This document shows, in pieces, positions 1 through 64,000 of a DNA stretch of 64,000 bases (its first letter is position 1; each line of letters opens with the position of its first letter). Made by a program: the position numbers and the translations under genes. Where the stretch lies: positions 1 through 64,000 of the forward strand of contig DXEG01000020.1 of NCBI GenBank assembly GCA_019115125.1, in the 5' to 3' direction. The stretch comes from Candidatus Blautia faecipullorum (GTDB taxonomy: Bacteria > Bacillota > Clostridia > Lachnospirales > Lachnospiraceae). Under the pieces are notes generated by a model that worked only from the letters and a program-made list of their open reading frames with translations, ran no database searches and was not told where the DNA came from.

Positions 1-127
1 CCTCAATCCACACCGACAGTTCTTTGAAAAAATGATGCATCACCATCAGCAAGTCAACCATTCCTCGGTCTTTTTCTTTTTTCTTTCGTTTCAGGGCTTT
101 TCGCACCCATTCATTCCGTTTTTTCAA
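1..127 (-). CDS. N-terminus of an unidentified protein, cut by the window edge
   Basis: A TTG start on the minus strand lies a few bases after a clear AGGAGGG ribosome binding site. The frame stays open to base 1 (about 42 codons). The peptide is very basic at its start (MKKRNEWVRKALKRKKKEK) and then carries a hydrophobic stretch with HHFFKEL. This style resembles the N-terminus of some Lachnospiraceae DDE transposases, but that is only an impression; too little is present to name it. Confidence 0.45.
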   Translation of the reverse strand, partial: MKKRNEWVRKALKRKKKEKDRGMVDLLMVMHHFFKELSVWIE

Positions 128-351
128 AATACCCTCCTGTGCGTAAAATTTCTTTTTTTATTTTAACGCAACAGGAGGAATCCTGCATATAAAATGGGAG
201 TTTATTGCGAAAAGTTTTTATTCTTTACTGCTGATCCTTGAGTTTCCGCAGGGTTGAATGACCGATTCTAATCATATTATTGAGTGTACTGTAAGATTAG
301 CTATGAAAAACCAGTTATAATGTATAGACAGACCTCCATATAAGAAAGTAC

Positions 352-382
352 TTGACTTTTAAATCTTACAAATGTAATATTT
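352..382 (+). promoter_or_regulatory. Promoter of the PBP gene overlapped by a BlaI-type operator
   Basis: The -35 box TTGACT (352-357) and -10 box TAATAT (375-380) are 17 bases apart. The core palindrome TACAAATGTA (367-376) sits across the end of the spacer and the -10 box. The dyad extends with one mismatch over 361-382. This matches the known BlaI/MecI operator pattern TACA-N2-TGTA. A BlaI gene lies 2 kb downstream, so binding should block RNA polymerase directly. Confidence 0.85.
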
Positions 383-417
383 AAAAACAACAATACACTT
401 GTTTTCAGGAGGTGTTT

Positions 418-2523
418 ATGAGAAGGCGAAAACGTATCAGGACGGCGCCGATTCTGCTGCTTGCGGCAGCGGGGGCGGCAGTATTATGTCTGGGAATCCG
501 TCTGGCGGGAGAATTAAGAAAAGAGAAGCCGGAAGAGCTGCTTATACGGTATATGGGATGTATAGAGACCGGGGATTATGGGAAAATGTATGAGATGGTG
601 GACACGGATACGCTTACCGTACTGGACAGAGAGGGATTCATAGAAAGAAATAAAAAAATTTATGAGGGCATAGAGGCGCGAAATCTCGAGATCAGTAATG
701 TAAAAGAGACAGACCGGAGCGGAAAAAATGTAACAGTTTCTTATGATACGTCTATGGATACTGCGGCCGGGGAAATTTCTTTTTCAAATGAGGCGGTATT
801 TCTCAATACGAAAGACGGTTATCTTCTGATGTGGAGGGACGGTCTGATTTTTCCGGAGCTGACGGCAGCGGAAAAAGTCAGCGTAACCACAAAGAAAGCG
901 GCCCGGGGAAGGATACTTGACCGGAACGGGAAGACGCTTGCTGGGCCGGGAACGGCTTCTCAGGTGGGGATTGTCCCGGAAAAACTCAGGGAAAAGGAAA
1001 ATCCGGGCTCTATGGAGCTGATCGCTCATCTTCTGGATCTGGACGCGGAAACGATCCAGGCGAAGCTGGACGCCTCCTGGGTGAGGGAGGACTCCTTCGT
1101 TCCGCTGGCAACCCTTCCCCAGGTTTCCAATATGCATGTAATGCTGGGCGGATTGTCTGAGGAAATGCGTCAGGAGCAGGAACGGCAGGATCGGCTTCTG
1201 GAAATTCCCGGCGTGATGATCTCGGATGTGGAGGTACGTTCGTATCCGCTGGGAGAAGCGGCCGCGCATCTGGTAGGCTATGTGCAGGCTGTGACGGCGG
1301 AGGATCTTAAGGAGCACCCCGGGGAAGGGTACGATTCCTCCAGCGTAATTGGAAGAAGCGGTATGGAAGCGCTGTATGAAAAGGAATTAAAAGGGCAAAA
1401 CGGGTGTGAGATCAGCATTGTCGATCAGAACGGAAATAAACGGGAGATCCTTGCCAGCATACCAAAAGAGGACGGACAGAATATCCAGCTAACCATTGAC
1501 GGGGAGCTGCAGAGCTCTCTCTATGATAAATTCATGGAGGATCCCGGCTGCTCTGTGGCGATGCAGCCCTATACAGGGGAGGTGCTGGCGCTGGTAAGTA
1601 CTCCGTCCTATGATAATAACAGCTTCATTATGGGGCTGTCGGAGGAAGAATGGACGTCTCTGAATGAGGATAAAAAAATGCCGCTGTACAACCGTTTCCG
1701 CCAGATCTGGTGTCCGGGTTCCTCCCTGAAACCCATTGTGGCAGGTATCGGGCTGAAAACAGGAGCTTTTGACGCGGATGAGGATTTCGGCAGCGTGGGG
1801 CTGTCCTGGCAGAAGGATTCCACTTGGGGCTCCTATCATGTCACGACCCTTCATGAATATTCTCCGGTAATCCTGAAAAATGCTCTGATTTATTCTGACA
1901 ATATTTATTTCGCGAAGGCTGCTCTCAGGATCGGCGCGGAGAACCTGGCCGGCGCTCTGGAAGGCCTGGGCTTCGGACAGGAGCTACCCTTTGAAATCAC
2001 AATGACGGAATCTCAGTATTCGAATACGGAGAAAATAGAAACAGAAATTCAGCTTGCGGACAGTGGATACGGACAGGGCCAGATCCTTGTGAATCCCCTT
2101 CATCTTGCCAGCATGTATACGGCGTTTCTGAACAGCGGGAACATGCTGAAGCCGAAGCTGCGCTATGAAACGGACGCGTCTGCGGAAACGTGGATTCCTC
2201 AGGTATTTTCACAAGAAATCATAGGCCGGATTATGGAAGGAATGTATGGCGTGGTCAACGAGCCCGGAGGCACCGGATACGGAGCTCACCGGGAAGATAC
2301 GATCCTGGCTGGAAAAACAGGAACGGCCGAGCTGAAAGCTGCCCAGGACGATACGTCAGGCACAGAGATCGGATGGTTTTGTGTATTTACCGCGGATAAA
2401 AACGCGGCAAAGCCTGTTCTTCTGGTCAGTATGGTGGAAGATGTAAAGAATCTTGGCGGAAGTGGTTATGTGGTGGATAAGGACAGAGAGGTGCTGGAGG
2501 AATATTTTGCAGGCGGGATTTGA
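418..2523 (+). CDS. PBP2a/MecA-type penicillin-binding transpeptidase
   Basis: Predicted class B penicillin-binding protein (701 aa; S. aureus MecA is 668) that cross-links peptidoglycan outside the membrane. One N-terminal membrane anchor (about residues 9-28) precedes an NTF2-like MecA_N domain (LLIRYMGCIETGDYGKMYEM), a dimerisation domain and the transpeptidase domain. The three active-site motifs are visible: SSLK at 435-438, SDN at 493-495 and KTGT at 633-636. The start is the ATG at 418, because AGGAGG at 407-412 overlaps the upstream in-frame GTG at 412. It is first in an operon with BlaI and BlaR1 and has its own BlaI-type operator, so it is probably induced by beta-lactams. Whether it gives resistance cannot be read from sequence; gene order differs from staphylococcal mec. 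Confidence 0.9.
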   Translation: MRRRKRIRTAPILLLAAAGAAVLCLGIRLAGELRKEKPEELLIRYMGCIETGDYGKMYEMVDTDTLTVLDREGFIERNKKIYEGIEARNLEISNVKETDRSGKNVTVSYDTSMDTAAGEISFSNEAVFLNTKDGYLLMWRDGLIFPELTAAEKVSVTTKKAARGRILDRNGKTLAGPGTASQVGIVPEKLREKENPGSMELIAHLLDLDAETIQAKLDASWVREDSFVPLATLPQVSNMHVMLGGLSEEMRQEQERQDRLLEIPGVMISDVEVRSYPLGEAAAHLVGYVQAVTAEDLKEHPGEGYDSSSVIGRSGMEALYEKELKGQNGCEISIVDQNGNKREILASIPKEDGQNIQLTIDGELQSSLYDKFMEDPGCSVAMQPYTGEVLALVSTPSYDNNSFIMGLSEEEWTSLNEDKKMPLYNRFRQIWCPGSSLKPIVAGIGLKTGAFDADEDFGSVGLSWQKDSTWGSYHVTTLHEYSPVILKNALIYSDNIYFAKAALRIGAENLAGALEGLGFGQELPFEITMTESQYSNTEKIETEIQLADSGYGQGQILVNPLHLASMYTAFLNSGNMLKPKLRYETDASAETWIPQVFSQEIIGRIMEGMYGVVNEPGGTGYGAHREDTILAGKTGTAELKAAQDDTSGTEIGWFCVFTADKNAAKPVLLVSMVEDVKNLGGSGYVVDKDREVLEEYFAGGI

Positions 2524-2561
2524 CAGAAGGATTCCGGTTTTATATAATTTTTACAGATGTG
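2520..2561 (+). promoter_or_regulatory. Internal promoter of blaI-blaR1 with a second BlaI-type operator
   Basis: A consensus promoter, TTGACA (2520-2525), 17-base spacer, TATAAT (2543-2548), overlaps the stop codon of the PBP gene. Just downstream, at the expected transcription start, lies TACAGATGTG (2552-2561), which differs from the upstream operator core only at the central base and the last base. The regulator genes can therefore be transcribed and repressed independently of the PBP gene. Confidence 0.75.
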
Positions 2562-2579
2562 AACGACGGAGGGGTTTTT

Positions 2580-2960
2580 ATGGAAAAGCTGCCGCAGATA
2601 TCAGAAGCAGAATATGAGGTGATGAAGGTCGTATGGAAATATGCTCCCATTACGACCAACGAGGTTGTAGATAAGCTGACGGCGGCTACCGGCTGGAGCC
2701 CCAAGACCGTACAGACATTGCTGAAAAGACTGGCCTCAAAAGGCGTTCTCACTTATGAAAAACAGAGCCGGATGTTTGTATACAGTCCGGCGGTCAAAGA
2801 GGAAGATTATCTTCAGCAGAAGAACAGTAGCTTCCTCAGACGCTACTACAACGGGAATCTTTCGAAAATGTTTTCTTCCTTTTTGGAAAGCGGGGAGTTT
2901 TCGGATAAAGAGCTGGATTCCCTCCGCGGTCTCCTTGACCGTCGTTTCAAAAAGGAGTAA
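2580..2960 (+). CDS. blaI: BlaI/MecI family transcriptional repressor
   Basis: 126 aa winged-helix repressor of the BlaI/MecI family. The N-terminal wHTH is typical (ISEAEYEVMKVVWKYAPITT, then VQTLLKRLASKGVL). The C-terminal helices are the dimerisation and BlaR1-cleavage region in known members. The start is the ATG at 2580 after CGGAGGGG. It should bind the TACA-N2-TGTA dyads at 367-376 and 2552-2561. BlaR1 follows within a few bases, so the two are probably translationally coupled. By analogy with staphylococci, beta-lactam sensing by BlaR1 leads to loss of BlaI and derepression. Confidence 0.92.
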   Translation: MEKLPQISEAEYEVMKVVWKYAPITTNEVVDKLTAATGWSPKTVQTLLKRLASKGVLTYEKQSRMFVYSPAVKEEDYLQQKNSSFLRRYYNGNLSKMFSSFLESGEFSDKELDSLRGLLDRRFKKE

Positions 2961-2964
2961 GAAA

Positions 2965-4740
2965 TTGCAGAATTTTTGTATCCGTTTTTTCCTTTGTAAT
3001 CTGGTGCTTACGGCAATGATCGTTCTGCTGATGTCAGGTAAAAGGCTGCTGCGCCGTCATATTTCTCCGCGGATTCAGTACCGTCTGTGGATTTTGATGC
3101 TTGCGGCGCTTTTTATGCCCTTTTTTCCTGTGGATCTTTCCGCATTTTCTTTTTGGGATAAAATTCCCGCCGGGCATCCCGGAAGTAAGAGCGCGGCGCT
3201 GGCGGCAGGAACAGGAGCGGCTGCCGCTGTTACGGAGGATTTCGTGGTTTCCGTGGCAGCGGGGGAGTTTTCTCAGGCGGGCAGTATTTTGCTGTATCTG
3301 TGGGCGGCTGGAATGACGGCTATGGCAGTCGCTTTGTTTTTTGCCTGGCGGAGATTCAGGAGAGTCCGGTTATCTGCGCTGCCTGTTGAGAATAAGGATA
3401 TTCAGGATGTTTTTGTGTCCTGTAAAAAAGAACTGAGAATCCGGCGGTCTGTGAAGCTGTACAGCACTCCCTGCCTGAAGGCGCCGGCTGCGGCGGGGAT
3501 ATTCATTCCGGCGGTTTATCTGCCTTTTCACACGATTTCTGACTTTCAGGAAGACGATCTGCGCTTTATGTTTCTCCATGAGCTGAAGCACTGTCAGCAT
3601 CAGGACGGGGTGATGAACCTGCTGGCAAATCTCGCGCAGATAGTTTACTGGTTCAATCCAGTGATCTGGCATGCCCTGAAAAAAATGCGTCTGGAGCGTG
3701 AAATTGCCTGTGATTCCGCTGTGCTGGAGGCTTTGAAGGATGAGGAACACGCCGGTTACGGGCGTACACTGATCAATCTGGCCGAAAAGCTTTCCTTCTC
3801 TCCCTTTCCTTTTTCTTCAGGGCTTGGGGACGGCGGGAAACAGCTCCGGCTTCGTATTCTGAATATTGCCGGCTATCACCGGGAGACAAAAGCCCGTAAG
3901 AGACTGGGACGCCTGGTGTATATACTGGCGCTGGCTGTGTTTCTGGGATGCGCTCCCGCATTGTCTATACAGGCTTCCGGGGATATTTATGAGTTTCGGG
4001 CGGAGAATAAAAAGATTGTGCTCCGGGATCTTTCGGATATTTTCCAGGATTATGACGGCAGCTTTGTCCTGTATGACGGCAGGGAAGACCTGTGGCAGAT
4101 CCATGACCTGTCTGCCGCCCGAAAGAGATCGGCGCCTGATTCCACATACAAAATATACGCGGCTCTTCACGGACTGGAGGAGGGGATCATTTCATCCCAG
4201 GCGTCCGAAATGGAATGGGACGGCACAAAGTATCCCTTCGAGGCGTGGGAGAGAAAGCAGGATCTTGCGTCGGCCCTGCGAAATTCTGTGAACTGGTATT
4301 TCCAGAATATAGACTCCCGGCTGGGCATCCGTTCTGTAAGAAAATTTCTCCGGGAAATTCACTACGGTAATGAAACTGCCGGAAGTGATCCGGAATTTTA
4401 CTGGACGGATCAGTCTTTGAAAATATCCCCTGTAGAGCAGGTGGAGCTTCTTCAGAAGCTTCACGACCGTCAGCTTCCGTTTTCATCTGAAAATATAGAG
4501 ACCGTAAAGGCGGCTCTGTGTCTCGGAAAGTCAGAGACGGGAGCTTTATATGGAAAAACAGGGACCGGACAGGCGGACGGCGTAAATGTAAACGGCTGGT
4601 TTATGGGATGGCTGGAAACTCCCGGAGACGTATATTATTTTGCCGTGAATATCCAGGACGGGCCTGACGCCTGCGGAAGCCGGGCGGCGGAGATCGCGTC
4701 GGAGGCCATGGAGGAGATCCTGGGGATTTCCCTGGGCTGA
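2965..4740 (+). CDS. blaR1: BlaR1/MecR1 beta-lactam sensor and M56 metalloprotease
   Basis: Membrane sensor-transducer of 591 aa, the usual BlaR1 length. N-terminal membrane helices surround a cytosolic M56 zinc protease with HELKH at residues 205-209. A last membrane helix (about 315-335) leads to an extracellular class D beta-lactamase-like sensor domain. It shows the acylation motif STYK (393-396), SVN and KTGT (531-534), all near the S. aureus positions. The start is taken as TTG 2965, seven bases after AAAGGAG and four bases past the blaI stop; upstream in-frame starts lie inside blaI. It completes a PBP-BlaI-BlaR1 regulatory loop. Confidence 0.92.
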   Translation: MQNFCIRFFLCNLVLTAMIVLLMSGKRLLRRHISPRIQYRLWILMLAALFMPFFPVDLSAFSFWDKIPAGHPGSKSAALAAGTGAAAAVTEDFVVSVAAGEFSQAGSILLYLWAAGMTAMAVALFFAWRRFRRVRLSALPVENKDIQDVFVSCKKELRIRRSVKLYSTPCLKAPAAAGIFIPAVYLPFHTISDFQEDDLRFMFLHELKHCQHQDGVMNLLANLAQIVYWFNPVIWHALKKMRLEREIACDSAVLEALKDEEHAGYGRTLINLAEKLSFSPFPFSSGLGDGGKQLRLRILNIAGYHRETKARKRLGRLVYILALAVFLGCAPALSIQASGDIYEFRAENKKIVLRDLSDIFQDYDGSFVLYDGREDLWQIHDLSAARKRSAPDSTYKIYAALHGLEEGIISSQASEMEWDGTKYPFEAWERKQDLASALRNSVNWYFQNIDSRLGIRSVRKFLREIHYGNETAGSDPEFYWTDQSLKISPVEQVELLQKLHDRQLPFSSENIETVKAALCLGKSETGALYGKTGTGQADGVNVNGWFMGWLETPGDVYYFAVNIQDGPDACGSRAAEIASEAMEEILGISLG

Positions 4741-4757
4741 TCCGGCTGTAATTCATA

Positions 4758-4771
4758 TCTCTGCGCAGAGA
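4758..4771. promoter_or_regulatory. 14-bp perfect palindrome upstream of the symporter gene
   Basis: TCTCTGCGCAGAGA is a perfect palindrome 28 bases before the symporter start. There is no T-run after it, so it is not an obvious terminator. It could be an operator or an mRNA hairpin; its function is unknown. Confidence 0.3.
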
Positions 4772-4799
4772 GAAATACGATAGATGAAAGGAATTTGTT

Positions 4800-6191
4800 A
4801 TGGAGATTTTTAGGGCTGTTTACAATATACTATGGGGAGATCTCATACGGATTCCTCTTCCGGGAGGAAGCAGTCTGGGGCTTTCGCTGCTTGTACTGAT
4901 CCTGATTCCGGCGGGACTCTATTTTACGGTAAGGACTCGTTTCCTGCCATTCCGGCTTTTTCCTGAAATGGTGCGCGTGACACTGGAGAATAACAAAACC
5001 TCCGGTAAAGACGGGATTTCTGGTATCCAGGCGCTGATCATTTCTACTGCCTGCCGTGTGGGGATGGGCAATCTGGTAGGCGTGGTCGCCGCGATATCCG
5101 CCGGAGGAGCGGGAGCCGTTTTCTGGATGTGGGTAATTGCCCTTCTGGGCTCCTCCACAGCGTTTATTGAGGCCACTCTGGCGCAGCTATATAAAGAAAA
5201 AGATCCTTTATACGGCGGCTACCGGGGAGGGCCGGCATATTATCTGCATCATTTGTTCGTGCGTAAGGACAGCAGGCGAAAGAAGTCCGTGACCGCCGTG
5301 CTGTTTGCGCTTTCCGGTCTGATCTGCTGGTGCGGGATCAGCCAGGTAACGGGAAATTCTATCTCCTCCTCCTTTGAAAACGCCTTTCATATACCGCCCC
5401 TGTACTCCACGATCGTTCTTGTAGCGGCGGCGGCCATCATTGTCCTGAGGAAAAACGCGACGGTGAAGGTGCTGGATATCATGGTGCCTGTCATGGCTGC
5501 CTGCTATTTTTTTATTACCATCTTTATTATTGTAAAAAACGCGGGTCAGCTTCCGGCAGTTTTTGAGCGTATTTTTGCGGAGGCTTTCGGTTTCCGGCAG
5601 GCCGTGGGAGGAGGCATCGGCGCGGTGATCATGAACGGAGCGAAGCGCGGCCTTTTTTCCAACGAGGCTGGCTCCGGCTCCGCTCCATGCGCCGCGGCTG
5701 CGGCGGACATCAGTCATCCTGCCAAGGAAGGACTGCTGCAGGCATTGGGCGTATTCATTGATACGATCGTTCTGTGCAGCTGCTCCGCTATGATCATGCT
5801 CCTGGCTCCCCAGGATATGACAAAGGGTCTGGAGGGAATGGATCTTCTGCAGACGGCCATGCAGTATCATCTGGGCGAATTTGGAGTGATCTTCATAGCG
5901 CTGATCCTGTGGCTGTTCAGTTTTTCCACTTTCCTGGGGATTCTGTTTTATGCCAGATCAAATGTCGCGTACCTATTCGGAGATAACTGGCTTTCACAGA
6001 CTCTTTACAAGATTCTGGCGCTGGTCATGCTTTTTATCGGAGGGCTGGCGGCTTATCAGTTTGTGTGGGATCTGGGAGACGTGGGCGTGGGTCTGATGAC
6101 GGTATTTAATATGATCGCGCTGTTTCCGCTGGCGCCGCGGGCTCTGGCGTCGCTGAAGGATTATGAGAAAAATGAAATGAAGAAAAAATAA
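4800..6191 (+). CDS. Alanine/glycine:cation symporter family (AGCS) protein
   Basis: 463 aa integral membrane protein of the AGCS family, which imports alanine or glycine with sodium. About ten hydrophobic segments are visible. Family signatures include GVVAAISAGGAGAVFWMW (residues ~95-112) and the NGAKRGLFSNEAGSGSAP block (~278-295), where the NEAGxGxxP residues are hallmarks. The ATG at 4800 follows GAAAGGA. It is downstream of blaR1 by 60 bases without a clear terminator, so read-through is possible. The substrate is inferred from family only. Confidence 0.9.
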   Translation: MEIFRAVYNILWGDLIRIPLPGGSSLGLSLLVLILIPAGLYFTVRTRFLPFRLFPEMVRVTLENNKTSGKDGISGIQALIISTACRVGMGNLVGVVAAISAGGAGAVFWMWVIALLGSSTAFIEATLAQLYKEKDPLYGGYRGGPAYYLHHLFVRKDSRRKKSVTAVLFALSGLICWCGISQVTGNSISSSFENAFHIPPLYSTIVLVAAAAIIVLRKNATVKVLDIMVPVMAACYFFITIFIIVKNAGQLPAVFERIFAEAFGFRQAVGGGIGAVIMNGAKRGLFSNEAGSGSAPCAAAAADISHPAKEGLLQALGVFIDTIVLCSCSAMIMLLAPQDMTKGLEGMDLLQTAMQYHLGEFGVIFIALILWLFSFSTFLGILFYARSNVAYLFGDNWLSQTLYKILALVMLFIGGLAAYQFVWDLGDVGVGLMTVFNMIALFPLAPRALASLKDYEKNEMKKK

Positions 6192-6422
6192 TTTATCCCG
6201 TCTGTATAATACAGGATTTCTTTTAAAGAACAGTATGAATGAAAAGGATCTGCAGGATTACAAATGGCAAAACAGATTGTGATAAATTTAGAACAAACCA
6301 TATGTTTAGAGTGGCAGCCTGTGTTCTGAAAATGAAACATACGCTGCTGAAAAACTTGCAGCAGCGGGAATTCTGAACAGAATCCAGAGCTGACCATGAA
6401 TCTGACAGGAGGGATCTGGCTT

Positions 6423-6977
6423 ATGAAAAAAATAAAGAAGAAAGCATGGGTATTGGCGGTATGCGGCGCGGCGACGGGAATCCTGGCGGCGTCTCCTGTC
6501 TCGGCGGACTCTCAGACAGAGACATCGGCAGCCTTTGCCACAGAGGATATTCATGGAGAGGAATATACAGAGAAAATATTTGAGGACGCGGATCTGACGC
6601 TGGTAAACGTGTTTGCCACCTGGTGCGGCCCCTGTATCCGGGAGGTGCCGGAGCTTCAGAAGCTGAGCGAGGAGATGAAAGAGGACGGCGTGCAGGTGAT
6701 CGGTTTTGTGATGGATACCGGAACGGTAGAAGAAACGGACGAGGAGACGCTGGAGACCGCGAAGCTTCTGGCAGAGATCGCTGAAGCGGAGTATCCCTTC
6801 CTGATTCCGGACGAGGGGCTTATGAACGGCAGGCTGTCCGGGATCCAGGCTTATCCTGAAACATTTTTTGTCAACAGCGAAGGCGAAATTGTAGGGGATA
6901 CCTATGTGGGCAGCCGCGATCTTGACGGGTGGAAAGAGATTGTTGAGCAGGAGCTTGCGGCGTTGGAGGAAGAATGA
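6423..6977 (+). CDS. TlpA/ResA-like thioredoxin-fold protein
   Basis: 184 aa exported thiol-disulfide oxidoreductase. A signal peptide (MKKIKKKAWVLAVCGAATG, cleavage around SADS) precedes a thioredoxin fold with the active site WCGPC (C68 and C71). The cis-proline region is AYPETFFVNSEGEIVG. The ATG at 6423 is chosen over an in-frame ATG at 6396 because AGGAGG lies at ~6407-6412. It is first in a compact cluster with a CXXC microprotein and a NapH-like ferredoxin membrane protein. The likely role is extracytoplasmic redox chemistry linked to membrane electron transfer. Confidence 0.88.
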   Translation: MKKIKKKAWVLAVCGAATGILAASPVSADSQTETSAAFATEDIHGEEYTEKIFEDADLTLVNVFATWCGPCIREVPELQKLSEEMKEDGVQVIGFVMDTGTVEETDEETLETAKLLAEIAEAEYPFLIPDEGLMNGRLSGIQAYPETFFVNSEGEIVGDTYVGSRDLDGWKEIVEQELAALEEE

Positions 6978-7005
6978 TTTTCCGGCATATATGAGGATAT
7001 AATTC

Positions 7006-7194
7006 ATGAAGAAAAAAGAAAAAGTGTCTCTTTCTTCTCTGTCGGCCCGTCTGAATGAGCGGGCGTCCCTTTTTGGCGTCCTTGCCGCGTCCGCGGGGCT
7101 GGGAATGATGGCGTATGGGATTTTTCGGGGAGAAATGTCCGTAGTCCTGGAAAAGGCTGTGAGAATCTGTATGGAGTGTATAGGAATTGGATAA
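7006..7194 (+). CDS. CD1871A-type CXXC motif small protein
   Basis: 62 aa protein with a basic start, one hydrophobic helix (FGVLAASAGLGMMAYGIF) and the conserved C-terminus ICMECIGIG. This matches my recollection of the CD1871A family of small CXXC proteins found next to thioredoxin-like and 4Fe-4S membrane proteins in Clostridia. It overlaps the next gene by eight bases, implying translational coupling. It may pass electrons or hold a cofactor between its neighbours; no biochemical role is known to me. Confidence 0.75.
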   Translation: MKKKEKVSLSSLSARLNERASLFGVLAASAGLGMMAYGIFRGEMSVVLEKAVRICMECIGIG

Positions 7195-8077
7195 AAAGAC
7201 AAACGAGTGGAAACGACACAGGCTTCAGATCCTGTGGGCGCTGCTGACCAACAGCTATCTTGCGGGCTTCGCAAAAGGAAAAATCTATCAGGGAAAAATC
7301 AAAAATCTGTGCGTTCCCGGGCTGAACTGCTATTCCTGTCCGGGCGCTTTGGGCTCCTGTCCCGTAGGCGCTCTGCAGGCTGTGGTCGGAAGCTGGAATT
7401 TTAAGTTCGCGTTTTATGCTGCAGGATTCCTGATGTTTATTGGAGCTCTGATGGGGCGCTTTGTCTGCGGCTGGCTCTGCCCCTTCGGGCTTATACAGGA
7501 GCTGCTCCATAAAATCCCTCTCCCTAAAAAAATACATACCTTCCGGGGAGACCGTTTTCTGCGCGGGCTGAAATATATTATTTTTCTTGTTTTTGTGATT
7601 CTTCTGCCCATGTTCGCGGTGGATATGCTTGGACAGGGAGCGCCGTATTTCTGTAAACTGATCTGCCCTGCAGGGACACTGGAAGGCGGGATCCCGCTGG
7701 TTCTCTTGAACGATGCCATGCGCGGCGCGGTAGGATGGCTTTATGCATGGAAAAATGTGCTCCTGGCGGTGATCCTGATTCTTTCTATGGTGATTTACCG
7801 GCCTTTTTGTAAATATATCTGCCCTCTGGGGGCGGTTTATTCGGTGTTCAATCCTATTTCCATATTTCGGTACAGAGTAGATAAAGCTGTATGCACCGAC
7901 TGTGGCGCATGTGCAAAGGTGTGCAAAATGCAGGTGGATCCGGTGAAACACCCGAATCATCTGGAATGTATCCGATGCGGCGCATGCAAAAGGATCTGTC
8001 CCGCAGGAGCGATACGCTTTTCTGTGAAGCCGGATCCAGTGAAAAGTCATGGAACCCGCCCATGTCAGATTAAATAA
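7187..8077 (+). CDS. NapH/CcoG-like polyferredoxin membrane protein
   Basis: 296 aa 4Fe-4S membrane protein. Hydrophobic helices are interrupted by the CxxxCP motifs of the NapH/RnfH-like class (CGWLCPFG, CKLICPAG, CKYICPLG). The C-terminus has two ferredoxin clusters (CTDCGACAKVC and CIRCGACKRICP). The likely role is moving electrons from the quinone or ferredoxin pool across the membrane to the upstream thioredoxin partner. The start is TTG 7187 inside the end of the CXXC gene. The family is certain; partner and donor are inferred. Confidence 0.85.
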   Translation: MDKKTNEWKRHRLQILWALLTNSYLAGFAKGKIYQGKIKNLCVPGLNCYSCPGALGSCPVGALQAVVGSWNFKFAFYAAGFLMFIGALMGRFVCGWLCPFGLIQELLHKIPLPKKIHTFRGDRFLRGLKYIIFLVFVILLPMFAVDMLGQGAPYFCKLICPAGTLEGGIPLVLLNDAMRGAVGWLYAWKNVLLAVILILSMVIYRPFCKYICPLGAVYSVFNPISIFRYRVDKAVCTDCGACAKVCKMQVDPVKHPNHLECIRCGACKRICPAGAIRFSVKPDPVKSHGTRPCQIK

Positions 8078-8138
8078 AGGCTGATTTTTTCAAAAATAGA
8101 AAATTAAATATAAGAATTAAAAAATTCAGAAAAATATA

Positions 8139-8167
8139 TTGACAAATAAAAGAGACAGGAATATAAT
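8139..8167 (+). promoter_or_regulatory. Consensus promoter of the initiator tRNA gene
   Basis: TTGACA (8139-8144), a 17-base spacer and TATAAT (8162-8167), preceded by a very A-rich stretch that could act as an UP element. It lies 23 bases before the tRNA. Confidence 0.9.
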
Positions 8168-8189
8168 CTTTATTATGATAGTTATGTAA

Positions 8190-8263
8190 CGCGGGGTGGA
8201 GCAGTCCGGAAGCTCGTCGGGCTCATAACCCGAAGGTCGCAGGTTCAAATCCTGTCCCCGCTA
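8190..8263 (+). tRNA. Initiator tRNA-fMet (CAT)
   Basis: 74-base cloverleaf with acceptor CGCGGGG/CCCCGCT and anticodon CAT in the loop CTCATAA. The anticodon stem has three consecutive G:C pairs (GGG/CCC), and the 1-72 pair is mismatched (C-T). Both are marks of an initiator rather than an elongator tRNA. The T-arm GGTTCAAATCC is intact. CCA is not encoded. Confidence 0.95.
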
Positions 8264-8273
8264 TCTGCGAAAG

Positions 8274-8310
8274 GCGTCATGTTTCATTCATGTGGGACAT
8301 GGCGTTTTTT
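8274..8310 (+). terminator. Intrinsic terminator after tRNA-fMet
   Basis: Stem CGTCATGT/ACATGGCG (8275-8282 with 8297-8304, one G-T pair) followed by TTTTTT. Confidence 0.85.
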
Positions 8311-8333
8311 ATATTATAGGAAAGGTAAAAGCT

Positions 8334-9014
8334 ATGCGGATTTTAATTGCTGAGGATGAAAGAGATCTGAACGCTCTTTTGAAGAGAAGACTGGAAAATC
8401 AGAAATACAGCGTGGACGCCTGCTTTGACGGGGAGGAGGCGCTGGATTATCTGGCGCTTACGGATTATGACGCCGTGATTTTAGACATAATGATGCCGAA
8501 GAAAAACGGACTGCAGGTGCTGAAATACATCAGGGCGAATAAGAAGAATACGCCGGTACTCCTTCTGACAGCCCGGGACAGCGTACAGGACAGGGTGACA
8601 GGGCTGGACGCGGGAGCGGACGATTATCTTGTGAAGCCCTTTGCCTTTGAGGAGCTCCTGGCCCGTATACGTGTGATGCTTAGAAAAAATTCAACTGCGG
8701 AAATAAAGACAAATATTTTTACGATTTCCGATCTCACCGTGGATTTCAATACCCAGAAGGTATACCGGGGCGGCCGGGAGATCAATCTTTCCAGCCGGGA
8801 GTTTTCCATCCTCAGATATTTATGCATGAACAAAGGGATCGTCCTTTCCAGAGATAAGATCGAGGAGCATATCTGGAATTACGATTATGCGGGAGGCTCC
8901 AACGTGGTGGATGTTTATATCCGTTATCTGCGGAAAAAAATCGACGAAGGTTTTTCTCCCCGGCTGATCCACACGGTGCGGGGCGCCGGATATGTCTTAA
9001 GGGAGGAGAAATGA
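8334..9014 (+). CDS. OmpR/PhoB family response regulator
   Basis: 226 aa. A receiver domain (1-~115; acidic pocket E7 D8, phospho-acceptor D51 in VILDIMMP, Lys in LVKPF) is followed by an OmpR-type winged helix (SSREFSILRYL to RGAGYVLREE). The ATG at 8334 follows GGAAAGG; longer in-frame readings enter the tRNA terminator. Its stop overlaps the kinase start (ATGA), so the two form a coupled two-component pair. Targets are unknown; the FUSC gene downstream is a plausible one. Confidence 0.93.
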   Translation: MRILIAEDERDLNALLKRRLENQKYSVDACFDGEEALDYLALTDYDAVILDIMMPKKNGLQVLKYIRANKKNTPVLLLTARDSVQDRVTGLDAGADDYLVKPFAFEELLARIRVMLRKNSTAEIKTNIFTISDLTVDFNTQKVYRGGREINLSSREFSILRYLCMNKGIVLSRDKIEEHIWNYDYAGGSNVVDVYIRYLRKKIDEGFSPRLIHTVRGAGYVLREEK

Positions 9015-10402
9015 AAAAACTGCCGTTAAAATGGAAGCTTACAATCCTTTATACAGCGTTTATGACGGTTCTGACCGTAGTGATGCTGAGCGTCCTGCTT
9101 TCCCTGAGCAGCAGCGAGATCCTTTCTTCAGTAGAACAGAAAATGGAGGAAAAGGTATTCGATGTGTCGGAGGAAATCGAATGGAGTGGGGAGCGGCTTC
9201 GGATCGATTCGGATTTTTATGAGGTGGATAATGGAATTTATCTCTCCGCCTACGATAAAAACGGGAATCTGGTCGGGGGAAGGATCCCCTATGAATTTAC
9301 GGAGGATGTTCCTCTGGAGGAGGGGCTTCACAAGCTGTCGTCAGGGGGGATCCGGTGGGATATCAGGGATGCGGTTTCCCGTATTCCCGGCTATGGAACT
9401 GTCTATGTACGGGGAATTACTTCGATCACAGACGCGGAGAGCAGCCTGAAGATCACGATCCGTCTGTCTCTCATCCTGTTTCCGCTGATGGTCGTCCTGG
9501 CGGCTGTTCTCGGGTACTTTTTTGTGCGGGGAGTATTCCGGCCGGTATCGGATATCACTGCAACCGTCCGGGAGATATATGAGAAGGAGGATCTGTCCAA
9601 AAGGATCGGCCTTACAGGTGAAAAAAATGAGATTTATGTGATGGCGGAAACCTTTGATCTGATGCTGGAAAAACTGGAGGATTCTTTTGAAAAGGAAAAA
9701 AGGTTTACCTCCGACGCTTCTCATGAGCTTCGCACGCCGGTAGCTGTGATCCTCTCCCAGTGCGAATATCTTCTGGAGGAAACGGGCATATCCGGTGAGG
9801 AGAGGGCGGCAGTGGAGGCTGTTCAGCGAAAGGCCCGCAGTATGTCGAAAATGATCTCCCAGCTTCTTTTTCTTTCCAGAGCGGATCAGAGTCGGCAGGC
9901 GGTACACAGGGAGCTTTTGGATCTGTCCCTGCTTACAGAGATGGCGGCGGAGGAGCAGGAAGAGCCCGCGGCAGAAAAGAAAATACGGATTGAGAAGGAT
10001 ATACAGGAGGGCGTTGAAGGCTATGTAGATGAGACGCTGTTTATCCGTCTGTGGATGAATCTGATCGGGAATGCTATTTCCTATGGAAGAGAGGGCGGGT
10101 GGCTGAAGGTCGGTCTCAGAGAAAAAGACGGGACTGTTCAGGGCTGCGTGGAGGACAATGGTATTGGAATAGCGAAAGACCAGCTCCCTCATATATGGGA
10201 AAGATTTTATCAGGCGGACGCTTCCCGTTCCGGAAAGGAAAACACGGGCTCCGGCTTGGGACTTCCTATGGTGAAATGGATCGTCGAGGCCCATGGAGGC
10301 GAGATTTCAGTGGAGAGCGAGCCGGGAAAAGGAACCAGCTTTCGTTTTTCCTTTCCCCTTGCTAAAGGAGAAATACCGGAGAACTCTGAACCGGGAGCTT
10401 GA
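9011..10402 (+). CDS. Sensor histidine kinase (HisKA/HATPase)
   Basis: 463 aa membrane kinase. A first membrane helix (~12-32), an extracytoplasmic sensor region and a second helix (~152-175) lead to HAMP. HisKA has H238 in SHELRTPVAVI, and the HATPase boxes are N (LWMNLIGNAISYG), G1 (DNGIGI) and G2 (GSGLGLPMVKWI). It is partner of the regulator at 8334, overlapping it by four bases. The ligand is unknown; the kinase resembles the BaeS/CusS type in layout. Confidence 0.93.
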   Translation: MKKLPLKWKLTILYTAFMTVLTVVMLSVLLSLSSSEILSSVEQKMEEKVFDVSEEIEWSGERLRIDSDFYEVDNGIYLSAYDKNGNLVGGRIPYEFTEDVPLEEGLHKLSSGGIRWDIRDAVSRIPGYGTVYVRGITSITDAESSLKITIRLSLILFPLMVVLAAVLGYFFVRGVFRPVSDITATVREIYEKEDLSKRIGLTGEKNEIYVMAETFDLMLEKLEDSFEKEKRFTSDASHELRTPVAVILSQCEYLLEETGISGEERAAVEAVQRKARSMSKMISQLLFLSRADQSRQAVHRELLDLSLLTEMAAEEQEEPAAEKKIRIEKDIQEGVEGYVDETLFIRLWMNLIGNAISYGREGGWLKVGLREKDGTVQGCVEDNGIGIAKDQLPHIWERFYQADASRSGKENTGSGLGLPMVKWIVEAHGGEISVESEPGKGTSFRFSFPLAKGEIPENSEPGA

Positions 10403-10498
10403 ACCGTCCGGCGGGAATACTGTGGTTTGAGACATATATGTTCTGTACAGAGAGGATCAGAACGCTGAAAATGAAAAGGGCGAGAGGGGAGTAAAGTT

Positions 10499-12493
10499 TT
10501 GGAAGCGAATGAAATGACGGCAAAGGTACGGAAGCAGGCAGAATATATCCGTGATAAATTTATACAGGCTCTTCCGGTGATCGTGTTTTTTCTGGCCATG
10601 TTTTATGCTGTGCTGCTGCTTTTTGGGACGCAGTATGTGATGGTGGTTTCTCTTGCGACGCTGTATTTTCAGGTGAATTATAAGAAATTTCACACAGCTT
10701 CCTCTTTGCTGCTCCTTTTGGGGCAGCAGCTATGTCTTCTTGTTCTGGCTTTTGCGGCTACCTGGAATATTCCCCTCTGTCTTATTCTGAATCTGGTGGT
10801 TCCGTTCTGGCTGATCTTTTCAAAATCCTCCCCATTCAATCTGCTGGGCTATTTTTCCTGTCTGATGACCTTTACATTTCTGCAGTTGATGCCGGTGGAC
10901 TGGAAGGGATTTTTTATACAGCTTGAGGCGATGCTTTTTTGCTGTGTGTTTGTCTTTATTGCCGTTTTCTTTTTTTCAAAATCTGGAAAGGTATCCGGGG
11001 ATTCCCACGCGGAGCAGAGGAGTATGGAGATTCTCGGCGGCGCTCTGGAGAAGATTGCCCGGGGAGAGAAGATACCGGAAAACTCAGAAAAGCTGGAGGA
11101 GCTGTTCCGGCTTCAGCGCGTCTTATACCAGGAAGCGTATCAGAAGCGCGGGAGAAAGCATGTGGTGACCTCCGAGGGGAAGAGAAAATATATGTTTGCG
11201 GTTCTGATGCAGCGAACCATCTATTTTGTCACCAACCAGGGCCAGATACTCAGTCCCAAGGACGACAGGGCCAGACAGCTTGCGCTGGAGCTTTCTTTTT
11301 ATATGAGGAGGGCGTCGGAATGTGATTTTATGAACGAGCCCTCCGGACAGCTTGGACGGGCGGGGCGTAGGATCCTGAAAAAGGCAGAGAAGGAAAAAGA
11401 CGATTTTTACCGGTCTGTGGCTGATTTTATGCGGCTTTTTCTGTTTATCCTCTATCAGGCGGGAAGAGATGACCGCGTGTTTTTTAACGAACAGTGGGAC
11501 ATGCCTGTGAAGCACAAATTTAAGGACCGCGTGCTGTACCGCATGAAGCCGGATACCTTTGAGATGCGGTTCGCGCTGAGGATGAGTCTTCTGCTGATGA
11601 CGGGCATGGCTTTTAATCTTCTTTTCGACGAAGGACATTCCTATTGGTTTGTGATGAACGGCTTTCTTCTTCTGCGTCCCATGTATGAAGAAAGCAGATA
11701 CCGTATGAGGACCCGTTTCCTGGGGACGGCGGCAGGTTGTCTGATCATAACATTTCTGGTTCCTCTGTTTCCCGGAACAACGGCACATTTCATTTTTGCC
11801 AGTATCATGGTGGCCTGTATGTACACAGCGGTTCCCGGGACCGTGATCCATGCGCTCTTCGTCACCTGCTACGCCCTCACAATGACCACCATGGCTATGG
11901 GAAGCGGTGAGGCGGCGGTTCTGAGGCTGCTGTATGTGATTGGAGCGGTTCTCTTTGTTCTGGTGATCAACCGTTTCTTCTTCCCCACCAGCATGGGAAG
12001 CCAGTTCCGGTATAACCTTCAGATGCTGTTTCACATGCATCATATGTATCTGCGTATTCTGGAGGGCTGTCTGACCAGGCCGCTGGATTACTGGCGGATC
12101 TGCGACGCCCAGCTTCAGTATCACATGGTGCACGCCCAGATCAAGGCGGATATACCAAAGGTGGCGCCAAAAGAGGAGGACAGCTACCTGAATGTGCTGG
12201 GGATCACCTGGCGGATGGCTTCGGAGATCCAGCAGATGATTTTCCAGGTTTCCCACAAAAAAAGAAATTCTGAGGCCCGCGGCATAATGGAGCGTTATAT
12301 TTATTATACAGACTATGTGCTGAATCAGATCCAGGAAATGCTGCATCTGAGAAAGGAAAAGAGACTGAAAAGCATAGAGGGAATGCAGTATCAGAGATTT
12401 ATAGACGGCGAGCCTCAGCTTTCCGGACTGATGACCCGCTATGCGAGAAATCTTTCCAGACTCTATGTGCTGGTGGCCAGACGGTACCGGTGA
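10499..12493 (+). CDS. FUSC family membrane protein
   Basis: 664 aa protein with the FUSC family layout: an N-terminal bundle of about six membrane helices (~25-175), a charged cytosolic part, and a second bundle (~360-480) containing the family-like GTAAGCLIITFLVPLFP segment. Family members (aromatic acid or fusaric acid exporters, YccS-like) are linked to efflux or envelope stress. The start is TTG 10499, eight bases after AGAGGGGA; an ATG at 10514 is the alternative. It lies 96 bases after the two-component kinase and may be its target. The substrate is unknown. Confidence 0.8.
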   Translation: MEANEMTAKVRKQAEYIRDKFIQALPVIVFFLAMFYAVLLLFGTQYVMVVSLATLYFQVNYKKFHTASSLLLLLGQQLCLLVLAFAATWNIPLCLILNLVVPFWLIFSKSSPFNLLGYFSCLMTFTFLQLMPVDWKGFFIQLEAMLFCCVFVFIAVFFFSKSGKVSGDSHAEQRSMEILGGALEKIARGEKIPENSEKLEELFRLQRVLYQEAYQKRGRKHVVTSEGKRKYMFAVLMQRTIYFVTNQGQILSPKDDRARQLALELSFYMRRASECDFMNEPSGQLGRAGRRILKKAEKEKDDFYRSVADFMRLFLFILYQAGRDDRVFFNEQWDMPVKHKFKDRVLYRMKPDTFEMRFALRMSLLLMTGMAFNLLFDEGHSYWFVMNGFLLLRPMYEESRYRMRTRFLGTAAGCLIITFLVPLFPGTTAHFIFASIMVACMYTAVPGTVIHALFVTCYALTMTTMAMGSGEAAVLRLLYVIGAVLFVLVINRFFFPTSMGSQFRYNLQMLFHMHHMYLRILEGCLTRPLDYWRICDAQLQYHMVHAQIKADIPKVAPKEEDSYLNVLGITWRMASEIQQMIFQVSHKKRNSEARGIMERYIYYTDYVLNQIQEMLHLRKEKRLKSIEGMQYQRFIDGEPQLSGLMTRYARNLSRLYVLVARRYR

Positions 12494-12531
12494 AAAAAAG
12501 GGAAAGCACGGCGGAATAGTGTTAAAAACAG

Positions 12532-12571
12532 ATAAGATAGTGGTAGAATCTTTTGGGTTTCTATCTTATAA
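12532..12571. promoter_or_regulatory. 9-bp inverted repeat with a -10-like box before the acetyltransferase
   Basis: ATAAGATAG (12532-12540) and CTATCTTAT (12561-12569) are perfect inverted copies 20 bases apart. TATAAT (12566-12571) overlaps the right arm. No good -35 box is seen at the expected distance. The repeat could be an operator or an mRNA hairpin. Confidence 0.4.
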
Positions 12572-12601
12572 TCTTGGAAGGAAACCGTACAGGAGGTTAT
12601 T

Positions 12602-13225
12602 ATGGACAACAGAAGAAGAAGAGACAGCGGAATGGCGTACTTTGCGGATGAATCGGTGACGGCGGAGATGGTCACAGCAAAAAAAGCTGTCCGTAAATAT
12701 AATGAATGTATGCCCTTTGACGTGGAACAGGGGGTGAAATATCTGAACGAGGCCGGGATCCGGCATAAGGGAAGCGTATATTTTGAGCCTCCCTTTCACT
12801 GTGAGTATGGAAGCCATATAGAGATCGGAGAGGGCTTTTACGCGAATACCGGATGTGTGATGCTGGATGTAGGCAGGATCACTATAGGAGACAATGTTCT
12901 TTTCGGGCCGAATGTATCTCTCTATACGGCAGGACATCCCATCCATCCGGAGAGCCGGAAGTCCGGTTATGAATATGGAATTCCTATTAAGATAGGAGAT
13001 AATGTCTGGATCGGGGGAAGCTGCGTGATCCTTCCCGGCGTGACCATCGGAAATAATGTGGTGATTGGGGCCGGCAGCGTCGTTACAAAGGATATCCCGG
13101 ACAATGTCTGCGCCGCGGGGAATCCCTGCAGAGTGATCAGGGAGATCACGGAGGAGGACAGACTGTACTATTATAAAGACAGAAAATTTGACGACGAGGT
13201 CTGGGAAAAGATTAATCGCTTATGA
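12602..13225 (+). CDS. Maltose/galactoside O-acetyltransferase family (hexapeptide repeat)
   Basis: 207 aa left-handed beta-helix acetyltransferase of the Maa/LacA/NodL type, transferring acetyl from acetyl-CoA to a sugar hydroxyl. An N-terminal Mac domain precedes hexapeptide repeats (IGDNVLFGPNVSLYTAGHP, where the His is the catalytic one in homologues; IGDNVWIGGSCVILPGVTIG). The ATG at 12602 follows CAGGAGGT. The next gene is 22 bases away, so co-transcription is likely. The sugar acceptor is unknown. Confidence 0.9.
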   Translation: MDNRRRRDSGMAYFADESVTAEMVTAKKAVRKYNECMPFDVEQGVKYLNEAGIRHKGSVYFEPPFHCEYGSHIEIGEGFYANTGCVMLDVGRITIGDNVLFGPNVSLYTAGHPIHPESRKSGYEYGIPIKIGDNVWIGGSCVILPGVTIGNNVVIGAGSVVTKDIPDNVCAAGNPCRVIREITEEDRLYYYKDRKFDDEVWEKINRL

Positions 13226-13247
13226 TTGCCTGTATTGGAGGACAGAA

Positions 13248-13895
13248 ATGGCGAAAAAGAAATTTTACGCGGTAAGAAAAGGAAGAGCCACGGGAATTTT
13301 TGACACCTGGGAGGAATGTAAGAACTCCGTAGGGGGATTTTCCGGGGCGGAATATAAAAGCTTTCCCACGGAAGCAGAGGCCCGGGCCTATCTTGAGGGG
13401 GACCGGATGCAGGTAAGTCCGGAGGAGAGAGAGGAGATCCTTGACAGCGGTCTGATCGCCTATGTGGACGGAAGCTTTGATCCTGCTCTGGGAAAATATG
13501 CCTTTGGCTGCATACTGATCACGCCGGAGGGAGAAGAGATCCGACGGTCAGGAAACGGAAGTGACCCGGAGGCTGTGGCGATCCGCAATGTGGCCGGAGA
13601 AATGCTGGGAGCCATGCACGCGGTGCGCTGGGCGGAGAGAAACGGCTATGATTCTCTGGTGATCTTTTATGATTATGAAGGGATTGAGAAATGGGCTACA
13701 GGAGCCTGGAGCGCAAAGAACAGCCTCACGCAGAAATATGCCGGTTTTATGAAGGGTAGCAGCCGGAAGGTCCGCGTTGTTTTTCAGAAGGTAAAGGCCC
13801 ATTCCGGGGATTATTATAACGAGCAGGTGGATAAGCTGGCCCGGGGCGCGCTGAGGGATGGGGAAAACGGCGGCGCCGGAGAAGAGAGGATATAA
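13248..13895 (+). CDS. Viroplasmin-RNase HI fusion protein
   Basis: 215 aa. An N-terminal caulimovirus-viroplasmin/RNase H N-domain (KFYAVRKGRATGIFDTWEEC, residues ~4-45) binds RNA-DNA hybrid in known members. A type I RNase H domain (~68-205) follows. Acidic active-site candidates are D74 in YVDGS, E in GEMLGA, D in YDYEG and D in QVDKLA. It removes RNA from RNA-DNA hybrids. The ATG at 13248 follows GGAGG; an upstream in-frame ATG lies inside the acetyltransferase gene. Confidence 0.9.
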   Translation: MAKKKFYAVRKGRATGIFDTWEECKNSVGGFSGAEYKSFPTEAEARAYLEGDRMQVSPEEREEILDSGLIAYVDGSFDPALGKYAFGCILITPEGEEIRRSGNGSDPEAVAIRNVAGEMLGAMHAVRWAERNGYDSLVIFYDYEGIEKWATGAWSAKNSLTQKYAGFMKGSSRKVRVVFQKVKAHSGDYYNEQVDKLARGALRDGENGGAGEERI

Positions 13896-13909
13896 AGGGA
13901 TAAGAAGGT

Positions 13910-14809
13910 ATGGAGCTTCAGCATGAATTGATCATTCCAAATGAAGGACTGCCCTTCAAACTGTTTTTATTTGAAGGATACAACGGAAATTATGCCAGAG
14001 AAAAGCACTGGCATACCTCAATAGAGATTTTTGCCGTAATGGAGGGGTCTCTTACTTTTTTCCTGAATGAGGAAAAATATCTTCTCACGGCAGGGAAGTT
14101 CCTGATCATTAATTCCAATGAGATCCATTCTATAAACGCTCTGGAGAAAAACAGGACGGCAGTGCTCCAGATCCCCTTGAAGCAGTTTGAGGAGTATTTT
14201 ACCGCGGAGAGATTTATCCGTTTTTCCCGGCCGGAGTCGGCGGACACGGATAGACGGCGGGGACGCAATCAGGAGCTGGCCGCTCTGATGCAGCAGATTT
14301 TTCAGATTTATGAGGAAAAGAAAGAAGGATACGGATTTAAAACAAGGGCATTGTTTTATGAAATATTGTATCTGCTTGTGACGGAATACAGAGAGACGGA
14401 GGTTCATGAGAGGGAGCTCAGGCACAGCAGGCGGCTGGCCGTGCTGTCCAGAATTACCACCTATATGCGGGAGCATTATCAGGAGGATCTGAAGCTGTCC
14501 CAGGTGGCGGCGGCATTTGGCTATTCGCCGGAGTATTTGTCACGAATGTTCCGAAAATATATAAAAGTCAATTTTAAGACATATCTTCAGGATATCCGCA
14601 TGGCCTACGCCTACCGGGAGCTGATGCATACGGATAAAACCGTCAGCCAGATCGCCCTGGATCACGGATTTTGCGGAAGTCGCGGATTTTCCCGTGAGTT
14701 CCAAAAAAGATACGGGCAGCTCCCAAGTGAGATACGGAAGCGGCAGAAGCAGATTGGGAAAATCGGCGGAGAGGGAAAAGGACAGGCGGAGGAAAACGAG
14801 CCGTCCTGA
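13910..14809 (+). CDS. AraC family regulator with cupin sensor
   Basis: 299 aa. An N-terminal AraC-type cupin (EKHWHTSIEIFAVMEGSLTF) is followed by two C-terminal helix-turn-helix units (LSQVAAAFGYSPEYLSRMFRKYI; VSQIALDHGFCGSRGFSREFQKRYG). It lies directly upstream and in the same direction as the DUF4867/isomerase/kinase cluster, from which it is separated by a terminator-like hairpin. It is probably the sugar-responsive activator of that cluster; the inducer is unknown. Confidence 0.88.
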   Translation: MELQHELIIPNEGLPFKLFLFEGYNGNYAREKHWHTSIEIFAVMEGSLTFFLNEEKYLLTAGKFLIINSNEIHSINALEKNRTAVLQIPLKQFEEYFTAERFIRFSRPESADTDRRRGRNQELAALMQQIFQIYEEKKEGYGFKTRALFYEILYLLVTEYRETEVHERELRHSRRLAVLSRITTYMREHYQEDLKLSQVAAAFGYSPEYLSRMFRKYIKVNFKTYLQDIRMAYAYRELMHTDKTVSQIALDHGFCGSRGFSREFQKRYGQLPSEIRKRQKQIGKIGGEGKGQAEENEPS

Positions 14810-14849
14810 TATTTACACTTGTTCTTTAGATAAAATGTCAAAAAAGTGC

Positions 14850-14855
14850 TATGAT
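14850..14855 (+). promoter_or_regulatory. Possible extended -10 box before the sugar module
   Basis: TGC-TATGAT is an extended -10 motif, but no clear -35 box lies upstream, which would fit an activator-dependent (AraC) promoter. The terminator-like hairpin at 14876-14907 lies just downstream, so it would fall in the leader. Confidence 0.4.
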
Positions 14856-14875
14856 TTAGACAAGAAAAATGGCGA

Positions 14876-14907
14876 AAAGCATACCGCGGTGTGGTATGCT
14901 TTTTTTA
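14876..14907 (+). terminator. Strong hairpin with T-run between AraC and the sugar module
   Basis: GCATACC (14879-14885) pairs with GGTATGC (14893-14899) and is followed by TTTTTTT. It either ends the AraC transcript or, if the promoter at 14850 is used, acts as an attenuator in the DUF4867 leader. Confidence 0.8.
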
Positions 14908-14929
14908 CGTTATATAAGGAGGTATTGGG

Positions 14930-15547
14930 ATGAAGATTCAGAATGTAGCGGACGCCTCTTTCCGTAAATATGGAAAGGTGTTAAAGGGGTATGATTTCAG
15001 CGGGCTGCTCAGAGAAATGAAGCACACTCCGGTTCCGGAGGACGTGATCTATGTTCCCTCTGTGGAGGAGCTGGAAGCGCTGGAAGTGGAAAAGACTTTG
15101 AGAAACAAGGCTTTCGGAGGACTGCCGATCCAGATCGGCTACTGCAACGGCCATAACAAAAAACTGAATGCGGTAGAGTATCACCGCAGCTCTGAAATCA
15201 ATGTGGCGGTGACAGATCTAGTACTTCTGCTGGGCTGTCAGCAGGACATTGAAGAGGACTTTACATATGACACTTCGAAGATCGAAGCCTTTCTTGTTCC
15301 TGCGGGAACAGCCATCGAGGTGTACGCCACCACTCTTCATTACGCGCCCTGCCATGTGAACGACGGCGGGTTCCAGTGCGTCGTAGTGCTGCCGGCAGGT
15401 ACGAACACGGATCTTACCTTTGAGACGGACAAGACAGGAGAGGACAGCCTGATGACGGCAAAAAACAAATGGCTGATCGCCCATGAGGAGGCCGGCATTG
15501 AGGGCGCGTTTTCCGGGCTTCGGGGAGCCAACCTCACTATAGATTAA
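14930..15547 (+). CDS. DUF4867 family protein of a sugar cluster
   Basis: 205 aa soluble protein that I recognise as DUF4867, a family seen beside L-fucose-type isomerases and xylulokinases in Lachnospiraceae. Sequence highlights are an EYHRSSEINVAVTDLVLLLG stretch, an ethanolamine-ammonia or cupin-like HYAPCHVNDGGFQCVVVLPAG section and no signal peptide. TAAGGAGG lies just before the ATG at 14930. The biochemical role is not known; an epimerase, mutarotase or lyase acting on the same sugar is a reasonable guess from context. Confidence 0.75.
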   Translation: MKIQNVADASFRKYGKVLKGYDFSGLLREMKHTPVPEDVIYVPSVEELEALEVEKTLRNKAFGGLPIQIGYCNGHNKKLNAVEYHRSSEINVAVTDLVLLLGCQQDIEEDFTYDTSKIEAFLVPAGTAIEVYATTLHYAPCHVNDGGFQCVVVLPAGTNTDLTFETDKTGEDSLMTAKNKWLIAHEEAGIEGAFSGLRGANLTID

Positions 15548-15613
15548 CAGCAGCAGGGACAAAGCATAAAAAGAAACCAGAAAATTTCATATATAATAAA
15601 AAGGAGAAAACAC

Positions 15614-17098
15614 ATGAATAACAAACCAGAAATCAAAATCGGAATTGTCGCAGTGAGCAGAGACTGTTTCCCGGAAAGCCTTTCCGTAAACAGAAGAAAA
15701 GCCCTGGTGGACGCTTACACAAAAAAATACGGCGCGGACGACATTTATGAATGTCCGGTCTGCATCGTAGAGAGCGAGATCCACATGGTACAGGCTCTTG
15801 AGGATGTAAAAAACGCCGGATGCAATGCCCTTGTGGTTTACCTTGGAAACTTTGGACCGGAAATTTCTGAAACCCTTCTTGCTAAGCACTTTGAAGGACC
15901 GAAAATGTTTATCGCGGCAGCGGAAGAATCCGGCGACAATCTGGTGCAGGGAAGAGGCGACGCATACTGCGGTATGCTGAACGCAAGCTACAATCTGCAG
16001 CTCCGCAATGTGAAGGCGTATATTCCCGAGTATCCGGTAGGAAACGCGGAAGAATGTGCCGATATGATCCATGACTTTGTTCCCATCGCAAAGGCCGTTT
16101 ACGCGCTGAACAATCTGAAGATCATCAGCTTCGGCCCCCGTCCGCTGAACTTCCTGGCATGCAACGCGCCTATCAAGCAGCTTTACAACATCGGTGTGGA
16201 GATCGAGGAGAATTCTGAGCTTGATCTTTTTGAAGCCTTCAATAAACATGCCGGGGATGAAAGAATTCCGGCTGTTGTAAAAGAAATGGAAGAAGAGCTG
16301 GGCGCCGGCAATAAGAAACCGGAAATCCTCAGCAAACTGGCTCAGTATGAGCTGACCTTAAAGGACTGGGTGGAGGAGCACAGAGGATACCGCAAATATG
16401 TGGCTCTTACCGGAAAATGCTGGCCTGCGTTCCAGACTCAGTTCGGCTTCGTTCCCTGCTATGTGAACAGCCGCCTTACCGCTCAGGGTATTCCGGTATC
16501 CTGCGAGGTGGATATCTACGGAACCCTCAGTGAATTTATCGGAACCGTAGTCAGCGACGACATCGTAACTCTCCTGGATATCAATAACTCTGTGCCGAAC
16601 GATATGTATGACGAGGATATCAAGGGCAAATACAATTATACGCAGAAGGATACCTTCATGGGCTTCCACTGCGGAAACACAGCTTCCAGCAAGCTGACCT
16701 CCTGTGAGATGAAGTATCAGATGATCATGGCGAGAACTCTTCCGGAGGAAGTTACCCAGGGTACCCTGGAGGGCGACATTGTTCCCGGAGATATCACCTT
16801 CTTCCGCCTCCAGAGCACCGCGGACAGCAAGCTGCGCGCATACATCGCTCACGGCGAGGTACTTCCGGTAGCGACCCGTTCCTTTGGTTCCATCGGAGTA
16901 TTCGCGATCCCGGAAATGGGAAGATTCTACCGTCATGTGCTGATCGAGGGCGGATTCCCCCATCACGGAGCAGTCGCTTTCGGACACTGGGGCAAGGCTC
17001 TGTTCGAGGTATTCAAATATATCGGCGTACCGGTAGACGAGATTGGCTATAATCAGCCGGCAGGCGTAAGATATCCCACCGAGAATCCCTGGGGATGA
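15614..17098 (+). CDS. L-fucose/L-arabinose isomerase family protein
   Basis: 494 aa cytosolic aldose-ketose isomerase of the FucI/AraA superfamily. The N-terminal Rossmann-like domains (IGIVAVSRDCFPESL; ALVVYLGNFGPE) and the C-terminal isomerase domain (FHCGNTASSKL; GGFPHHGAVAFGHWGKALF) are complete. It is shorter than FucI (~590) and near AraA length but clearly divergent from both, so the substrate is uncertain. It sits between DUF4867 and a xylulokinase, suggesting it makes a ketose that the kinase phosphorylates. Confidence 0.85.
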   Translation: MNNKPEIKIGIVAVSRDCFPESLSVNRRKALVDAYTKKYGADDIYECPVCIVESEIHMVQALEDVKNAGCNALVVYLGNFGPEISETLLAKHFEGPKMFIAAAEESGDNLVQGRGDAYCGMLNASYNLQLRNVKAYIPEYPVGNAEECADMIHDFVPIAKAVYALNNLKIISFGPRPLNFLACNAPIKQLYNIGVEIEENSELDLFEAFNKHAGDERIPAVVKEMEEELGAGNKKPEILSKLAQYELTLKDWVEEHRGYRKYVALTGKCWPAFQTQFGFVPCYVNSRLTAQGIPVSCEVDIYGTLSEFIGTVVSDDIVTLLDINNSVPNDMYDEDIKGKYNYTQKDTFMGFHCGNTASSKLTSCEMKYQMIMARTLPEEVTQGTLEGDIVPGDITFFRLQSTADSKLRAYIAHGEVLPVATRSFGSIGVFAIPEMGRFYRHVLIEGGFPHHGAVAFGHWGKALFEVFKYIGVPVDEIGYNQPAGVRYPTENPWG

Positions 17099-17125
17099 TC
17101 TCTGAAATATTGAATGGAGAAAACT

Positions 17126-18583
17126 ATGTATTATATAGGTGTTGATCTGGGAACCTCCGCTGTGAAGCTTCTTCTGATGGAGGAATCCGGAAAAATAGAA
17201 AAAATCGTATCAAAGGAATATCCGCTGTTTTTCCCCCATCCGGGCTGGTCGGAGCAGAATCCCCAGGACTGGATGCGTGAGACCATGGCCGGCATCAAAG
17301 AACTGACAGAGGATATTGATAAAACGAAGGTGGCCGGGATCGGCTGCGGCGGCCAGATGCACGGTCTGGTGACGCTGGATGAGAGGGACGAGGTCATTCG
17401 TCCCGCCATCCTCTGGAACGACGGCAGAACCGGAGAGGAAACCGATTATCTGAATACAGTGATCGGAAAGGATAAGCTTTCCGGATACACGGCCAATATC
17501 GCCTTCGCGGGCTTTACCGCGCCCAAGATCCTGTGGATGAAAAAAAATGAGCCTGAGAATTTTGCGAGAGTAAAAAAGATCATGCTCCCCAAGGATTATC
17601 TGGCGTACTGCATGACGGGCTCCTTCTGTACAGATCTGTCTGACGCTTCCGGCATGCTGCTTCTCGACGTTAAGAACCGCTGCTGGTCTAAGGAGATGCT
17701 GGATATCTGCGGAATTACCGAAGAGCAGCTTCCGGCTCTCTACGAAAGCTGGCAGGTGGTGGGCAGCCTGAAGCCTGAGATCGCGGCTGAGCTGGGCCTT
17801 TCACAGGACGTGAAATTCGTGGCCGGAGCCGGAGACAATGCCGCCGCGGCTGTGGGAACAGGAACAGTAGGAGACGGACAGTGCAATATCTCCCTGGGTA
17901 CATCAGGAACGGTCTTTATTTCCAGCAGGGAATTCGGTGTGGACGAAAACAACGCCCTTCACTCCTTCGATCATGCGGACGGCAGATATCATCTGATGGG
18001 CTGTATGCTCAGCGCGGCTTCCTGCAATAAATGGTGGTCTGAGGAAATCCTGAATACAAAAGATTTTGCAAAAGAGCAGGAAGGGATCGTTAAGCTGGGA
18101 GAGAACCAGGTGTTCTTCCTTCCCTATCTGATGGGAGAGAGATCTCCTCACAACAACCCGGACGCAAGGGCGGTCTTTTTCGGAATGTCCATGGACACCT
18201 CCAGAGCTGAGATGACTCAGGCGGTTCTTGAGGGCGTGGCCTTCGGCCTCCGGGATTCCCTGGAGGTTGCCAGAAGCCTTGGAATCCACATAGAGAGAAC
18301 AAAGATCTGCGGCGGCGGCGCCAAAAGTCCTCTTTGGAAAAAAATCATCGCCAACGTCATGAACCTGAAGGTGGATGTTCCGGCGGTGGAAGAGGGTCCT
18401 TCCATGGGCGGTGCCATGCTGGCGGCTGTGGGCTGCGGCGCGTATCCTGATGTGGAGACCATCGCAGAGAAATTTGTCCATGTAGTAGAGACAGTAGAGC
18501 CGGAGCCGGAGCTGGTCGCCAAGTATGAAGAACGCTACCAGAAATTCAAAAAGCTGTATCCGGTGATGAAGGAGTTGTTCTGA
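17126..18583 (+). CDS. xylB: Xylulokinase (FGGY family)
   Basis: 485 aa FGGY carbohydrate kinase, closest in motif to XylB. Seen: the N-terminal phosphate loop GVDLGTSAVKLLLM, GQMHGLVTLD, the ATP-site GAGDNAAAAVGTG, and the signature CGGGAKSPLWKKIIANV. The product would be D-xylulose 5-phosphate or a similar ketose phosphate. The start is ATG 17126 rather than 17114, because GGAGA at 17116-17120 serves only the later codon. It is third in the sugar cluster. The gene ends 6 bp from the convergent AraC gene, without a visible terminator. Confidence 0.88.
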   Translation: MYYIGVDLGTSAVKLLLMEESGKIEKIVSKEYPLFFPHPGWSEQNPQDWMRETMAGIKELTEDIDKTKVAGIGCGGQMHGLVTLDERDEVIRPAILWNDGRTGEETDYLNTVIGKDKLSGYTANIAFAGFTAPKILWMKKNEPENFARVKKIMLPKDYLAYCMTGSFCTDLSDASGMLLLDVKNRCWSKEMLDICGITEEQLPALYESWQVVGSLKPEIAAELGLSQDVKFVAGAGDNAAAAVGTGTVGDGQCNISLGTSGTVFISSREFGVDENNALHSFDHADGRYHLMGCMLSAASCNKWWSEEILNTKDFAKEQEGIVKLGENQVFFLPYLMGERSPHNNPDARAVFFGMSMDTSRAEMTQAVLEGVAFGLRDSLEVARSLGIHIERTKICGGGAKSPLWKKIIANVMNLKVDVPAVEEGPSMGGAMLAAVGCGAYPDVETIAEKFVHVVETVEPEPELVAKYEERYQKFKKLYPVMKELF

Positions 18584-18589
18584 AATAAA

Positions 18590-19420
18590 TCAGGTTCTTT
18601 CCGTCTGGATATGCTCCCGGTATTCGCTGGGGCTCATCCCCATCTTCTGGCGGAAGATTCTTGAAAAATACAGAGGATCCGCGTAGCTTACGGAATGTGC
18701 GATCACACGGATAGACAGGTCTGTATCCCTGAGAAGGATACAGGCCTGTCTTATTCTGTAGTCCAGAAGATAATTCTGAATGGAAAAACCGGTAAAGGAT
18801 TTAAAGAGTCTGTGCAGATAAGAACGGTTGATATTCAGATTATCCGCGATATCCTGGATGGTAATAGGATCACAGTAATAGGCCTCGATGTACTGCAGGG
18901 CTTTTTCCACATAGCCGGACTTTTTTTCCTGAACAGAGGTATTGGTGCTGGGAAATTTTCGCGCCAGCAGAAAAAGGTATTCGTACATGATGCTGTTCAT
19001 AATAAGATCCCTGTTCTGGCGGAGGCTGTCGGCTTCAAACATTTTTTCATGGCAGAGCCGCATCTGGTCGTCCTGGCCGTAATGTACAGTCAGACAGCCG
19101 GGCAGTATGGTGCGCTCCAGGTAGCTTTTGATCTTAATGCCCTGCATACCGATCCAGGTATAGCTCCAGGGATCTTTCATATCCGCCTGATAATAGATCA
19201 GTTCTCCGGGACAGATCAGAAAAGCGTCCCCGGGGCCCAGCCGGAAGAGCTTGCCCCGGGCCTTATAAACGCCGTGTCCCTTCAGAATATAATGGATCAG
19301 ATAGCCGTTTCTCAAAATAGGTCCGTAGCTGTGACCCGGCGCGCAGTTTTCATAGCCGCAGGTATAGATCATCGCGTCAATATTTCTGGAAAAATCATTT
19401 GAAAAATTATAGTTCTGCAT
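18590..19420 (-). CDS. AraC family regulator, divergent from the PTS gene
   Basis: 276 aa. An N-terminal cupin effector domain (CAPGHSYGPILRNGYLIHYILKGHGVY) is followed by an AraC DNA-binding domain (TIQDIADNLNINRSYLHRLFKSFTG and IRVIAHSVSYADPLYFSRIFRQKMG). The ATG at 19420 follows GGGAGG; an in-frame ATG 66 bases upstream lacks such a site. Its arrangement, divergent from an EIIBCA gene over a 192-bp spacer, is like MsmR/RafA-type regulators, so it probably controls that transporter. Confidence 0.88.
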   Translation of the reverse strand: MQNYNFSNDFSRNIDAMIYTCGYENCAPGHSYGPILRNGYLIHYILKGHGVYKARGKLFRLGPGDAFLICPGELIYYQADMKDPWSYTWIGMQGIKIKSYLERTILPGCLTVHYGQDDQMRLCHEKMFEADSLRQNRDLIMNSIMYEYLFLLARKFPSTNTSVQEKKSGYVEKALQYIEAYYCDPITIQDIADNLNINRSYLHRLFKSFTGFSIQNYLLDYRIRQACILLRDTDLSIRVIAHSVSYADPLYFSRIFRQKMGMSPSEYREHIQTERT

Positions 19421-19530
19421 AAAACCTCCCGGATGAAAAGTCATAATGTTCGATATATAAGTCACATTTCTCCATGTAATTATCATTATAGCGGGCTATA
19501 ATAAGAATTACAAGAAAGAGCTGAGAAAGC

Positions 19531-19560
19531 TGAAAGCGTTTCTTTTTACTGTGGCCACAG
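19531..19560. promoter_or_regulatory. cre-like half site and a 12-bp palindrome before the PTS gene
   Basis: TGAAAGCGTTTCTT (19531-19544) agrees with the first eleven positions of the CcpA cre pattern TGWAANCGNTNWCA but not the last three. CTGTGGCCACAG (19549-19560) is a perfect palindrome. Both lie between a possible -10 (TATAAT 19497-19502) and the PTS start, so either could be a roadblock site. Neither is proven. Confidence 0.35.
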
Positions 19561-19612
19561 AGGGATCGCAAGGCAGGCGTTTTTTGCAAAAAAAGAAGGA
19601 GGAGCATTTTAC

Positions 19613-21574
19613 ATGGATGCAAATAAACGGCAAAGATACGAAAAAATCTCCATAGAATTAACAAAACTGGTTGGAGGAAAAGAGAATATCCAGGGCGTGG
19701 CTCACTGCGCCACGCGTCTGAGGATCGTTCTCAAGGATAATGATAAGGCGGATCTCAAGGCCATAGAGGATGTGGATCTGGCAAAGGGTGTGTTTGTGGC
19801 CGGCGACCAGGTGCAGATCATTTTCGGAGCAGGTCTGGTAAATGATGTGTACGAGGTTTTCGCGGATCAGAACAATATGAAAAATATGAGTCTCAGTGAT
19901 CTGAAGACGGTAGCGAACAAGAAGATGAATCCGCTTCAGAGGATCATCAAGGCGCTGTCCGACGTTTTCGTGGATATTATGCCCGGAATCCTCGCGGCCG
20001 CTCTGCTTACCGGACTTTCCGGCGTGCTGGGAAATCTGGAAGTGGTGCAGGCAAATGATACTTTATTTGGAATTAACAGGCTGATCAATATTTCATCCAG
20101 TGCGATCTTTGATTTTCTGCCTCTGGCAGTAGCCTACAGCGCGTGCAAACGCTTCGGCGGGCGTCCTATCCTCGGCATTGTCATAGGATGCATCATGCTC
20201 AGCGGCAGCCTCGCGAACGCTTACTCCGCGGCCCAGGGAACCGTGGACGTAACAACACTCCATATTTTTGGACTGGGCGTGGAGCTGGTAGGCTTCCAGG
20301 GCGGTATCATTGTAGCCCTTCTGATGGGATTTGTAACAGCGAAGCTGGATATCTTCTTTGAGAAAAAGGTTCCGGAGGTGATCCGCCTTCTGGTATCCCC
20401 TCTGCTCACTACACTGGTAGGAGCGCTGCTTCTGTTTACCGTGATCGGGCCGGTGGGCCGGGGACTTTCCTCAGGCATCACAAACGCTCTGGTATGGATG
20501 ACACAAAATCTGGGAGCAGTTGGTTACGCGGCCTTTTCAGGGCTTCAGCAGCTTGTGGTGATCACCGGACTTCATCATATTTTCGGCGCTATTGAAGCCC
20601 AGCTTCTGGCAGATACAGGAAGAAACTTCCTCAATCCGCTGATGTCAGTGGCGATCATCGCCCAGGGCGGCGCGGTACTTGGATATCTGATCCGCCATAA
20701 AAAGAGTGTGAAAACAAGGGAGCTCTGTATCCCGAGCTTTATCTCAGTTCTCTTTGGAATCACTGAGCCGGCGCTTTTTGGTATCAACCTGAGATACCGC
20801 TTCCCGATTATCGGCGGCTGCATCGGCGGCGCTCTTGGCGGTCTTGTTGTGTACTTTACCGATCTTGCGGCCGTAGGATTCGGAACCACGGTTCTTCCGG
20901 GAATCGCTCTGGCCGATCCGGCTGGGAACGGATATGTAAATTATGTGATCGCACATGCGGTAGCGATCTGCGGCGGCTTTCTGATGACTCTGATCCTTGG
21001 AAGATTTATGGATCAGATTCCGGACGAGGCAGACGCGCCGAAGGCGGAAGCGGTATCCGCGGAGCAGAACGACGGACAGGCGGAAGCTGAAGAAGCCCCT
21101 GTACCGGAAATACCGGAAAAAGAGGAATTCTTCGGATACGCAAAGGGTCAGGCCATTGCGATGGAAGAAGTAAATGACGAGACTTTTGCCAATAAGGTAC
21201 TGGGAGACGGCATCGCTGTAATCCCGGAGGAAGGCAGAGTCTATGCTCCGGCAGACGGAACTATTATGAGTATCTTTGACACAAAACACGCGGTATGCTT
21301 CGCCAGTACATACGGGACAGAGATTCTGATCCATATCGGCGTGGATACAGTGAATCTCCAGGGGAAATATTTCACCGCCCATGTAAAGGACGGAGACCAT
21401 GTGAAAAAGGGACAGCTTTTAATCGAGTTCGACCAGGAACAGATAAAGAAAGCCGGCTACGATACCGTGATCCCCATGATCTTTACAGATCTTCCGGACG
21501 ACAGAAAACTGGAAGTATCCGGTCCCGGAGCTATGGACAGGAATGTAACCGCCGCTGTGGTGCGAAAAAGATAG
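19613..21574 (+). CDS. PTS EIIBCA transporter, beta-glucoside/sucrose type
   Basis: 653 aa phosphotransferase permease with all three domains in one chain. EIIB is at ~1-85 with phospho-Cys C32 in AHCATRLRIVL. EIIC spans ~105-470 with about ten membrane helices and the conserved GLHHIFGAIEAQLL and FGITEPALFGINLRYRFP. After an acidic Ala/Glu-rich linker, EIIA-Glc covers ~515-650 with phospho-His H574 in ILIHIGVDTV. It imports and phosphorylates a glucoside or sucrose-like sugar. No phospho-glycosidase gene is adjacent, so the sugar cannot be deduced from context. Confidence 0.9.
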   Translation: MDANKRQRYEKISIELTKLVGGKENIQGVAHCATRLRIVLKDNDKADLKAIEDVDLAKGVFVAGDQVQIIFGAGLVNDVYEVFADQNNMKNMSLSDLKTVANKKMNPLQRIIKALSDVFVDIMPGILAAALLTGLSGVLGNLEVVQANDTLFGINRLINISSSAIFDFLPLAVAYSACKRFGGRPILGIVIGCIMLSGSLANAYSAAQGTVDVTTLHIFGLGVELVGFQGGIIVALLMGFVTAKLDIFFEKKVPEVIRLLVSPLLTTLVGALLLFTVIGPVGRGLSSGITNALVWMTQNLGAVGYAAFSGLQQLVVITGLHHIFGAIEAQLLADTGRNFLNPLMSVAIIAQGGAVLGYLIRHKKSVKTRELCIPSFISVLFGITEPALFGINLRYRFPIIGGCIGGALGGLVVYFTDLAAVGFGTTVLPGIALADPAGNGYVNYVIAHAVAICGGFLMTLILGRFMDQIPDEADAPKAEAVSAEQNDGQAEAEEAPVPEIPEKEEFFGYAKGQAIAMEEVNDETFANKVLGDGIAVIPEEGRVYAPADGTIMSIFDTKHAVCFASTYGTEILIHIGVDTVNLQGKYFTAHVKDGDHVKKGQLLIEFDQEQIKKAGYDTVIPMIFTDLPDDRKLEVSGPGAMDRNVTAAVVRKR

Positions 21575-21618
21575 ACAGAACAGAAAAGACAGAAAAAGCA
21601 GGAAATTGAGGAAAAGCT

Positions 21619-22452
21619 ATGGAGAAAAAGCTGATATTTTTGGATATTGACGGGACGCTTGTCTCAGAGCTGGCAGAACCGTCTCCTCTGGCAAAGGAGG
21701 CGGTACGCAGAGCACGGGAAAAAGGAAACAGGGTGTTTCTCTGTACAGGCAGAAATATGCCTATCATTGGAAACGATATTCTGGAGGTGGGCTTTGACGG
21801 AGTAGTCGCCAGCGCGGGAGGACATGTGGAAGTTGAGGGCAGGGTGCTTCTGGACAGTATTCTGCCTGAGGAAACCATCCAGGAATGTCTCGCTGTATTC
21901 CATGAAAACGGGATGTACTGCAGGATTGAAACCTCCGAGGGGATCTATACAGATCCCCAGATGGAGGCCCTGCTGAGAGCTTCCAGGGCAGACAGTACCA
22001 ATTCAGAGCTGATACGGATGCAGAAGGAGATAGAAAAGGGGATCGATATCCGGCCTTATGAAGAGTACCCCCGGAAGGGAGCCTATAAAATCTGCTTTAC
22101 AAGTACGGATCTGGAAGCTGTGGAGAGGACAAAGCCCCGACTGAACGAAAGGTTCCACTATGCGGTTTTTCCTTTTGGAGACAGCAGCTCCTGTTTCAAC
22201 GGCGAGATCATACCAAAAGAGGTGGATAAAGGAAAAGGAATGGAGCTGGTCTGCAGATACTACGGCGCGACGCTGGACGATACGGTGGCCTTTGGAGACA
22301 GTATGAATGATTACGCGATGATGGAGGCGGCGGGAGTCTGCGTGGCCATGGGAAACGCCTGCCCGGAGCTGAAACAGATGGCGGACCGCGTATGCGAAAG
22401 CGTATGGGACGACGGCGTATACCATGAATTCAAGAGAATGGGTCTTTTGTAA
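21619..22452 (+). CDS. Cof-type HAD-IIB phosphatase
   Basis: 277 aa HAD hydrolase with motif I LDIDGTL, motif II CTGRN, a C2B-type cap and motifs III/IV ending in GDSMNDYAMMEAAG. Such enzymes dephosphorylate sugar phosphates, flavin or pyridoxal phosphates with low specificity. It follows the PTS gene by 44 bases with an intervening weak Shine-Dalgarno site (GAGGAAAAGCT) and could relieve sugar-phosphate stress. The exact substrate is unknown. Confidence 0.88.
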   Translation: MEKKLIFLDIDGTLVSELAEPSPLAKEAVRRAREKGNRVFLCTGRNMPIIGNDILEVGFDGVVASAGGHVEVEGRVLLDSILPEETIQECLAVFHENGMYCRIETSEGIYTDPQMEALLRASRADSTNSELIRMQKEIEKGIDIRPYEEYPRKGAYKICFTSTDLEAVERTKPRLNERFHYAVFPFGDSSSCFNGEIIPKEVDKGKGMELVCRYYGATLDDTVAFGDSMNDYAMMEAAGVCVAMGNACPELKQMADRVCESVWDDGVYHEFKRMGLL

Positions 22453-22477
22453 AAACAGAATATTTGTTTTATAAGAA

Positions 22478-22525
22478 ATCCTCCCCGGGCAGTCTGGAAA
22501 AATTATCAGGCTGCTCAGGGAGGAT
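22478..22525. terminator. Long hairpin after the HAD gene
   Basis: ATCCTCCC (22478-22485) pairs with GGGAGGAT (22518-22525), with a further GCAG/CTGC inner stem. There is no long T-run, so termination strength is uncertain; it may instead be a bidirectional or stabilising stem. Confidence 0.45.
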
Positions 22526-22589
22526 ATTGCTATCTGGGCCGTTTGATCTTATAATTGTGATTGAGAGTAAAAGATGAGAGGTGAAAGCA

Positions 22590-22901
22590 TTGGCCGGAGT
22601 ATTGGATGAGGATCTGATCTATGAGATACTTTCCGTGGTGGAGGAAATCCCGGAAGGCCGCGTGGCGACTTACGGCCAGATCGCGAAGCTGATCGGGAGG
22701 GATAAGAACGCCAGACTGGTAGGGAGAGTGCTGAGTATGGCGGAATATTATGGAGAATACCCCTGTCACAGAGTGGTAAATCACGCGGGGAGGCTTGTGC
22801 CGGGATGGCGTGAGCAGGGATTTCTTCTGGAACAGGAAGGAGTAAAGCTCAGGGACCAGACGCATGTGGAGCTGAAAAAATACCAATGGGACGGGTCCTG
22901 A
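22590..22901 (+). CDS. MGMT-like protein (alkyltransferase fold)
   Basis: 103 aa protein with only the DNA-binding C-terminal domain of O6-alkylguanine-DNA alkyltransferases: VVEEIPEGRVATYGQIAKLIG, then the active-site motif PCHRVV with Cys kept. Proteins lacking the N-terminal domain but keeping PCHR act as alkyltransferases or alkyl-lesion binders. The start is uncertain: TTG 22590 has GAGAGG at good distance, whereas the GTG at 22581 abuts that site. Confidence 0.82.
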   Translation: MAGVLDEDLIYEILSVVEEIPEGRVATYGQIAKLIGRDKNARLVGRVLSMAEYYGEYPCHRVVNHAGRLVPGWREQGFLLEQEGVKLRDQTHVELKKYQWDGS

Positions 22902-22936
22902 CGGAAAAACATGTCAATATCAGGAGGAAGGCTTAA

Positions 22937-23464
22937 TTGGATGTGAAATTTTTATTCACGCAGTTTTTAGCAGTTTTGGGGGCTGTTTTATATTTTTTTT
23001 CATATCAGTGCAGAGATAACCGCAAACTTTATGCCGCGCAGTTTTTTTCATATCTGGTTTATACTGTACATTTTATCATATTAGGAGCAATGACAGGAGG
23101 CCTCAGCTACATATTGAATCTGGCGCGGTCACTGTTCCTGGCCAGTAAATGGAAATTTGCCCGAAGCGGGGGGATGTGCGCGCTTCTTTGCTCGGTACAG
23201 GTAATTATTTTAGTTACAACCTGGGAGGGATGGATATCAGTTCTCCCAATATGCGCGAACATTGCGTCTACAGTTGGGGGCTATACACATAATGCGCGGA
23301 AGATCAGAATTGCCGGTATCTTTATCAACTCGCCGCTGTGGATTATTTATGATCTGATAATCGGATCCTGGGCAGGCGCGGCAGATGAACTTGCCAGCAT
23401 GATATCAGGTCTGATCTCAATCCGAAGATATGGCTGGAATAAGTTAAATGAGATCAGGGATTAA
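22937..23464 (+). CDS. YgjV family inner membrane protein
   Basis: 175 aa, about six hydrophobic helices. I recognise the YgjV family by the N-terminal FLFTQFLAVLGAVLYFFSYQC and the later NIASTVGGYTHNARKIRI. Function is unknown; some relatives are called putative bacterial inner membrane proteins. The start is TTG 22937 about ten bases after AGGAGG; GTG 22943 is possible. Confidence 0.7.
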   Translation: MDVKFLFTQFLAVLGAVLYFFSYQCRDNRKLYAAQFFSYLVYTVHFIILGAMTGGLSYILNLARSLFLASKWKFARSGGMCALLCSVQVIILVTTWEGWISVLPICANIASTVGGYTHNARKIRIAGIFINSPLWIIYDLIIGSWAGAADELASMISGLISIRRYGWNKLNEIRD

Positions 23465-23563
23465 TAAATTTATTATTGATTTGGCGCAAGTTTCATAAGA
23501 CGGTTTTCGTCTTAAAAATTCATAAAAAATAAATGAAAAAAATATAAGCGGCTGTAAAACGGG

Positions 23564-23592
23564 TTGCAAGAACGAACCGGGAACATTATAAT
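23564..23592 (+). promoter_or_regulatory. Likely promoter of the sortase gene
   Basis: TTGCAA (23564-23569), 17-base spacer and TATAAT (23587-23592). The start of transcription would fall next to AAGGAG (23599-23604), giving a very short leader, so this is plausible rather than certain. Confidence 0.5.
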
Positions 23593-23611
23593 GTACCCAA
23601 GGAGTGTGATT

Positions 23612-24424
23612 ATGAAAAAACAAAAATCAAAAAAAACAAAAAAGAAGGGCGACCTTGTACTGACCCTGGCGCTGGCTGCTGCTATAATCGTATTCTGCTT
23701 CGCCGCGTATAATCTGTATCATATCTATACGGAATACAAAAAAGGCACGGATGAGTACAATCATATTGAACAGATGGCAGTAACGGAACGGGATCCTGAG
23801 AACACGCAGGAGGACCAGTCGGGAGACGACCAGCCCAAACCGCCTATAGATGTGAATTTTGAGACTTTGCAGGGAGTGAATGAGGATGTGGCGGGCTGGA
23901 TCTACATAGAGGCTCTGGATGGGATCAGCTACCCGGTGGTACAGGGAAAGGATAACGAGACCTATCTTCATACCACATACGAGAAAAACTATAATTTTGC
24001 GGGAACAATTTTTATAGATTATGAGAACAGCAGGGATTTTACAGACTGTAATACTCTTGTATACGGGCATAATATGAAGAACGGTTCCATGTTCGGGCAG
24101 CTGAAGAAATTCACGGAGGATCAGGCCACATACGATAAAAGCAGGTATTTCTGGATCCTTACTCCGGAAAAAAATTACCGCTACGAGATCATCGCGGCGT
24201 ATACCACAGGAGTGAACAGCGATACCTACACTTTGTTTAAGGGACCGGGCGAGGAGTTCGAGACATATCTTAAAACGATAAAAGGGTACTCGGAGATTAC
24301 GACAGACGATACGGAGGAGCTTACCATTAAGGATAAGATCGTCACCTTATCCACCTGTACAGGGAATGAGGCTACCAGGTTTGTAGTACAGGGGAAACTG
24401 GTGAACGCGGCGGATGTTTCGTAA
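23612..24424 (+). CDS. srtB: Class B sortase
   Basis: 270 aa membrane-anchored cysteine transpeptidase that cleaves a sorting signal and attaches proteins to the wall or to pilins. One N-terminal membrane helix (~14-34) precedes an acidic linker and the sortase fold. Catalytic residues are visible: H153 in YGHNM, C249 in TLSTC and R256 in ATRF. The ATG at 23612 follows AAGGAG. No LPXTG/NPXTN-type substrate is encoded nearby, so this is an orphan housekeeping-type sortase B, as is common in Clostridia. Confidence 0.92.
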   Translation: MKKQKSKKTKKKGDLVLTLALAAAIIVFCFAAYNLYHIYTEYKKGTDEYNHIEQMAVTERDPENTQEDQSGDDQPKPPIDVNFETLQGVNEDVAGWIYIEALDGISYPVVQGKDNETYLHTTYEKNYNFAGTIFIDYENSRDFTDCNTLVYGHNMKNGSMFGQLKKFTEDQATYDKSRYFWILTPEKNYRYEIIAAYTTGVNSDTYTLFKGPGEEFETYLKTIKGYSEITTDDTEELTIKDKIVTLSTCTGNEATRFVVQGKLVNAADVS

Positions 24425-24450
24425 AGCCTGACTGGAAGGATGGTAGATAT

Positions 24451-25182
24451 ATGGAAGAGAAGATTACGAAATTGCAGGAGATCATTGATCAGCATGACAA
24501 TATTGTCTTTTTTGGCGGCGCGGGTGTTTCCACAGAGAGCGGAATCCCCGATTTTCGTTCACAGGACGGCCTGTACCACCAGAAGTATGATTATCCCCCC
24601 GAAACCATACTGAGCCATACGTTTTTTGTGAGCAGGCCGGAGGAGTTTTTTAAGTTTTACAGGGACAAAATGCTCTGCGACACAGCGAAGCCCAACGCGG
24701 CTCACCTGAAACTGGCTGAGCTGGAAAAGGCCGGGAAGCTTAAGGCTGTGATCACGCAGAATATTGATAATCTTCACCAGATGGCCGGAAGCGGCAGGGT
24801 TCTGGAGCTTCACGGGAGCGTATACCGGAATTACTGTATGAAATGCGGGCGGTTTTATGATTTTTCCTATGTAAAAAACACCAGCGGAGTACCCCGCTGC
24901 GAATGCGGCGGTATCGTGAAGCCTGACGTGGTTCTCTATGAGGAGAGTCTCGACAGCCGTACTCTTACGGAGTCGGTGGAGGCGATTTCCAGAGCCCAGG
25001 TGCTGATCATCGGAGGGACGTCGCTGGCGGTGTATCCGGCGGCCGGATTGATCGATTATTTCAGAGGCGAGTATCTTGTCGTGATAAACAAAGCCTCTAC
25101 TCCAAGGGACCGCAATGCGGATCTTCTGATCAAGGATCCCATTGGACAGGTATTTTCACAGATCAGAGTAAAAGGAGAGTAA
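24451..25182 (+). CDS. Sirtuin NAD-dependent protein deacylase
   Basis: 243 aa Sir2 family enzyme. Full set of motifs: GAGVSTESGIPDFRS (NAD loop), TQNIDNLHQ, catalytic His in LHGSVY, and a zinc site made by CMKC and CEC. GGTSLAVYPAAGLIDYF and a C-terminal Rossmann end complete the fold. It removes acetyl or other acyl groups from lysines using NAD. It is followed two bases later by a DUF951 gene, so they are co-transcribed. Confidence 0.93.
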   Translation: MEEKITKLQEIIDQHDNIVFFGGAGVSTESGIPDFRSQDGLYHQKYDYPPETILSHTFFVSRPEEFFKFYRDKMLCDTAKPNAAHLKLAELEKAGKLKAVITQNIDNLHQMAGSGRVLELHGSVYRNYCMKCGRFYDFSYVKNTSGVPRCECGGIVKPDVVLYEESLDSRTLTESVEAISRAQVLIIGGTSLAVYPAAGLIDYFRGEYLVVINKASTPRDRNADLLIKDPIGQVFSQIRVKGE

Positions 25183-25184
25183 AA

Positions 25185-25370
25185 ATGGGGCTTATCTATG
25201 AAGTAGGGGATATCGTTACCCTGAAGAAAAGCCATCCCTGCGGCAGCCGGGAATGGGAGATCCTTCGCGTGGGGGCGGACTTCCGGCTGAAATGCAGAGG
25301 CTGCGGCCATCAGATCATGGTTCCCAGGAAGATGGTGGAGAAGAACACCAGAGATTTAAAAAAAGCCTGA
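25185..25370 (+). CDS. DUF951 family small protein
   Basis: 61 aa, matching DUF951: VGDIVTLKKSHPCGSREWEI, RVGADFRLKCRGCGHQIMVPR. It has an SH3-like beta-rich look with a CxxC pair. Members often sit near translation or DNA-partition genes; the role is unknown. It directly follows the sirtuin gene. Confidence 0.88.
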   Translation: MGLIYEVGDIVTLKKSHPCGSREWEILRVGADFRLKCRGCGHQIMVPRKMVEKNTRDLKKA

Positions 25371-25412
25371 AATTTTCAGATACGGACGTAGTTAAAAAGG
25401 GGGAAAGTATTC

Positions 25413-26171
25413 ATGCAGGAGAAAATCAGGAGCATACTTAGGGGACAGGTCGCTACGTCGCTGATCTATATCATTGTCGGCCTGTGCCTGATATGCATGC
25501 CGGTGAATGTGGTGAACGTTCTGTGCAAATTCATTTTCGGCGTGGTGCTGATCGCGGCGGGCCTTTATCATATCTGGATTTATGTGCAGGAGAAGCCCCA
25601 TGCCACGTTGATCGATCTTTTTTCAGGAGCATTGATCCTGGTACTGGGAATTTTTCTCTTTTATAATCCCCAGGTAGTTGTGAAGCTTCTCCCGGTGCTG
25701 TTGGGAACCTTTGTTCTGACGGACAGTATCTGGGTGCTGAAAGGAAGCCTGAAGCTTAAGAAAGAGGACGGCGCCGGACTGGAATGGAAAATCCTGCTGA
25801 TCGGAAGCCTTGTTTTTATCGGTCTTGGAATTGTTATGATCGCGAACCCGTTTTCTGTGGTAAAGATCATGGTTATTTTCGCGGGCTGCGTGCTTCTGAT
25901 CAACGGAATCGTAGATTTCGCGTTTCTTTTCCTGATCAAAAAGGGACTGAAAGCGGTAGCTGAGTTTAAAGAAGGCGTTAAAAGAAAAGAGGAGACCGCC
26001 GCCTCTGAACTGAATGAGCAGGAGCCTGTTTACGCTCCGTGGAGCTCCCGCAATAAAGAAAAAGACTCTGTACAGACGGAAGAAACGGCGGAAGCTCCCG
26101 CTGAGAGCAGTCAAAATGAAACAGCAGACACAGAGGAGTTCTTACAGGAGGATCCTGAAATTGAAGAATAA
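25413..26171 (+). CDS. HdeD/DUF308-like membrane protein
   Basis: 252 aa. Six short hydrophobic helices in the first ~185 residues in three paired repeats, with repeated G-I-x-L-I patterns as in DUF308/HdeD proteins (LICMPVNVVNVLCKFIFGVVLIAAGLYHI is shared in style). A Glu/Thr-rich cytoplasmic tail of ~65 residues follows. Function is unknown in Firmicutes; HdeD in enterobacteria is linked to acid stress. The next gene starts inside its 3' end, so it shares an operon with the two-component system. Confidence 0.72.
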   Translation: MQEKIRSILRGQVATSLIYIIVGLCLICMPVNVVNVLCKFIFGVVLIAAGLYHIWIYVQEKPHATLIDLFSGALILVLGIFLFYNPQVVVKLLPVLLGTFVLTDSIWVLKGSLKLKKEDGAGLEWKILLIGSLVFIGLGIVMIANPFSVVKIMVIFAGCVLLINGIVDFAFLFLIKKGLKAVAEFKEGVKRKEETAASELNEQEPVYAPWSSRNKEKDSVQTEETAEAPAESSQNETADTEEFLQEDPEIEE

Positions 26172-26820
26172 AATTCTGGTGGTTGAGGATGACAGAGCAA
26201 TTTCCGAGCTGCTCTGCATGAATCTGAACGCGGCAGGATATGAAACAGCAGCAGCCTACGACGGGGAGGAAGCCCGCAGGCTGCTGCTGTGGCATGAGGA
26301 CGCGGATCTCGTTCTCCTGGACATTATGCTTCCTGGAAAGGACGGGTTTTCCATAATCGAGGATTTTAAAAGCAGGAATCTTCCGGTGATCTGCCTTACG
26401 GCAAAGGACGACGTAGCTTCCAAGGTAAGGGGCCTGAGACTGGGAGCGGAGGATTATATGGTGAAGCCCTTTGAAATGCTGGAGCTTCTTGTGCGGATCG
26501 AGAAGGTTCTCGAGCGTACAGGCAGAGCAAAAAGATTTCTGGGAATCCGGGACGTTCAGGTGGATCTCAAAAAGCATCAGGTGACGAAGGACGGGACGGC
26601 GGTGAGTCTGAAGCCCATGGAGTACGATCTTTTGGTGCTGCTGCTCCAAAACCGCAATATTGCTCTGGGCAGAGAGGAAATACTGCGCCGGGTGTGGGGA
26701 ACAGAGTTTTTGGGAGAAAGCAGGACAGTGGACGTTCACATAGGACAGCTTCGGAAAAAGCTGGGACTGTCTGAGGAGATCCGGACAATACCCAAGCTGG
26801 GTTACCGCCTGGAGGATTAA
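26161..26820 (+). CDS. OmpR/PhoB family response regulator
   Basis: 219 aa. Receiver with VVEDD, phospho-acceptor D54 in LLDIMLPG and K in MVKPF; winged-helix output from LKPMEYDLLVLL to IPKLGYRLED. The start is TTG 26161, nine bases after AGGAGG (26146-26151) and overlapping the upstream gene by 11 bases; earlier in-frame ATGs lie deep within that gene and would add unrelated sequence. Its kinase partner follows after two bases. Confidence 0.9.
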   Translation: MKNKILVVEDDRAISELLCMNLNAAGYETAAAYDGEEARRLLLWHEDADLVLLDIMLPGKDGFSIIEDFKSRNLPVICLTAKDDVASKVRGLRLGAEDYMVKPFEMLELLVRIEKVLERTGRAKRFLGIRDVQVDLKKHQVTKDGTAVSLKPMEYDLLVLLLQNRNIALGREEILRRVWGTEFLGESRTVDVHIGQLRKKLGLSEEIRTIPKLGYRLED

Positions 26821-26822
26821 AT

Positions 26823-28082
26823 ATGAAGCTATGGAAACAGACGGTAGCCTTAATGCTGGCAACGCTTCTCTGTTCCCTGCTCCTGGTGGGAGGCCTGAGC
26901 CTCTATATTACAGGGAAAAGAGGACTTGAGAATGCCGCGGAGACTTTTGGACGGCAAATGGAAGCAAGCGCGTCTCTGATGAAGGAGTTCTGGGACGCCA
27001 GCCAGTACGGTCAGATGTCGGAAACAGGGAAACGGGCTTATCGGGAGTTTCAGTTCCGGCTGTGTTTTGGGGAGGGATATGCCCTTATCCGAAGAGAGAC
27101 CGGAGAAGCGGAGGAAAACTACACAGGTTATCAGGTGGTGGATTTAGACGCTTTGGAACTGACAGAGAAAAGCGGTGCGGACGACTACCGTCTGCAGTTT
27201 CTTGGAAGGAAAGCTCTTTTGCTTCAGCAGATCTATCTGGATCAGCCGGAAGGCTATCTGCTTCTGTCTGTCAGAGATATCTCGGATATATTCCGGGAGC
27301 TGCGCCGGACGGCGGTAATGTTTTTGGGAATATACAGCAGTATTTTTCTTGCCGCGGGATTTTTTATTTACCGTATGATGAGAAAAACGGTAAGGCGCAT
27401 GGAAACGCTGCAGGAAGTGGCGGGAAAGCAGGAGATGCTCCTTGGGGCTCTGGCTCATGAGATGAAAACACCGCTGACATCCATAATCGGATATTCCGAT
27501 ACGCTCCGCTGTGTGAAGCTGGAAGAAGAACAAAAGGCTCAGGCGCTGGAGCATATCAGCCGGGAGGGCAGGCGTCTGGAGGCGCTTTCCGGCAAGCTGA
27601 TGGAACTGCTGGGCCTGCATCAGAACCAGGCTGTTCATATGATAAATTACCCGGTAAGGGATCTGGTAAACCGTGTAAAGGCTCTGGAAAAGGAGCGTGC
27701 ACAGAGACAGGAGATTCAGTTTATAACAGAATGTGAGGACTTTTCCATGAAAATGGATCCGGAGCTGATGGAGAGCCTCCTTGTAAATCTTATCGACAAT
27801 GCCTTTCATGCAGTGGAGCGGGGAGGAACCGTGAAACTTAAAATATATCGGGAAAAGGGAAGAAAGGTGTTCCAGGTGGAGGATAATGGAGGCGGGATCC
27901 CAAAAAAAGATCTGGAAAAAGTAACGGAGGCTTTTTATATGGTGGATAAATCCAGAAGCCGGCGTTCCGGGGGCGCCGGACTGGGACTTGCTCTGTGCGT
28001 CAGCATTGCCGCTCTGCATAAGGGGAAGCTGACGGTCAGCAGTGAGGAAGGAAAGGGAACGGAGGTAACCGTGCGCTTTTAG
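26823..28082 (+). CDS. Sensor histidine kinase
   Basis: 419 aa. Membrane helices at ~7-30 and ~160-182 flank an extracytoplasmic sensor region. H212 lies in AHEMKTPLTSIIGY. HATPase boxes are NLIDNAFHAV, DNGGGIP and GAGLGLALCVSI. No HAMP domain is obvious; a short linker joins membrane and HisKA. It is coupled to the regulator at 26161. The stimulus is unknown; the following lipoprotein is behind a terminator but could be a target. Confidence 0.92.
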   Translation: MKLWKQTVALMLATLLCSLLLVGGLSLYITGKRGLENAAETFGRQMEASASLMKEFWDASQYGQMSETGKRAYREFQFRLCFGEGYALIRRETGEAEENYTGYQVVDLDALELTEKSGADDYRLQFLGRKALLLQQIYLDQPEGYLLLSVRDISDIFRELRRTAVMFLGIYSSIFLAAGFFIYRMMRKTVRRMETLQEVAGKQEMLLGALAHEMKTPLTSIIGYSDTLRCVKLEEEQKAQALEHISREGRRLEALSGKLMELLGLHQNQAVHMINYPVRDLVNRVKALEKERAQRQEIQFITECEDFSMKMDPELMESLLVNLIDNAFHAVERGGTVKLKIYREKGRKVFQVEDNGGGIPKKDLEKVTEAFYMVDKSRSRRSGGAGLGLALCVSIAALHKGKLTVSSEEGKGTEVTVRF

Positions 28083-28130
28083 AAATTACATTTTGTTTAC
28101 GTTTTCCTGCGTATTTTGGAAAACGGATAT

Positions 28131-28166
28131 GGTATCCTTATTTTATAAGAAGGGTACCTTTTTTTT
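28131..28166 (+). terminator. Intrinsic terminator of the kinase operon
   Basis: GGTATCCTT pairs with AAGGGTACC (one G-T pair) and is followed by eight T. Confidence 0.9.
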
Positions 28167-28217
28167 CGCAAATAGTATTCCGTGAAAGAGGTTTCGTATA
28201 GAGAATGGAGGATGCTT

Positions 28218-29576
28218 ATGAAAAAAAGAAAAGTTTATGCGGCAATAGGAGCGCTGGCGGCTGCGGCGATGCTGGGAAGCTCCGGCTGCGAACAGATGGT
28301 GAAATCGGCGGTGGTGGAGGAATACAGCGGCGACAGCGGAAGTGCCGGCCTGACCGGAAGCAGTCAGGCGGAGGATACGGGGGAGATTATACAAAAAACA
28401 GTGTCCCAGCAGGTTGAGGCCCCGGAAATATATGAAGCCACGCTGACCACAGAGCTTAGAAGCGCGGGGCGGAAGAATAAGGAAGAGCCTATGAAATTCA
28501 CCCTTACAGCCAGGGCGCCTGTAGAAGTCCCCCAGACAGACGCGTTTTTGATAAAGGGCGTTAAAAGGGCCTCCGGTTCCATAGAGGCGGTTGAAAAAAT
28601 GCTCTATGTGATCGGTGAGGCTCAGGCTTTGGATCAGCAGGAAGCCCCCATTTCATTGGATCCTGATGAGGAAAGCGGAGAGGGAACCTTTGCGGCGGCG
28701 GATATTCCCTACAGGTATGCATATGACACAGGCTCCGGCGGACAGTATTTTAGCTGCTGGTTTGACGCCTCAAAGATGCCGGAAACAGAGCAGGATGCGG
28801 AATTGTGGCAGTCGTCCCTGTTTGAGCAGGCTGCCGCAGGAAACGGGCGAGTGGAAAGATCACAGGCGGAGGAGCTTGTAGAAAAGATGGGGATTCAGGA
28901 TTTCCATGTCGTCTCAGAACTTCACGAGAACATGCCCCGGGACGGAAAAAACGGCCCTGTTGCCCGGGATGTCTTTTACTTTGAAAGGGCGACAGAGGGC
29001 ATCCCGGTAAACTATGTGCAGGAGCGCCAGCTCCCTGTTTATGAGAAAGCGGCTTCTTTTATGGATGAGGACGGAACCGTCACACAGGCGCAGGAGAAAG
29101 CATGGATGCAGGAGAGTCTGTCTGTGGAGTACGCGGCAGGCGTGCTGCGCGGCTTCCAGTACAGCGGCAGTCTGGAAATTACAGATCTGTCCGACGAAAA
29201 ACAATTCCTTCTTCCCTTTGCGGAGATTAAGGATATCTTTGAAAAGACGATAGCTGTGCAGATGATGTCGGAGGAAAATCCCTTCTCCCTGTCGTCTGAG
29301 GACGGAGGAAGCTATACCCGTTATCCCTCCCCGGATGCGGACTCCGTGGAAATGACGATTACAAAGGTAAGGCTTGGCTACATGAGAATAAGAGAGGAGG
29401 GGGACAGCGAAAGCGGGCTTTTGATCCCGGTCTGGGATTTTTATGGAGAATGGACGGCGCAGATATCAGGAGAAGACGGAACGGCAGGGACGGCCGCCCT
29501 GGAGGAGGAATACGTCCCCATGCTGACTATTGACGCCAGAGACGGCTCCGTCATACAGAGGAAGATGGGGTGGTAA
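28218..29576 (+). CDS. Putative lipoprotein, DUF6034-like
   Basis: 452 aa secreted protein. The signal peptide MKKRKVYAAIGALAAAAMLG ends in SSGC, an imperfect lipobox, so lipid anchoring is likely but not certain. The mature part is acidic, with no enzyme motif I recognise. Layout and composition recall DUF6034 proteins of Lachnospiraceae (recollection, not a search). ATG 28218 follows GGAGGA. The last 36 bases and the downstream flank form the left copy of the 91-bp repeat bounding the AT-rich island. Confidence 0.6.
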   Translation: MKKRKVYAAIGALAAAAMLGSSGCEQMVKSAVVEEYSGDSGSAGLTGSSQAEDTGEIIQKTVSQQVEAPEIYEATLTTELRSAGRKNKEEPMKFTLTARAPVEVPQTDAFLIKGVKRASGSIEAVEKMLYVIGEAQALDQQEAPISLDPDEESGEGTFAAADIPYRYAYDTGSGGQYFSCWFDASKMPETEQDAELWQSSLFEQAAAGNGRVERSQAEELVEKMGIQDFHVVSELHENMPRDGKNGPVARDVFYFERATEGIPVNYVQERQLPVYEKAASFMDEDGTVTQAQEKAWMQESLSVEYAAGVLRGFQYSGSLEITDLSDEKQFLLPFAEIKDIFEKTIAVQMMSEENPFSLSSEDGGSYTRYPSPDADSVEMTITKVRLGYMRIREEGDSESGLLIPVWDFYGEWTAQISGEDGTAGTAALEEEYVPMLTIDARDGSVIQRKMGW

Positions 29577-29631
29577 AAACAGAACATGAAAAAAGAACAT
29601 GTTTCTTGATTTTTTATCATAGTGGAAAAAT
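29541..29631 (+). repeat. Left 91-bp direct repeat bounding the AT-rich island (attL-like)
   Basis: Covers the end and stop codon of the lipoprotein gene plus 55 bases downstream, including a weak terminator-like AACATG...CATGTT stem with TTTTTT. It is identical to 34779-34869 except at 29600 (T here, C at 34838). The flanks diverge immediately on both sides. Confidence 0.95.
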
Positions 29632-30038
29632 AGAAGTTATCTAAAAAGTTACTAAAATAATATAAAGGGAATAAAATACCCGGGGAGTAGAATGAATGTT
29701 TGCTTTCCGGGTTTTATTAAGAAAGATTTATGAGTAAAAAAGAATAAGTATTTTATAATTTATATAAGTTGATGAGTCGCTTGTGCAACCTGATTATAAC
29801 TGGCGGTAACATTTATGAAAGACTTGAGGACGGGTAGATAGTATTCATTGTAGGAAAATTTTTGAATAGAGAAGAGAAATCCATATATATTTAATACATA
29901 TATATATTTAATAATAGAGATCAATCTTAAAAATTGAATTCATGTTTCCTATAGGTGGTGGTAGTAGTTTCGACTTTTAAAAACAAAAGTCAAAAAAACC
30001 TATTATATAATATATTAAAGTTGTTTTGGGAGTATAAA
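29632..30038. other. AT-rich island end without a recognisable gene
   Basis: About 400 bases, very AT-rich with runs of TATATA. The longest ATG-started frame I noticed is only 21 codons (29772-29837, no convincing Shine-Dalgarno site). No integrase or excisionase fragment is seen. The 3' end of the Xre gene abuts it. Confidence 0.6.
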
Positions 30039-30404
30039 TCAGTATTTATGCTGGTTAGCGCATTCCATATCTTGTTGTTCTAATAAAGCATCAATGATTT
30101 TTCTAATAGTAATTAATGTTGTTGGAGTACATTTCTTTAATTTGTTTGCAATTTCTGTATTTATTAATTCATCACTTTTGGCATATGGCGTATCTAAGAG
30201 AAAAAAGTCCAGATTTTTTTCTAGGACATTTGAAATTTTTAGCAACATAGAAAGACTAACTTTCGTTTGTCCGATTTCTATATGGCTCATATGGTTGTTG
30301 GAGCAACCAACTAAAGCGCCTAAGTCTGCTTGGCTTAATCCTTTTTCAAGACGTGCTGTTTTAATGCGTTGTCCGATTTTAATATAATCTATTTCTGGTA
30401 ACAT
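30039..30404 (-). CDS. Xre/HipB-like helix-turn-helix regulator of the island
   Basis: 121 aa. An N-terminal Cro/CI-type HTH (IGQRIKTARLEKGLSQADLGALVGCSNNHMSHIEIG) is followed by a short helical tail. ATG 30404 is chosen because GGAG at 30414-30417 is nine bases upstream; two earlier in-frame ATGs (30413, 30419) overlap that site. It is divergent from the five-gene operon, with a set of GATGCAA-type half sites between them, so it is probably the island's own repressor or activator. Confidence 0.85.
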   Translation of the reverse strand: MLPEIDYIKIGQRIKTARLEKGLSQADLGALVGCSNNHMSHIEIGQTKVSLSMLLKISNVLEKNLDFFLLDTPYAKSDELINTEIANKLKKCTPTTLITIRKIIDALLEQQDMECANQHKY

Positions 30405-30670
30405 TTCAATCATCTCCATATATCTTTTAGCACTGTTCGATTTATAGATCTACATTGTGATTTTTTAGGGTGGAGTACATTTATTTTTAACCTGAGCAAG
30501 TCATTATTAGATTGAAATTCCTGTTAAGACAATTAAAAGTCTAATAAATTTAGCGTTTAAGTTAACTAATTAAATGTAAAAAGAAAAGATAAGAAATTTG
30601 TTTTGGGTATTACTTATTTCTACTTTTGTATATTATAGGATAGTTAAAGGTGCATCACAACAAACTAAAA

Positions 30671-30717
30671 ATGCAACTTGCATCCATAGATGCAATGATG
30701 TATAATTATAGATGCAA
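30671..30717 (+). promoter_or_regulatory. Island promoter covered by an array of GATGCAA half-sites
   Basis: The promoter is TTGCAT (30678-30683), 17-base spacer, TATAAT (30701-30706). A perfect palindrome TTGCATC-N4-GATGCAA (30678-30695) covers the -35 box. A further copy ATGCAA (30671-30676) forms ATGCAA-C-TTGCAT, and another GATGCAA lies at 30711-30717 after the -10. This looks like a multi-site operator for the divergent Xre protein. Confidence 0.8.
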
Positions 30718-30844
30718 ACTGCACTAAATAGATGAGTAGGAGTTAATAAGTAACCTAATAATATATTTATGAACACAAAACTTGTCTATTCATGTTTTAA
30801 ATAAGCACAAAGATTTTATTTTGTTTTGGAAAAGAGGTAGGGGA

Positions 30845-31267
30845 ATGTTAGAAGATGCAATAAAGAAACTAGATAAACTAAATAAAGCACAATTAGAAGA
30901 ATATATTGATAAAATGAAAAATAAAATCAATTTAGCAGAAAACCGTTTTTTGTTTGGATATGCTATGCTTAGATTGAATAGATTGGATTTAGCGTATGAT
31001 TATCTTAAAGAGTTTATCGAAAATAAAGATTCTACTATTTCGTTATCTAAAAAATATGACCTTATACCAGATGGTTGTGGTGGATTTACTCTTGTTGAAA
31101 GTGATGGAGCAGCATGTGATGGGCTTTGTGGATGTTGCATTTGTCTTTTGCCTGTATTTATGACGAAGAATATTGGTCTGCCAGATGAGTGTTGTATGTG
31201 GGTGTACGCACCTTGTAAATGGCTGTGTTGTAATCCTTGTATAGATTTTTTGCAGGGTAATCCATGA
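30845..31267 (+). CDS. Small TPR-like protein with cysteine-rich tail
   Basis: 140 aa, not recognised as a named family. Residues ~1-65 are helical and look like a tetratricopeptide pair (FLFGYAMLRLNRLDLAYDYLKEFI). The C-terminal ~60 residues hold twelve cysteines in clusters (CDGLCGCCIC, ECC, PCKWLCCNPC), which could bind zinc or Fe-S, or be lipidated. Codon use is AT-rich like the rest of the island. ATG 30845 follows AGGTAGGGGA; a TTG at 30782 would extend it without a ribosome site. It is first gene of the operon. Confidence 0.75.
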   Translation: MLEDAIKKLDKLNKAQLEEYIDKMKNKINLAENRFLFGYAMLRLNRLDLAYDYLKEFIENKDSTISLSKKYDLIPDGCGGFTLVESDGAACDGLCGCCICLLPVFMTKNIGLPDECCMWVYAPCKWLCCNPCIDFLQGNP

Positions 31268-31293
31268 GTTTAGGGGAAGGATAACGGAGATAA

Positions 31294-32187
31294 ATGTGGG
31301 GATACGTAATAGCCGATAAAATGAATATGTTAATAAAAGATTATTATACATATCATAATGTATATTGTAGTTTATGTGATGCAATTGGAAAAAGATATGG
31401 GCTTTTTTTTAGATCCATGCTAAGTTATGATATTGCTTTTTTGGTAATATGCTTGGACTCCATAGAGCAGGAGGAAGAACGAAGAGAATTTCGTTGCCCG
31501 GTGAATCCGTTTAAAAAGAGAGTATCTAGTTTCTCACAGCGTTCTTTAAATTACGGCGCATTTATTAATTATTATCTTGTATTAAAAAAACTAGAAGATG
31601 ATATAAGAGATGATAATTCAAAAATAAAAAGAATTATATATTATGTTCTAAAAAAAAATCGAAAATATCAAAAAGACTATCTCGTTTACCATGAGAAATT
31701 AGAGAAATATGAGGCATATTTAAGGAAACTGGTAAAATTAGAGGATGAGAGTACAGGGTTTGATGATCTTACAAATACATTTGGAAATTACTTTGCGGGA
31801 CTTTTTGTAGCTTATTTAGATATTTTTGAAATAGGTGACTCTGCGTTTTATAATTCATTTTTTCTATTTGCTTTCAATTTAGGTAAGTGGATTTATTTAA
31901 TGGATGCATATGAGGATTTTCATAAAGACATAAGGAGAAACAAATATAATTTGATCTCAGATATGATTAAAAGAGATGATTCAACAAATAAAATTGCTGT
32001 ACACAAAAAAATTCAGGGTATCAATGGAATGCTAATTTACAATATGCGAAAAGAACTAGACAATATAGTTTTTGATAAACATAGAGCTATTATTGAAAAC
32101 ATTATTGGATACGGTTGTTTTCTTACTTACAGAAAAATCTTAGAGAACCAATATCCGGAAATAAGAAGTGAAATTCTGAAATCATAG
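31294..32187 (+). CDS. DUF5685 family protein, isoprenoid-synthase-like motifs
   Basis: 297 aa, mostly helical. The start (MWGYVIADKMNMLIKDYYTY, then YCSLCDAIGKRYG) matches DUF5685 as I know it. Two acidic motifs stand out: DDIRDD at residues 102-107 and DAYEDFHKD from 204, the latter in KWIYLMDAYEDFHKDIRRNK. Their form and ~100-residue spacing recall the two Asp-rich motifs of head-to-head prenyl synthases (squalene/phytoene synthase type; ~120 apart there). That an isoprenoid-synthase fold is present is my inference, not established. ATG 31294 follows ACGGAGA, 26 bases after the Cys-rich gene. Confidence 0.72.
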   Translation: MWGYVIADKMNMLIKDYYTYHNVYCSLCDAIGKRYGLFFRSMLSYDIAFLVICLDSIEQEEERREFRCPVNPFKKRVSSFSQRSLNYGAFINYYLVLKKLEDDIRDDNSKIKRIIYYVLKKNRKYQKDYLVYHEKLEKYEAYLRKLVKLEDESTGFDDLTNTFGNYFAGLFVAYLDIFEIGDSAFYNSFFLFAFNLGKWIYLMDAYEDFHKDIRRNKYNLISDMIKRDDSTNKIAVHKKIQGINGMLIYNMRKELDNIVFDKHRAIIENIIGYGCFLTYRKILENQYPEIRSEILKS

Positions 32188-32212
32188 ATACGCTATAATC
32201 AGGGAATAGATA

Positions 32213-32830
32213 ATGTTGAAGTTTGAGGGAATGATTTTATCAGTAATATATGTGGTGTTAGGTTTTGCAGTGTGTAGCATATTTGTATCAATTACTGCGG
32301 ATAAATTTTGTGGCAGAAAACTACTTCATATATTAATGGCAAATTGGTGGTTTATAAGATTGAGATACATGTCAGAGCATTTGCTTATTTTAGGACCATT
32401 ATTATTTGTGATAATAAATAGTGTATATAGTTATAAAAAAGACAGCGGAAATATGGGAATGCCATTGTTCGCGGTAGCGTTATCGATATTTAGTTTTGCT
32501 ACAGTTTTTGATGACAAATATTTATTACCATCAACGATTGCAGTTTTAGTATTAGGTTATGCGGATTCGGGGGCAGCCTTGGCAGGCAGAATATATCAAA
32601 AAAAGAATAAGTTGGAGTTTAAAAAAAGTTCAGTAGGATTGATAGCGTTTTTTCTTATAACAGTGGTAACAGTTGTTGCCGTATTGGGAGAATACCACGA
32701 GCAGTTTCATACGGTGAAAATAATTTGCTTTTCCTTATTTCTAGCTTGTTCTGAAAGATGGATTTTTCCAAAGTATGATAACTTGGTTGTACCATTGATC
32801 GCATTTTTTCTATTTTACAAATTTTATTAG
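32213..32830 (+). CDS. Polyprenol/phytol kinase-like membrane protein (VTE5/dolichol kinase type)
   Basis: 205 aa with about six membrane helices. Two features match the CTP-dependent dolichol/phytol kinase family: the early RKLLHI motif (in FCGRKLLHILMANWW) and the later YADSGAALAGRIYQKKN followed by KKSSVGLIAFF, equivalent to the GDxxAxLxGxxxG...KSxxGxxAFF block of those enzymes. Such proteins phosphorylate prenols such as phytol or dolichol at the membrane. It sits directly before a DUF92 gene, the same pairing of functions as plant VTE5 and VTE6. Family assignment is moderate; the substrate is unknown. Confidence 0.65.
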   Translation: MLKFEGMILSVIYVVLGFAVCSIFVSITADKFCGRKLLHILMANWWFIRLRYMSEHLLILGPLLFVIINSVYSYKKDSGNMGMPLFAVALSIFSFATVFDDKYLLPSTIAVLVLGYADSGAALAGRIYQKKNKLEFKKSSVGLIAFFLITVVTVVAVLGEYHEQFHTVKIICFSLFLACSERWIFPKYDNLVVPLIAFFLFYKFY

Positions 32831-32860
32831 TGGTAAAGTAAACGGGAGATTACTAAGGTA

Positions 32861-33616
32861 ATGCTATTGAACTTTTTTGTAAATATAATGGCTGGTATGA
32901 TTGCGTATAGGCACCGCTTCTTGAGTAAAAAAGGCACATTTATGGCTTTTGTAATAGGAATTATAGTTTTTCAAATGAGTAGAAAAAGCTATATTTATTT
33001 GATGTGTTTCTTTATGTTTACAGTGATGATCGAACATTTTCTTGCTAAGACAAAAAGAGATAGTTTTAGAACAGCTAAACAAGTCATATGTAATAGTCTG
33101 CCCGCATTCTTAGTGCTTTGTGTATACGCTTATGTGAAACAAGAAAAATATTTGCTTATATATACATGTTTACTTAGCAGTAGTTTTGCTGATAGTATTG
33201 CTTCGGTTGTTGGCGGGAATTATGCAAAGAGGGTATATTCTGTTTTATCATTACAGGAAGTGGAGCGTGGGTTATCTGGTGGAGTAAGTTTAATTGGCAC
33301 AGTTTCTGGTGCATGTGCAACGTTTGTAATGGGGGTAATTTATTCTCTTTCTAATCAGTGTACAAATATACAGCAAATTATATGTATTGTTGTATCGGGA
33401 ACTATTGGGATGGTTTTTGATAGTGTGCTTGGAGCATCCCTCCAGAAGAAATATAAATGTCGTGTATGTGGAAGAGTAACGGAAAATAATCAACAATGTC
33501 AATATTGTGGAGGAGAAAAGCTGCTGATACATAAATACCAATTTATGAACAATAATGAAGTGAATTTAATTTCAAACATTATTTTATTAATTTTATTGAT
33601 ATGTATTTTAAAATGA
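32861..33616 (+). CDS. DUF92/VTE6-like membrane protein (prenyl-phosphate kinase family)
   Basis: 251 aa with about six membrane helices. The DUF92 signatures are clear: LSKKGTFMAFVIGIIVF, SSSFADSIASVVGG, GLSGGVSLIGTVSG, MVFDSVLGASLQKKYKC, then a zinc-ribbon-like pair (CRVC, CQYC) and a closing NNNEVNLISNII. The plant DUF92 protein VTE6 converts phytyl phosphate to phytyl diphosphate, so this one may make a prenyl diphosphate from the product of the preceding gene. Rare in gut Clostridia to my knowledge. Confidence 0.82.
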   Translation: MLLNFFVNIMAGMIAYRHRFLSKKGTFMAFVIGIIVFQMSRKSYIYLMCFFMFTVMIEHFLAKTKRDSFRTAKQVICNSLPAFLVLCVYAYVKQEKYLLIYTCLLSSSFADSIASVVGGNYAKRVYSVLSLQEVERGLSGGVSLIGTVSGACATFVMGVIYSLSNQCTNIQQIICIVVSGTIGMVFDSVLGASLQKKYKCRVCGRVTENNQQCQYCGGEKLLIHKYQFMNNNEVNLISNIILLILLICILK

Positions 33617-33704
33617 GAATGGACACTAGAAAAACTGTTATAAATTTTTTTGATTTTTATATTGAGCCATATTATTAACAAAAATATAGGAAGGGGAAAG
33701 ACGC

Positions 33705-34688
33705 ATGGAAAAAGAAAAAACAATTGAGTATTTGCAGGATGTGTATAATTTGCAAATACAACAACGGATTGCAGAGAATGCTTTGACTAAAATTGATGCT
33801 GATAGAAATAAGCAGATAGAAGATATTAGATTTAGTGAGAAAAAAAGAACAGTTAAATATGTAAGCCAATATATATGGATTATAGCCTTTATTACTGGTA
33901 TATTATTTTTGGGATTTTGTGTTTTTTTAAACGGGTTATATAATAAAGAGCTCAGCCAAACAGAAAATAGAGTTTCCTATTATTCTAATTCAGAAACCTA
34001 TGACGAATTCTATCTTAATGGCGCGAAAAATGATTTGAGTAGAGCTCAAAACGACCAAAAATATTTTTCGATATCTTACGCACTAGGTATTATAGTAATA
34101 GTATTTTCGGTAATAGCTTACATACTAACAGAAATAAAAAAACGGAATGAGCAAAAATTAACTAATGCTTATGTAATGTTGATTCACGAAAAATCTCAGA
34201 ACAAATTGGAAATACTAAACAAAAATCGTTTTGTTTTAGCAAATTCCAAAAGTGAAATTGATGATGCTTTGAATAAACTATACTCTCTTAACATCATTTA
34301 TAAAAAATATAGAGATATGGAAGCCTGTGGTATGTTTCTTGAGTATTTGTTATCAGGAAGAGCTCAGGCGCTTGAGGCTACACAAGGCTATGTTGGGGCA
34401 TATTCGCTTTATGAAGATGAATTATTTCGGGGCGTGATTAGAGATAAATTGGATCAAGTTTTACAAAATCAGCGTATCCTTATAAAAGGACAAAATGAAA
34501 TAAAAGCTTCTTTGCATTCCATTGAAAATGGAATTGAGCGTGTTTGCAACGAGTTGTCTAATATAAAAGGAGGAATAAATAAGTTGACGCAAGCTACAGA
34601 AGTAAATAATTTTTATAATGCCGTTGCAGCATATAATACCATGGTAACAAGACGGATTACGGAACATTATTATGATAATAATATATAA
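33705..34688 (+). CDS. Coiled-coil membrane protein of unknown function
   Basis: 327 aa. An N-terminal coiled coil (~1-45) is followed by a membrane helix (~52-75), a short loop (~76-120), a second helix (~125-147) and a long C-terminal coiled coil. The C-terminal motif (NKLYSLNIIYKKYRDM, then FLEYLLSGRAQAL and GAYSLYEDELFRGVI) belongs to a widespread group of uncharacterised Firmicutes proteins with a similar domain. It is last in the operon; AGGAAGGGGAAAG precedes ATG 33705. It may scaffold the cassette at the membrane. Confidence 0.75.
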   Translation: MEKEKTIEYLQDVYNLQIQQRIAENALTKIDADRNKQIEDIRFSEKKRTVKYVSQYIWIIAFITGILFLGFCVFLNGLYNKELSQTENRVSYYSNSETYDEFYLNGAKNDLSRAQNDQKYFSISYALGIIVIVFSVIAYILTEIKKRNEQKLTNAYVMLIHEKSQNKLEILNKNRFVLANSKSEIDDALNKLYSLNIIYKKYRDMEACGMFLEYLLSGRAQALEATQGYVGAYSLYEDELFRGVIRDKLDQVLQNQRILIKGQNEIKASLHSIENGIERVCNELSNIKGGINKLTQATEVNNFYNAVAAYNTMVTRRITEHYYDNNI

Positions 34689-34734
34689 TTTTCGATATGT
34701 TTAGCGTGCAGAATATTTTGGTCTATAAATGTGA

Positions 34735-34773
34735 AACAGCAGTCTGGGAAGTTATTTACAGGCTGCTGTTTTT
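34735..34773 (+). terminator. Terminator of the island operon
   Basis: AACAGCAG (34735-34742) pairs with CTGCTGTT (34763-34770), followed by TTT. It lies five bases before the right direct repeat. Confidence 0.8.
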
Positions 34774-34778
34774 ATCTG

Positions 34779-34869
34779 GACGGCTCCGTCATACAGAGGA
34801 AGATGGGGTGGTAAAAACAGAACATGAAAAAAGAACACGTTTCTTGATTTTTTATCATAGTGGAAAAAT
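34779..34869 (+). repeat. Right 91-bp direct repeat bounding the AT-rich island (attR-like)
   Basis: A second copy of the lipoprotein gene's last 36 coding bases, stop and downstream 55 bases, 90/91 identical to 29541-29631. It is detached from any gene, so it is the by-product of the insertion or duplication. The unit from one repeat to the next is 5,238 bp. Confidence 0.95.
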
Positions 34870-34931
34870 CCTTTCCGGCCTATAATAAATCCAGGTTGAA
34901 AAAGAAATCAATAAAAAGGAGAGGATCAGAC

Positions 34932-36209
34932 ATGAAAATGAAAAAACTTACCGCAATGGGACTTGCAGCTCTGATGGCAGCTACTATGGTTCCGGCAGTT
35001 CCCGCAATGGCGGAGGACGCCTCCGGGGCAGTATATTATCTGAATTTTAAGCCGGAGCAGGACGAGGCGTGGCAGAATCTGGCGGCGGCGTACACAGACG
35101 AGACAGGAGTTCCGGTAACGGTTGTGACGGCGGCTTCCGGCCAGTATGAGACTACACTTCAGTCCGAGATGGCAAAAAGCGAGGCGCCCACACTTTTCCA
35201 GGTAAACGGTCCGGTAGGCCTGAAAAACTGGAAGGATTACTGCTATGATCTGGCGGACTCTGACATTTACTCCCAGCTTACCAGCGAGTCTTACGCGCTG
35301 AAGGACGGAGATTCCGTAGCAGGTATCGCTTATGTAATCGAATCCTACGGGCTGATCGTAAACAAGACGCTTCTGGAAAAAGCGGGCTATACCCTGGACG
35401 ACATCAAGAGCTTTGACGATCTCAAATCCGTAGCGGACGATATCCAGAGCAAAAAAGACGATCTGGGGATCAAGGGCGCCTTTACCTCCGCGGGTATGGA
35501 CGGCTCCTCCGACTGGAGATTTAAAACCCATCTTGCGAACCTTCCCATCTACTATGAATATGTAGAAGACGGAATTGACGACACAGATGAGATCAAGGGA
35601 ACCTACCTTGACAATTACAAAAATGTTTTTGATCTGTATATTACGGATTCCACCTGCGACGGCGCTGAGCTTTCCGCAAAGACAGCGGACGATTCCAGAA
35701 ACGAATTTGTAAACAGCGAGGCTGTTTTCTATCAGAACGGTTCCTGGGAATACGCGGAGCTGGCGAAGACCTTCGGCGACGACGAGCTGGCGATGATCCC
35801 GATCTACTTCGGCGTGGATGATGAGAACGAAGGCCTTGCCACGGGTACAGAGAATTACTGGTGTGTAAACAAGAACGCTTCTGAGGAAGATATTCAGGCT
35901 ACTCTGGATTTCATGAACTGGTGCGTGACCTCTGAGACAGGTACAAAATCCATGGCTGAGGATATGGGCTTTACCATTCCTTTCAAAACAGCCGTAGCTC
36001 CTTCCAACGTATTTGTAAAACAGGATCAGGAATATACAGACGCAGGTCTGACTCCTGTATCATGGAACTTTACCACAATGCCGTCAGAAGAGTGGAAGAA
36101 CGTTCTCGGAACAGCTCTTACCGCATACGCGGCAGGAACAGGCTCCTGGGATGAGGTTGTAAGCGCGTTTGTGGACAACTGGGCGATGGAAAAGGCTCTG
36201 TCCGAATAA
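34932..36209 (+). CDS. Sugar ABC transporter solute-binding protein
   Basis: 425 aa extracellular binding protein of the family 1 (MalE-like) type. The signal peptide ends at AMA-E (after residue 27), a signal peptidase I site rather than a lipobox, which is unusual for a Gram-positive binding protein. Family features are YVIESYGLIVNKTLLEKAGY and the C-terminal EEWKNVLGTALTAY. ATG 34932 follows AAGGAGAGGA; TATAAT at 34881-34886 may be its -10. Two permeases follow. The substrate is probably an oligosaccharide; unknown which. Confidence 0.88.
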   Translation: MKMKKLTAMGLAALMAATMVPAVPAMAEDASGAVYYLNFKPEQDEAWQNLAAAYTDETGVPVTVVTAASGQYETTLQSEMAKSEAPTLFQVNGPVGLKNWKDYCYDLADSDIYSQLTSESYALKDGDSVAGIAYVIESYGLIVNKTLLEKAGYTLDDIKSFDDLKSVADDIQSKKDDLGIKGAFTSAGMDGSSDWRFKTHLANLPIYYEYVEDGIDDTDEIKGTYLDNYKNVFDLYITDSTCDGAELSAKTADDSRNEFVNSEAVFYQNGSWEYAELAKTFGDDELAMIPIYFGVDDENEGLATGTENYWCVNKNASEEDIQATLDFMNWCVTSETGTKSMAEDMGFTIPFKTAVAPSNVFVKQDQEYTDAGLTPVSWNFTTMPSEEWKNVLGTALTAYAAGTGSWDEVVSAFVDNWAMEKALSE

Positions 36210-36233
36210 CTGTTTACAGAACAGACTGTAAGG

Positions 36234-36261
36234 GGGATGCCGCATAACTCTGCGGCATCCC
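36234..36261 (+). promoter_or_regulatory. Stem-loop between binding-protein and permease genes
   Basis: GGGATGCCGC pairs perfectly with GCGGCATCCC around an eight-base loop, followed by only TTTATC. Such intercistronic hairpins commonly reduce permease expression and stabilise the binding-protein mRNA. Confidence 0.7.
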
Positions 36262-36352
36262 TTTATCAGGCAGAAATCCGGCTCCGCGGCGTTTTCTGAG
36301 AAAGCGGTCCGGAGCGCAGGCTGTGTGGTGAAAGGAAAAGAGGTAAAAGTTC

Positions 36353-37207
36353 ATGGTAGGAAAGACAATAAAAAAATGGTGGCCGGTATTTATACTGCCT
36401 ACGTTCGCCGCTTTTGTGATCGGCTTTCTCTGGCCGTTCATCTGGGGCATTTATCTTTCATTCTGTAAATTTACTACCGTACAGGATGTAACGTTTGTAG
36501 GCTTTTCAAATTATTCCAAAATTCTTCTGGACAAAACCTTCAGCCATGCCTTCTGGCTGACGGTAGGCTTTGCGTTTCTGTCCAGTATTCTGATCAACGT
36601 ATGCGCCTTCGCCATCGCTCTGGCTCTGACGAAGGGCTATAAGGGAACGAACGCCTTCCGTACAGTATTTTTTATGCCGAATCTGATCGGCGGTATCGTG
36701 CTGGGATACATATGGCAGACTCTCCTCAACGGCCTTCTGTCCATGTGGGGACAGCCGCTTCTGGCTCTGTCCGCGAAGAACGGCTTTATTGGTATGCTGC
36801 TCCTTCTGATGTGGCAGCAGATCGGATATATGATGATCATATATGTGGCGGGACTGAACAATGTGTCTCCGGATCTGATCGAGGCGGCGAAGATCGACGG
36901 CGCTACCTCCAGTCAGATTTTGTTTAAGATCAAGATACCGATGATCATGCCGTCGGTGACGATCTGTACCTTCCTGACGCTGACAAACGGATTTAAGATG
37001 TTTGATCAGAACCTGTCTCTGACAGGAGGAGATCCGGGCAAGCAGTCTCAGCTCCTTGCTCTGAATATTTATGATACCTTCTATGCCCGCAGCGGGGCGC
37101 AGTGGAAGGGTATCGGACAGGCAAAGGCCGTCGTATTCTTTATTCTTGTTGTGGCTATCGCGCTGATCCAGCTTAAGGCAACATCTTCCAAGGAGGTGCA
37201 GCAGTAA
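36353..37207 (+). CDS. Sugar ABC transporter permease, MalF-like
   Basis: 284 aa, six membrane helices. The EAA loop that docks the ATPase is visible as DLIEAAKIDGATSSQILFKIKIPMI. Short N-terminus (MVGKTIKKWW), so it is the compact MsmF/LacF type. It overlaps the next permease by one base (TAATG). No ATPase gene is in the operon; Firmicutes often share one MsmK-like ATPase encoded elsewhere. Confidence 0.92.
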   Translation: MVGKTIKKWWPVFILPTFAAFVIGFLWPFIWGIYLSFCKFTTVQDVTFVGFSNYSKILLDKTFSHAFWLTVGFAFLSSILINVCAFAIALALTKGYKGTNAFRTVFFMPNLIGGIVLGYIWQTLLNGLLSMWGQPLLALSAKNGFIGMLLLLMWQQIGYMMIIYVAGLNNVSPDLIEAAKIDGATSSQILFKIKIPMIMPSVTICTFLTLTNGFKMFDQNLSLTGGDPGKQSQLLALNIYDTFYARSGAQWKGIGQAKAVVFFILVVAIALIQLKATSSKEVQQ

Positions 37208-38043
37208 TGGGAAATAAGAAGAAAAGCATCATTCCTACGATTATATTAACAGTGATTTCTATTTTATGGCTGTACCCCATTCTTCTGATCCTTCTGAATT
37301 CCCTGAAGGTGGAGTCGGCGATCACTACCTCCGGTGTGTTCAGCTTTCCTACCGGGGAAACCTGGAACGGTATAGCCAATTTCGTGGCAAGTGTGACGCA
37401 GATGGATTTTCTGAAATCCTTCTGGTACAGCCTTGTGATTTCCGTAATGTCCGTTGTGCTGATCCTGCTCTGCTGCTCCATGAGCGCGTGGTATATTGTG
37501 AGGGTCAATGGGAAGCTGTCAAAGGCCTTCTATTATCTCTGCGTTTTCAGTATGGTGGTTCCCTTCCAGATGGTCATGTTTACCCTGGCAAAAACCGCGG
37601 ATACGCTGAAGCTGAATAACCCTTACAATATCTGTATCATTTATTTGGGCTTCGGCGCGGGGCTGGCGGTATTTATGTTTACAGGCTTCGTAAAGGGAAT
37701 TCCTCTTGAGATCGAGGAGGCGGCTCTTATTGACGGCTGCAGTCCTCTACAGGTATATACCCAGGTGCTGATCCCCATTCTGAAGCCGACGATCATTTCC
37801 ACGGCGATCCTGGAGCTGATGTGGGTATGGAACGATTATCTTCTTCCCACCCTTGTCCTTGATATTAAGAAATACCGGACGATCCCCATGGCCGTACAGT
37901 ATTTCAGGGGAAGCTTCGGCCATGTGCAGATGGGGCCCATGATGGCCAGCATTATGATTGATATTATCCCCATTATCATCATCTATCTGGTTTGTCAGAA
38001 ATATATTATTGAAGGTGTTGTAGCCGGCGCGGTGAAAGGATAA
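37207..38043 (+). CDS. Sugar ABC transporter permease, MalG-like
   Basis: 278 aa, six membrane helices. EAA loop EIEEAALIDGCSPLQVYTQVLIPIL. C-terminal QKYIIEGVVAGAVKG is characteristic of MalG-type permeases. Translation is coupled to the MalF-like gene by the TAATG overlap, and a strong terminator follows. Confidence 0.93.
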   Translation: MGNKKKSIIPTIILTVISILWLYPILLILLNSLKVESAITTSGVFSFPTGETWNGIANFVASVTQMDFLKSFWYSLVISVMSVVLILLCCSMSAWYIVRVNGKLSKAFYYLCVFSMVVPFQMVMFTLAKTADTLKLNNPYNICIIYLGFGAGLAVFMFTGFVKGIPLEIEEAALIDGCSPLQVYTQVLIPILKPTIISTAILELMWVWNDYLLPTLVLDIKKYRTIPMAVQYFRGSFGHVQMGPMMASIMIDIIPIIIIYLVCQKYIIEGVVAGAVKG

Positions 38044-38052
38044 AATCGGAAG

Positions 38053-38087
38053 AAAGTCCCTGAGAGTAAGATTTCGGGGACTTTTTT
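38053..38087 (+). terminator. Terminator of the sugar ABC operon
   Basis: AAGTCCC pairs with GGGACTT and runs into TTTTTT. Confidence 0.88.
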
Positions 38088-38147
38088 GCTGTTGACGTCT
38101 TGTACGAAAAGTCGAAAAATTTGCACTTTTTTTAGTTATATATATCC

Positions 38148-38176
38148 TTGTACACAAAACTCGGCAATGCTACAAT
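38148..38176 (+). promoter_or_regulatory. Promoter of the YesN/YesM operon
   Basis: TTGTAC (38148-38153), 17-base spacer and TACAAT (38171-38176). A GC-rich hairpin (GCCGCCG/CGGCGGC near 38206-38224) lies in the leader. Confidence 0.6.
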
Positions 38177-38251
38177 AAGGCGACGATATTAATAAATGAT
38201 TATCCTGCCGCCGGAGCGGCGGCGGAAGAAGGATGCCCGAGGTATGACGAT

Positions 38252-39790
38252 ATGATGAATGTATTGATTGTAGATGATGAGAAAATAGAAAGGGAAGGTG
38301 TAAAATACCTGCTTTCCCAGGAAGAGGGAAAAAGGATGGTCTATGAGGCGGCCAATGGAAAACAGGCGCTGCAGCTTCTCAGAACCGAAAGTATAGATAT
38401 GCTCCTCACGGATATCAAAATGCCGCATATGGACGGACTGGAGCTTTCCAGACGGGCGAAGGAGCTGTTCCCGGATATCCAGATTGTTATTTTCAGCGGT
38501 TACAATGATTTTACTTTTGCACAGGAGGCCATCCGATACGGGGTGACGGATTACATCCTCAAGCCGGTGGATCCTGACAATTTTCATGAGATCATCCAGA
38601 GAGCTGAGAAAAATATTTATGAAAAGAGAGAAAAAGAAAGCCAGGAGATCAGAAAGCAGAATTTTCTCCAGCAGTATTTTCTTCAGAATTATCTCTATTC
38701 AGGCAAAAAGGAAGTTCTGGAAAAGGCGGAGGAGCTCATCGATCTTAATAAATGGAACGGATGGCACTGCGCGATCCTGATCGAAACGGAAACCGCCTTT
38801 TTTGACCAGGCGGAGGAAAACTTTACGGAGGAGCTCCAGAAGGAGCTTAGGAGAGTGTTCTTTTATATAAATCTGAATGAAAGGCAGTCTCTTCTGTTTT
38901 TCCAGGATGTATACTGCGATTATCTTCTGGTGGCTAATCATTTGTACACATTCCTGAAAAGAAATTATATGGTTCGTTTCTATCTGTCGGTGAGCCGGAA
39001 ATTCGAGGGCTATGAATGTCTTCCTGAGGTGCTGGGCCAGTTGGAACAGCAGATGGAGGAGAAATTCTATCATCCGGAGAAGCATATTTTTTCCTGTGAG
39101 GACGAGCATCTGAAGATGGTGTCCGGAGAGGTGCAGGACTCCCAGCTTATGCAGATGATCTCGGAGGATATCAGCAGGAAGGACACGGAACAGTTATGGA
39201 AACATTTTGAGTGCCTGAAAGAAAAATACCGGCATAATTCACAGTTTTCAGCCATGTATATCAAATTTGTTTTCTCCAATGTGATCCAGGAGCTTTTCCA
39301 GGAAAATCAGTTTTCAGACGATCGAAGGCTGGAAAAGGAGATCGACCGGCTGTATACCTGCCAGAATATCATGGAGATCCTGGAGGTGACGGAGGAAAAT
39401 ATCAGAGAGTACGAGAAATTTCTGGAACGCTCCATGAACGAATCCAGAAATGAAGTAGCCGCGGTGAAAAATTATATTTACCAGCATTACGGGGAGGATC
39501 TGAATCTGGAAATGCTGGCGGAGAAGGTGTATCTTTCCTCGGGATATTTAAGCTTTATTTTCAAGAAAGAGACCGGAATGAACCTGAACCGCTTTATAAA
39601 GGTGTTCCGCATGGAAAAGGCGACGGAGCTGCTCCGGAATACGAATATGAAGGTGGCCCAGGTCAGTGAAAAGGTGGGATTCTCAAACGTGTCCTATTTC
39701 TGCCGAAGCTTCCGGGAATATTACGGAAGCAGCCCGGAATCCTACCGGAAAGGAACAGAGGGGGATGAAGAAACTTCTTCAGACATTTAA
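38252..39790 (+). CDS. YesN-type AraC response regulator
   Basis: 512 aa. A receiver domain (D54 in LLTDIKMPHMDG, K in YILKPVD) is joined by a long helical middle to a C-terminal AraC DNA-binding domain (NLEMLAEKVYLSSGYLSFIFKKETG; VAQVSEKVGFSNVSYFCRSFREYYG). It pairs with the YesM-type kinase whose start overlaps its 3' end. By family habit it activates the neighbouring carbohydrate ABC operon. Confidence 0.92.
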   Translation: MMNVLIVDDEKIEREGVKYLLSQEEGKRMVYEAANGKQALQLLRTESIDMLLTDIKMPHMDGLELSRRAKELFPDIQIVIFSGYNDFTFAQEAIRYGVTDYILKPVDPDNFHEIIQRAEKNIYEKREKESQEIRKQNFLQQYFLQNYLYSGKKEVLEKAEELIDLNKWNGWHCAILIETETAFFDQAEENFTEELQKELRRVFFYINLNERQSLLFFQDVYCDYLLVANHLYTFLKRNYMVRFYLSVSRKFEGYECLPEVLGQLEQQMEEKFYHPEKHIFSCEDEHLKMVSGEVQDSQLMQMISEDISRKDTEQLWKHFECLKEKYRHNSQFSAMYIKFVFSNVIQELFQENQFSDDRRLEKEIDRLYTCQNIMEILEVTEENIREYEKFLERSMNESRNEVAAVKNYIYQHYGEDLNLEMLAEKVYLSSGYLSFIFKKETGMNLNRFIKVFRMEKATELLRNTNMKVAQVSEKVGFSNVSYFCRSFREYYGSSPESYRKGTEGDEETSSDI

Positions 39791-41471
39791 GAATATGAAA
39801 TACCGTCATAAGCTGACAATCCTTCTTGTGGTTGCCAGCTTAGTTCCTATGACGGTGCTGGCTCTGTACAGTCATGACCGTATGAGCACTTTTATCCGTC
39901 AGAATGAGATCGAGGATATGCAGTCGATCCTGGAGCAGGCCAGAGAGAATATTGACAGTCAGATCGAGGTATACGCAAGTCTTATCAACTATCTTACTTA
40001 TTCTCCGGATATCGAAGAAATCATCCGGGAGAAAAATCTGGACAACTATACCGCCTATGAGCAGTACACTCAGGTGGCGGATCCCCTGCTGTCCGTGCCG
40101 AAATCCTATCATGACGCGATCCTGAAAATCCAGCTTTTCGCGGACAGTATTCAGGTGGAGCATGAATATACCCTGGTTCCCCTTGATAATCTGAATAGGG
40201 AATGGTGGAGCGCCAGGATCAGTGATGATGTAAGGATCCAGTGGGCGGTGGATGAAGAGCAGGGAGAAGTGGCCGCGGTCCGGAAGATATATGATGGAAA
40301 GACGCTGGAGGCCGTTCTCTGCGTGACTCTGGATTATGACAAGATCTTCCAGCCGTTATCGAATATTATAGAGGATGATAACGGAGGAATGATCTCGGAC
40401 AGAGACGAAAATATTATGTATGTAAATCACGCGCTGGACGGGCTGGAGATAAAAGGAGGCCTGGTTAAGAAGGCGCTGGAGGAGATCGGTGAGAGCTGCG
40501 AATATGTAAAAAGTACAGACGAGCATACCGGGTGGACGTTTTATCTGTACAAATCAAAGGCCGCTATTTCCGGTTCTGTACTCCGGCTGTTTCTGGAGGA
40601 AATCCCCCTGATCCTGTTCTGCGTGGTGATCATTTTCTTTCTGGGTTTGATCTTCTCCAAGCTTTTTACAAGAAAGATAGAGGAGCTGACCAGGAATATA
40701 GACCGGGTGAACCACGGAAGCCGGCAGGTAACCGTGTCCAGCAGCTCTGAGGACGAGGTGGGCATCCTGATCAGGAGCTTCAGAAGGATGATGGATGAGA
40801 TCAACCGTCTGATCGATGAAGTGTATGTAAATAAAATCGCTTTGAAGGAATTTGAGCTGAAGGCGCTCCAGGCTCAGATCAATCCTCATTTTCTGTACAA
40901 TACGCTTTCGGTGATCAACTGGATGGCCATACGGGGCGGCCAGAAGGAGATCAGCAGGGTGACGCTTGCGCTGTCCACTTTTTACCGGACCGCTCTGAGC
41001 AAAGGTGAGGACATGGTAACTGTGGAGAACTGTATACGCAACATGGAGGCTTATCTGGAGATCCAGCTTGTCATGCACGATCACGATTTTGTGGTGGAGT
41101 GGGATGTGGATGATTCCATAAAAAACGAAAAGATGCCGAAGCTTCTTCTTCAGCCTGTAGTGGAAAATGCCCTGGAGCACGGACTGGACGAAAAGGAGGA
41201 GGGAGAGAAAATACTGAAGCTGTCCTTCCTGGATATGGAAAAAGAGGTGCTGATCGTTGTACAGGATAACGGACAGGGAATGGAACAGAAAAAAGCGGAA
41301 ACTCTTGTAACCTATCAGGCGGAAGGCTACGGCCTGAAAAACGTAAACGACCGCGTCTGCCTTTTATATGGGGAAGAATACAGGATCCGCATTTTCAGCA
41401 GTCCGGGGGAAGGAACAAAGGTGGAAATGAGGTTCCCGAAAGAAGGAAAGCTATATGAGGATAAAGTGTAA
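39765..41471 (+). CDS. YesM-type sensor histidine kinase
   Basis: 568 aa. Two membrane helices (~18-38 and ~280-302) bracket a large dCache-like extracellular sensor. HAMP follows, then the His_kinase domain with H375 in QAQINPHFLYNTL, and HATPase (VENALEHGL, DNGQGM, GYGLKNVNDR). ATG 39765 lies within the regulator gene's end (26-base overlap). It probably senses a carbohydrate directly or through the lipoprotein encoded next. Confidence 0.92.
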   Translation: MKKLLQTFKNMKYRHKLTILLVVASLVPMTVLALYSHDRMSTFIRQNEIEDMQSILEQARENIDSQIEVYASLINYLTYSPDIEEIIREKNLDNYTAYEQYTQVADPLLSVPKSYHDAILKIQLFADSIQVEHEYTLVPLDNLNREWWSARISDDVRIQWAVDEEQGEVAAVRKIYDGKTLEAVLCVTLDYDKIFQPLSNIIEDDNGGMISDRDENIMYVNHALDGLEIKGGLVKKALEEIGESCEYVKSTDEHTGWTFYLYKSKAAISGSVLRLFLEEIPLILFCVVIIFFLGLIFSKLFTRKIEELTRNIDRVNHGSRQVTVSSSSEDEVGILIRSFRRMMDEINRLIDEVYVNKIALKEFELKALQAQINPHFLYNTLSVINWMAIRGGQKEISRVTLALSTFYRTALSKGEDMVTVENCIRNMEAYLEIQLVMHDHDFVVEWDVDDSIKNEKMPKLLLQPVVENALEHGLDEKEEGEKILKLSFLDMEKEVLIVVQDNGQGMEQKKAETLVTYQAEGYGLKNVNDRVCLLYGEEYRIRIFSSPGEGTKVEMRFPKEGKLYEDKV

Positions 41472-43119
41472 AGGAATAATAACCGCGGTTCTATTCTGCC
41501 TGCTGTGCGGGTGCGGGACAGAGACAGGGCCGGAGAAGAATTCAGGACAGGAGGTGTCAGAGGAGACCAGGAAGGCATGGGAAAAGGCGGAAACCACTCC
41601 CTATGGGGCCTATCCCGAGCTGGTGACCTACACCCTGGGGCAGATGATCGGCGCCAATGATTCCAATCTTCCTGAGGGAAATACTTATGAGGATAACGCT
41701 TATACCAGGTACCTGAAAAAAATGCTGAATATCCAGAATGAGACGATTTATACAGAAAGCGAGGACCGCTATGACGAGGTTGTAAATATTCTTGTGAAGG
41801 ATCAGACGCTTCCTGACGTATTGGTGGTTTCCGACAGAGAGACTCTGAAGGAGCTTGTGGAAAACGATCTTGTGGAGGATCTGACGGAGGTGTTTGAAAG
41901 CTGCGCCTCTCCCAGGATCAAGGAGATGTATGAAAGCTATGGGGGAGATCTTCTTGAGGCAGGAAAATTCAACGGAAGACTTATGGCGGTTCCGGAAACG
42001 GTGATCGACCACGGCCCCTGCCTGATGTGGCTTCGGAAGGACTGGATGGATGATCTGGGGTTAAAAGAGCCGGAGACTCTTGAGGACGCTTTCCGTATCG
42101 TGGAGGCCTTTGTAGAAAACGGCATGGGCGCGGAGGATGGACAGGAGCCGGTGGGGCTCGTATGCGATACTGAGCTGATAGGCAGCACAAGCTCCAATTA
42201 TTCTATAGATCCCGTCTTCGACAGCTTCGGAGCGAATCCTCAGAGATGGGTGAAAAAGGACGGGAAGATTGTATACGGCTCTCTCACGGAGGAAACGCGG
42301 CAGGCGCTGGGATATCTGCACGGCCTTTATGAAAAAGGGATCCTGGACAGTAATTTTGCCCTGAGGGCAAACAATAATCTGAGAGATCTCGTGGTGGAGG
42401 GACGGTGCGGCGCCTTTTTCGGACTCTGGTGGACGCCGAATAATCCCCTGATGGACATGTATGAAAGCGGCGGTCAGGCGGACTGGGAGCCATATTATCT
42501 GCAGGCGCCCGCAAAAGAAAACGTGTACGCTTCCTTCAGCGACAATAAATATGTGGTGGTGCGCAGGGGCTATGAGCATCCTGAGATCGTCATGAAGATC
42601 ATCAGCGTTTTGTTCGATTATACCAGGTACGAGGCGGACGACGCCCAGGAGATCAATGAATATTTTGCCCTGAACGTAGATCCTACGGCAAGGCCTCTGG
42701 TGATCAATGTGGATTATAACGAGGCTACCTATCAGGTGACGGAGGAGATCCGCAATGCCCTGGACGGTAAAATACAGGAAGAGGATATGAGCGCGATTTC
42801 CAGATCCTACTATGACGCCTGCCTGCGGTATCTGAAGGATCCGTTTCCCGCCGCGGAGGACTGGGCGGCTTATAAATCCAGAATATCCGCCGTAGGGCTT
42901 CTTACGGACGGCGGTTATGAACCGGCAGAGAGAGATTATCTCGACGACTCAGACGGAGAGATCCCAAAATCTCTTCAGAATCTGGAGAAGGATACTTTTA
43001 TACAGATCATCATGGGGGAAAAGCCCTTAAGCTATTTTGATTATTTTGTGAAAGAATGGTACAGCCAGGGGGGAGAGGAGCTGACGGAACAGATACGAAG
43101 CCTTAACCCGGCAGAATAA
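41455..43119 (+). CDS. Extracellular solute-binding lipoprotein in the YesMN operon
   Basis: 554 aa. Lipoprotein signal ending LLCGC (Cys at ~20). Family 1 type binding protein of the long LplA/YtcQ class (LPDVLVVSDRETLKELVENDLVEDL; LWWTPNNPLMDMYESGG). It overlaps the kinase gene by 17 bases and there are no permeases after it, so it may present ligand to the kinase rather than, or in addition to, the ABC permeases 3.4 kb upstream. Confidence 0.85.
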   Translation: MRIKCKGIITAVLFCLLCGCGTETGPEKNSGQEVSEETRKAWEKAETTPYGAYPELVTYTLGQMIGANDSNLPEGNTYEDNAYTRYLKKMLNIQNETIYTESEDRYDEVVNILVKDQTLPDVLVVSDRETLKELVENDLVEDLTEVFESCASPRIKEMYESYGGDLLEAGKFNGRLMAVPETVIDHGPCLMWLRKDWMDDLGLKEPETLEDAFRIVEAFVENGMGAEDGQEPVGLVCDTELIGSTSSNYSIDPVFDSFGANPQRWVKKDGKIVYGSLTEETRQALGYLHGLYEKGILDSNFALRANNNLRDLVVEGRCGAFFGLWWTPNNPLMDMYESGGQADWEPYYLQAPAKENVYASFSDNKYVVVRRGYEHPEIVMKIISVLFDYTRYEADDAQEINEYFALNVDPTARPLVINVDYNEATYQVTEEIRNALDGKIQEEDMSAISRSYYDACLRYLKDPFPAAEDWAAYKSRISAVGLLTDGGYEPAERDYLDDSDGEIPKSLQNLEKDTFIQIIMGEKPLSYFDYFVKEWYSQGGEELTEQIRSLNPAE

Positions 43120-43137
43120 AGCTTATGCGGATAAAAA

Positions 43138-43187
43138 GCCTTCCGGAGGACCAGGAAATCCCTGATTCTTCCAGAAGGCCTTTTTTA
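43138..43187. terminator. Bidirectional terminator between the lipoprotein and glgP
   Basis: A 12-bp stem around GCCTTC/GAAGGC with one mismatch, flanked by TTTTTT on the plus strand and TTTTT on the minus strand. It serves both convergent genes. Confidence 0.85.
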
Positions 43188-43239
43188 TAGAGCAAATTAT
43201 ATATTTTGTGTTCAGATCATTCTATGCCATAAAAGTATA

Positions 43240-45504
43240 TCAGCTCAGCTTCCAGATATCGCGGTTGTATTCTTCGATGGTACGGTCGGAAGAGAAGAAG
43301 CCTGCCTTTGCGATGTTGATCAAAGCCCGGCGGGTCCAGTTGAGGGAATCGGCCGCGTAATCCGCCATAGCCTGCTGCTTGCGGACCACATAGGCGTTAA
43401 AGTCCGGGAGAGTCTGGAACCAGTCCTTGTGGATCAGCTCACTCTGCAGCCGCTGCAGATGCTCTTCCTGTCCGTATTTCATCATTTCCTCTCCGGTGAG
43501 GAAGTCGATGGCCCGGCGGAGGTTGGGATCTCCCTCATACCAGTTCTCGGCGCAGTAATCGCCCTGCGCGTAACGGTGGATCACCTGTTTGCTGCTCTGG
43601 CCGAAGATATAAATATTTTCCTGTCCTACCTCCTGGCCGATTTCCACATTCGCTCCGTCCATGGTCCCGAGAGTCAGGGCGCCGTTCAGCATGAATTTCA
43701 TGTTTCCGGTTCCGGAAGCCTCTTTGGAGGCGAGACTGATCTGCTCGGAGAGATCGCAGGCCGGGATCATTTTTTCCGCCGCGGTAACATTATAGTTTTC
43801 TACGAAAACAAGCTGCATCCAGGGGGACACCTCAGGATCGTTCTCAATGACCCTGGACAGAGTGAGCAGGGCATGGATAATGTCCTTGGCGATCGTATAA
43901 GCCGGAGCCGCCTTTGCGCCGAAGATACTTACCAGAGGAACGGAGGGCTTATGGCCTGCCTTGATCTCAAAATACTGATGAATCAGGAACAGAAGATTCA
44001 ACTGCTGGCGCTTGTACTCGTGGAGACGTTTGGACTGAATAGAAAACATAGCTTCTGTATTCAGCTCCGTGCCCTGCTTTGCCTTCAGCCAGCGTGCCAG
44101 TTCCTTCTTGTTTTCGTGCTTGATACGTGCCAGCTTCTCCAGAACATCTTTCTTATCCGTAAAGCTCAGGAGTTTTTCCAGTTCGGAAGCGTCTTTCTTG
44201 AAACCGGAGCCGATCAGGTCTTCGATTTCCTGTGTCAGGGCCGGATTACATTTTAAAAGCCAGCGGCGGAAGGTGATGCCGTTTGTCTTATTATTGAATT
44301 TTTCAGGATAAAGCTGATAAAAGTCAGCCAGCTCGCTGTTTTTCAGAATCTCTGTGTGCAGGGCGGCCACGCCGTTGGTGGAGTGGGTGAAGTGGATGTC
44401 CATATGGGCCATATGAACCACATCGTGATTGTCGATCACGGCCACGGCCTCGTTTTCGGTCCGTGTACGTGCCAGCTTATCCAGCTTTTCAATGATCGGC
44501 ATAAGCTGGGGCACTACCTGATCCAGAAAGCTTCTGGGCCACTTTTCCAGGGCCTCGGCCAGAATGGTGTGATTGGTGTACGCGCAGGTGTCGGTGACAA
44601 TCTGAACGGCCTCCTCAAACTCGATTCCCTGAAGCTCCAGAAGACGGATCAGCTCCGGGATCACCATACTTGGGTGGGTGTCGTTGATCTGGACAGCCGC
44701 GTAGTCCGCCAGATCGTGATAATTGCAGCCTCTGTCCGCACATTCCTTCAGGATAAGCTGCGCTCCGGCGGAAACCATGAAGTACTGCTGATAGATACGC
44801 AGAAGGCGGCCGTCGTCGTCGGAATCGTCAGGATACAGGAACAAAGTTAGGTTTTTGGCGATATCTTTCTTGTCAAAAGAGATGCCCTTTCCAATAATGG
44901 ATTCGTCTACCGTATCCAGGTCAAAAAGATTCAGACTGTTTGTTCTTCCCTCATATCCGGTTACCGGAAGATGATAGAGACGGGCGGAATATTCTTTTCC
45001 TGCCAGAGATACCGGAAAAACCGTATCGGTAGGTTCCGCGGCGCTCTGGGGAGTCAGCCAGTAATCCGGCGATTCGTTCTGAAGGCCGTTTTTGAAATCC
45101 TGATGGAAAAGACCGCAGTGATAGCGGAGGCCGATGCCGTCTCCGGGAAGGTTCAGCGTCGCGAGGCTGTCCAGGAAGCAAGCTGCCAGACGGCCAAGAC
45201 CGCCGTTTCCAAGGCTGGGTTCCGGCTCCAGCTCCTCGATGTCGGAGAGGGTTTTTCCCGCCTCCGCCAGAGTGGAGCGTACCTCGTCGTAGAGACCGAG
45301 ATTAATAAGATTATTGGACAGAAGCTTTCCGATGAGAAATTCGGCGGAAATATAATACAGCTTCCGGCCTGAAACGGTCTCTGTGCGTTTGGCGCTCTGT
45401 TCGCGGATCAGTTTCAGAAGAGCGTCGTAAAGCTCTTCGTTGGACGCCTCTGCGGGAGTTTTTCCCAGAAGGCTGGTGAGAGTAGAAGTCATTGATGTGC
45501 TCAT
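43240..45504 (-). CDS. glgP: Glycogen/starch alpha-glucan phosphorylase
   Basis: 754 aa GT35 phosphorylase releasing glucose 1-phosphate from alpha-1,4-glucan. Seen: [45 protein letters not shown], and the PLP-site [28 protein letters not shown]. The length is somewhat below the ~800-830 of many bacterial GlgP, mainly from a short N-terminus. It is a single-gene unit: no glg synthesis genes are nearby. AGGAG precedes the ATG at 45504. Confidence 0.95.
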
Positions 45505-45718
45505 TTTAATCTCCTTTCCTGTGTGAAATTTGTATGAGTGAAATTATTAAGTTCATTTTCTCTTTAATTTGTATATTCTTGTTTTACCATGAATTATGTG
45601 CCTTATCTTGTAAAATGATACCAAATAATGATACAATTCTATCATCAAAGCGGGACAGAGCTGCGTACAGAGAAGACTTCTGCCTCGGAAAAGTAAATGA
45701 AAGAACGGAGATAATGCT

Positions 45719-46609
45719 ATGCAGGAAAAGCATGATCAGGAAAAAAGATATCAGGAGACGAAGCGGCACGGCAGCCGGCTTTTCCCCTTTAATATATATC
45801 CCTGCACCATTCCGCTGGATTTTCCTTCGGTACTGCTGCACTGGCACCGGGACATGGAACTGATCTATGTGAAGAAGGGAAGGGGCAGGATCCAGCTTGG
45901 AATGGAAGAATACCCGGGAGAGGCGGGCGATATTTTTGTGATACCGCCGGGAACTCTCCATGCCATACGGCGAGAACCGGGCAGCTCTGTGGAATATGAA
46001 AATATCATATTTGAGATGGAGTTTATGGGAGCGGGGGCGGCGGATATCTGCGCGGGCGAATACCTGCTCCCCCTCTCCTCGGGGAGACTCCTTCCTCCGG
46101 CCCGATTAGGCCCGGGAACAGAGGAGTATGAGAGGATAAAGGCCTGCCTGCGGCAGATGGAGGATCTGTGTGAGAGAAGGGGAAACGGATTTGAGCTGGG
46201 AGTAAAAGCGGCGGCCCTGCAGATGATCTATCTTCTGGTACAGCGTTTTCCCAAAACACGGGAGAATGCTGCGCCGGAGATGGAGCGGCTGAAAAATGTT
46301 CTTCAGGAGATCGAGAACAGAGACCGCGAGCCTCTCACAGTGGCGGATATGGCCGGATTCTGCGGCTGGAGCAGCAGCCATTTTATGAGATGGTTCAAAC
46401 AGATGACGGGAGGCAGCTTTATGTCCTATGTGAACGACAGGAGACTGGCCGCCGCTGCGGAGAGTCTGCGCCGCGGCGACGATAAAATTGTGACGATCGC
46501 GGAAAACGCCGGATTTGAAAATCTTTCTAATTTTAACCGTCAGTTTAAGGCACGGTACGGGATGACGCCCAGGGAATACCGGAATAAGAAGCCGGAAACA
46601 GATATTTAG
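45719..46609 (+). CDS. AraC family regulator with cupin
   Basis: 296 aa. A cupin sensor (LHWHRDMELIYVKKGRGRIQLG; GDIFVIPPGTLHAIR) is followed by an AraC DNA-binding domain (TVADMAGFCGWSSSHFMRWFKQMTGG; VTIAENAGFENLSNFNRQFKARYGMTPREYR). It is divergent from glgP over a ~215 bp spacer and may control it. The stop codon lies inside the upstream SdpR-type operator. Confidence 0.88.
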   Translation: MQEKHDQEKRYQETKRHGSRLFPFNIYPCTIPLDFPSVLLHWHRDMELIYVKKGRGRIQLGMEEYPGEAGDIFVIPPGTLHAIRREPGSSVEYENIIFEMEFMGAGAADICAGEYLLPLSSGRLLPPARLGPGTEEYERIKACLRQMEDLCERRGNGFELGVKAAALQMIYLLVQRFPKTRENAAPEMERLKNVLQEIENRDREPLTVADMAGFCGWSSSHFMRWFKQMTGGSFMSYVNDRRLAAAAESLRRGDDKIVTIAENAGFENLSNFNRQFKARYGMTPREYRNKKPETDI

Positions 46610-46680
46610 AAAAATATCTAAATACCTGTTGACATTCGAGGAGATAAGAGGTATATTCTATTTAGAAATATTTCTAAATA
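46603..46680 (+). promoter_or_regulatory. sdpR-sdpI promoter flanked by twin palindromic operators
   Basis: Promoter TTGACA (46629-46634), 17-base spacer, TATATT (46652-46657). Just after the -10 is a 22-bp perfect palindrome (46659-46680, core TTTAGAAATATTTCTAAA). A second copy, matching at 20 of 22 positions, lies at 46603-46624 before the -35, centred 56 bp away. The layout suggests looping autorepression by SdpR. Confidence 0.85.
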
Positions 46681-46703
46681 CTATAAGAAAGGGGATGGAA
46701 AAA

Positions 46704-46988
46704 ATGTCTTTTGCAGATACTTTTAAAGCGCTGTCGGATCCGGTCCGCCGGGAAATTCTTCAGCTTCTCAAGAACGGAAAGCTGTCTGCCGGAGAAATCG
46801 GCAGCCATTTCGACATGACCGGAGCGACGATCTCGTATCATCTGGGTATTCTGAAAAAGGCAGGTCTTGTATGGGAAACAAAGGTAAAAAACTATGTCTA
46901 TTATGAACTTAACACTACAGTTGTGGACGAAATACTTTTATGGCTTACAGAATTAAAAGGAGGCAATGGTAATGATGAAGAAATATAA
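46704..46988 (+). CDS. sdpR: SdpR-like ArsR-family autorepressor
   Basis: 94 aa winged-helix repressor. FKALSDPVRREILQLLKNGKLSAGEIG and ATISYHLGILKKAGLV are typical of the SdpR branch of ArsR; no metal-binding Cys pair is present. The ATG at 46704 is nine bases from GGGG; the in-frame ATG at 46695 abuts it. The overlapping sdpI-like gene makes a standard SdpR/SdpI pair, as in B. subtilis immunity to the SdpC toxin; no sdpC toxin gene is seen here. Confidence 0.88.
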   Translation: MSFADTFKALSDPVRREILQLLKNGKLSAGEIGSHFDMTGATISYHLGILKKAGLVWETKVKNYVYYELNTTVVDEILLWLTELKGGNGNDEEI

Positions 46989-47601
46989 ATGGACATTGAT
47001 TTTTGCGTGTATTGTTATTGTGATTCCTGTTATTGCGGGACTTGTACTCTGGAACAGACTGCCGGAGAAAATACCCACTCACTTTGGAACCGGGAATGAG
47101 ATCAACGGCTGGAGCAGCAAGCCCATGGCGGTTTTCGGGATACCTGGGATCATGCTGGCGGTGGAGCTCCTGCTGTTCTTTGTAACCACCAACGATCCGA
47201 AAAAGAGAAATATTGACGGAAAGCTGATGGGGATGATCCTGTGGATCGTACCCGTAGTGACCCTGGTGACCTGCTTTTCCTGCTATGCCATAGCGCTTGG
47301 TGTTCCGGTGGATGTCGGGATGCTGGTGAATTTCTGCATCGGCGTGCTGTTTATCCTGCTGGGAAATTATATGCACAGAATTAAACAGAATTACACAGTG
47401 GGAATCAAGCTTCCGTGGACGCTGAACAGCGAGGAGAACTGGAACAGAACCCACAGAATGGCGTCCTGGCTGTTCGTCCTTGGGGGCCTGCTGTTTATTA
47501 TCAACGGATTTCTGCAGTTTGGATGGATGATCGCGGCAGTGCTCCTGATCACTCTGATTCCGGGGATTTATTCCTATATTTTGTATAAAAAGGGAATCTG
47601 A
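46972..47601 (+). CDS. sdpI: SdpI-like membrane protein (DUF1648)
   Basis: 209 aa with about six membrane helices. DUF1648 start (LWNRLPEKIPTHFGTGNEINGW) and the SdpI segment (YTVGIKLPWTLNSEENWNRTHRMASWLFVLGG) are clear. The start is ATG 46972, eight bases after AAAGGAGG, overlapping sdpR by 17 bases. In B. subtilis SdpI confers immunity and sequesters SdpR at the membrane; a sensor or immunity role here is inferred. Confidence 0.88.
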   Translation: MMKKYKWTLIFACIVIVIPVIAGLVLWNRLPEKIPTHFGTGNEINGWSSKPMAVFGIPGIMLAVELLLFFVTTNDPKKRNIDGKLMGMILWIVPVVTLVTCFSCYAIALGVPVDVGMLVNFCIGVLFILLGNYMHRIKQNYTVGIKLPWTLNSEENWNRTHRMASWLFVLGGLLFIINGFLQFGWMIAAVLLITLIPGIYSYILYKKGI

Positions 47602-47639
47602 TCTGTGCCCTGGTACGGTTTCGGGCAGAGCTAGACAAA

Positions 47640-47728
47640 CTGTCCCCTCTAAAATAGTTAAAATTGTGTATTTTCAAATGCACAGTTTTTGAGTATGATG
47701 GCAGTACATCAAGAGAAAGAGGGGACAG
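47640..47728 (+). promoter_or_regulatory. Leader fold that can mask the S-component ribosome site
   Basis: CTGTCCCCTCT (47640-47650) is perfectly complementary to AGAGGGGACAG (47718-47728), which contains the gene's Shine-Dalgarno sequence. Between them a second stem, TGTGTATT with AATGCACA around TTCA, is followed by GTTTTTG and resembles a terminator. The region may regulate translation or termination; it fits no riboswitch class I recognise. Confidence 0.6.
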
Positions 47729-47733
47729 AAATT

Positions 47734-48345
47734 ATGAACAATCAGAATCAGATGATCACAAAGCTTGCACAGACGGCGCTTATGGCTGCTCTCTGTTATG
47801 TAGTATTTACATTTTTGCAGATTAAGATACCCGTGCCGGGCGGAGACGCCACCTCCATTCACCTTGGAAATGCCTTCTGCGTACTGGCCGCGCTGCTGCT
47901 GGGCGGATGGTACGGCGGGATCGCCGGAGCGGTTGGCATGGGGATCGCGGATCTGATGGATCCTGTATATATCACCGTGGCGCCTAAGACAATCGTCCTG
48001 AAGCTGTGCATCGGCCTGATCGCCGGACTGGTAGCTCACCGGATCGCGCATATCAATGAGAGCACGGACAAAAAATATGTATTCAAATGGAGCGTGCTTG
48101 CTTCCGTCGCGGGTCTGGCCTTCAACGTAGTGGCCGATCCCATTGTGGGATATTTCTATAAGCAGTTTGTCCTGGGACAGCCCCAGGAGCTGGCGGAAGC
48201 TCTGGCGAAGATGAGCGCCATGACAACCCTGTTCAACGCAGTGATATCCACCATACTGGTGGCGGTTGTTTACAACGCTCTGCGTCCGGTGCTGATCAAG
48301 AGCCATCTTCTGGTAATCCATAAGGAAAAAGAACAGACCGTATAA
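47734..48345 (+). CDS. ECF transporter S component
   Basis: 203 aa, six membrane helices. The N-terminal helix (KLAQTALMAALCYVVFTFLQIKIP) and the HLGNAFCVLAALLLGGWYGGIAGAVG motif are typical of ECF-type substrate-binding S components, which work with a shared EcfAA'T module not encoded here. Substrate (vitamin or trace compound) is unknown. ATG 47734 follows GAGGGGA, which is part of the leader fold. Confidence 0.85.
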   Translation: MNNQNQMITKLAQTALMAALCYVVFTFLQIKIPVPGGDATSIHLGNAFCVLAALLLGGWYGGIAGAVGMGIADLMDPVYITVAPKTIVLKLCIGLIAGLVAHRIAHINESTDKKYVFKWSVLASVAGLAFNVVADPIVGYFYKQFVLGQPQELAEALAKMSAMTTLFNAVISTILVAVVYNALRPVLIKSHLLVIHKEKEQTV

Positions 48346-48387
48346 GAAGAAACGGAAGGGAAAATACCTGAGAGCTTCTGAAATGCT

Positions 48388-48440
48388 ACCTCCGAAGCGG
48401 CAGATGAAATATATAATTTGCTGCTTCGGAGGTTTTGTTT
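48388..48440 (+). terminator. Terminator after the ECF S component
   Basis: ACCTCCGAAGC with GCTTCGGAGGT, plus an inner GCAG/CTGC, then TTTTGTTT. Confidence 0.85.
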
Positions 48441-48470
48441 CATAGGAAACTGCGTTCCTATGAAACAAAA
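48433..48470. repeat. 16-bp perfect inverted repeat, probable dispersed intergenic repeat
   Basis: TTTTGTTTCATAGGAA and its exact reverse complement flank a six-base loop (ACTGCG). A second inverted repeat follows: CCAGATGCA (48491-48499) with TGCATCTGG (48527-48535). I recall similar GTTTCATAGGAA hairpins scattered between genes in Lachnospiraceae; copy number would need a genome search. Confidence 0.6.
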
Positions 48471-48676
48471 ACGCTCCGCTGAGGATGCGACCAGATGCAT
48501 ATGGAATTTGACTGCCTGCGGCATTCTGCATCTGGCGCGCAAAGAGTACAAGTCCCTCATGAGTGAGGGATATAGGGAGTTGAAGAGGACTTGTCCTCTT
48601 TGTTCTATCCAACAGCTTGCTGCATCATGTGGTTGGCAATGGAAACCCCACCTGGTTATAGAAATGAGGAATTTTT
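48441..48676. other. Intergenic stretch with no gene between terminator and M28 peptidase
   Basis: Contains the two inverted repeats described at 48433-48535 and otherwise nothing recognisable. A frame of ~110 codons crosses it but has no Shine-Dalgarno site and runs into the peptidase gene out of frame. Confidence 0.6.
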
Positions 48677-49690
48677 ATGAAAAAAAGTATAGGAGTGTTA
48701 ATATTATTCATCAATCTGTTATTTGTTGGAATATATGCCACGGTAAATAAGGCAGAGGTACAAGCGGATGAAAAAAATATATCAATGCAGGAGCTTGCTT
48801 CCAATATTTCGACGCAGAGGATGATGAAAGTAATTGAAAAAATAGCGTCCGCCCCTCATCCAGTAAATTCAGAGGAAATACAAAATGTCAAATCATATCT
48901 TATCGAATACTTTCGTGAGATAGGTTATAACGATATCGAATGTCAAAAATTTGAATATAACGATCAAAATAATGAAAATGCAATACGGCATTCGTCACAG
49001 GCAGAGGTGTTTTTAGAGTCAACCTCCCAAAATGCAAGGATTGACGGCTTTGGAGAAAATATCATCATCACCAAATCATCCGTTGATGATACGGAAAAAA
49101 ATCTGATTATTAGCGCGCATTATGACAGCTCCGCTGAGTCATCTGGAGCGAATGATAATGGATCCGGTGTTTCGGTTGTACTTGAACTGGCTGAGATTTT
49201 AAAAGATGTTGACCTTTCATGTAATATAAAGTTTATTATGTTTTCAGGCGAAGAAAAGTATATGCTGGGTTCAAGATGGTTTGTGGGACAACTGTCTGAA
49301 AGTGAAAGAAACGACATTATCGGCGTGATAAATATTGATAGTATCGCGGAAAAAAGTGACCTGGGATATTTAGCTATGATCAGCGGGAATAAGAGACTTG
49401 ACAATACGGAGTATAGCGAGGATGATATAAAAAAGCTTGCTGAGCTAAACAAAAACAGAATTTCTGATCTGTTTCTAAGTAACAGCAGATTCAGTCTTAC
49501 GATGGCCATGAACAGCGACCACTATCCCTTTTCGCTGCTGGATATACCGGCAGTTTCGATTGTTCAGGACTGGCAGGAGGGATTGGCGGTAAATGATGCT
49601 GCAGATGTAATAGAAAATATAGACGGCGAGAGATTGGAAGAAGCTGCTGAGCAGGTTTTTGAAGTAGTTTTTAAATTAGGGTCAGCGTGA
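48677..49690 (+). CDS. Exported M28 family aminopeptidase
   Basis: 337 aa. An N-terminal hydrophobic segment (IGVLILFINLLFVGIYATV) acts as signal or anchor. The M28 metallopeptidase motifs are present: SAHYDS (zinc His, Asp), SGANDNGSGVSVVLEL, FSGEEKYMLGS (catalytic Glu), INIDS and SDHYPF (last zinc His). It would release N-terminal amino acids outside the cell. The gene is noticeably more AT-rich than its neighbours and follows a dispersed-repeat region, so recent acquisition is possible. Confidence 0.9.
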   Translation: MKKSIGVLILFINLLFVGIYATVNKAEVQADEKNISMQELASNISTQRMMKVIEKIASAPHPVNSEEIQNVKSYLIEYFREIGYNDIECQKFEYNDQNNENAIRHSSQAEVFLESTSQNARIDGFGENIIITKSSVDDTEKNLIISAHYDSSAESSGANDNGSGVSVVLELAEILKDVDLSCNIKFIMFSGEEKYMLGSRWFVGQLSESERNDIIGVINIDSIAEKSDLGYLAMISGNKRLDNTEYSEDDIKKLAELNKNRISDLFLSNSRFSLTMAMNSDHYPFSLLDIPAVSIVQDWQEGLAVNDAADVIENIDGERLEEAAEQVFEVVFKLGSA

Positions 49691-49772
49691 GGCGGTATTG
49701 GACTCCGGCACACTTGTTTTTGCCAGTATGGAATGATACAATACTTTCAAAAAAAGAATGGAGGGTGCTGTT

Positions 49773-50303
49773 ATGAGTACAGAGGATATTGTATTGAAAT
49801 CCATAAAAACAAGAAGAAGCGTCCGGAAATATAAGCCGGACATGGTTCCCGGAGAGATCATTGACAAAATTATGGAAGCCGGAACCTATGCCGCCACCGG
49901 AATGAACCGTCAGTCTCCGATTATCATTGCCGTGACAAATAAAGAGGTCAGAGACCGTCTTTCCAGACTGAACGCACAGATCATGGGAACGGACGGAGAT
50001 CCTTTTTACGGCGCTCCTGTGGTTCTGATCGTGCTTGCGGATAAAAGTTCTCCAAATTATATTTACGACGGAAGTCTTGTCATGGGGAACCTGATGCTTG
50101 CCGCTCATGCCCTGGGGGTAGGAAGCTGCTGGATCCACCGGGCAAAGCAGGAGTTCGAATTGCCCGAGGGAAAGGAAATCCTGAAATCACTTGGAATTCA
50201 GGGAGACTACGAGGGCATTGGTCACTGTATTCTTGGATATGTGGACGGAGTGTATCCCGAGGCGGCTGCCAGAAAAGAAAACTGGGTTTACCATATTGAC
50301 TGA
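49773..50303 (+). CDS. Nitroreductase family FMN protein
   Basis: 176 aa. Nitroreductase fold: IKTRRSVRKYKPDMVPGEIIDKIMEAG (FMN phosphate site), GAPVVLIVLADK, and the late AAHALGVGSCWIHRAKQEF. It reduces nitro, quinone or similar compounds using NAD(P)H. ATG 49773 follows GGAGGG. The next gene is 21 bases away, so the three genes to 51868 may form one transcript. Confidence 0.9.
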   Translation: MSTEDIVLKSIKTRRSVRKYKPDMVPGEIIDKIMEAGTYAATGMNRQSPIIIAVTNKEVRDRLSRLNAQIMGTDGDPFYGAPVVLIVLADKSSPNYIYDGSLVMGNLMLAAHALGVGSCWIHRAKQEFELPEGKEILKSLGIQGDYEGIGHCILGYVDGVYPEAAARKENWVYHID

Positions 50304-50324
50304 ACGGAACCGGAGAAGGAGAAC

Positions 50325-51047
50325 ATGGAAATGAGTTCAATTTCAGAAAAAATAAGGGAAGACCTGTTTCATATGCAGGATCTTCCTTTCAGGGATTTCC
50401 AGTCAAAGCTGATGCCGACCATAGAGATAGAGCGGGTGATCGGAGTACGTACGCCTGACATACGCAGATATGCGGCAAAAGCGGCGAAAGAACCGGATAT
50501 AGATGAGTTTCTCCGGGATGTGCCTCACCGCTATTTTGAAGAAAATAACGTCCACGCCTTTGTGATCGAAAAGATCCGGGATTATGAAAAATGTATGGAG
50601 GAAGTGGAGCGGTTTCTTCCCTATATTGATAACTGGGCGACCTGCGACATGTTCTCTCCTAAAATATTTGAAAAGAACAAAGAAAAATTGATGGTAAAGA
50701 TCCGCAAGTGGATCGCCTCCGGCGAGACTTATACAGTGCGTTTTGGGATCGGGATGCTGATGCGGTTTTATCTGGATGAGGATTTTAAAAAGGAGTATCT
50801 GGAGGTGGCGGCAGGAGTTCGCTCCCGGGAATATTATGTAAATATGATGACGGCGTGGTATTTTGCCACGGCTCTTGCGAAGCAGTATGACGCGGTTCTT
50901 CCGTATTTTGAGCATCAGCGTCTGGACGACTGGACCCATAACAAAGCTATTCAGAAGGCCTGTGAAAGCCGCCGGATTTCACAGGAACAGAAGAAACATC
51001 TGAGGACGCTGAAGGTGAAGCCCGTAAGGAAAGGAAATGATTCATGA
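50325..51047 (+). CDS. AlkD-like DNA alkylation repair protein
   Basis: 240 aa all-helical HEAT-like repeat protein of the AlkD family (3-methyladenine or 7-methylguanine glycosylase). Seen: FQSKLMPTIEIERVIGVRTPDIRRYAAK, the YIDNWATCDMFSPK segment with the catalytic-region Trp-Asp, and a C-terminal HNKAIQKACESRRISQEQK. It overlaps the next gene by four bases. Confidence 0.9.
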   Translation: MEMSSISEKIREDLFHMQDLPFRDFQSKLMPTIEIERVIGVRTPDIRRYAAKAAKEPDIDEFLRDVPHRYFEENNVHAFVIEKIRDYEKCMEEVERFLPYIDNWATCDMFSPKIFEKNKEKLMVKIRKWIASGETYTVRFGIGMLMRFYLDEDFKKEYLEVAAGVRSREYYVNMMTAWYFATALAKQYDAVLPYFEHQRLDDWTHNKAIQKACESRRISQEQKKHLRTLKVKPVRKGNDS

Positions 51048-51868
51048 CGGATTTTGTAAAAATCAGGGATTTGTCGGCTGATGGGATGGAGATTTATATC
51101 CAGACCTCTGAAGTGCAGCTTCTCAGGTATTTTGAGCCGGATCCGGGAGTTTTTATCGCCGAAAGTCCCAAGGTGATAGAACGGGCGCTGGACGCGGGTT
51201 ATGAGCCGTTGTCCTTTCTGATAGAAGAGGGAAAAGAAAATGATGAGACAGAGAGAATTTTCCGTTCCTGTCAGGGCATTCCGGTTTATGTTGGAGAAAA
51301 CTCTGTACTGTCCGGACTGCGGGGATTCGGTCTGACAAGAGGAATGCTCTGCGCTATGCGCAGGAGGCGGCTTCCGTCAGCGGAGGAGGTATGCGGGGAG
51401 GCAAGGAGGATCGCGGTGCTGGAAAATGTGGTAAACCCTGCCAATGTGGGTGCAATCTTCCGTTCGGCCGCTGCCCTTAATATGGATGCTGTACTTCTTA
51501 CGGGAGGCTGCAGCGATCCTCTTTACCGGCGTGCGGCCAGGGTCAGTATGGGTACCGTCTTTCAGATCCCGTGGACTTTTTTTAATAAAGACACGGTGTG
51601 GCCGGAGGACGGGATGAGGCTTTTGCGGAGGATGGGATTTCGGACGGTTTCCATGGCGCTCTGTGACGACTCCGTAAGTATTGATGATGCCGGACTGAAA
51701 TCCTGTGAAAAGCTGGCGGTGATCCTTGGGACAGAAGGGGAGGGCCTGGCCCCGGAGACGATTGCCGACAGTGATTTTACGGTGCGGATTCCCATGGCTC
51801 ACGGAGTGGATTCCCTGAATGTGGCGGCTGCGAGCGCGGTGGCTTTCTGGGAGCTTGGAAAAGTATGA
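51044..51868 (+). CDS. TrmH/SpoU-type RNA 2'-O-methyltransferase
   Basis: 274 aa SPOUT methyltransferase. An N-terminal substrate-binding part (YFEPDPGVFIAESPKVIERAL) is followed by the SPOUT knot: ENVVNPANVGAIFRSAAALNMDAVLLT (motif 1), VILGTEGEGLAPETI (motif 2), and IPMAHGVDSLNVAAASAVAFWEL (motif 3). It methylates ribose in rRNA or tRNA; the target is not predictable. Confidence 0.92.
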   Translation: MTDFVKIRDLSADGMEIYIQTSEVQLLRYFEPDPGVFIAESPKVIERALDAGYEPLSFLIEEGKENDETERIFRSCQGIPVYVGENSVLSGLRGFGLTRGMLCAMRRRRLPSAEEVCGEARRIAVLENVVNPANVGAIFRSAAALNMDAVLLTGGCSDPLYRRAARVSMGTVFQIPWTFFNKDTVWPEDGMRLLRRMGFRTVSMALCDDSVSIDDAGLKSCEKLAVILGTEGEGLAPETIADSDFTVRIPMAHGVDSLNVAAASAVAFWELGKV

Positions 51869-51914
51869 TGAAACCGCCGGAGACGCCCAAGAATGTATTC
51901 CGGCGGTATGGGAG

Positions 51915-51947
51915 GGGCAAGAGGTTAAAAGTTCTTGCCCGTTTCTT
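51915..51947 (+). terminator. Terminator-like hairpin after the methyltransferase
   Basis: GGGCAAGA pairs with TCTTGCCC, followed by GTTTCTT. Confidence 0.65.
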
Positions 51948-52180
51948 ATATGAATAGAATCGCGCGATAGTCGCGAGGTTTTATTCATGCATACAAAATC
52001 GCGGCGCTTAATCGGCCTTGTTCTGAGCAGTTATAAAGGCTTAGCAGGATTGGAAAATAGAATCAGGCGATTTTTGTTAAATGATTATTATAATTGTGTG
52101 TATTGCATGAAAAAGATAAAAAAGTCTGATAAAAACAAAAAAAACATGCTGAAATCGTGAAAAACAACTAAAAAAAACTC

Positions 52181-52209
52181 TTGCAAAAAGAGGGACAGCT
52201 TGCTATAAT
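52181..52209 (+). promoter_or_regulatory. Promoter of tRNA-Pro
   Basis: TTGCAA (52181-52186), 17-base spacer, extended -10 TGC-TATAAT (52204-52209). Confidence 0.88.
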
Positions 52210-52218
52210 ATTCATCAC

Positions 52219-52292
52219 CGGGGTATGGCGTAGCTTGGTAGCGCGCACGGCTGGGGGCCGTGAGGTCGCAGGTTCAAATCCTGTTGCCCCGA
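52219..52292 (+). tRNA. tRNA-Pro (GGG)
   Basis: 74-base cloverleaf. Acceptor CGGGGTA/TGCCCCG, anticodon stem CACGG/CCGTG around the loop CTGGGGG giving anticodon GGG, T-arm GGTTCAAATCC, discriminator A. CCA is not encoded. Confidence 0.95.
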
Positions 52293-52296
52293 TTAG

Positions 52297-52326
52297 AAAG
52301 TGCCTGATTTCAGACACTTTTTTCTT
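52297..52326 (+). terminator. Terminator of tRNA-Pro
   Basis: AAGTG-C-CTGA paired with TCAG-A-CACTT, then TTTTTT. Confidence 0.85.
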
Positions 52327-52459
52327 TTAATAAGACTGAGATACAGATTTCCAGATCATTATAAATCCCGACTTTAATCAGATCGTTAAAAACATATTGA
52401 ACAGAATCCTCAGAACCCTCAAAAGAATAAACCTGTACGGTTTCTTTTAGGGGATACAT
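52310..52459 (-). pseudogene. 49-codon open frame, possible gene fragment
   Basis: ATG-started frame (begins MYPLKETVQVYSF, ends LLKEKSV) reading into the tRNA-Pro terminator on the opposite strand. Its composition looks protein-like, but there is only a weak upstream CAGG and no homology I recognise. It could be the remnant of a larger gene or chance. Confidence 0.25.
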
Positions 52460-52527
52460 AAAAGATTATTGACCTGAAGTACTTATTTATACACCTACTG
52501 ATGCTGATGCAGGAATCTGTTTTGTAT

Positions 52528-52555
52528 TTGACATTTCAAGCATATTTGGTATAAT
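52528..52555 (+). promoter_or_regulatory. Promoter of the antitoxin RNA
   Basis: TTGACA (52528-52533), 16-base spacer, TATAAT (52550-52555). Transcription would start near 52562 and run toward the toxin gene. Confidence 0.85.
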
Positions 52556-52577
52556 ATATTTAACAAGGGAGCCGGAA

Positions 52578-52596
52578 GGTGAGCGCACATCACCCG
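52578..52596 (+). repeat. Direct repeat copy 1 of the type I toxin-antitoxin locus
   Basis: Matches GGTGAG-N-GCAC-N-TC-N-CCCG; the partner is 52781-52799. Equivalent in position to the DRa/DRb pairing repeats of par. Confidence 0.75.
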
Positions 52597-52623
52597 ACCC
52601 GGCGCGATTTAAAATGCACTATC

Positions 52624-52672
52624 AAGAGATAGCCGTTTCTAAACTTTGACGAGAGCAGGACGGCTATTTCTT
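52624..52672. terminator. Shared bidirectional terminator of toxin and antitoxin RNAs
   Basis: 13-bp stem of 52624-52636 with 52660-52672 (core ATAGCCGT/ACGGCTAT). The toxin stop codon is in its right arm. Confidence 0.7.
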
Positions 52673-52747
52673 ATGTGTATAAGTCAGAATGGCTACGATC
52701 AATAAAGCAACGCTTACGATGAGACTCAATTCTTCGTATGTACTCAT
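52664..52747 (-). CDS. Putative holin-like type I toxin
   Basis: 27 aa peptide: MSTYEELSLIVSVALLIVAI, then a short polar end with two lysines. A single hydrophobic helix with an MSxYExLSL start is typical of small holin-like toxins of Firmicutes type I systems. A strong ribosome site (GGAGGGTGGTGA) precedes the ATG. It would insert in the membrane when made without its antisense RNA. It is too short for routine gene calling. Confidence 0.8.
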   Translation of the reverse strand: MSTYEELSLIVSVALLIVAILTYTHKK

Positions 52748-52780
52748 AATAATCACCACCCTCCGTAAGGTCTCGGATTG

Positions 52781-52799
52781 GGTGAGAGCACGTCCCCCG
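52781..52799 (+). repeat. Direct repeat copy 2, in the toxin mRNA leader
   Basis: GGTGAGAGCACGTCCCCCG, 16/19 identical to copy 1; transcribed on the minus strand upstream of the toxin ribosome site. Confidence 0.75.
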
Positions 52800-52849
52800 G
52801 CTCCCCGGGTAAGCATATTATTTGGTTTGGGATCAACATAGTAATTTTA

Positions 52850-52990
52850 TGTAAAACAAAAGGTGCATCCATAATGGAAGCACCTAGAGGTTTGTAGATT
52901 GAATTACAAGCTGGACGGCGTATCCAGCATCTCAGGTACTCTTGCGAGTGTGTCGGGAGCCTTTCCGACCTTTGTAATTCATTCTATTGT
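52850..52990 (-). ncRNA. Candidate structured small RNA with four-way junction
   Basis: On the minus strand a -10 box TATAAT (forward 52997-53002; -35-like ATTACA 17 bases away) precedes an 80-base module, 52901-52980. It is closed by GAATTACAA/TTGTAATTC and holds three perfect hairpins: GTCGG/CCGAC, ACTC-GCAA-GAGT (GNRA loop) and GCTGGA/TCCAGC. A terminator (AGGTGC...GCACCT with TTTTGTTTT, forward 52850-52885) follows. A further promoter, TTGACT-16-TATAAT, lies upstream at forward 53075-53102. I do not recognise the class. Confidence 0.6.
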
Positions 52991-53074
52991 AGTTCCATTA
53001 TATTAGAAAATATTTTACTTGTAATTTTTTTGAAAATTCCCTGCTCGCCATACAAGCACCTTTTTTTTATTTCT

Positions 53075-53102
53075 ATTATAACAAAACATTTTAACAAGTC
53101 AA
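53075..53102 (-). promoter_or_regulatory. Minus-strand promoter upstream of the structured RNA
   Basis: TTGACT, 16-base spacer, TATAAT on the minus strand. Transcription would start near 53068 and run into the structured RNA. A 17-codon frame at 52998-53051 has AAAGGTG before it but is too short to call. Confidence 0.65.
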
Positions 53103-53219
53103 TAAAACGAGTTTTACTAGAAATATACGGAAGGAATTTGTGGATATGAGATTACACTGGAAAAAGACAAAGTATTCTGTGTCTTATTATTATCACTTTA
53201 TGGCAGCAGAAAAATTTCC

Positions 53220-53249
53220 TTGACAAAGGACGTATAGTCGTGTTAGCCT
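53220..53249 (+). promoter_or_regulatory. Promoter of the T-box/leuA transcript
   Basis: TTGACA (53220-53225) and, 18 bases on, TAGCCT (53244-53249), preceded by TG as an extended -10. Confidence 0.6.
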
Positions 53250-53255
53250 ATATCC

Positions 53256-53556
53256 ATAGCAAAAATAGTTGAAATGCGTTGATGAGGAATAGTACATGCG
53301 GACTGGAGCACAGAGAACTGCCGGCTGGTGCGAGGCAGCGGAAGGGAACCATGGAACTCGCCTCGGAGTAGCTGTCCGAACTCCCGCGGGAAAGTAGGCG
53401 CAGACGGTGTCCACCGTTATATGGAGAGGATATAAGGATTCGAGAAGAATTCCGTATCCCTGAGTGTATGAAGCCGTTCATAAATAAGAGTGGTACCGCG
53501 AAGGAAGTGATCTTTCGTCTCTTACAGAAATCTGTAGAGATGGAAGATTTTTTTAT
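53256..53556 (+). promoter_or_regulatory. Leucine T-box riboswitch controlling leuA
   Basis: Leader of about 300 bases. Stem I elements are visible, including GAACTGCCGGCTGGTGCGAG at the distal end. The specifier region reads GGAA-CTC-GCC, giving Leu codon CTC in the usual GAA-NNN context. The T-box AGAGTGGTACCGCG is at 53487-53500. The terminator ATCTTTCGTCTCTTACAG/CTGTAGAGATGGAAGAT with T-run ends at ~53556. Uncharged tRNA-Leu(GAG) should favour read-through into leuA. Confidence 0.92.
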
Positions 53557-53711
53557 ATTATAGAAAACACCTTGCCGTATGAAATTGTTCTATGATGCAA
53601 TGTACAGACATTCCTATAATATAAAACGCTTCTCTCAGGTTTTGAAGCTTCCGGGCATAGCCTTTTGAGAAAGGATCATTCAGCATTTCGGAAAAACGGA
53701 GGGAAAAGATT

Positions 53712-55370
53712 ATGATGAATGTAAAAAAATATCAGAGACAGTATTTCATGCCGCCTGTTAAATGTATGAAATGGGCGGAAAAAGAGTACGTAGATAAAGC
53801 GCCTATCTGGTGCAGCGTGGATCTCCGCGACGGAAATCAGGCTCTTGTGATCCCTATGAGTCTGGAGCAGAAGGTGGAATTCTTCAAGCTTCTGGTGGAA
53901 ATCGGATTTAAGGAAATTGAGGTGGGATTTCCGGCTGCCTCAGAGACAGAGTATACTTTCCTGAGGACTCTGATCGAGAGGAATCTGATCCCCGAGGATG
54001 TGACTATCCAGGTTCTTACTCAGGCAAGAGAGCATATTATCCGCAAAACCTTCGAGGCGGTGAAGGGCGCGCCAAAGGCGATCATCCATGTGTATAATTC
54101 CACTTCTCTCGCTCAGAGAGAGCAGGTGTTCCGCAAATCCAAAGAAGAGATCAAGCAGATCGCCGTGGACGGCGCGAAGCTTCTCAAGGAGCTGGCGGAG
54201 CAGACAGAAGGAAACTTCCAGTTTGAGTACAGTCCCGAGAGCTTTACCGGAACGGAGCCGGAATATGCTCTGGAGGTCTGCAACGCGGTACTGGATGTAT
54301 GGCAGCCTACGCCGGAAAATAAATGTATCATCAATCTCCCGGTAACAGTCCAGCTTTCCATGCCCCATGTGTACGCGAGTCAGATCGAGTACATGAGCGA
54401 GAACATGAAATATCGTGAAAATGTGATTCTTTCCCAGCATCCTCACAATGACCGCGGCTGCGGCGTGGCGGACTCCGAGATGGGACTGCTGGCAGGCGCC
54501 GACAGAATTGAGGGAACTCTTTTCGGAAACGGAGAGCGTACCGGAAATGTGGATATCGTAACACTTGCCATGAATATGTATTCCCAGGGAGTGGATCCCA
54601 AACTTGATTTTTCTGACATGCCCCATGTCTGCGAGGTTTATGAGGCGTGTACGGGAATGAAGGTGGACGAGAGAAGCCCCTACAGCGGCGCTCTCGTATT
54701 CGCGGCGTTTTCCGGTTCTCACCAGGACGCTATCGCCAAAGGCATGCACTGGAGAGAGGAAAAGGATCCAAGCCGCTGGACCGTGCCCTATCTGCCGATC
54801 GATCCTACGGATGTGGGACGAAACTACGACGCAGATGTGATCCGTATCAACAGCCAGTCTGGAAAAGGCGGCGTAGGATATATTCTGGAGACAAAATACG
54901 GCCTGAATCTTCCGCCGAAAATGCGGGAGGCTATGGGATATACCGCCAAAGCGGTTTCTGACCACAAGCATAAAGAGCTTCATCCGGAAGAAATCTTTAA
55001 CCTGTTTAAAAAGACCTTTGAGAATGTGGTGGAGCCATTCAGCATCAACGAGGTTCATTTCCAGCAGAAAGACGGCGGTATCGTTACTCAGGTGACCTCC
55101 TCCTTCAATGGAAGAACCGTCACCACGGAGGCCCGTGGAAACGGACGTCTGAACGCTGTCAGCAACGCTCTGAAAAAAGCCTACGATCTCAAATACAATC
55201 TTGTTACCTATCAGGAGCATGCTCTGGAAAAAAGCTCCAGCTCCAAGGCTATCGCCTATGTGGGAATTGAAAGCCCCAACGGACATCTTTCCTGGGGGGC
55301 CGGCGTGGATCCGGATATCATCCGCGCGTCCATTGACGCTCTTGTGACGGCCATCAACAACAGAGACTGA
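53712..55370 (+). CDS. leuA: 2-isopropylmalate synthase
   Basis: 552 aa, the long LeuA type 2 form. It condenses acetyl-CoA with 2-oxoisovalerate, the first step of leucine synthesis. Seen: WCSVDLRDGNQALVIPM (metal and substrate site RDGNQAL), HPHNDRGCG (metal His pair), GNGERTGNVDI, and the C-terminal leucine-feedback domain (GGIVTQVTSSFNGRTVTTEARGNG). ACGGAGGGA precedes ATG 53712. It is controlled by the leucine T-box immediately upstream. No other leu genes are in the window. Confidence 0.96.
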   Translation: MMNVKKYQRQYFMPPVKCMKWAEKEYVDKAPIWCSVDLRDGNQALVIPMSLEQKVEFFKLLVEIGFKEIEVGFPAASETEYTFLRTLIERNLIPEDVTIQVLTQAREHIIRKTFEAVKGAPKAIIHVYNSTSLAQREQVFRKSKEEIKQIAVDGAKLLKELAEQTEGNFQFEYSPESFTGTEPEYALEVCNAVLDVWQPTPENKCIINLPVTVQLSMPHVYASQIEYMSENMKYRENVILSQHPHNDRGCGVADSEMGLLAGADRIEGTLFGNGERTGNVDIVTLAMNMYSQGVDPKLDFSDMPHVCEVYEACTGMKVDERSPYSGALVFAAFSGSHQDAIAKGMHWREEKDPSRWTVPYLPIDPTDVGRNYDADVIRINSQSGKGGVGYILETKYGLNLPPKMREAMGYTAKAVSDHKHKELHPEEIFNLFKKTFENVVEPFSINEVHFQQKDGGIVTQVTSSFNGRTVTTEARGNGRLNAVSNALKKAYDLKYNLVTYQEHALEKSSSSKAIAYVGIESPNGHLSWGAGVDPDIIRASIDALVTAINNRD

Positions 55371-55385
55371 ATATAAAAGGAAAAA

Positions 55386-55439
55386 GAACCGGCAGGAATT
55401 GTGAAGAACAGGATTCCAGCCGGTTTTTTGCGCGATACC
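55386..55439 (+). terminator. Terminator of leuA
   Basis: AACCGGC pairs with GCCGGTT, with AGGAATT/GATTCC continuing the stem, followed by TTTTTT. Confidence 0.92.
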
Positions 55440-55606
55440 GCGGCGGTTTTTACTTTCATGTGGATTTTTTGCAAAATACCTGTTAAACTAAAAAATAATG
55501 CAGGATCTTTCCGCCCGCCGTACAGCGGAGCCGGAAAGAGGCTGCATATATAAAATAAAGAATGGATGTTCATAGAAACGAACAGGAAAAGGAAAGGATA
55601 TCCCGA

Positions 55607-56419
55607 ATGCTAAAGATTAAAAGCTATGTGAAGGTAAAAAGCATTGCAGAAGCCTATGAACTGAATCAGAAAAAATCAGCGTGTGTTCTGGGCGGAATGA
55701 TCTGGCTGAAAATGGGCGGCAGAAATGTATCCACAGCTATCGACCTCTCCGGCCTGGGCCTGGATACGGTACAGGAGAGGGAAGACGAATTTTATATCGG
55801 ATGTATGACGACGCTCAGAGATCTGGAAACGAACGCCGCTCTTCACGAGTACACTCAGGGAGCGGTCAGAGAGAGTCTGCGTCATATCGTCGGCGTACAG
55901 TTCCGCAACTGCGCCACTGTGGGAGGCAGTATTTTTGGAAGATATGGATTTTCAGACGTGCTGACGATGTTTCTCGCCCTGGATACCTGGGTGGAGCTTC
56001 ATCAGGCAGGAAGAATCCCTCTTGCGGAATTTGCGAAGCAAAAGAAAGACAGAGATATTTTGGAAGCGGTCATTGTAAAAAAGACGCCCCGGAGCTCCGT
56101 CTACCTGAGCCAGAGAAATTCTGAGACTGATTTTCCCGTGCTGACCTGCGCCGCGTCCCTTTCGGAGGACGGAGCCAGGACGGTGATCGGAGCCCGGCCG
56201 GGGCGGGCGGTGATCGTGGAAGATAAGGAAGGGATTCTGGAAGGATTTTCGGAAATGTCCAAAAAAGAAAAAGCCGGGGCGGTTCTCGGATTTTCGGAGT
56301 ATGCAGCGGAGCATACGGCTTTTGGAAGCAATATGCGGGCTTCCGCCGAATACCGGAAGCTGCTTGCGCAGGTGCTGGTAAAAAGAGCGTGGGAATCACT
56401 GGGAGGGATAAAAGCATGA
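55607..56419 (+). CDS. Molybdenum hydroxylase FAD subunit (XdhB/CoxM-like)
   Basis: 270 aa FAD-binding subunit of a xanthine dehydrogenase-type complex. Features: ACVLGGMIWLKMG in place of the usual GGTDLxxxM, FRNCATVGGSIFGRYGFSDV (FAD loop), and the C-terminal CO-dehydrogenase flavoprotein helix region. ATG 55607 follows AAGGAAAGGA. It overlaps the Fe-S subunit gene by four bases. The first FAD-loop motif is degenerate (GGMIWLKM), which is worth noting. Confidence 0.87.
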   Translation: MLKIKSYVKVKSIAEAYELNQKKSACVLGGMIWLKMGGRNVSTAIDLSGLGLDTVQEREDEFYIGCMTTLRDLETNAALHEYTQGAVRESLRHIVGVQFRNCATVGGSIFGRYGFSDVLTMFLALDTWVELHQAGRIPLAEFAKQKKDRDILEAVIVKKTPRSSVYLSQRNSETDFPVLTCAASLSEDGARTVIGARPGRAVIVEDKEGILEGFSEMSKKEKAGAVLGFSEYAAEHTAFGSNMRASAEYRKLLAQVLVKRAWESLGGIKA

Positions 56420-56895
56420 ATGTAAGTTTTTGGCTGAATGGAGAATATCGTCATGAAGAGGTGGAGCCGGATACGATGCTTTTGAATTTTCTCCGGGAAA
56501 AAGGCTGCTATAGTGTAAAATGCGGCTGCGAAACCTCCAACTGCGGGCTTTGTACGGTTCTGATGGACGGCCGGCCCGTTCTTTCCTGCAGTGTTCCCGT
56601 TCTCCGGGCGGAAGGCAAAAAGATCGTGACCATGGAGGGGATGCAGAAGGAAGCCGAGGAATTCGGAAGCTTTCTGGCGGACGAGGGGGCCGAACAGTGC
56701 GGCTTCTGCAATCCTGGATTCATTATGAATATTTTTGCCATGGAGCGTGAGCTTGAGGATCCCTCTGAGGCGGAAATCCGGGAGTATCTCGCGGGAAATC
56801 TCTGCAGATGCTCCGGTTTTGTGGGACAGACAAGAAGCATCAAAAAGTATCTGGACTATAAGAGGATACAGAAGAAGGAGGAGGCCGAGGCGTGA
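56416..56895 (+). CDS. Molybdenum hydroxylase 2Fe-2S subunit (XdhC/CoxS-like)
   Basis: 159 aa. N-terminal plant-type ferredoxin cluster CGCETSNCGLCTVLMDG plus a later C (LSCSVP), and C-terminal [2Fe-2S] domain CGFCNPGFIM ... NLCRCSGF. It passes electrons from the molybdenum site to FAD. Overlaps both neighbours by four bases (ATGA, GTGA). Confidence 0.92.
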   Translation: MNVSFWLNGEYRHEEVEPDTMLLNFLREKGCYSVKCGCETSNCGLCTVLMDGRPVLSCSVPVLRAEGKKIVTMEGMQKEAEEFGSFLADEGAEQCGFCNPGFIMNIFAMERELEDPSEAEIREYLAGNLCRCSGFVGQTRSIKKYLDYKRIQKKEEAEA

Positions 56896-59177
56896 AATAT
56901 GTAAGCAAACCGGTAAGAAAAACAGACGCCATGGCGCTGGTGACCGGAAAACCGGTATATACCAATGATCTTGCGCCGAAGGACTGTCTGATCGTTAAGG
57001 TTCTGAGAAGTCCTCATGCCAATGCCTGGGTGGAGGAGATCAAAACAGGAACCGCCCGGCAGGTGGGAGGGATCGTAGCTGTATATACCTATAAGGATGT
57101 GCCGCAGAAAAGATTTACTCTGGCAGGCCAGACCTATCCGGAGCTGAGTCCCTACGACCGTTTGATCCTGGACCGCCATCTGCGGTTTGTAGGAGACGCG
57201 GTGGCTATTGTGGCGGGAGAGACAGAGGCTGCTGTGGACAAAGCGCTGAAGAGGATCAAGGTGAAATATAAGGTGGAGGAACCGGTGCTGGATATCCACA
57301 GGGCAAAGGACGGAGAGATTCTTGTACATCCCGAGGAGGACTGGGAGGCAAAGGTTCCGGTAGGAGCGGATAATAAGCGGAATCTCTGCGCTTCAGCAGT
57401 GGAAGAGAGCGGAGATGTGGATAAGGTTCTTTCTGAATGTAAATATACGGTGGACAGAACCTATCATACGAAGGCGAATCAGCAGGCGATGATGGAAACC
57501 TTCCGCACTTACTGTTATATGGACTATTTTGGAAGGCTCAACGTGGTATCCTCCACCCAGATTCCCTTCCATGTAAGAAGGATCATGGGAACCGCCCTCG
57601 ACATTCCTTCTTCCAAGGTGAGGGTGATCAAGCCGAGGATCGGCGGAGGCTTCGGCGCGAAGCAGACCTCTGTCAGTGAAATTTATCCTGCCTTTGTTAC
57701 CTGGAAAACAGGGCGGCCCTCCAAGATCCTGTACAGCCGTTACGAATCCCAGATCTGTTCCTCTCCCCGCCATGAGATGGAGATCCGTGTGCGGGCAGGG
57801 GCGGATGAGAATGGAATTGTACGGGCCATAGATGTGTATACCCTTTCAAACGCGGGAGCTTACGGCGAGCACAGTCCCACAACTGTGGGACTCAGCGGAC
57901 ACAAGTCCATTGCCCTTTACCGTCATACGGAGGCATACCGTTTTTCCTATGATGTGGTTTACACAAACATGCAGGCAGCAGGCGCGTACCGGGGATATGG
58001 AGCTACCCAGGGCATTTATGCTGTGGAATCGGCCGTGAATGAGCTGGCCCACATGATGGGAATGGATCCGGTGAAGATAAGAGAGCTGAATATGCCGGTT
58101 CAGGGAGGGCCTCTTCCGGGATACGGAGACTGCGACAGAGCCGAGAGCTGCACCATGGATCAGTGCATGGAGCGGGCGAAGGAAATGATGAACTGGGATG
58201 AAAAATATCCCTGCGTGGATCTTGGAAACGGAAAGGTCCGGGGCGTAGGCGTGGCAATGGCCATGCAGGGGTCTTCCATCGCCGGTGTGGACGTGGGGGG
58301 AGCGGATATGAAGCTCAATGAAGACGGCTCCTATACTCTGGGCCTGGGCTGCGCCGATATGGGAACGGGCTGTGACACGATCCTGGCGCAGATGGCTGCC
58401 GACTGCCTGGAAACCTCCATGGATAATATTGTGGTGTTCGGAGTGGATACGGATATCTCTCCCTACGATTCCGGCTCCTATGCCTCCGCGACCACTTACA
58501 CCACGGGAATGGCCGTGGTCCACGCATGTACGGAGCTGAGAAAGAAAATCTGCGCTCTTGGAGCGGAAATGCTGGGAGAGGTTCCTGAAGATGTTGATTT
58601 TGACGGCGCCTTTGTATACAGCGGGGATAAAAAGGTCTCTCTGAAAGAGATCGCGGTGAAAGGCACCTGCGGAAATAATCAGGAGCTTCAGGTGACAAGA
58701 ACCTTCTCATCCCCCATTTCCCCGCCGCCGTTTATGGTTGGAATGGCCGAGGTGGAAGTGGATAAGGAAACAGGCAGCGCGAAGGTTGTAGATTATGTGG
58801 CGGTAGTAGACTGCGGAACTCCCATCAATCCCAACCTTGTCCGGGTACAGACGGAGGGAGGGATCGCGCAGGGGATCGGAATGGCTCTTTACGAGGACGT
58901 GCAGTACAGCCCCAAAGGAGTCATCCGGAACAATTCCTTTATGCAGTATAAAATTCCTTCCCGGCTGGATATCGGAGATATCCGCGTAGAGATCCGGGGA
59001 AGCTACGAGCCCTCCGGCCCCTTCGGGGCCAAGTCGGTGGGAGAGCTGGTGATCGACACTCCCTGTCCGGCTGTCACAGAGGCAATTTATAACGCTACAG
59101 GCGTGAGGGTGCGTGAGCTGCCTGTCACGCCGGAAAAAATCGCTATGGGAATCATAAAAAATAATCTGGAGATCTGA
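56892..59177 (+). CDS. Molybdenum hydroxylase large subunit (XdhA-like)
   Basis: 761 aa molybdopterin-binding subunit. Seen: an N-terminal aldehyde oxidase/xanthine dehydrogenase a/b hammerhead domain (ALVTGKPVYTNDLAP), PRIGGGFGAKQ, AAGAYRGYGATQGIYAVES, and the C-terminal FGAKSVGELVID with the catalytic-base Glu region. GTG 56892 start. The complex oxidises a heterocycle or aldehyde with water as the oxygen donor. No molybdenum cofactor or selenium-maturation genes are nearby, so the substrate (purine, nicotinate or other) is open. Confidence 0.9.
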   Translation: MKYVSKPVRKTDAMALVTGKPVYTNDLAPKDCLIVKVLRSPHANAWVEEIKTGTARQVGGIVAVYTYKDVPQKRFTLAGQTYPELSPYDRLILDRHLRFVGDAVAIVAGETEAAVDKALKRIKVKYKVEEPVLDIHRAKDGEILVHPEEDWEAKVPVGADNKRNLCASAVEESGDVDKVLSECKYTVDRTYHTKANQQAMMETFRTYCYMDYFGRLNVVSSTQIPFHVRRIMGTALDIPSSKVRVIKPRIGGGFGAKQTSVSEIYPAFVTWKTGRPSKILYSRYESQICSSPRHEMEIRVRAGADENGIVRAIDVYTLSNAGAYGEHSPTTVGLSGHKSIALYRHTEAYRFSYDVVYTNMQAAGAYRGYGATQGIYAVESAVNELAHMMGMDPVKIRELNMPVQGGPLPGYGDCDRAESCTMDQCMERAKEMMNWDEKYPCVDLGNGKVRGVGVAMAMQGSSIAGVDVGGADMKLNEDGSYTLGLGCADMGTGCDTILAQMAADCLETSMDNIVVFGVDTDISPYDSGSYASATTYTTGMAVVHACTELRKKICALGAEMLGEVPEDVDFDGAFVYSGDKKVSLKEIAVKGTCGNNQELQVTRTFSSPISPPPFMVGMAEVEVDKETGSAKVVDYVAVVDCGTPINPNLVRVQTEGGIAQGIGMALYEDVQYSPKGVIRNNSFMQYKIPSRLDIGDIRVEIRGSYEPSGPFGAKSVGELVIDTPCPAVTEAIYNATGVRVRELPVTPEKIAMGIIKNNLEI

Positions 59178-59178
59178 T

Positions 59179-60207
59179 ATGGGAATGATCATAAAAGGGA
59201 TCCTGGCAATATTCTGGCTGGCCGTAGTGCCAGCCTTTGCCGGTATTCCGGTTTTAGGAAAAAAAAGAAACGGGAACATTGCGGAAATAATGCTGACGGG
59301 TTATATGGTGCTTTTTTCGGTGACAGAACTTTTGACGTTGCCGATGACATGGCTGAAAATGCCTCTTCATGTACTGACCGTCAGCTACGGCGCCATTGCT
59401 CTGGCTTTGGGAATCTGGGGGCTTTTCTGCCTGAAAAGCCAAAAGCCTCTGGCTCGTCTCAGGGAGAAAAAATTCAGCCCGGATTTTTACATGGCGCTGG
59501 CGGTGCTGCTGATCCTTCTGCAGGTAGTGATGTGTACAGTTCTGGCTCATATGGACGCGGACGACTACTTTTATGTGGGTACGGCGACTACGGACGTATA
59601 TACAGACACGATTTTTGAAGTGAGTCCTTATACAGGGCGGGAATATGTCATGCTGCCTAGACGGTATGTGCTGTCGCCCTTCCCTGTGTTTTTGGCCGTG
59701 GTCAGTCAGCTCAGCGGCGGACTTCATCCGTCTGTTATGGCCCATGTGTTTTTTCCTTTTGTATTTCTGCCGGCGGCGTATATGGTGCAGTACTGCCTTG
59801 CGCGGAAATGGTTCCCGGACGACCGGAAGGCCCGGGGAATTTATTTGTTTCTGGCAGCGCTGCTGTGCGGCTTTTCCGGTTATTCGGTGTACAACGCGGG
59901 AAATTTTCAGATGGTGAGGATCTGGCAGGGGAAAGCCCTTCTGGCAGGCATGATGCTGCCTCTTTTGTTTTACCTGTGTATTTCTGTACTGCTGGAGAAG
60001 AAACCCTCATATCCGTGGTTTTTTCTTGTTCTGGCAAACATAAGCTGCTGTCTTCTTTCCTCCATGGGTATTATTCTGGCTCCTATCATGACGGGCTGTT
60101 TCCTGGCAGTGTGCCTTATATGGACGCGAAAATGGAAAAGAGTGCTGCAGGGGCTTTTATGCTGTCTTCCGTCGATCGTTCTGGGGATAGTATATATCGT
60201 TTTGTGA
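59179..60207 (+). CDS. DUF6077-like membrane protein, N-terminal half
   Basis: 342 aa with about nine hydrophobic segments. A MDADDYFYVGTATTDVYTDTIF segment after the third to fourth helix is glycosyltransferase-C-like (acidic residues in the first large loop). This recalls DUF6077 proteins, which I believe are single longer chains; here the chain ends after LGIVYIVL and the next gene continues the theme. It starts one base after the hydroxylase stop, so it is co-transcribed. Confidence 0.6.
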   Translation: MGMIIKGILAIFWLAVVPAFAGIPVLGKKRNGNIAEIMLTGYMVLFSVTELLTLPMTWLKMPLHVLTVSYGAIALALGIWGLFCLKSQKPLARLREKKFSPDFYMALAVLLILLQVVMCTVLAHMDADDYFYVGTATTDVYTDTIFEVSPYTGREYVMLPRRYVLSPFPVFLAVVSQLSGGLHPSVMAHVFFPFVFLPAAYMVQYCLARKWFPDDRKARGIYLFLAALLCGFSGYSVYNAGNFQMVRIWQGKALLAGMMLPLLFYLCISVLLEKKPSYPWFFLVLANISCCLLSSMGIILAPIMTGCFLAVCLIWTRKWKRVLQGLLCCLPSIVLGIVYIVL

Positions 60208-60222
60208 TGGGGGAGAAGGAAG

Positions 60223-61020
60223 ATGAAAGAGCTAATGAAAGAAATAGTCGGACTCTGGAATAATTACTGGGGAGAGAGCTTCGTCCCCTGGCTCTTGCTG
60301 GCGGCGGTGCTTTATCTTCTGGTTTTCCGCAGAAAAAGGGAAAGCACCAGAAATGTTCTTCTGTATCTGGCCGTATCGCTGCTGGTATTTTTTTGTCCTG
60401 TGACGGCAAAAATCATCCAGGCCTGCATCGGAAAAAATGTTTACTGGCGTGTCCTGTGGCTGGTTCCAACGGTCCCTGTGATCGCCCTTGCCATGACGGA
60501 GTTCATCAGGGAGAGAAGAAGCGCCGCAAAGCTTCTGGCCCTGGCGGTCTGCGCCGTTTTGATCGTTTTGACCGGAAAGGGGATTTATCAGGCGGGTAAT
60601 TACCGGCTCGTACACAATTATCAGCAGGTTCCCGACGAGGCGGCCGGTATCTGTGAGATGGTAAAAAGTGATGCGGGGGACAGCGTTTTCATACTTGCCG
60701 CGGACAATTATATCGGTCCCTATGTCCGGGTTTACGACCCGTCGATACGAATGCTGTTTAACCGGGAAGGCCGGGGCGGATACGGAGCCGGAACCAGGCG
60801 CCTTTATCTGGAGATCAACGCGCCGGTGCTGAATTATCAGAATATCGGAGCTGTGGGAAGAAGCACTTTCTGTAATTATCTGGTGGTAAAGATTCCGAAT
60901 GAGGAACAGAAAAAAGAACTGGAAGTCTATGGATATCAGGAAGTGGGGAACGTAGGCCGCTACAGCCTGTACCGGCTGGGCGATTCCGCGGATGCGGTGA
61001 CGAATCCGATTCTGCAGTAG
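60223..61020 (+). CDS. Membrane protein resembling the C-terminal half of DUF6077
   Basis: 265 aa. Four or five helices (~20-130) precede a soluble domain of ~130 residues (VPDEAAGICEMVKSDAGDSVFILAADNYIGPYVRVYD). KNVYWRVLWLVPTVPVIALAMTEF resembles the second half of larger DUF6077 proteins. It has its own site GGAGAAGGA before ATG 60223, so it is translated separately: either a natural two-gene version or a split gene that kept function. Confidence 0.6.
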   Translation: MKELMKEIVGLWNNYWGESFVPWLLLAAVLYLLVFRRKRESTRNVLLYLAVSLLVFFCPVTAKIIQACIGKNVYWRVLWLVPTVPVIALAMTEFIRERRSAAKLLALAVCAVLIVLTGKGIYQAGNYRLVHNYQQVPDEAAGICEMVKSDAGDSVFILAADNYIGPYVRVYDPSIRMLFNREGRGGYGAGTRRLYLEINAPVLNYQNIGAVGRSTFCNYLVVKIPNEEQKKELEVYGYQEVGNVGRYSLYRLGDSADAVTNPILQ

Positions 61021-61031
61021 CATCTGCGAGA

Positions 61032-61060
61032 TTGAATCTCAGAGGCTCCTGTGATATGAT
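61032..61060 (+). promoter_or_regulatory. Promoter of glmS
   Basis: TTGAAT (61032-61037), 17-base spacer, extended -10 TGA-TATGAT (61055-61060). The 77-base leader has no glmS ribozyme core. Confidence 0.7.
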
Positions 61061-61136
61061 AGAGAATATTTATGATATATATAGTGTAATGAGTAACTGG
61101 AGACAATGACAGCATAGGTTAAAGAGGAGAGTAAAT

Positions 61137-62975
61137 ATGTGTGGAATAGTGGGATTTACTGGAAATCATCAGGCGGCGCCGATTCTGCTGGACGGCCTTT
61201 CGAAGCTGGAATACCGGGGATATGATTCTGCCGGACTTGCCGTAAGGGACAAAAACGCGGAAGTAGAGGTGATCAAAGCCAAGGGACGTCTGAAGGTACT
61301 GAAGGAGAAAACCAATAACGGAGAGTCTGTACCCGGAACCTGCGGGATCGGCCATACCCGGTGGGCTACTCACGGGGAGCCTTCCGAGACAAACGCCCAT
61401 CCTCATGTCAGTGACGACGGGAATGTGGCGGCTGTCCACAATGGTATTATTGAGAATTACCAGGAGCTGAAGGAGAAGCTGCTGCGCAAAGGCTACAGAT
61501 TTTATTCGTCTACAGATACAGAGATTGCCGTAAAGCTGGTGGATTACTATTATAAGAAGTATGAGGGGACTCCTGTAGACGCCATCAATCATGCTATGGT
61601 GCGTATCCGCGGTTCCTACGCGATGGCGCTGATGTTTAAGGATTATCCGGAAGAAATCTTTGTGGCAAGAAAAGACAGCCCCATGATCCTTGGCGTGGAA
61701 AACGGGGAATCTTACATTGCCTCAGATGTTCCGGCGATTCTGAAATACACCCGGAATGTATACTATATCGGCAACATGGAGATGGCCTGCGTCAGAAAAG
61801 GAGAGATCATCTTCTACAATCTGGACGGGGATGAAATCCAGAAGGAAATGAAAGTCATCGACTGGGACGCGGAAGCCGCGGAGAAGGCCGGGTTCGAGCA
61901 TTTCATGATGAAGGAGATCCACGAGCAGCCAAAGGCTGTGGCAGATACCCTGAATTCTGTGCTGAAGGACGGCAGGATCGATCTCTCAGAGGTAGGAATC
62001 ACAGAAGAGGATATCCGTAATATCAGCCAGATTTATATTGTGGCCTGCGGATCCGCTTATCATGTGGGGATGGCCGCTCAGTATGTGATCGAGGATATGG
62101 CAAAAATTCCGGTCCGGGTAGAGCTGGCCTCTGAATTTCGTTACAGGAAGCCGCTTCTGGATGAAAACGGACTTGTGGTGATCATCAGTCAGTCGGGAGA
62201 AACTGCCGACAGTCTGGCCGCTCTCCGTGAGGCGAAATCCAGAGGAGTCCGTACGCTGAGTATCGTAAACGTGGTGGGATCCTCCATTGCCCGGGAGGCG
62301 GACAATGTATTTTACACTCTCGCCGGTCCGGAAATCTCTGTGGCTACTACCAAGGCATACAGCACGCAGCTTATCGCCGCCTATGTGCTGGCGATCCAGT
62401 TTGCCAGAGTAAGGGAAGCGATCAGTGAAGAGCAGTACGCAAGCTACATAGAAGAGATACAGAAAATCCCCGAAAAAATAGAAAGAATCATTGAGGATAA
62501 AGAAAGACTTCAGTGGTTTGCCGCGAAACAGGCCAACGCAAGAGACGTCTTTTTTGTAGGAAGAGGGATCGATTATGCCATCTGCATGGAGGGAAGCCTG
62601 AAAATGAAAGAGATCAGCTATATCCATTCAGAGGCCTACGCGGCGGGAGAACTGAAGCATGGCACGATTTCGCTGCTGGAAGAGGGCACTTTGGTGATCG
62701 GAGTGCTGACGCAGCCGGAATTGTATGAAAAGACAGTGAGCAATATGGTGGAATGTAAAAGCCGGGGCGCCTATCTTATGGGTCTGACCACCTTCGGCAA
62801 CTACAACATTGAGGATACTGCTGATTTTACCGTCTATATTCCGAAGACAGATCCATATTTTGCCACCTCCCTGGCGGTCATTCCTCTTCAGCTTATGGGA
62901 TACTATGTCAGCGTAGCCAGAGGCCTGGATGTGGATAAGCCGAGAAATCTTGCCAAGAGTGTGACGGTTGAGTAG
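61137..62975 (+). CDS. glmS: Glucosamine-fructose-6-phosphate aminotransferase
   Basis: 612 aa. It makes glucosamine 6-phosphate from fructose 6-phosphate and glutamine, the entry to wall sugar synthesis. The N-terminal glutaminase starts MCGIVGFTGN with catalytic Cys2, and holds GHTRWATHG. Two SIS domains follow (IVACGSAYHVGMAAQYVIED; ISQSGETADSLAALREAK; and the C-terminal GRGIDYAICMEGSLKMKEISYIHSEAY), ending LAKSVTVE as usual. AAAGAGGAGA precedes ATG 61137. Confidence 0.97.
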   Translation: MCGIVGFTGNHQAAPILLDGLSKLEYRGYDSAGLAVRDKNAEVEVIKAKGRLKVLKEKTNNGESVPGTCGIGHTRWATHGEPSETNAHPHVSDDGNVAAVHNGIIENYQELKEKLLRKGYRFYSSTDTEIAVKLVDYYYKKYEGTPVDAINHAMVRIRGSYAMALMFKDYPEEIFVARKDSPMILGVENGESYIASDVPAILKYTRNVYYIGNMEMACVRKGEIIFYNLDGDEIQKEMKVIDWDAEAAEKAGFEHFMMKEIHEQPKAVADTLNSVLKDGRIDLSEVGITEEDIRNISQIYIVACGSAYHVGMAAQYVIEDMAKIPVRVELASEFRYRKPLLDENGLVVIISQSGETADSLAALREAKSRGVRTLSIVNVVGSSIAREADNVFYTLAGPEISVATTKAYSTQLIAAYVLAIQFARVREAISEEQYASYIEEIQKIPEKIERIIEDKERLQWFAAKQANARDVFFVGRGIDYAICMEGSLKMKEISYIHSEAYAAGELKHGTISLLEEGTLVIGVLTQPELYEKTVSNMVECKSRGAYLMGLTTFGNYNIEDTADFTVYIPKTDPYFATSLAVIPLQLMGYYVSVARGLDVDKPRNLAKSVTVE

Positions 62976-62995
62976 AAACTGAATGATAAAAAGAC

Positions 62996-63070
62996 TGCCA
63001 TAGGATACTGCCGCGGCATATCTCCTGTTATAGGAGATTGCCGGCGACAGAAAACTATGGCAATTTTTTT
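62996..63070 (+). terminator. Long branched terminator of glmS
   Basis: TGCCATAG (62996-63003) pairs with CTATGGCA (63055-63062) and is followed by TTTTTTT. Inside lies a second long stem, ATCTCCT/AGGAGAT with GCCG arms. Confidence 0.88.
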
Positions 63071-63110
63071 CAATATCTAAGGATACCCGGCGGACATTCC
63101 GTTCGATAGA

Positions 63111-63728
63111 TTATCGAATGAAGTTCGTCATGGTGACAGGTTCTTTTTCGGGCAGGCCGTATTTCTCTTTTCCAAGAGCGATGCTCTTCATAAGGAAGGA
63201 CATATTCCGGGCCAGAACCCGCATGGTCAGAAGTCCTTCCGCGTCCTGAGCGGCCTCGCCCTCCAGCCGTCCGTGAATACTGTTCCAGTAGCGGCTGGAA
63301 GCCACCGGCATACCGCTGATGGTGAAGAATTTGTTCAGTTCGTCAAAGGTGGCGGACAGACCGCCTCTTCTGGCGCAGACCACGCTGGCGCCTACCTTCA
63401 TTGTCTTGTCAAAAGAGGTGCTGTAAAACAATCTGGTGAGAAGCGCTATCAGAGTGGCGTTTGCGGACGCGTAATAGACGGGGCTTCCAATGACCAGGCC
63501 GTCGCATGTCTCAAATTTCGGCGCGATCTCGTTTACGATATCGTCGAAAACACATTTGCCCTTTTCAGCGCAGGCGCTGCAGGCAATGCAGCTCCGGATC
63601 CCCTTGTTTCCTACATGTATGATTTCTGTTTCAATTCCTTCCTGTAGAAAGATTTTTTCCATCTCTTTCAGTGCGGTTGAGGTATTCCCGTTTTTGCGCG
63701 GACTTCCGTTTAACATTAATACTTTCAT
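63111..63728 (-). CDS. NADPH-dependent FMN reductase / iron-sulfur flavoprotein type
   Basis: 205 aa flavodoxin-like protein. FMN loop LNGSPRKNGNTSTAL; CIACSACAEKGKC gives a four-cysteine cluster typical of iron-sulfur flavoproteins; GSPVYYASANATLIALLTRLFY is the second FMN contact. It reduces quinones, nitro or metal compounds. The ATG at 63728 follows GGAGG. Single gene convergent with glmS. Confidence 0.9.
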   Translation of the reverse strand: MKVLMLNGSPRKNGNTSTALKEMEKIFLQEGIETEIIHVGNKGIRSCIACSACAEKGKCVFDDIVNEIAPKFETCDGLVIGSPVYYASANATLIALLTRLFYSTSFDKTMKVGASVVCARRGGLSATFDELNKFFTISGMPVASSRYWNSIHGRLEGEAAQDAEGLLTMRVLARNMSFLMKSIALGKEKYGLPEKEPVTMTNFIR

Positions 63729-63814
63729 GGCAAAGACCTCCTGATGATGATTTTTCTCATATATTATAACGCATTTTCTGAAATTTTCAAAATAATAATT
63801 GTGATTCGCGGGTC

Positions 63815-63842
63815 TTGTAAAAATTAATAAATATATTAGAAT
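63815..63842 (+). promoter_or_regulatory. Promoter of the edge ABC gene
   Basis: TTGTAA (63815-63820), 16-base spacer, TAGAAT (63837-63842). Confidence 0.55.
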
Positions 63843-63924
63843 TAGAATGAAGCGAAATGTTCAGAGGGTTATGGATTAAGTGGTATGCTGCTGAAAAGTG
63901 TTTGCTGTATAAGGAGGAGTGTTT

Positions 63925-64000
63925 GTGGATGTAATACATATTGCCGGATTAACAAAGGATTATGGAAATAATAAAGGAATTTTTGATTTGTCTTTTTCCC
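63925..64000 (+). CDS. ABC transporter ATP-binding protein, start only
   Basis: GTG 63925 after AAGGAGG opens a frame to the window end: VDVIHIAGLTKDYGNNKGIF, then DLSFS. The IxxLTKxYGxxxxIxDLSF pattern is the usual N-terminus (A-loop Tyr) of an ABC ATPase. The substrate cannot be told. Confidence 0.8.
   Translation, partial: MDVIHIAGLTKDYGNNKGIFDLSFS

Follow-up and report, generated by a model that had tools for sequence, protein, structure and literature searches.

An apparently mobile gene cassette in Clostridia hints at an undescribed bacterial route for attaching prenyl lipids to proteins or peptides

The prenylation of a peptide by an enzyme with an isoprenoid-synthase-type fold has a precedent in the trans-IDS-like prenyltransferases and ComQ. 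According to the available part of a 2026 review, the trans-IDS-like peptide prenyltransferases modify Trp and carry a Gln just before the second motif, and that part makes no mention of kinases beside ComQ (PMC13290415). For two-step prenol activation by VTE5 and VTE6, the accessible portion of a 2022 review gives the plant and cyanobacterial enzymes as the only ones identified (PMC9782597), and PfPolK carries R29-K30-H33 according to the available text on that enzyme (PMC10849223). The substrate of the moenomycin prenyltransferase MoeN5 is named in the accessible part of its source as a phosphoglycolipid (PMC7839719). Here, we describe a gene cassette that hints at an undescribed bacterial route attaching prenyl lipids to proteins or peptides.

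The cassette lies in the window, i.e., the whole 64,000-nucleotide stretch of DNA analysed here. The initial annotation had described five AT-rich genes of the same direction as a prenol-phosphorylation and prenyl-condensation cassette; the ORFs and the base composition confirm the five genes, although the unit is larger than was claimed. A 5.15-kb insert (30.3% G+C versus 49.2% outside) holds these genes and a divergent XRE regulator between two direct copies of a 91-bp repeat (29541..29631 and 34779..34869, forward strand; 99% identity, spacing 5238), which mark its left and right edges. The left copy corresponds to the 3' end of a lipoprotein-like gene (28182-29576). In three relatives of the same genus, the flanking genes are present without the insert, and a single site there matches 33-45 bp of the repeat at 91-94%. 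The regulator (30039..30419, reverse strand; Pfam HTH_3, E 9.5e-12) is followed on the forward strand by genes for a Cys-rich protein of 140 amino acids (30845..31267), a DUF5685 protein of 297 amino acids (31294..32187), a VTE5-like membrane protein of 205 amino acids (32213..32830), a DUF92 (VTE6-type) membrane protein of 251 amino acids (32861..33616), and a coiled-coil membrane protein of 327 amino acids (33705..34688). The intergenic gaps are 25-30 bp among the first four genes and 88 bp ahead of the fifth. For the first and the fifth protein, no Pfam or NCBIfam family exceeded its cut-off and no match was found in viral contigs or plasmids. The cassette appears to be horizontally mobile.

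An AT-rich, patchy insert with an XRE regulator, flanking repeats and a coiled-coil membrane protein within the unit could also be an anti-phage or other conflict island, in which the prenyl genes would act as a toxin or as an effector that damages membranes. We regard this as very improbable: at E up to 1, PADLOC matched none of the five genes, the only matching protein of the insert being the HTH protein (to regulator models), and the core, i.e., ordinary, form of DUF5685 is near-ubiquitous in the genus. DUF5685 was found in 55 of the 59 relatives from the genus and in 8 of 38 further genomes from the order.

The third and fourth genes had been read as VTE5/dolichol-kinase-like and VTE6/DUF92-like, respectively; the latter assignment holds, and the former is a putative one. 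The VTE5-like protein scores 91 bits (best of 200 shuffles, 7.5) against a profile of VTE5-DUF92 relatives from which it was itself left out, the profile rows being mostly N-terminal halves of VTE5-DUF92 fusions. It has no Pfam family and a single weak chance match in NCBIfam, and even for its close relatives neither database names a kinase; the VTE5 profile found no match in the PDB, nor did the VTE5 half in plasmids. The protein keeps R35-K36-x-x-H39, E181, and D189-N190, and the spacing of R35, K36 and H39 is that of the PfPolK residues. Its activity may be altered or lost, since 11 of the 12 other rows show GDG at the site of its YADSG, and GTVYY or variants thereof are missing from it. 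The DUF92 protein scores 162 bits (E 2e-47; cut-off 27.5) against Pfam PF01940, is the only match to this family in the genome, and reaches 93 bits against TIGR00297, below the cut-off of 205.85.

Elsewhere, VTE5-like and DUF92 proteins are often fused and can adjoin squalene/phytoene synthases (SQS/PSY) or cis-prenyltransferases. Isoprenoid enzymes adjoin the kinase pair or DUF92 in 10 of 30 DUF92 loci, namely SQS/PSY in six (e.g., L056; PF00494, E 7e-57), DUF5685 in three, one of which (L054; PF01255, E 2e-77) also has UppS, and UppS alone in one; the other 20 show no isoprenoid enzyme of the kinds sought. The placement of DUF5685 directly beside both kinase-like genes, whose absence from other genomes the initial annotation had named as a point against its reading, recurs in two more genomes (G069 and G504) from two other families of the class, in both with a divergent HTH_3 gene directly upstream. 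In a kinase tree, those of the three DUF5685 cassettes form one group (88/89, under the star threshold). A Cys motif in DUF92 was rejected as a mark of the cassettes, being also present in five DUF92 loci without DUF5685 (L158, L164, L166, L167, and L169).

The second gene encodes a DUF5685 protein, as had been annotated (PF18937, E 9e-61). In the literature searched, the accessible texts name DUF5685 once, in a list of domains carried by C. difficile hypothetical proteins. An AlphaFold2 model of the cassette protein (pLDDT 94.8, pTM 0.92) was compared with the PDB using Foldseek, and the best 50 of 735 matches are all isoprenoid-synthase-fold enzymes, as are the best 50 of 640 for a model of core DUF5685; the two models, built on the same 77 rows, are not independent. 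Fold class was read from the titles of the listed matches, and PcIDS1, Sat1646, ACP-HEPS2, and Rv2173 are taken to be isoprenoid-synthase-fold enzymes. The best E values are 2.6e-3 (cassette) and 1.4e-3 (core), with none below 1e-3 among the matches listed, and query TM-scores in the listed alignments are mostly 0.4-0.6 (0.25-0.63), with rmsd of 4.6-18.8 Å. DUF5685 is thus predicted to be a new family whose members adopt the class I isoprenoid-synthase fold, and its enzyme class rests on that prediction; the unrelated fold that the initial annotation had named as a further point against its reading was not seen. Kinship with squalene/phytoene synthases was not found in sequence: hhalign of 77 DUF5685 sequences against four SQS/PSY enzymes gave a probability of 0.2%, PF00494 is absent from the Pfam matches of the window protein at E up to 1, and the nine PDB entries matched in a sequence search, among them designed helical proteins and prefoldins, were all weak and unconvincing hits.

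In the manner of squalene/phytoene synthase or MoeN5, DUF5685 might condense prenyl diphosphates together or with a small lipid; the product of the cassette would then be a membrane terpenoid or a lipid bearing a prenyl group, with the Cys-rich protein as an accessory. SQS/PSY occupy the same position by the kinase pair in the six loci mentioned above, the top PDB match of the cassette protein is MoeN5, described in the available text as a phosphoglycolipid prenyltransferase (PMC7839719), and UppS adjoins the L054 cassette. We nevertheless hold this reading to be rather unlikely, given that neither a CrtN-like nor an SQS/PSY gene was found beside the three cassettes, that profile similarity to the four SQS/PSY enzymes tested was not found, and that a Cys-rich partner is present at almost all DUF5685 loci read (see below).

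The two Asp-rich motifs noted in the initial annotation, DDIRDD (102-107) and DAYED (204-208), are present as described. Conservation was assessed in two sets: 8 sequences collected independently of any motif, and 77 collected by a motif search whose pattern itself contains D204 and D208 but not C25, C28, and C68. The first motif, D102xxxD106 (31597..31611, forward strand), is invariant in both sets, as are C25xxC28 (31366..31377, forward) and C68 (31495..31497, forward); in the second motif, D204xxxD208xxxD212 (31903..31929, forward), all three Asp residues are invariant in 8/8, and in the 77-sequence set D204 and D208, as parts of the pattern, are constant and D212 is present in at least 90%. 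In the AlphaFold2 model, D102-D106 lies at the C-terminal end of the long helix 82-107 and the second motif at that of the long helix 183-207. The residues before D204 in the window protein are L-M, and both other cassettes have DQLDD, with Gln directly after the first Asp of the second motif.

What is new here is the Cys-rich partner that accompanies DUF5685 at nearly all of the loci read. The first cassette protein had been called Cys-rich and TPR-like; the former stands, with 12 Cys, all within the last ~65 residues and including CxxxCGC, whereas Pfam confirms no TPR repeats. When the last 65 residues of this protein are shuffled, CxxxCGC appears in 4% of cases, and for the last 19 residues of the G069 ORF in 5%. 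A profile that had been trained on J proteins bearing such tails found a Cys-tailed J-domain protein at 77 of 80 DUF5685 loci, and two of the other three loci run off the contig. At least four Cys are present in the last 35 residues of all 77 J proteins, versus 38 of 877 other ORFs; 59 of the 77 have Cys among the last four residues, and 27 end in -CC. Homology of the first cassette protein to J proteins was rejected (0.8 bits by HMM, among its own shuffles). Both other cassettes contain a small Cys-rich ORF of 52-54 amino acids with a ribosome-binding site, a SPASM protein (37.6 and 30.7 bits versus a curated cut-off of 27), and an M50 protease. This arrangement would recall RiPP-like peptide clusters, in which a short precursor gene neighbours those for modifying enzymes and a protease; it is not seen in the window, where the first gene of the cassette encodes 140 amino acids. 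Such small Cys-rich ORFs are rare (30 of 2095 small ORFs, 18 of the 30 being ends of J genes), and the two match each other weakly (E 0.098) and lack Trp. The recurring partner argues for prenyl transfer onto a protein or peptide, rather than for the salvage of phytol or a host prenol or for the membrane terpenoid considered initially.

The Cys-rich tails, like C25/C28/C68, would be compatible with metal binding as well. DUF5685 and its partner might form a metal or Fe-S centre from C25, C28, C68 and the Cys tail, in a chaperone-like assembly, the isoprenoid-synthase fold having been retained but without prenyl chemistry and the kinases being neighbours by chance or for another purpose. Such a centre would fit the three Cys residues, which are invariant in the 77 sequences and lie outside the search pattern, the Cys-dense partner tails, the J-domain nature of the core partner, and the SPASM protein, as some SPASM domains are known to bind Fe-S clusters. 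Metal scaffolding, however, needs neither D102 and D106, which are equally invariant, nor the three Asp residues found in 8/8, and DUF5685 is accompanied by the kinase pair in three families; we therefore find this explanation improbable.

At 76 core DUF5685 loci (flanks up to 8 kb), no ORF matched the VTE5 or DUF92 profiles, although ORFs hidden beneath longer ones could escape this search. Exact direct repeats (at least 18 bases, more than 2 kb apart) are absent from the available stretches around the other two cassettes. No DUF5685 was confirmed in viral contigs, and a phage origin was rejected, as the two "phage" records with DUF5685 carry bacterial genes together with the core DUF5685-J pair. 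A single origin of cassette DUF5685 was likewise not recovered, the tree (43 rows, every second core row used) leaving the three ungrouped (AU p 0.008); because the window row is a long branch, we place no weight on this.

Our preferred reading, to which we give an even chance, is that the mobile cassette makes a prenyl diphosphate and that DUF5685 transfers the prenyl group, most likely to the Cys-rich partner; the insertion, the gene content, its recurrence, the conservation, and the predicted fold are what the analysis shows, and the prenol, the acceptor, and every catalytic step are what we infer. The VTE5-like protein would phosphorylate a prenol, and the DUF92/VTE6-type protein would add the second phosphate. 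DUF5685 would then ionise the prenyl diphosphate, with Mg bound by the two DxxxD motifs, and hand on its prenyl moiety, the likeliest acceptor being a cysteine of the co-encoded partner: the 140-amino-acid protein in the window, the 52-54-amino-acid peptide in the other two cassettes, and the Cys-tailed J-domain protein in the common chromosomal form. SPASM may modify and M50 may process in two cassettes, the cis-prenyltransferase may elongate in one, and a divergent XRE repressor may regulate all three. The prenol-activation-then-transfer interpretation of the initial annotation is partly supported.

More tentatively, DUF5685 may be a bacterial cysteine-directed protein or peptide prenyltransferase with an isoprenoid-synthase fold, unrelated to eukaryotic farnesyltransferases, whose common substrate is a cysteine-string J-domain protein and whose mobile versions bring their own Cys-rich substrate and prenol kinases; we consider this fuller proposal possible rather than probable. 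The cysteine-string J-domain protein in many Clostridia would then be membrane-anchored by prenyl groups, much as palmitate anchors the eukaryotic cysteine-string J protein. The predicted place of DUF5685 in the isoprenoid-synthase superfamily, with its recurring Cys-rich partner, yields a directly testable idea for the role of this abundant pair, which may form a protein-lipidation system native to bacteria. Should this hold, it would help to account for prenol-kinase genes outside phototrophs and would extend the list of two bacterial peptide-prenyltransferase families counted in the available part of the 2026 review (PMC13290415).

Among described systems, MoeN5 is the top PDB match of cassette DUF5685 (probability 1.00), with 9% identity, TM 0.55/0.60, and rmsd 6.2 Å; to our knowledge, it has no Cys-rich partner. 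In the PF00494 clusters of the same phylum (a CrtN-like desaturase with VTE5-DUF92), a class I prenyl enzyme adjoins the same kinase pair; for DUF5685, unlike that enzyme, we found no similarity in sequence to PF00494 and no desaturase alongside. ComQ (from the Bacillus ComX pheromone system), Ord1, PalQ, and ChrPC resemble our proposal in that an isoprenoid-synthase-type enzyme acts on a small peptide or protein, and Ord1 structures are among the PDB matches listed for cassette DUF5685. However, the ComQ-type signature (a Trp acceptor peptide, and Gln as the residue preceding the second motif) is not seen in the DUF5685 cassettes; the partner is instead Cys-rich, and DUF5685 keeps two DxxxD motifs together with C25/C28/C68. 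With VTE5/VTE6 phytol salvage (plants and cyanobacteria) and PfPolK, the cassette has in common the DUF92 family and the RKxxH residues, with a putative two-step prenol activation pair. Unlike the plant and cyanobacterial pair, that of the cassette is carried by an insert, where DUF5685 and a Cys-rich partner accompany it, in a host that is probably an anaerobic-type member of the Bacillota.

The five same-strand genes that the initial annotation placed at 30845-34688 were all found as open reading frames, but the true unit is wider, with a divergent XRE gene (30039-30419) and flanking 91-bp repeats. These two direct repeats, 99% identical, bound an AT-rich insert of ~5.15 kb (29541-34869), whose G+C content is 30.3%, versus 49.2% outside. 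In three relatives of the same genus (L179 to L181), the matching flanking genes, encoding a sensor kinase (71% identity), a lipoprotein-like protein (48-49%), and a binding protein (92-93%), directly adjoin each other without the insert, and each relative has a single site resembling the repeat (33-45 bp at 91-94%). Thus, the ~5.15-kb unit was inserted in the window. No integrase gene exists among the six genes of the insert. The DUF5685 and DUF92 identities are clear (E values of 9e-61 and 2e-47), and the VTE5-like protein, which matched none of the curated families, scored 91 bits against a profile from which it had been withheld, compared with 7.5 for the highest-scoring of 200 shuffles.

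Residues C25, C28, D46, C68, D102, D106, E150, Y201, D204, D208, D212, and N219 are constant in all eight DUF5685 proteins obtained by family or protein search. The same positions are constant (D212 in at least 90%) in a set of 77 sequences from the window and 76 loci, although Y201, D204, and D208, unlike the others, are so by construction, being part of the pattern with which these loci were scanned; the pattern-scan loci are the best 80 of at least 581 confirmed stretches (at least 597 found). The AlphaFold2 model of the window DUF5685 (pLDDT 94.8, pTM 0.92) gave 735 PDB matches at E values up to 10. The 50 matches listed are isoprenoid synthases or prenyltransferases throughout (probability 1.00 in 37), including the moenomycin prenyltransferase MoeN5, Ord1, octaprenyl, geranylgeranyl, and farnesyl diphosphate synthases, and PcIDS1 and Sat1646, which we take to be of this type. 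A core DUF5685 (the common chromosomal form, beside a J-domain protein and without kinase genes) from Ruminiclostridium, modeled from the same alignment rows (pLDDT 95.2), gave 640 matches, and the 50 listed are again all of isoprenoid-synthase/prenyltransferase type (probability 1.00 in 42), presumably also ACP-HEPS2, PcIDS1, and Rv2173. DUF5685 is thus predicted to have the class I isoprenoid synthase fold, and in the model the two Asp motifs sit at the ends of helices 82-107 and 183-207, the position expected for such motifs. Because the matches are modest (E values of 1e-3 to 5e-2, query TM-scores of 0.25-0.63, rmsd of 4.6-18.8 Å), the modeled protein would be at best a distant new branch of this fold. 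A profile comparison with four squalene/phytoene synthases (SQS/PSY) showed no similarity.

In the phylum of the window, a single protein of ~480-500 aa often combines the VTE5-like and DUF92 parts. Among 30 DUF92 loci (the window and 29 fetched non-randomly, some on short contigs), SQS/PSY directly adjoins DUF92 in six, DUF5685 in three (the window, L054, and L155), and UppS-like enzymes in two (L055 and L054, the latter also counted with DUF5685), while 20 have none of the three; the enzyme families were confirmed by domain matches. DUF5685 thus occupies the slot of a known prenyl-coupling enzyme beside the kinase pair. The six SQS/PSY loci (L056, L057, L060, L061, L168, and L172), mostly with VTE5 and in five cases with a CrtN-like desaturase, are likely carotenoid-type clusters fed by prenol salvage; in L057, the SQS/PSY gene is broken into two ORFs. 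In L055 (genome G320; 5324-9623, 33% G+C), a VTE5-DUF92 fusion adjoins two UppS-like cis-prenyltransferases. In the VTE5 part, all 13 rows share R-x-x-x-H, E, and D-N, and at least 90% have K36; the window protein has YADSG where 11 of the 12 other rows have GDG, and it lacks GTVYY.

DUF92 is rare in genomes near the host of the window, being over the cut-off in 13/392 genomes of the order, 9/391 of the class, and 45/398 of the phylum (the draws overlap). DUF5685 is over its cut-off in 7 of 64 genomes carrying a DUF92-like protein (the weak, sub-threshold G053, G105, G224, G376, and G829 were left out). The two genes adjoin each other in three of these seven (G000, G069, and G504, each from a different family); the remaining four have DUF5685 and DUF92 on separate contigs or at a large distance. 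The cassette is patchy: among 48 genomes of its family, G069 alone yielded DUF92, as did G504 alone among 51 of its order. The G504 cassette is AT-rich like that of the window (29-32% versus ~50% G+C); the G069 cassette is not AT-rich. In trees, the kinases of the three cassettes group (88/89, below the star threshold). The DUF5685 proteins show no such grouping (AU p 0.008, with long branches), so the partnership may have formed twice.

Besides the cassette copy, the genome of the window carries an ordinary DUF5685 gene, and next after it comes a gene for a J-domain protein whose C-terminus is rich in Cys and whose TPR matches are weak. Such a J protein adjoins DUF5685 in 77 of 80 loci of named genomes (the best 80 of at least 581 confirmed; mostly Clostridia, some Erysipelotrichaceae); of the remainder, L087 has none and two run to the contig end. 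All 77 J proteins, the last ten found by a profile trained on the first 67, have at least four Cys within the last 35 residues, versus 38 of 877 other ORFs, and 9 among the 12 listed of these 38 are a zinc-ribbon gene from those loci. Outside the last 40 residues, J proteins have a median of 0 and a maximum of 4 Cys; Cys is among the last four residues in 59/77, with -CC ends in 27 and CxCx ends in 16. Core DUF5685 is often preceded by a gene for a small membrane protein ending in a zinc ribbon (e.g., L003, 6151-6561); a simple motif count put it at 22 of the 67 loci for which upstream sequence exists. MT835850.1 and MT835652.1 (L034 and L037), both labeled “UNVERIFIED: Bacteriophage sp.” in the database, carry bacterial-type genes with the core DUF5685-J pair and look like bacterial contigs. 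In NZ_AP023421.1 (L035), a 504-kb entry labeled as a plasmid, the pair is surrounded by ispD, ispF, cdaA, gmk, priA, and fmt, and the entry looks chromosome-like.

The first gene of the window cassette is likewise Cys-rich, and the L155 and L054 cassettes begin with small ORFs (1481-1645, 54 aa, GTG start; 12730-12888, 52 aa) that have a ribosome-binding site, CxxxCGC, and a Cys-dense end and fall below the length cut-offs. At least five Cys in the last 25 residues occur in 30 of 2,095 small ORFs of the loci (some loci overlap), 18 of them J-gene ends; CxxxCGC occurs in four small ORFs, two of them J tails. The L155 and L054 peptides resemble each other weakly (E value of 0.098), and no relationship is detectable between the window Cys-rich protein and J proteins. 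What the Cys-rich partners have in common is composition and position, and descent is not proven. A divergent XRE gene lies directly upstream in all three cassettes. The two cassettes outside the window each carry, in addition, genes for an M50-type protein (bit scores of 39.1 and 28.9 versus a cut-off of 27.2) and for a SPASM-domain protein that exceeds its curated cut-off, both types being known from peptide modification.

We infer every catalytic step of the pathway, which probably proceeds as follows. The VTE5-like protein would convert a prenol to prenyl phosphate and DUF92 would convert this to prenyl diphosphate, whose prenyl group DUF5685 would transfer, most likely onto a cysteine of the Cys-rich partner. 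Core DUF5685 would draw on the cell's own prenyl diphosphates, and the mobile forms would carry their own supply. The main rival explanation is that DUF5685 condenses prenyl units into a lipid. In the part of the literature searched, outside most subscription journals and a bioRxiv collection, DUF5685 appears in a single paper, as a domain name only, and no system of this kind appears in the titles and opening abstract lines of the matches listed. The R-K-x-x-H triad named for the polyprenol kinase PfPolK (PMC10849223) is also kept in the VTE5-like rows, its K in at least 90%. For prenyl transfer onto the Cys-rich partner, PMC13290415 offers a peptide-modifying precedent of the same fold, the trans-IDS-like group including the ComX prenyltransferase ComQ of Bacillus; ComQ, however, acts on Trp, whereas cysteine is the acceptor proposed for DUF5685.
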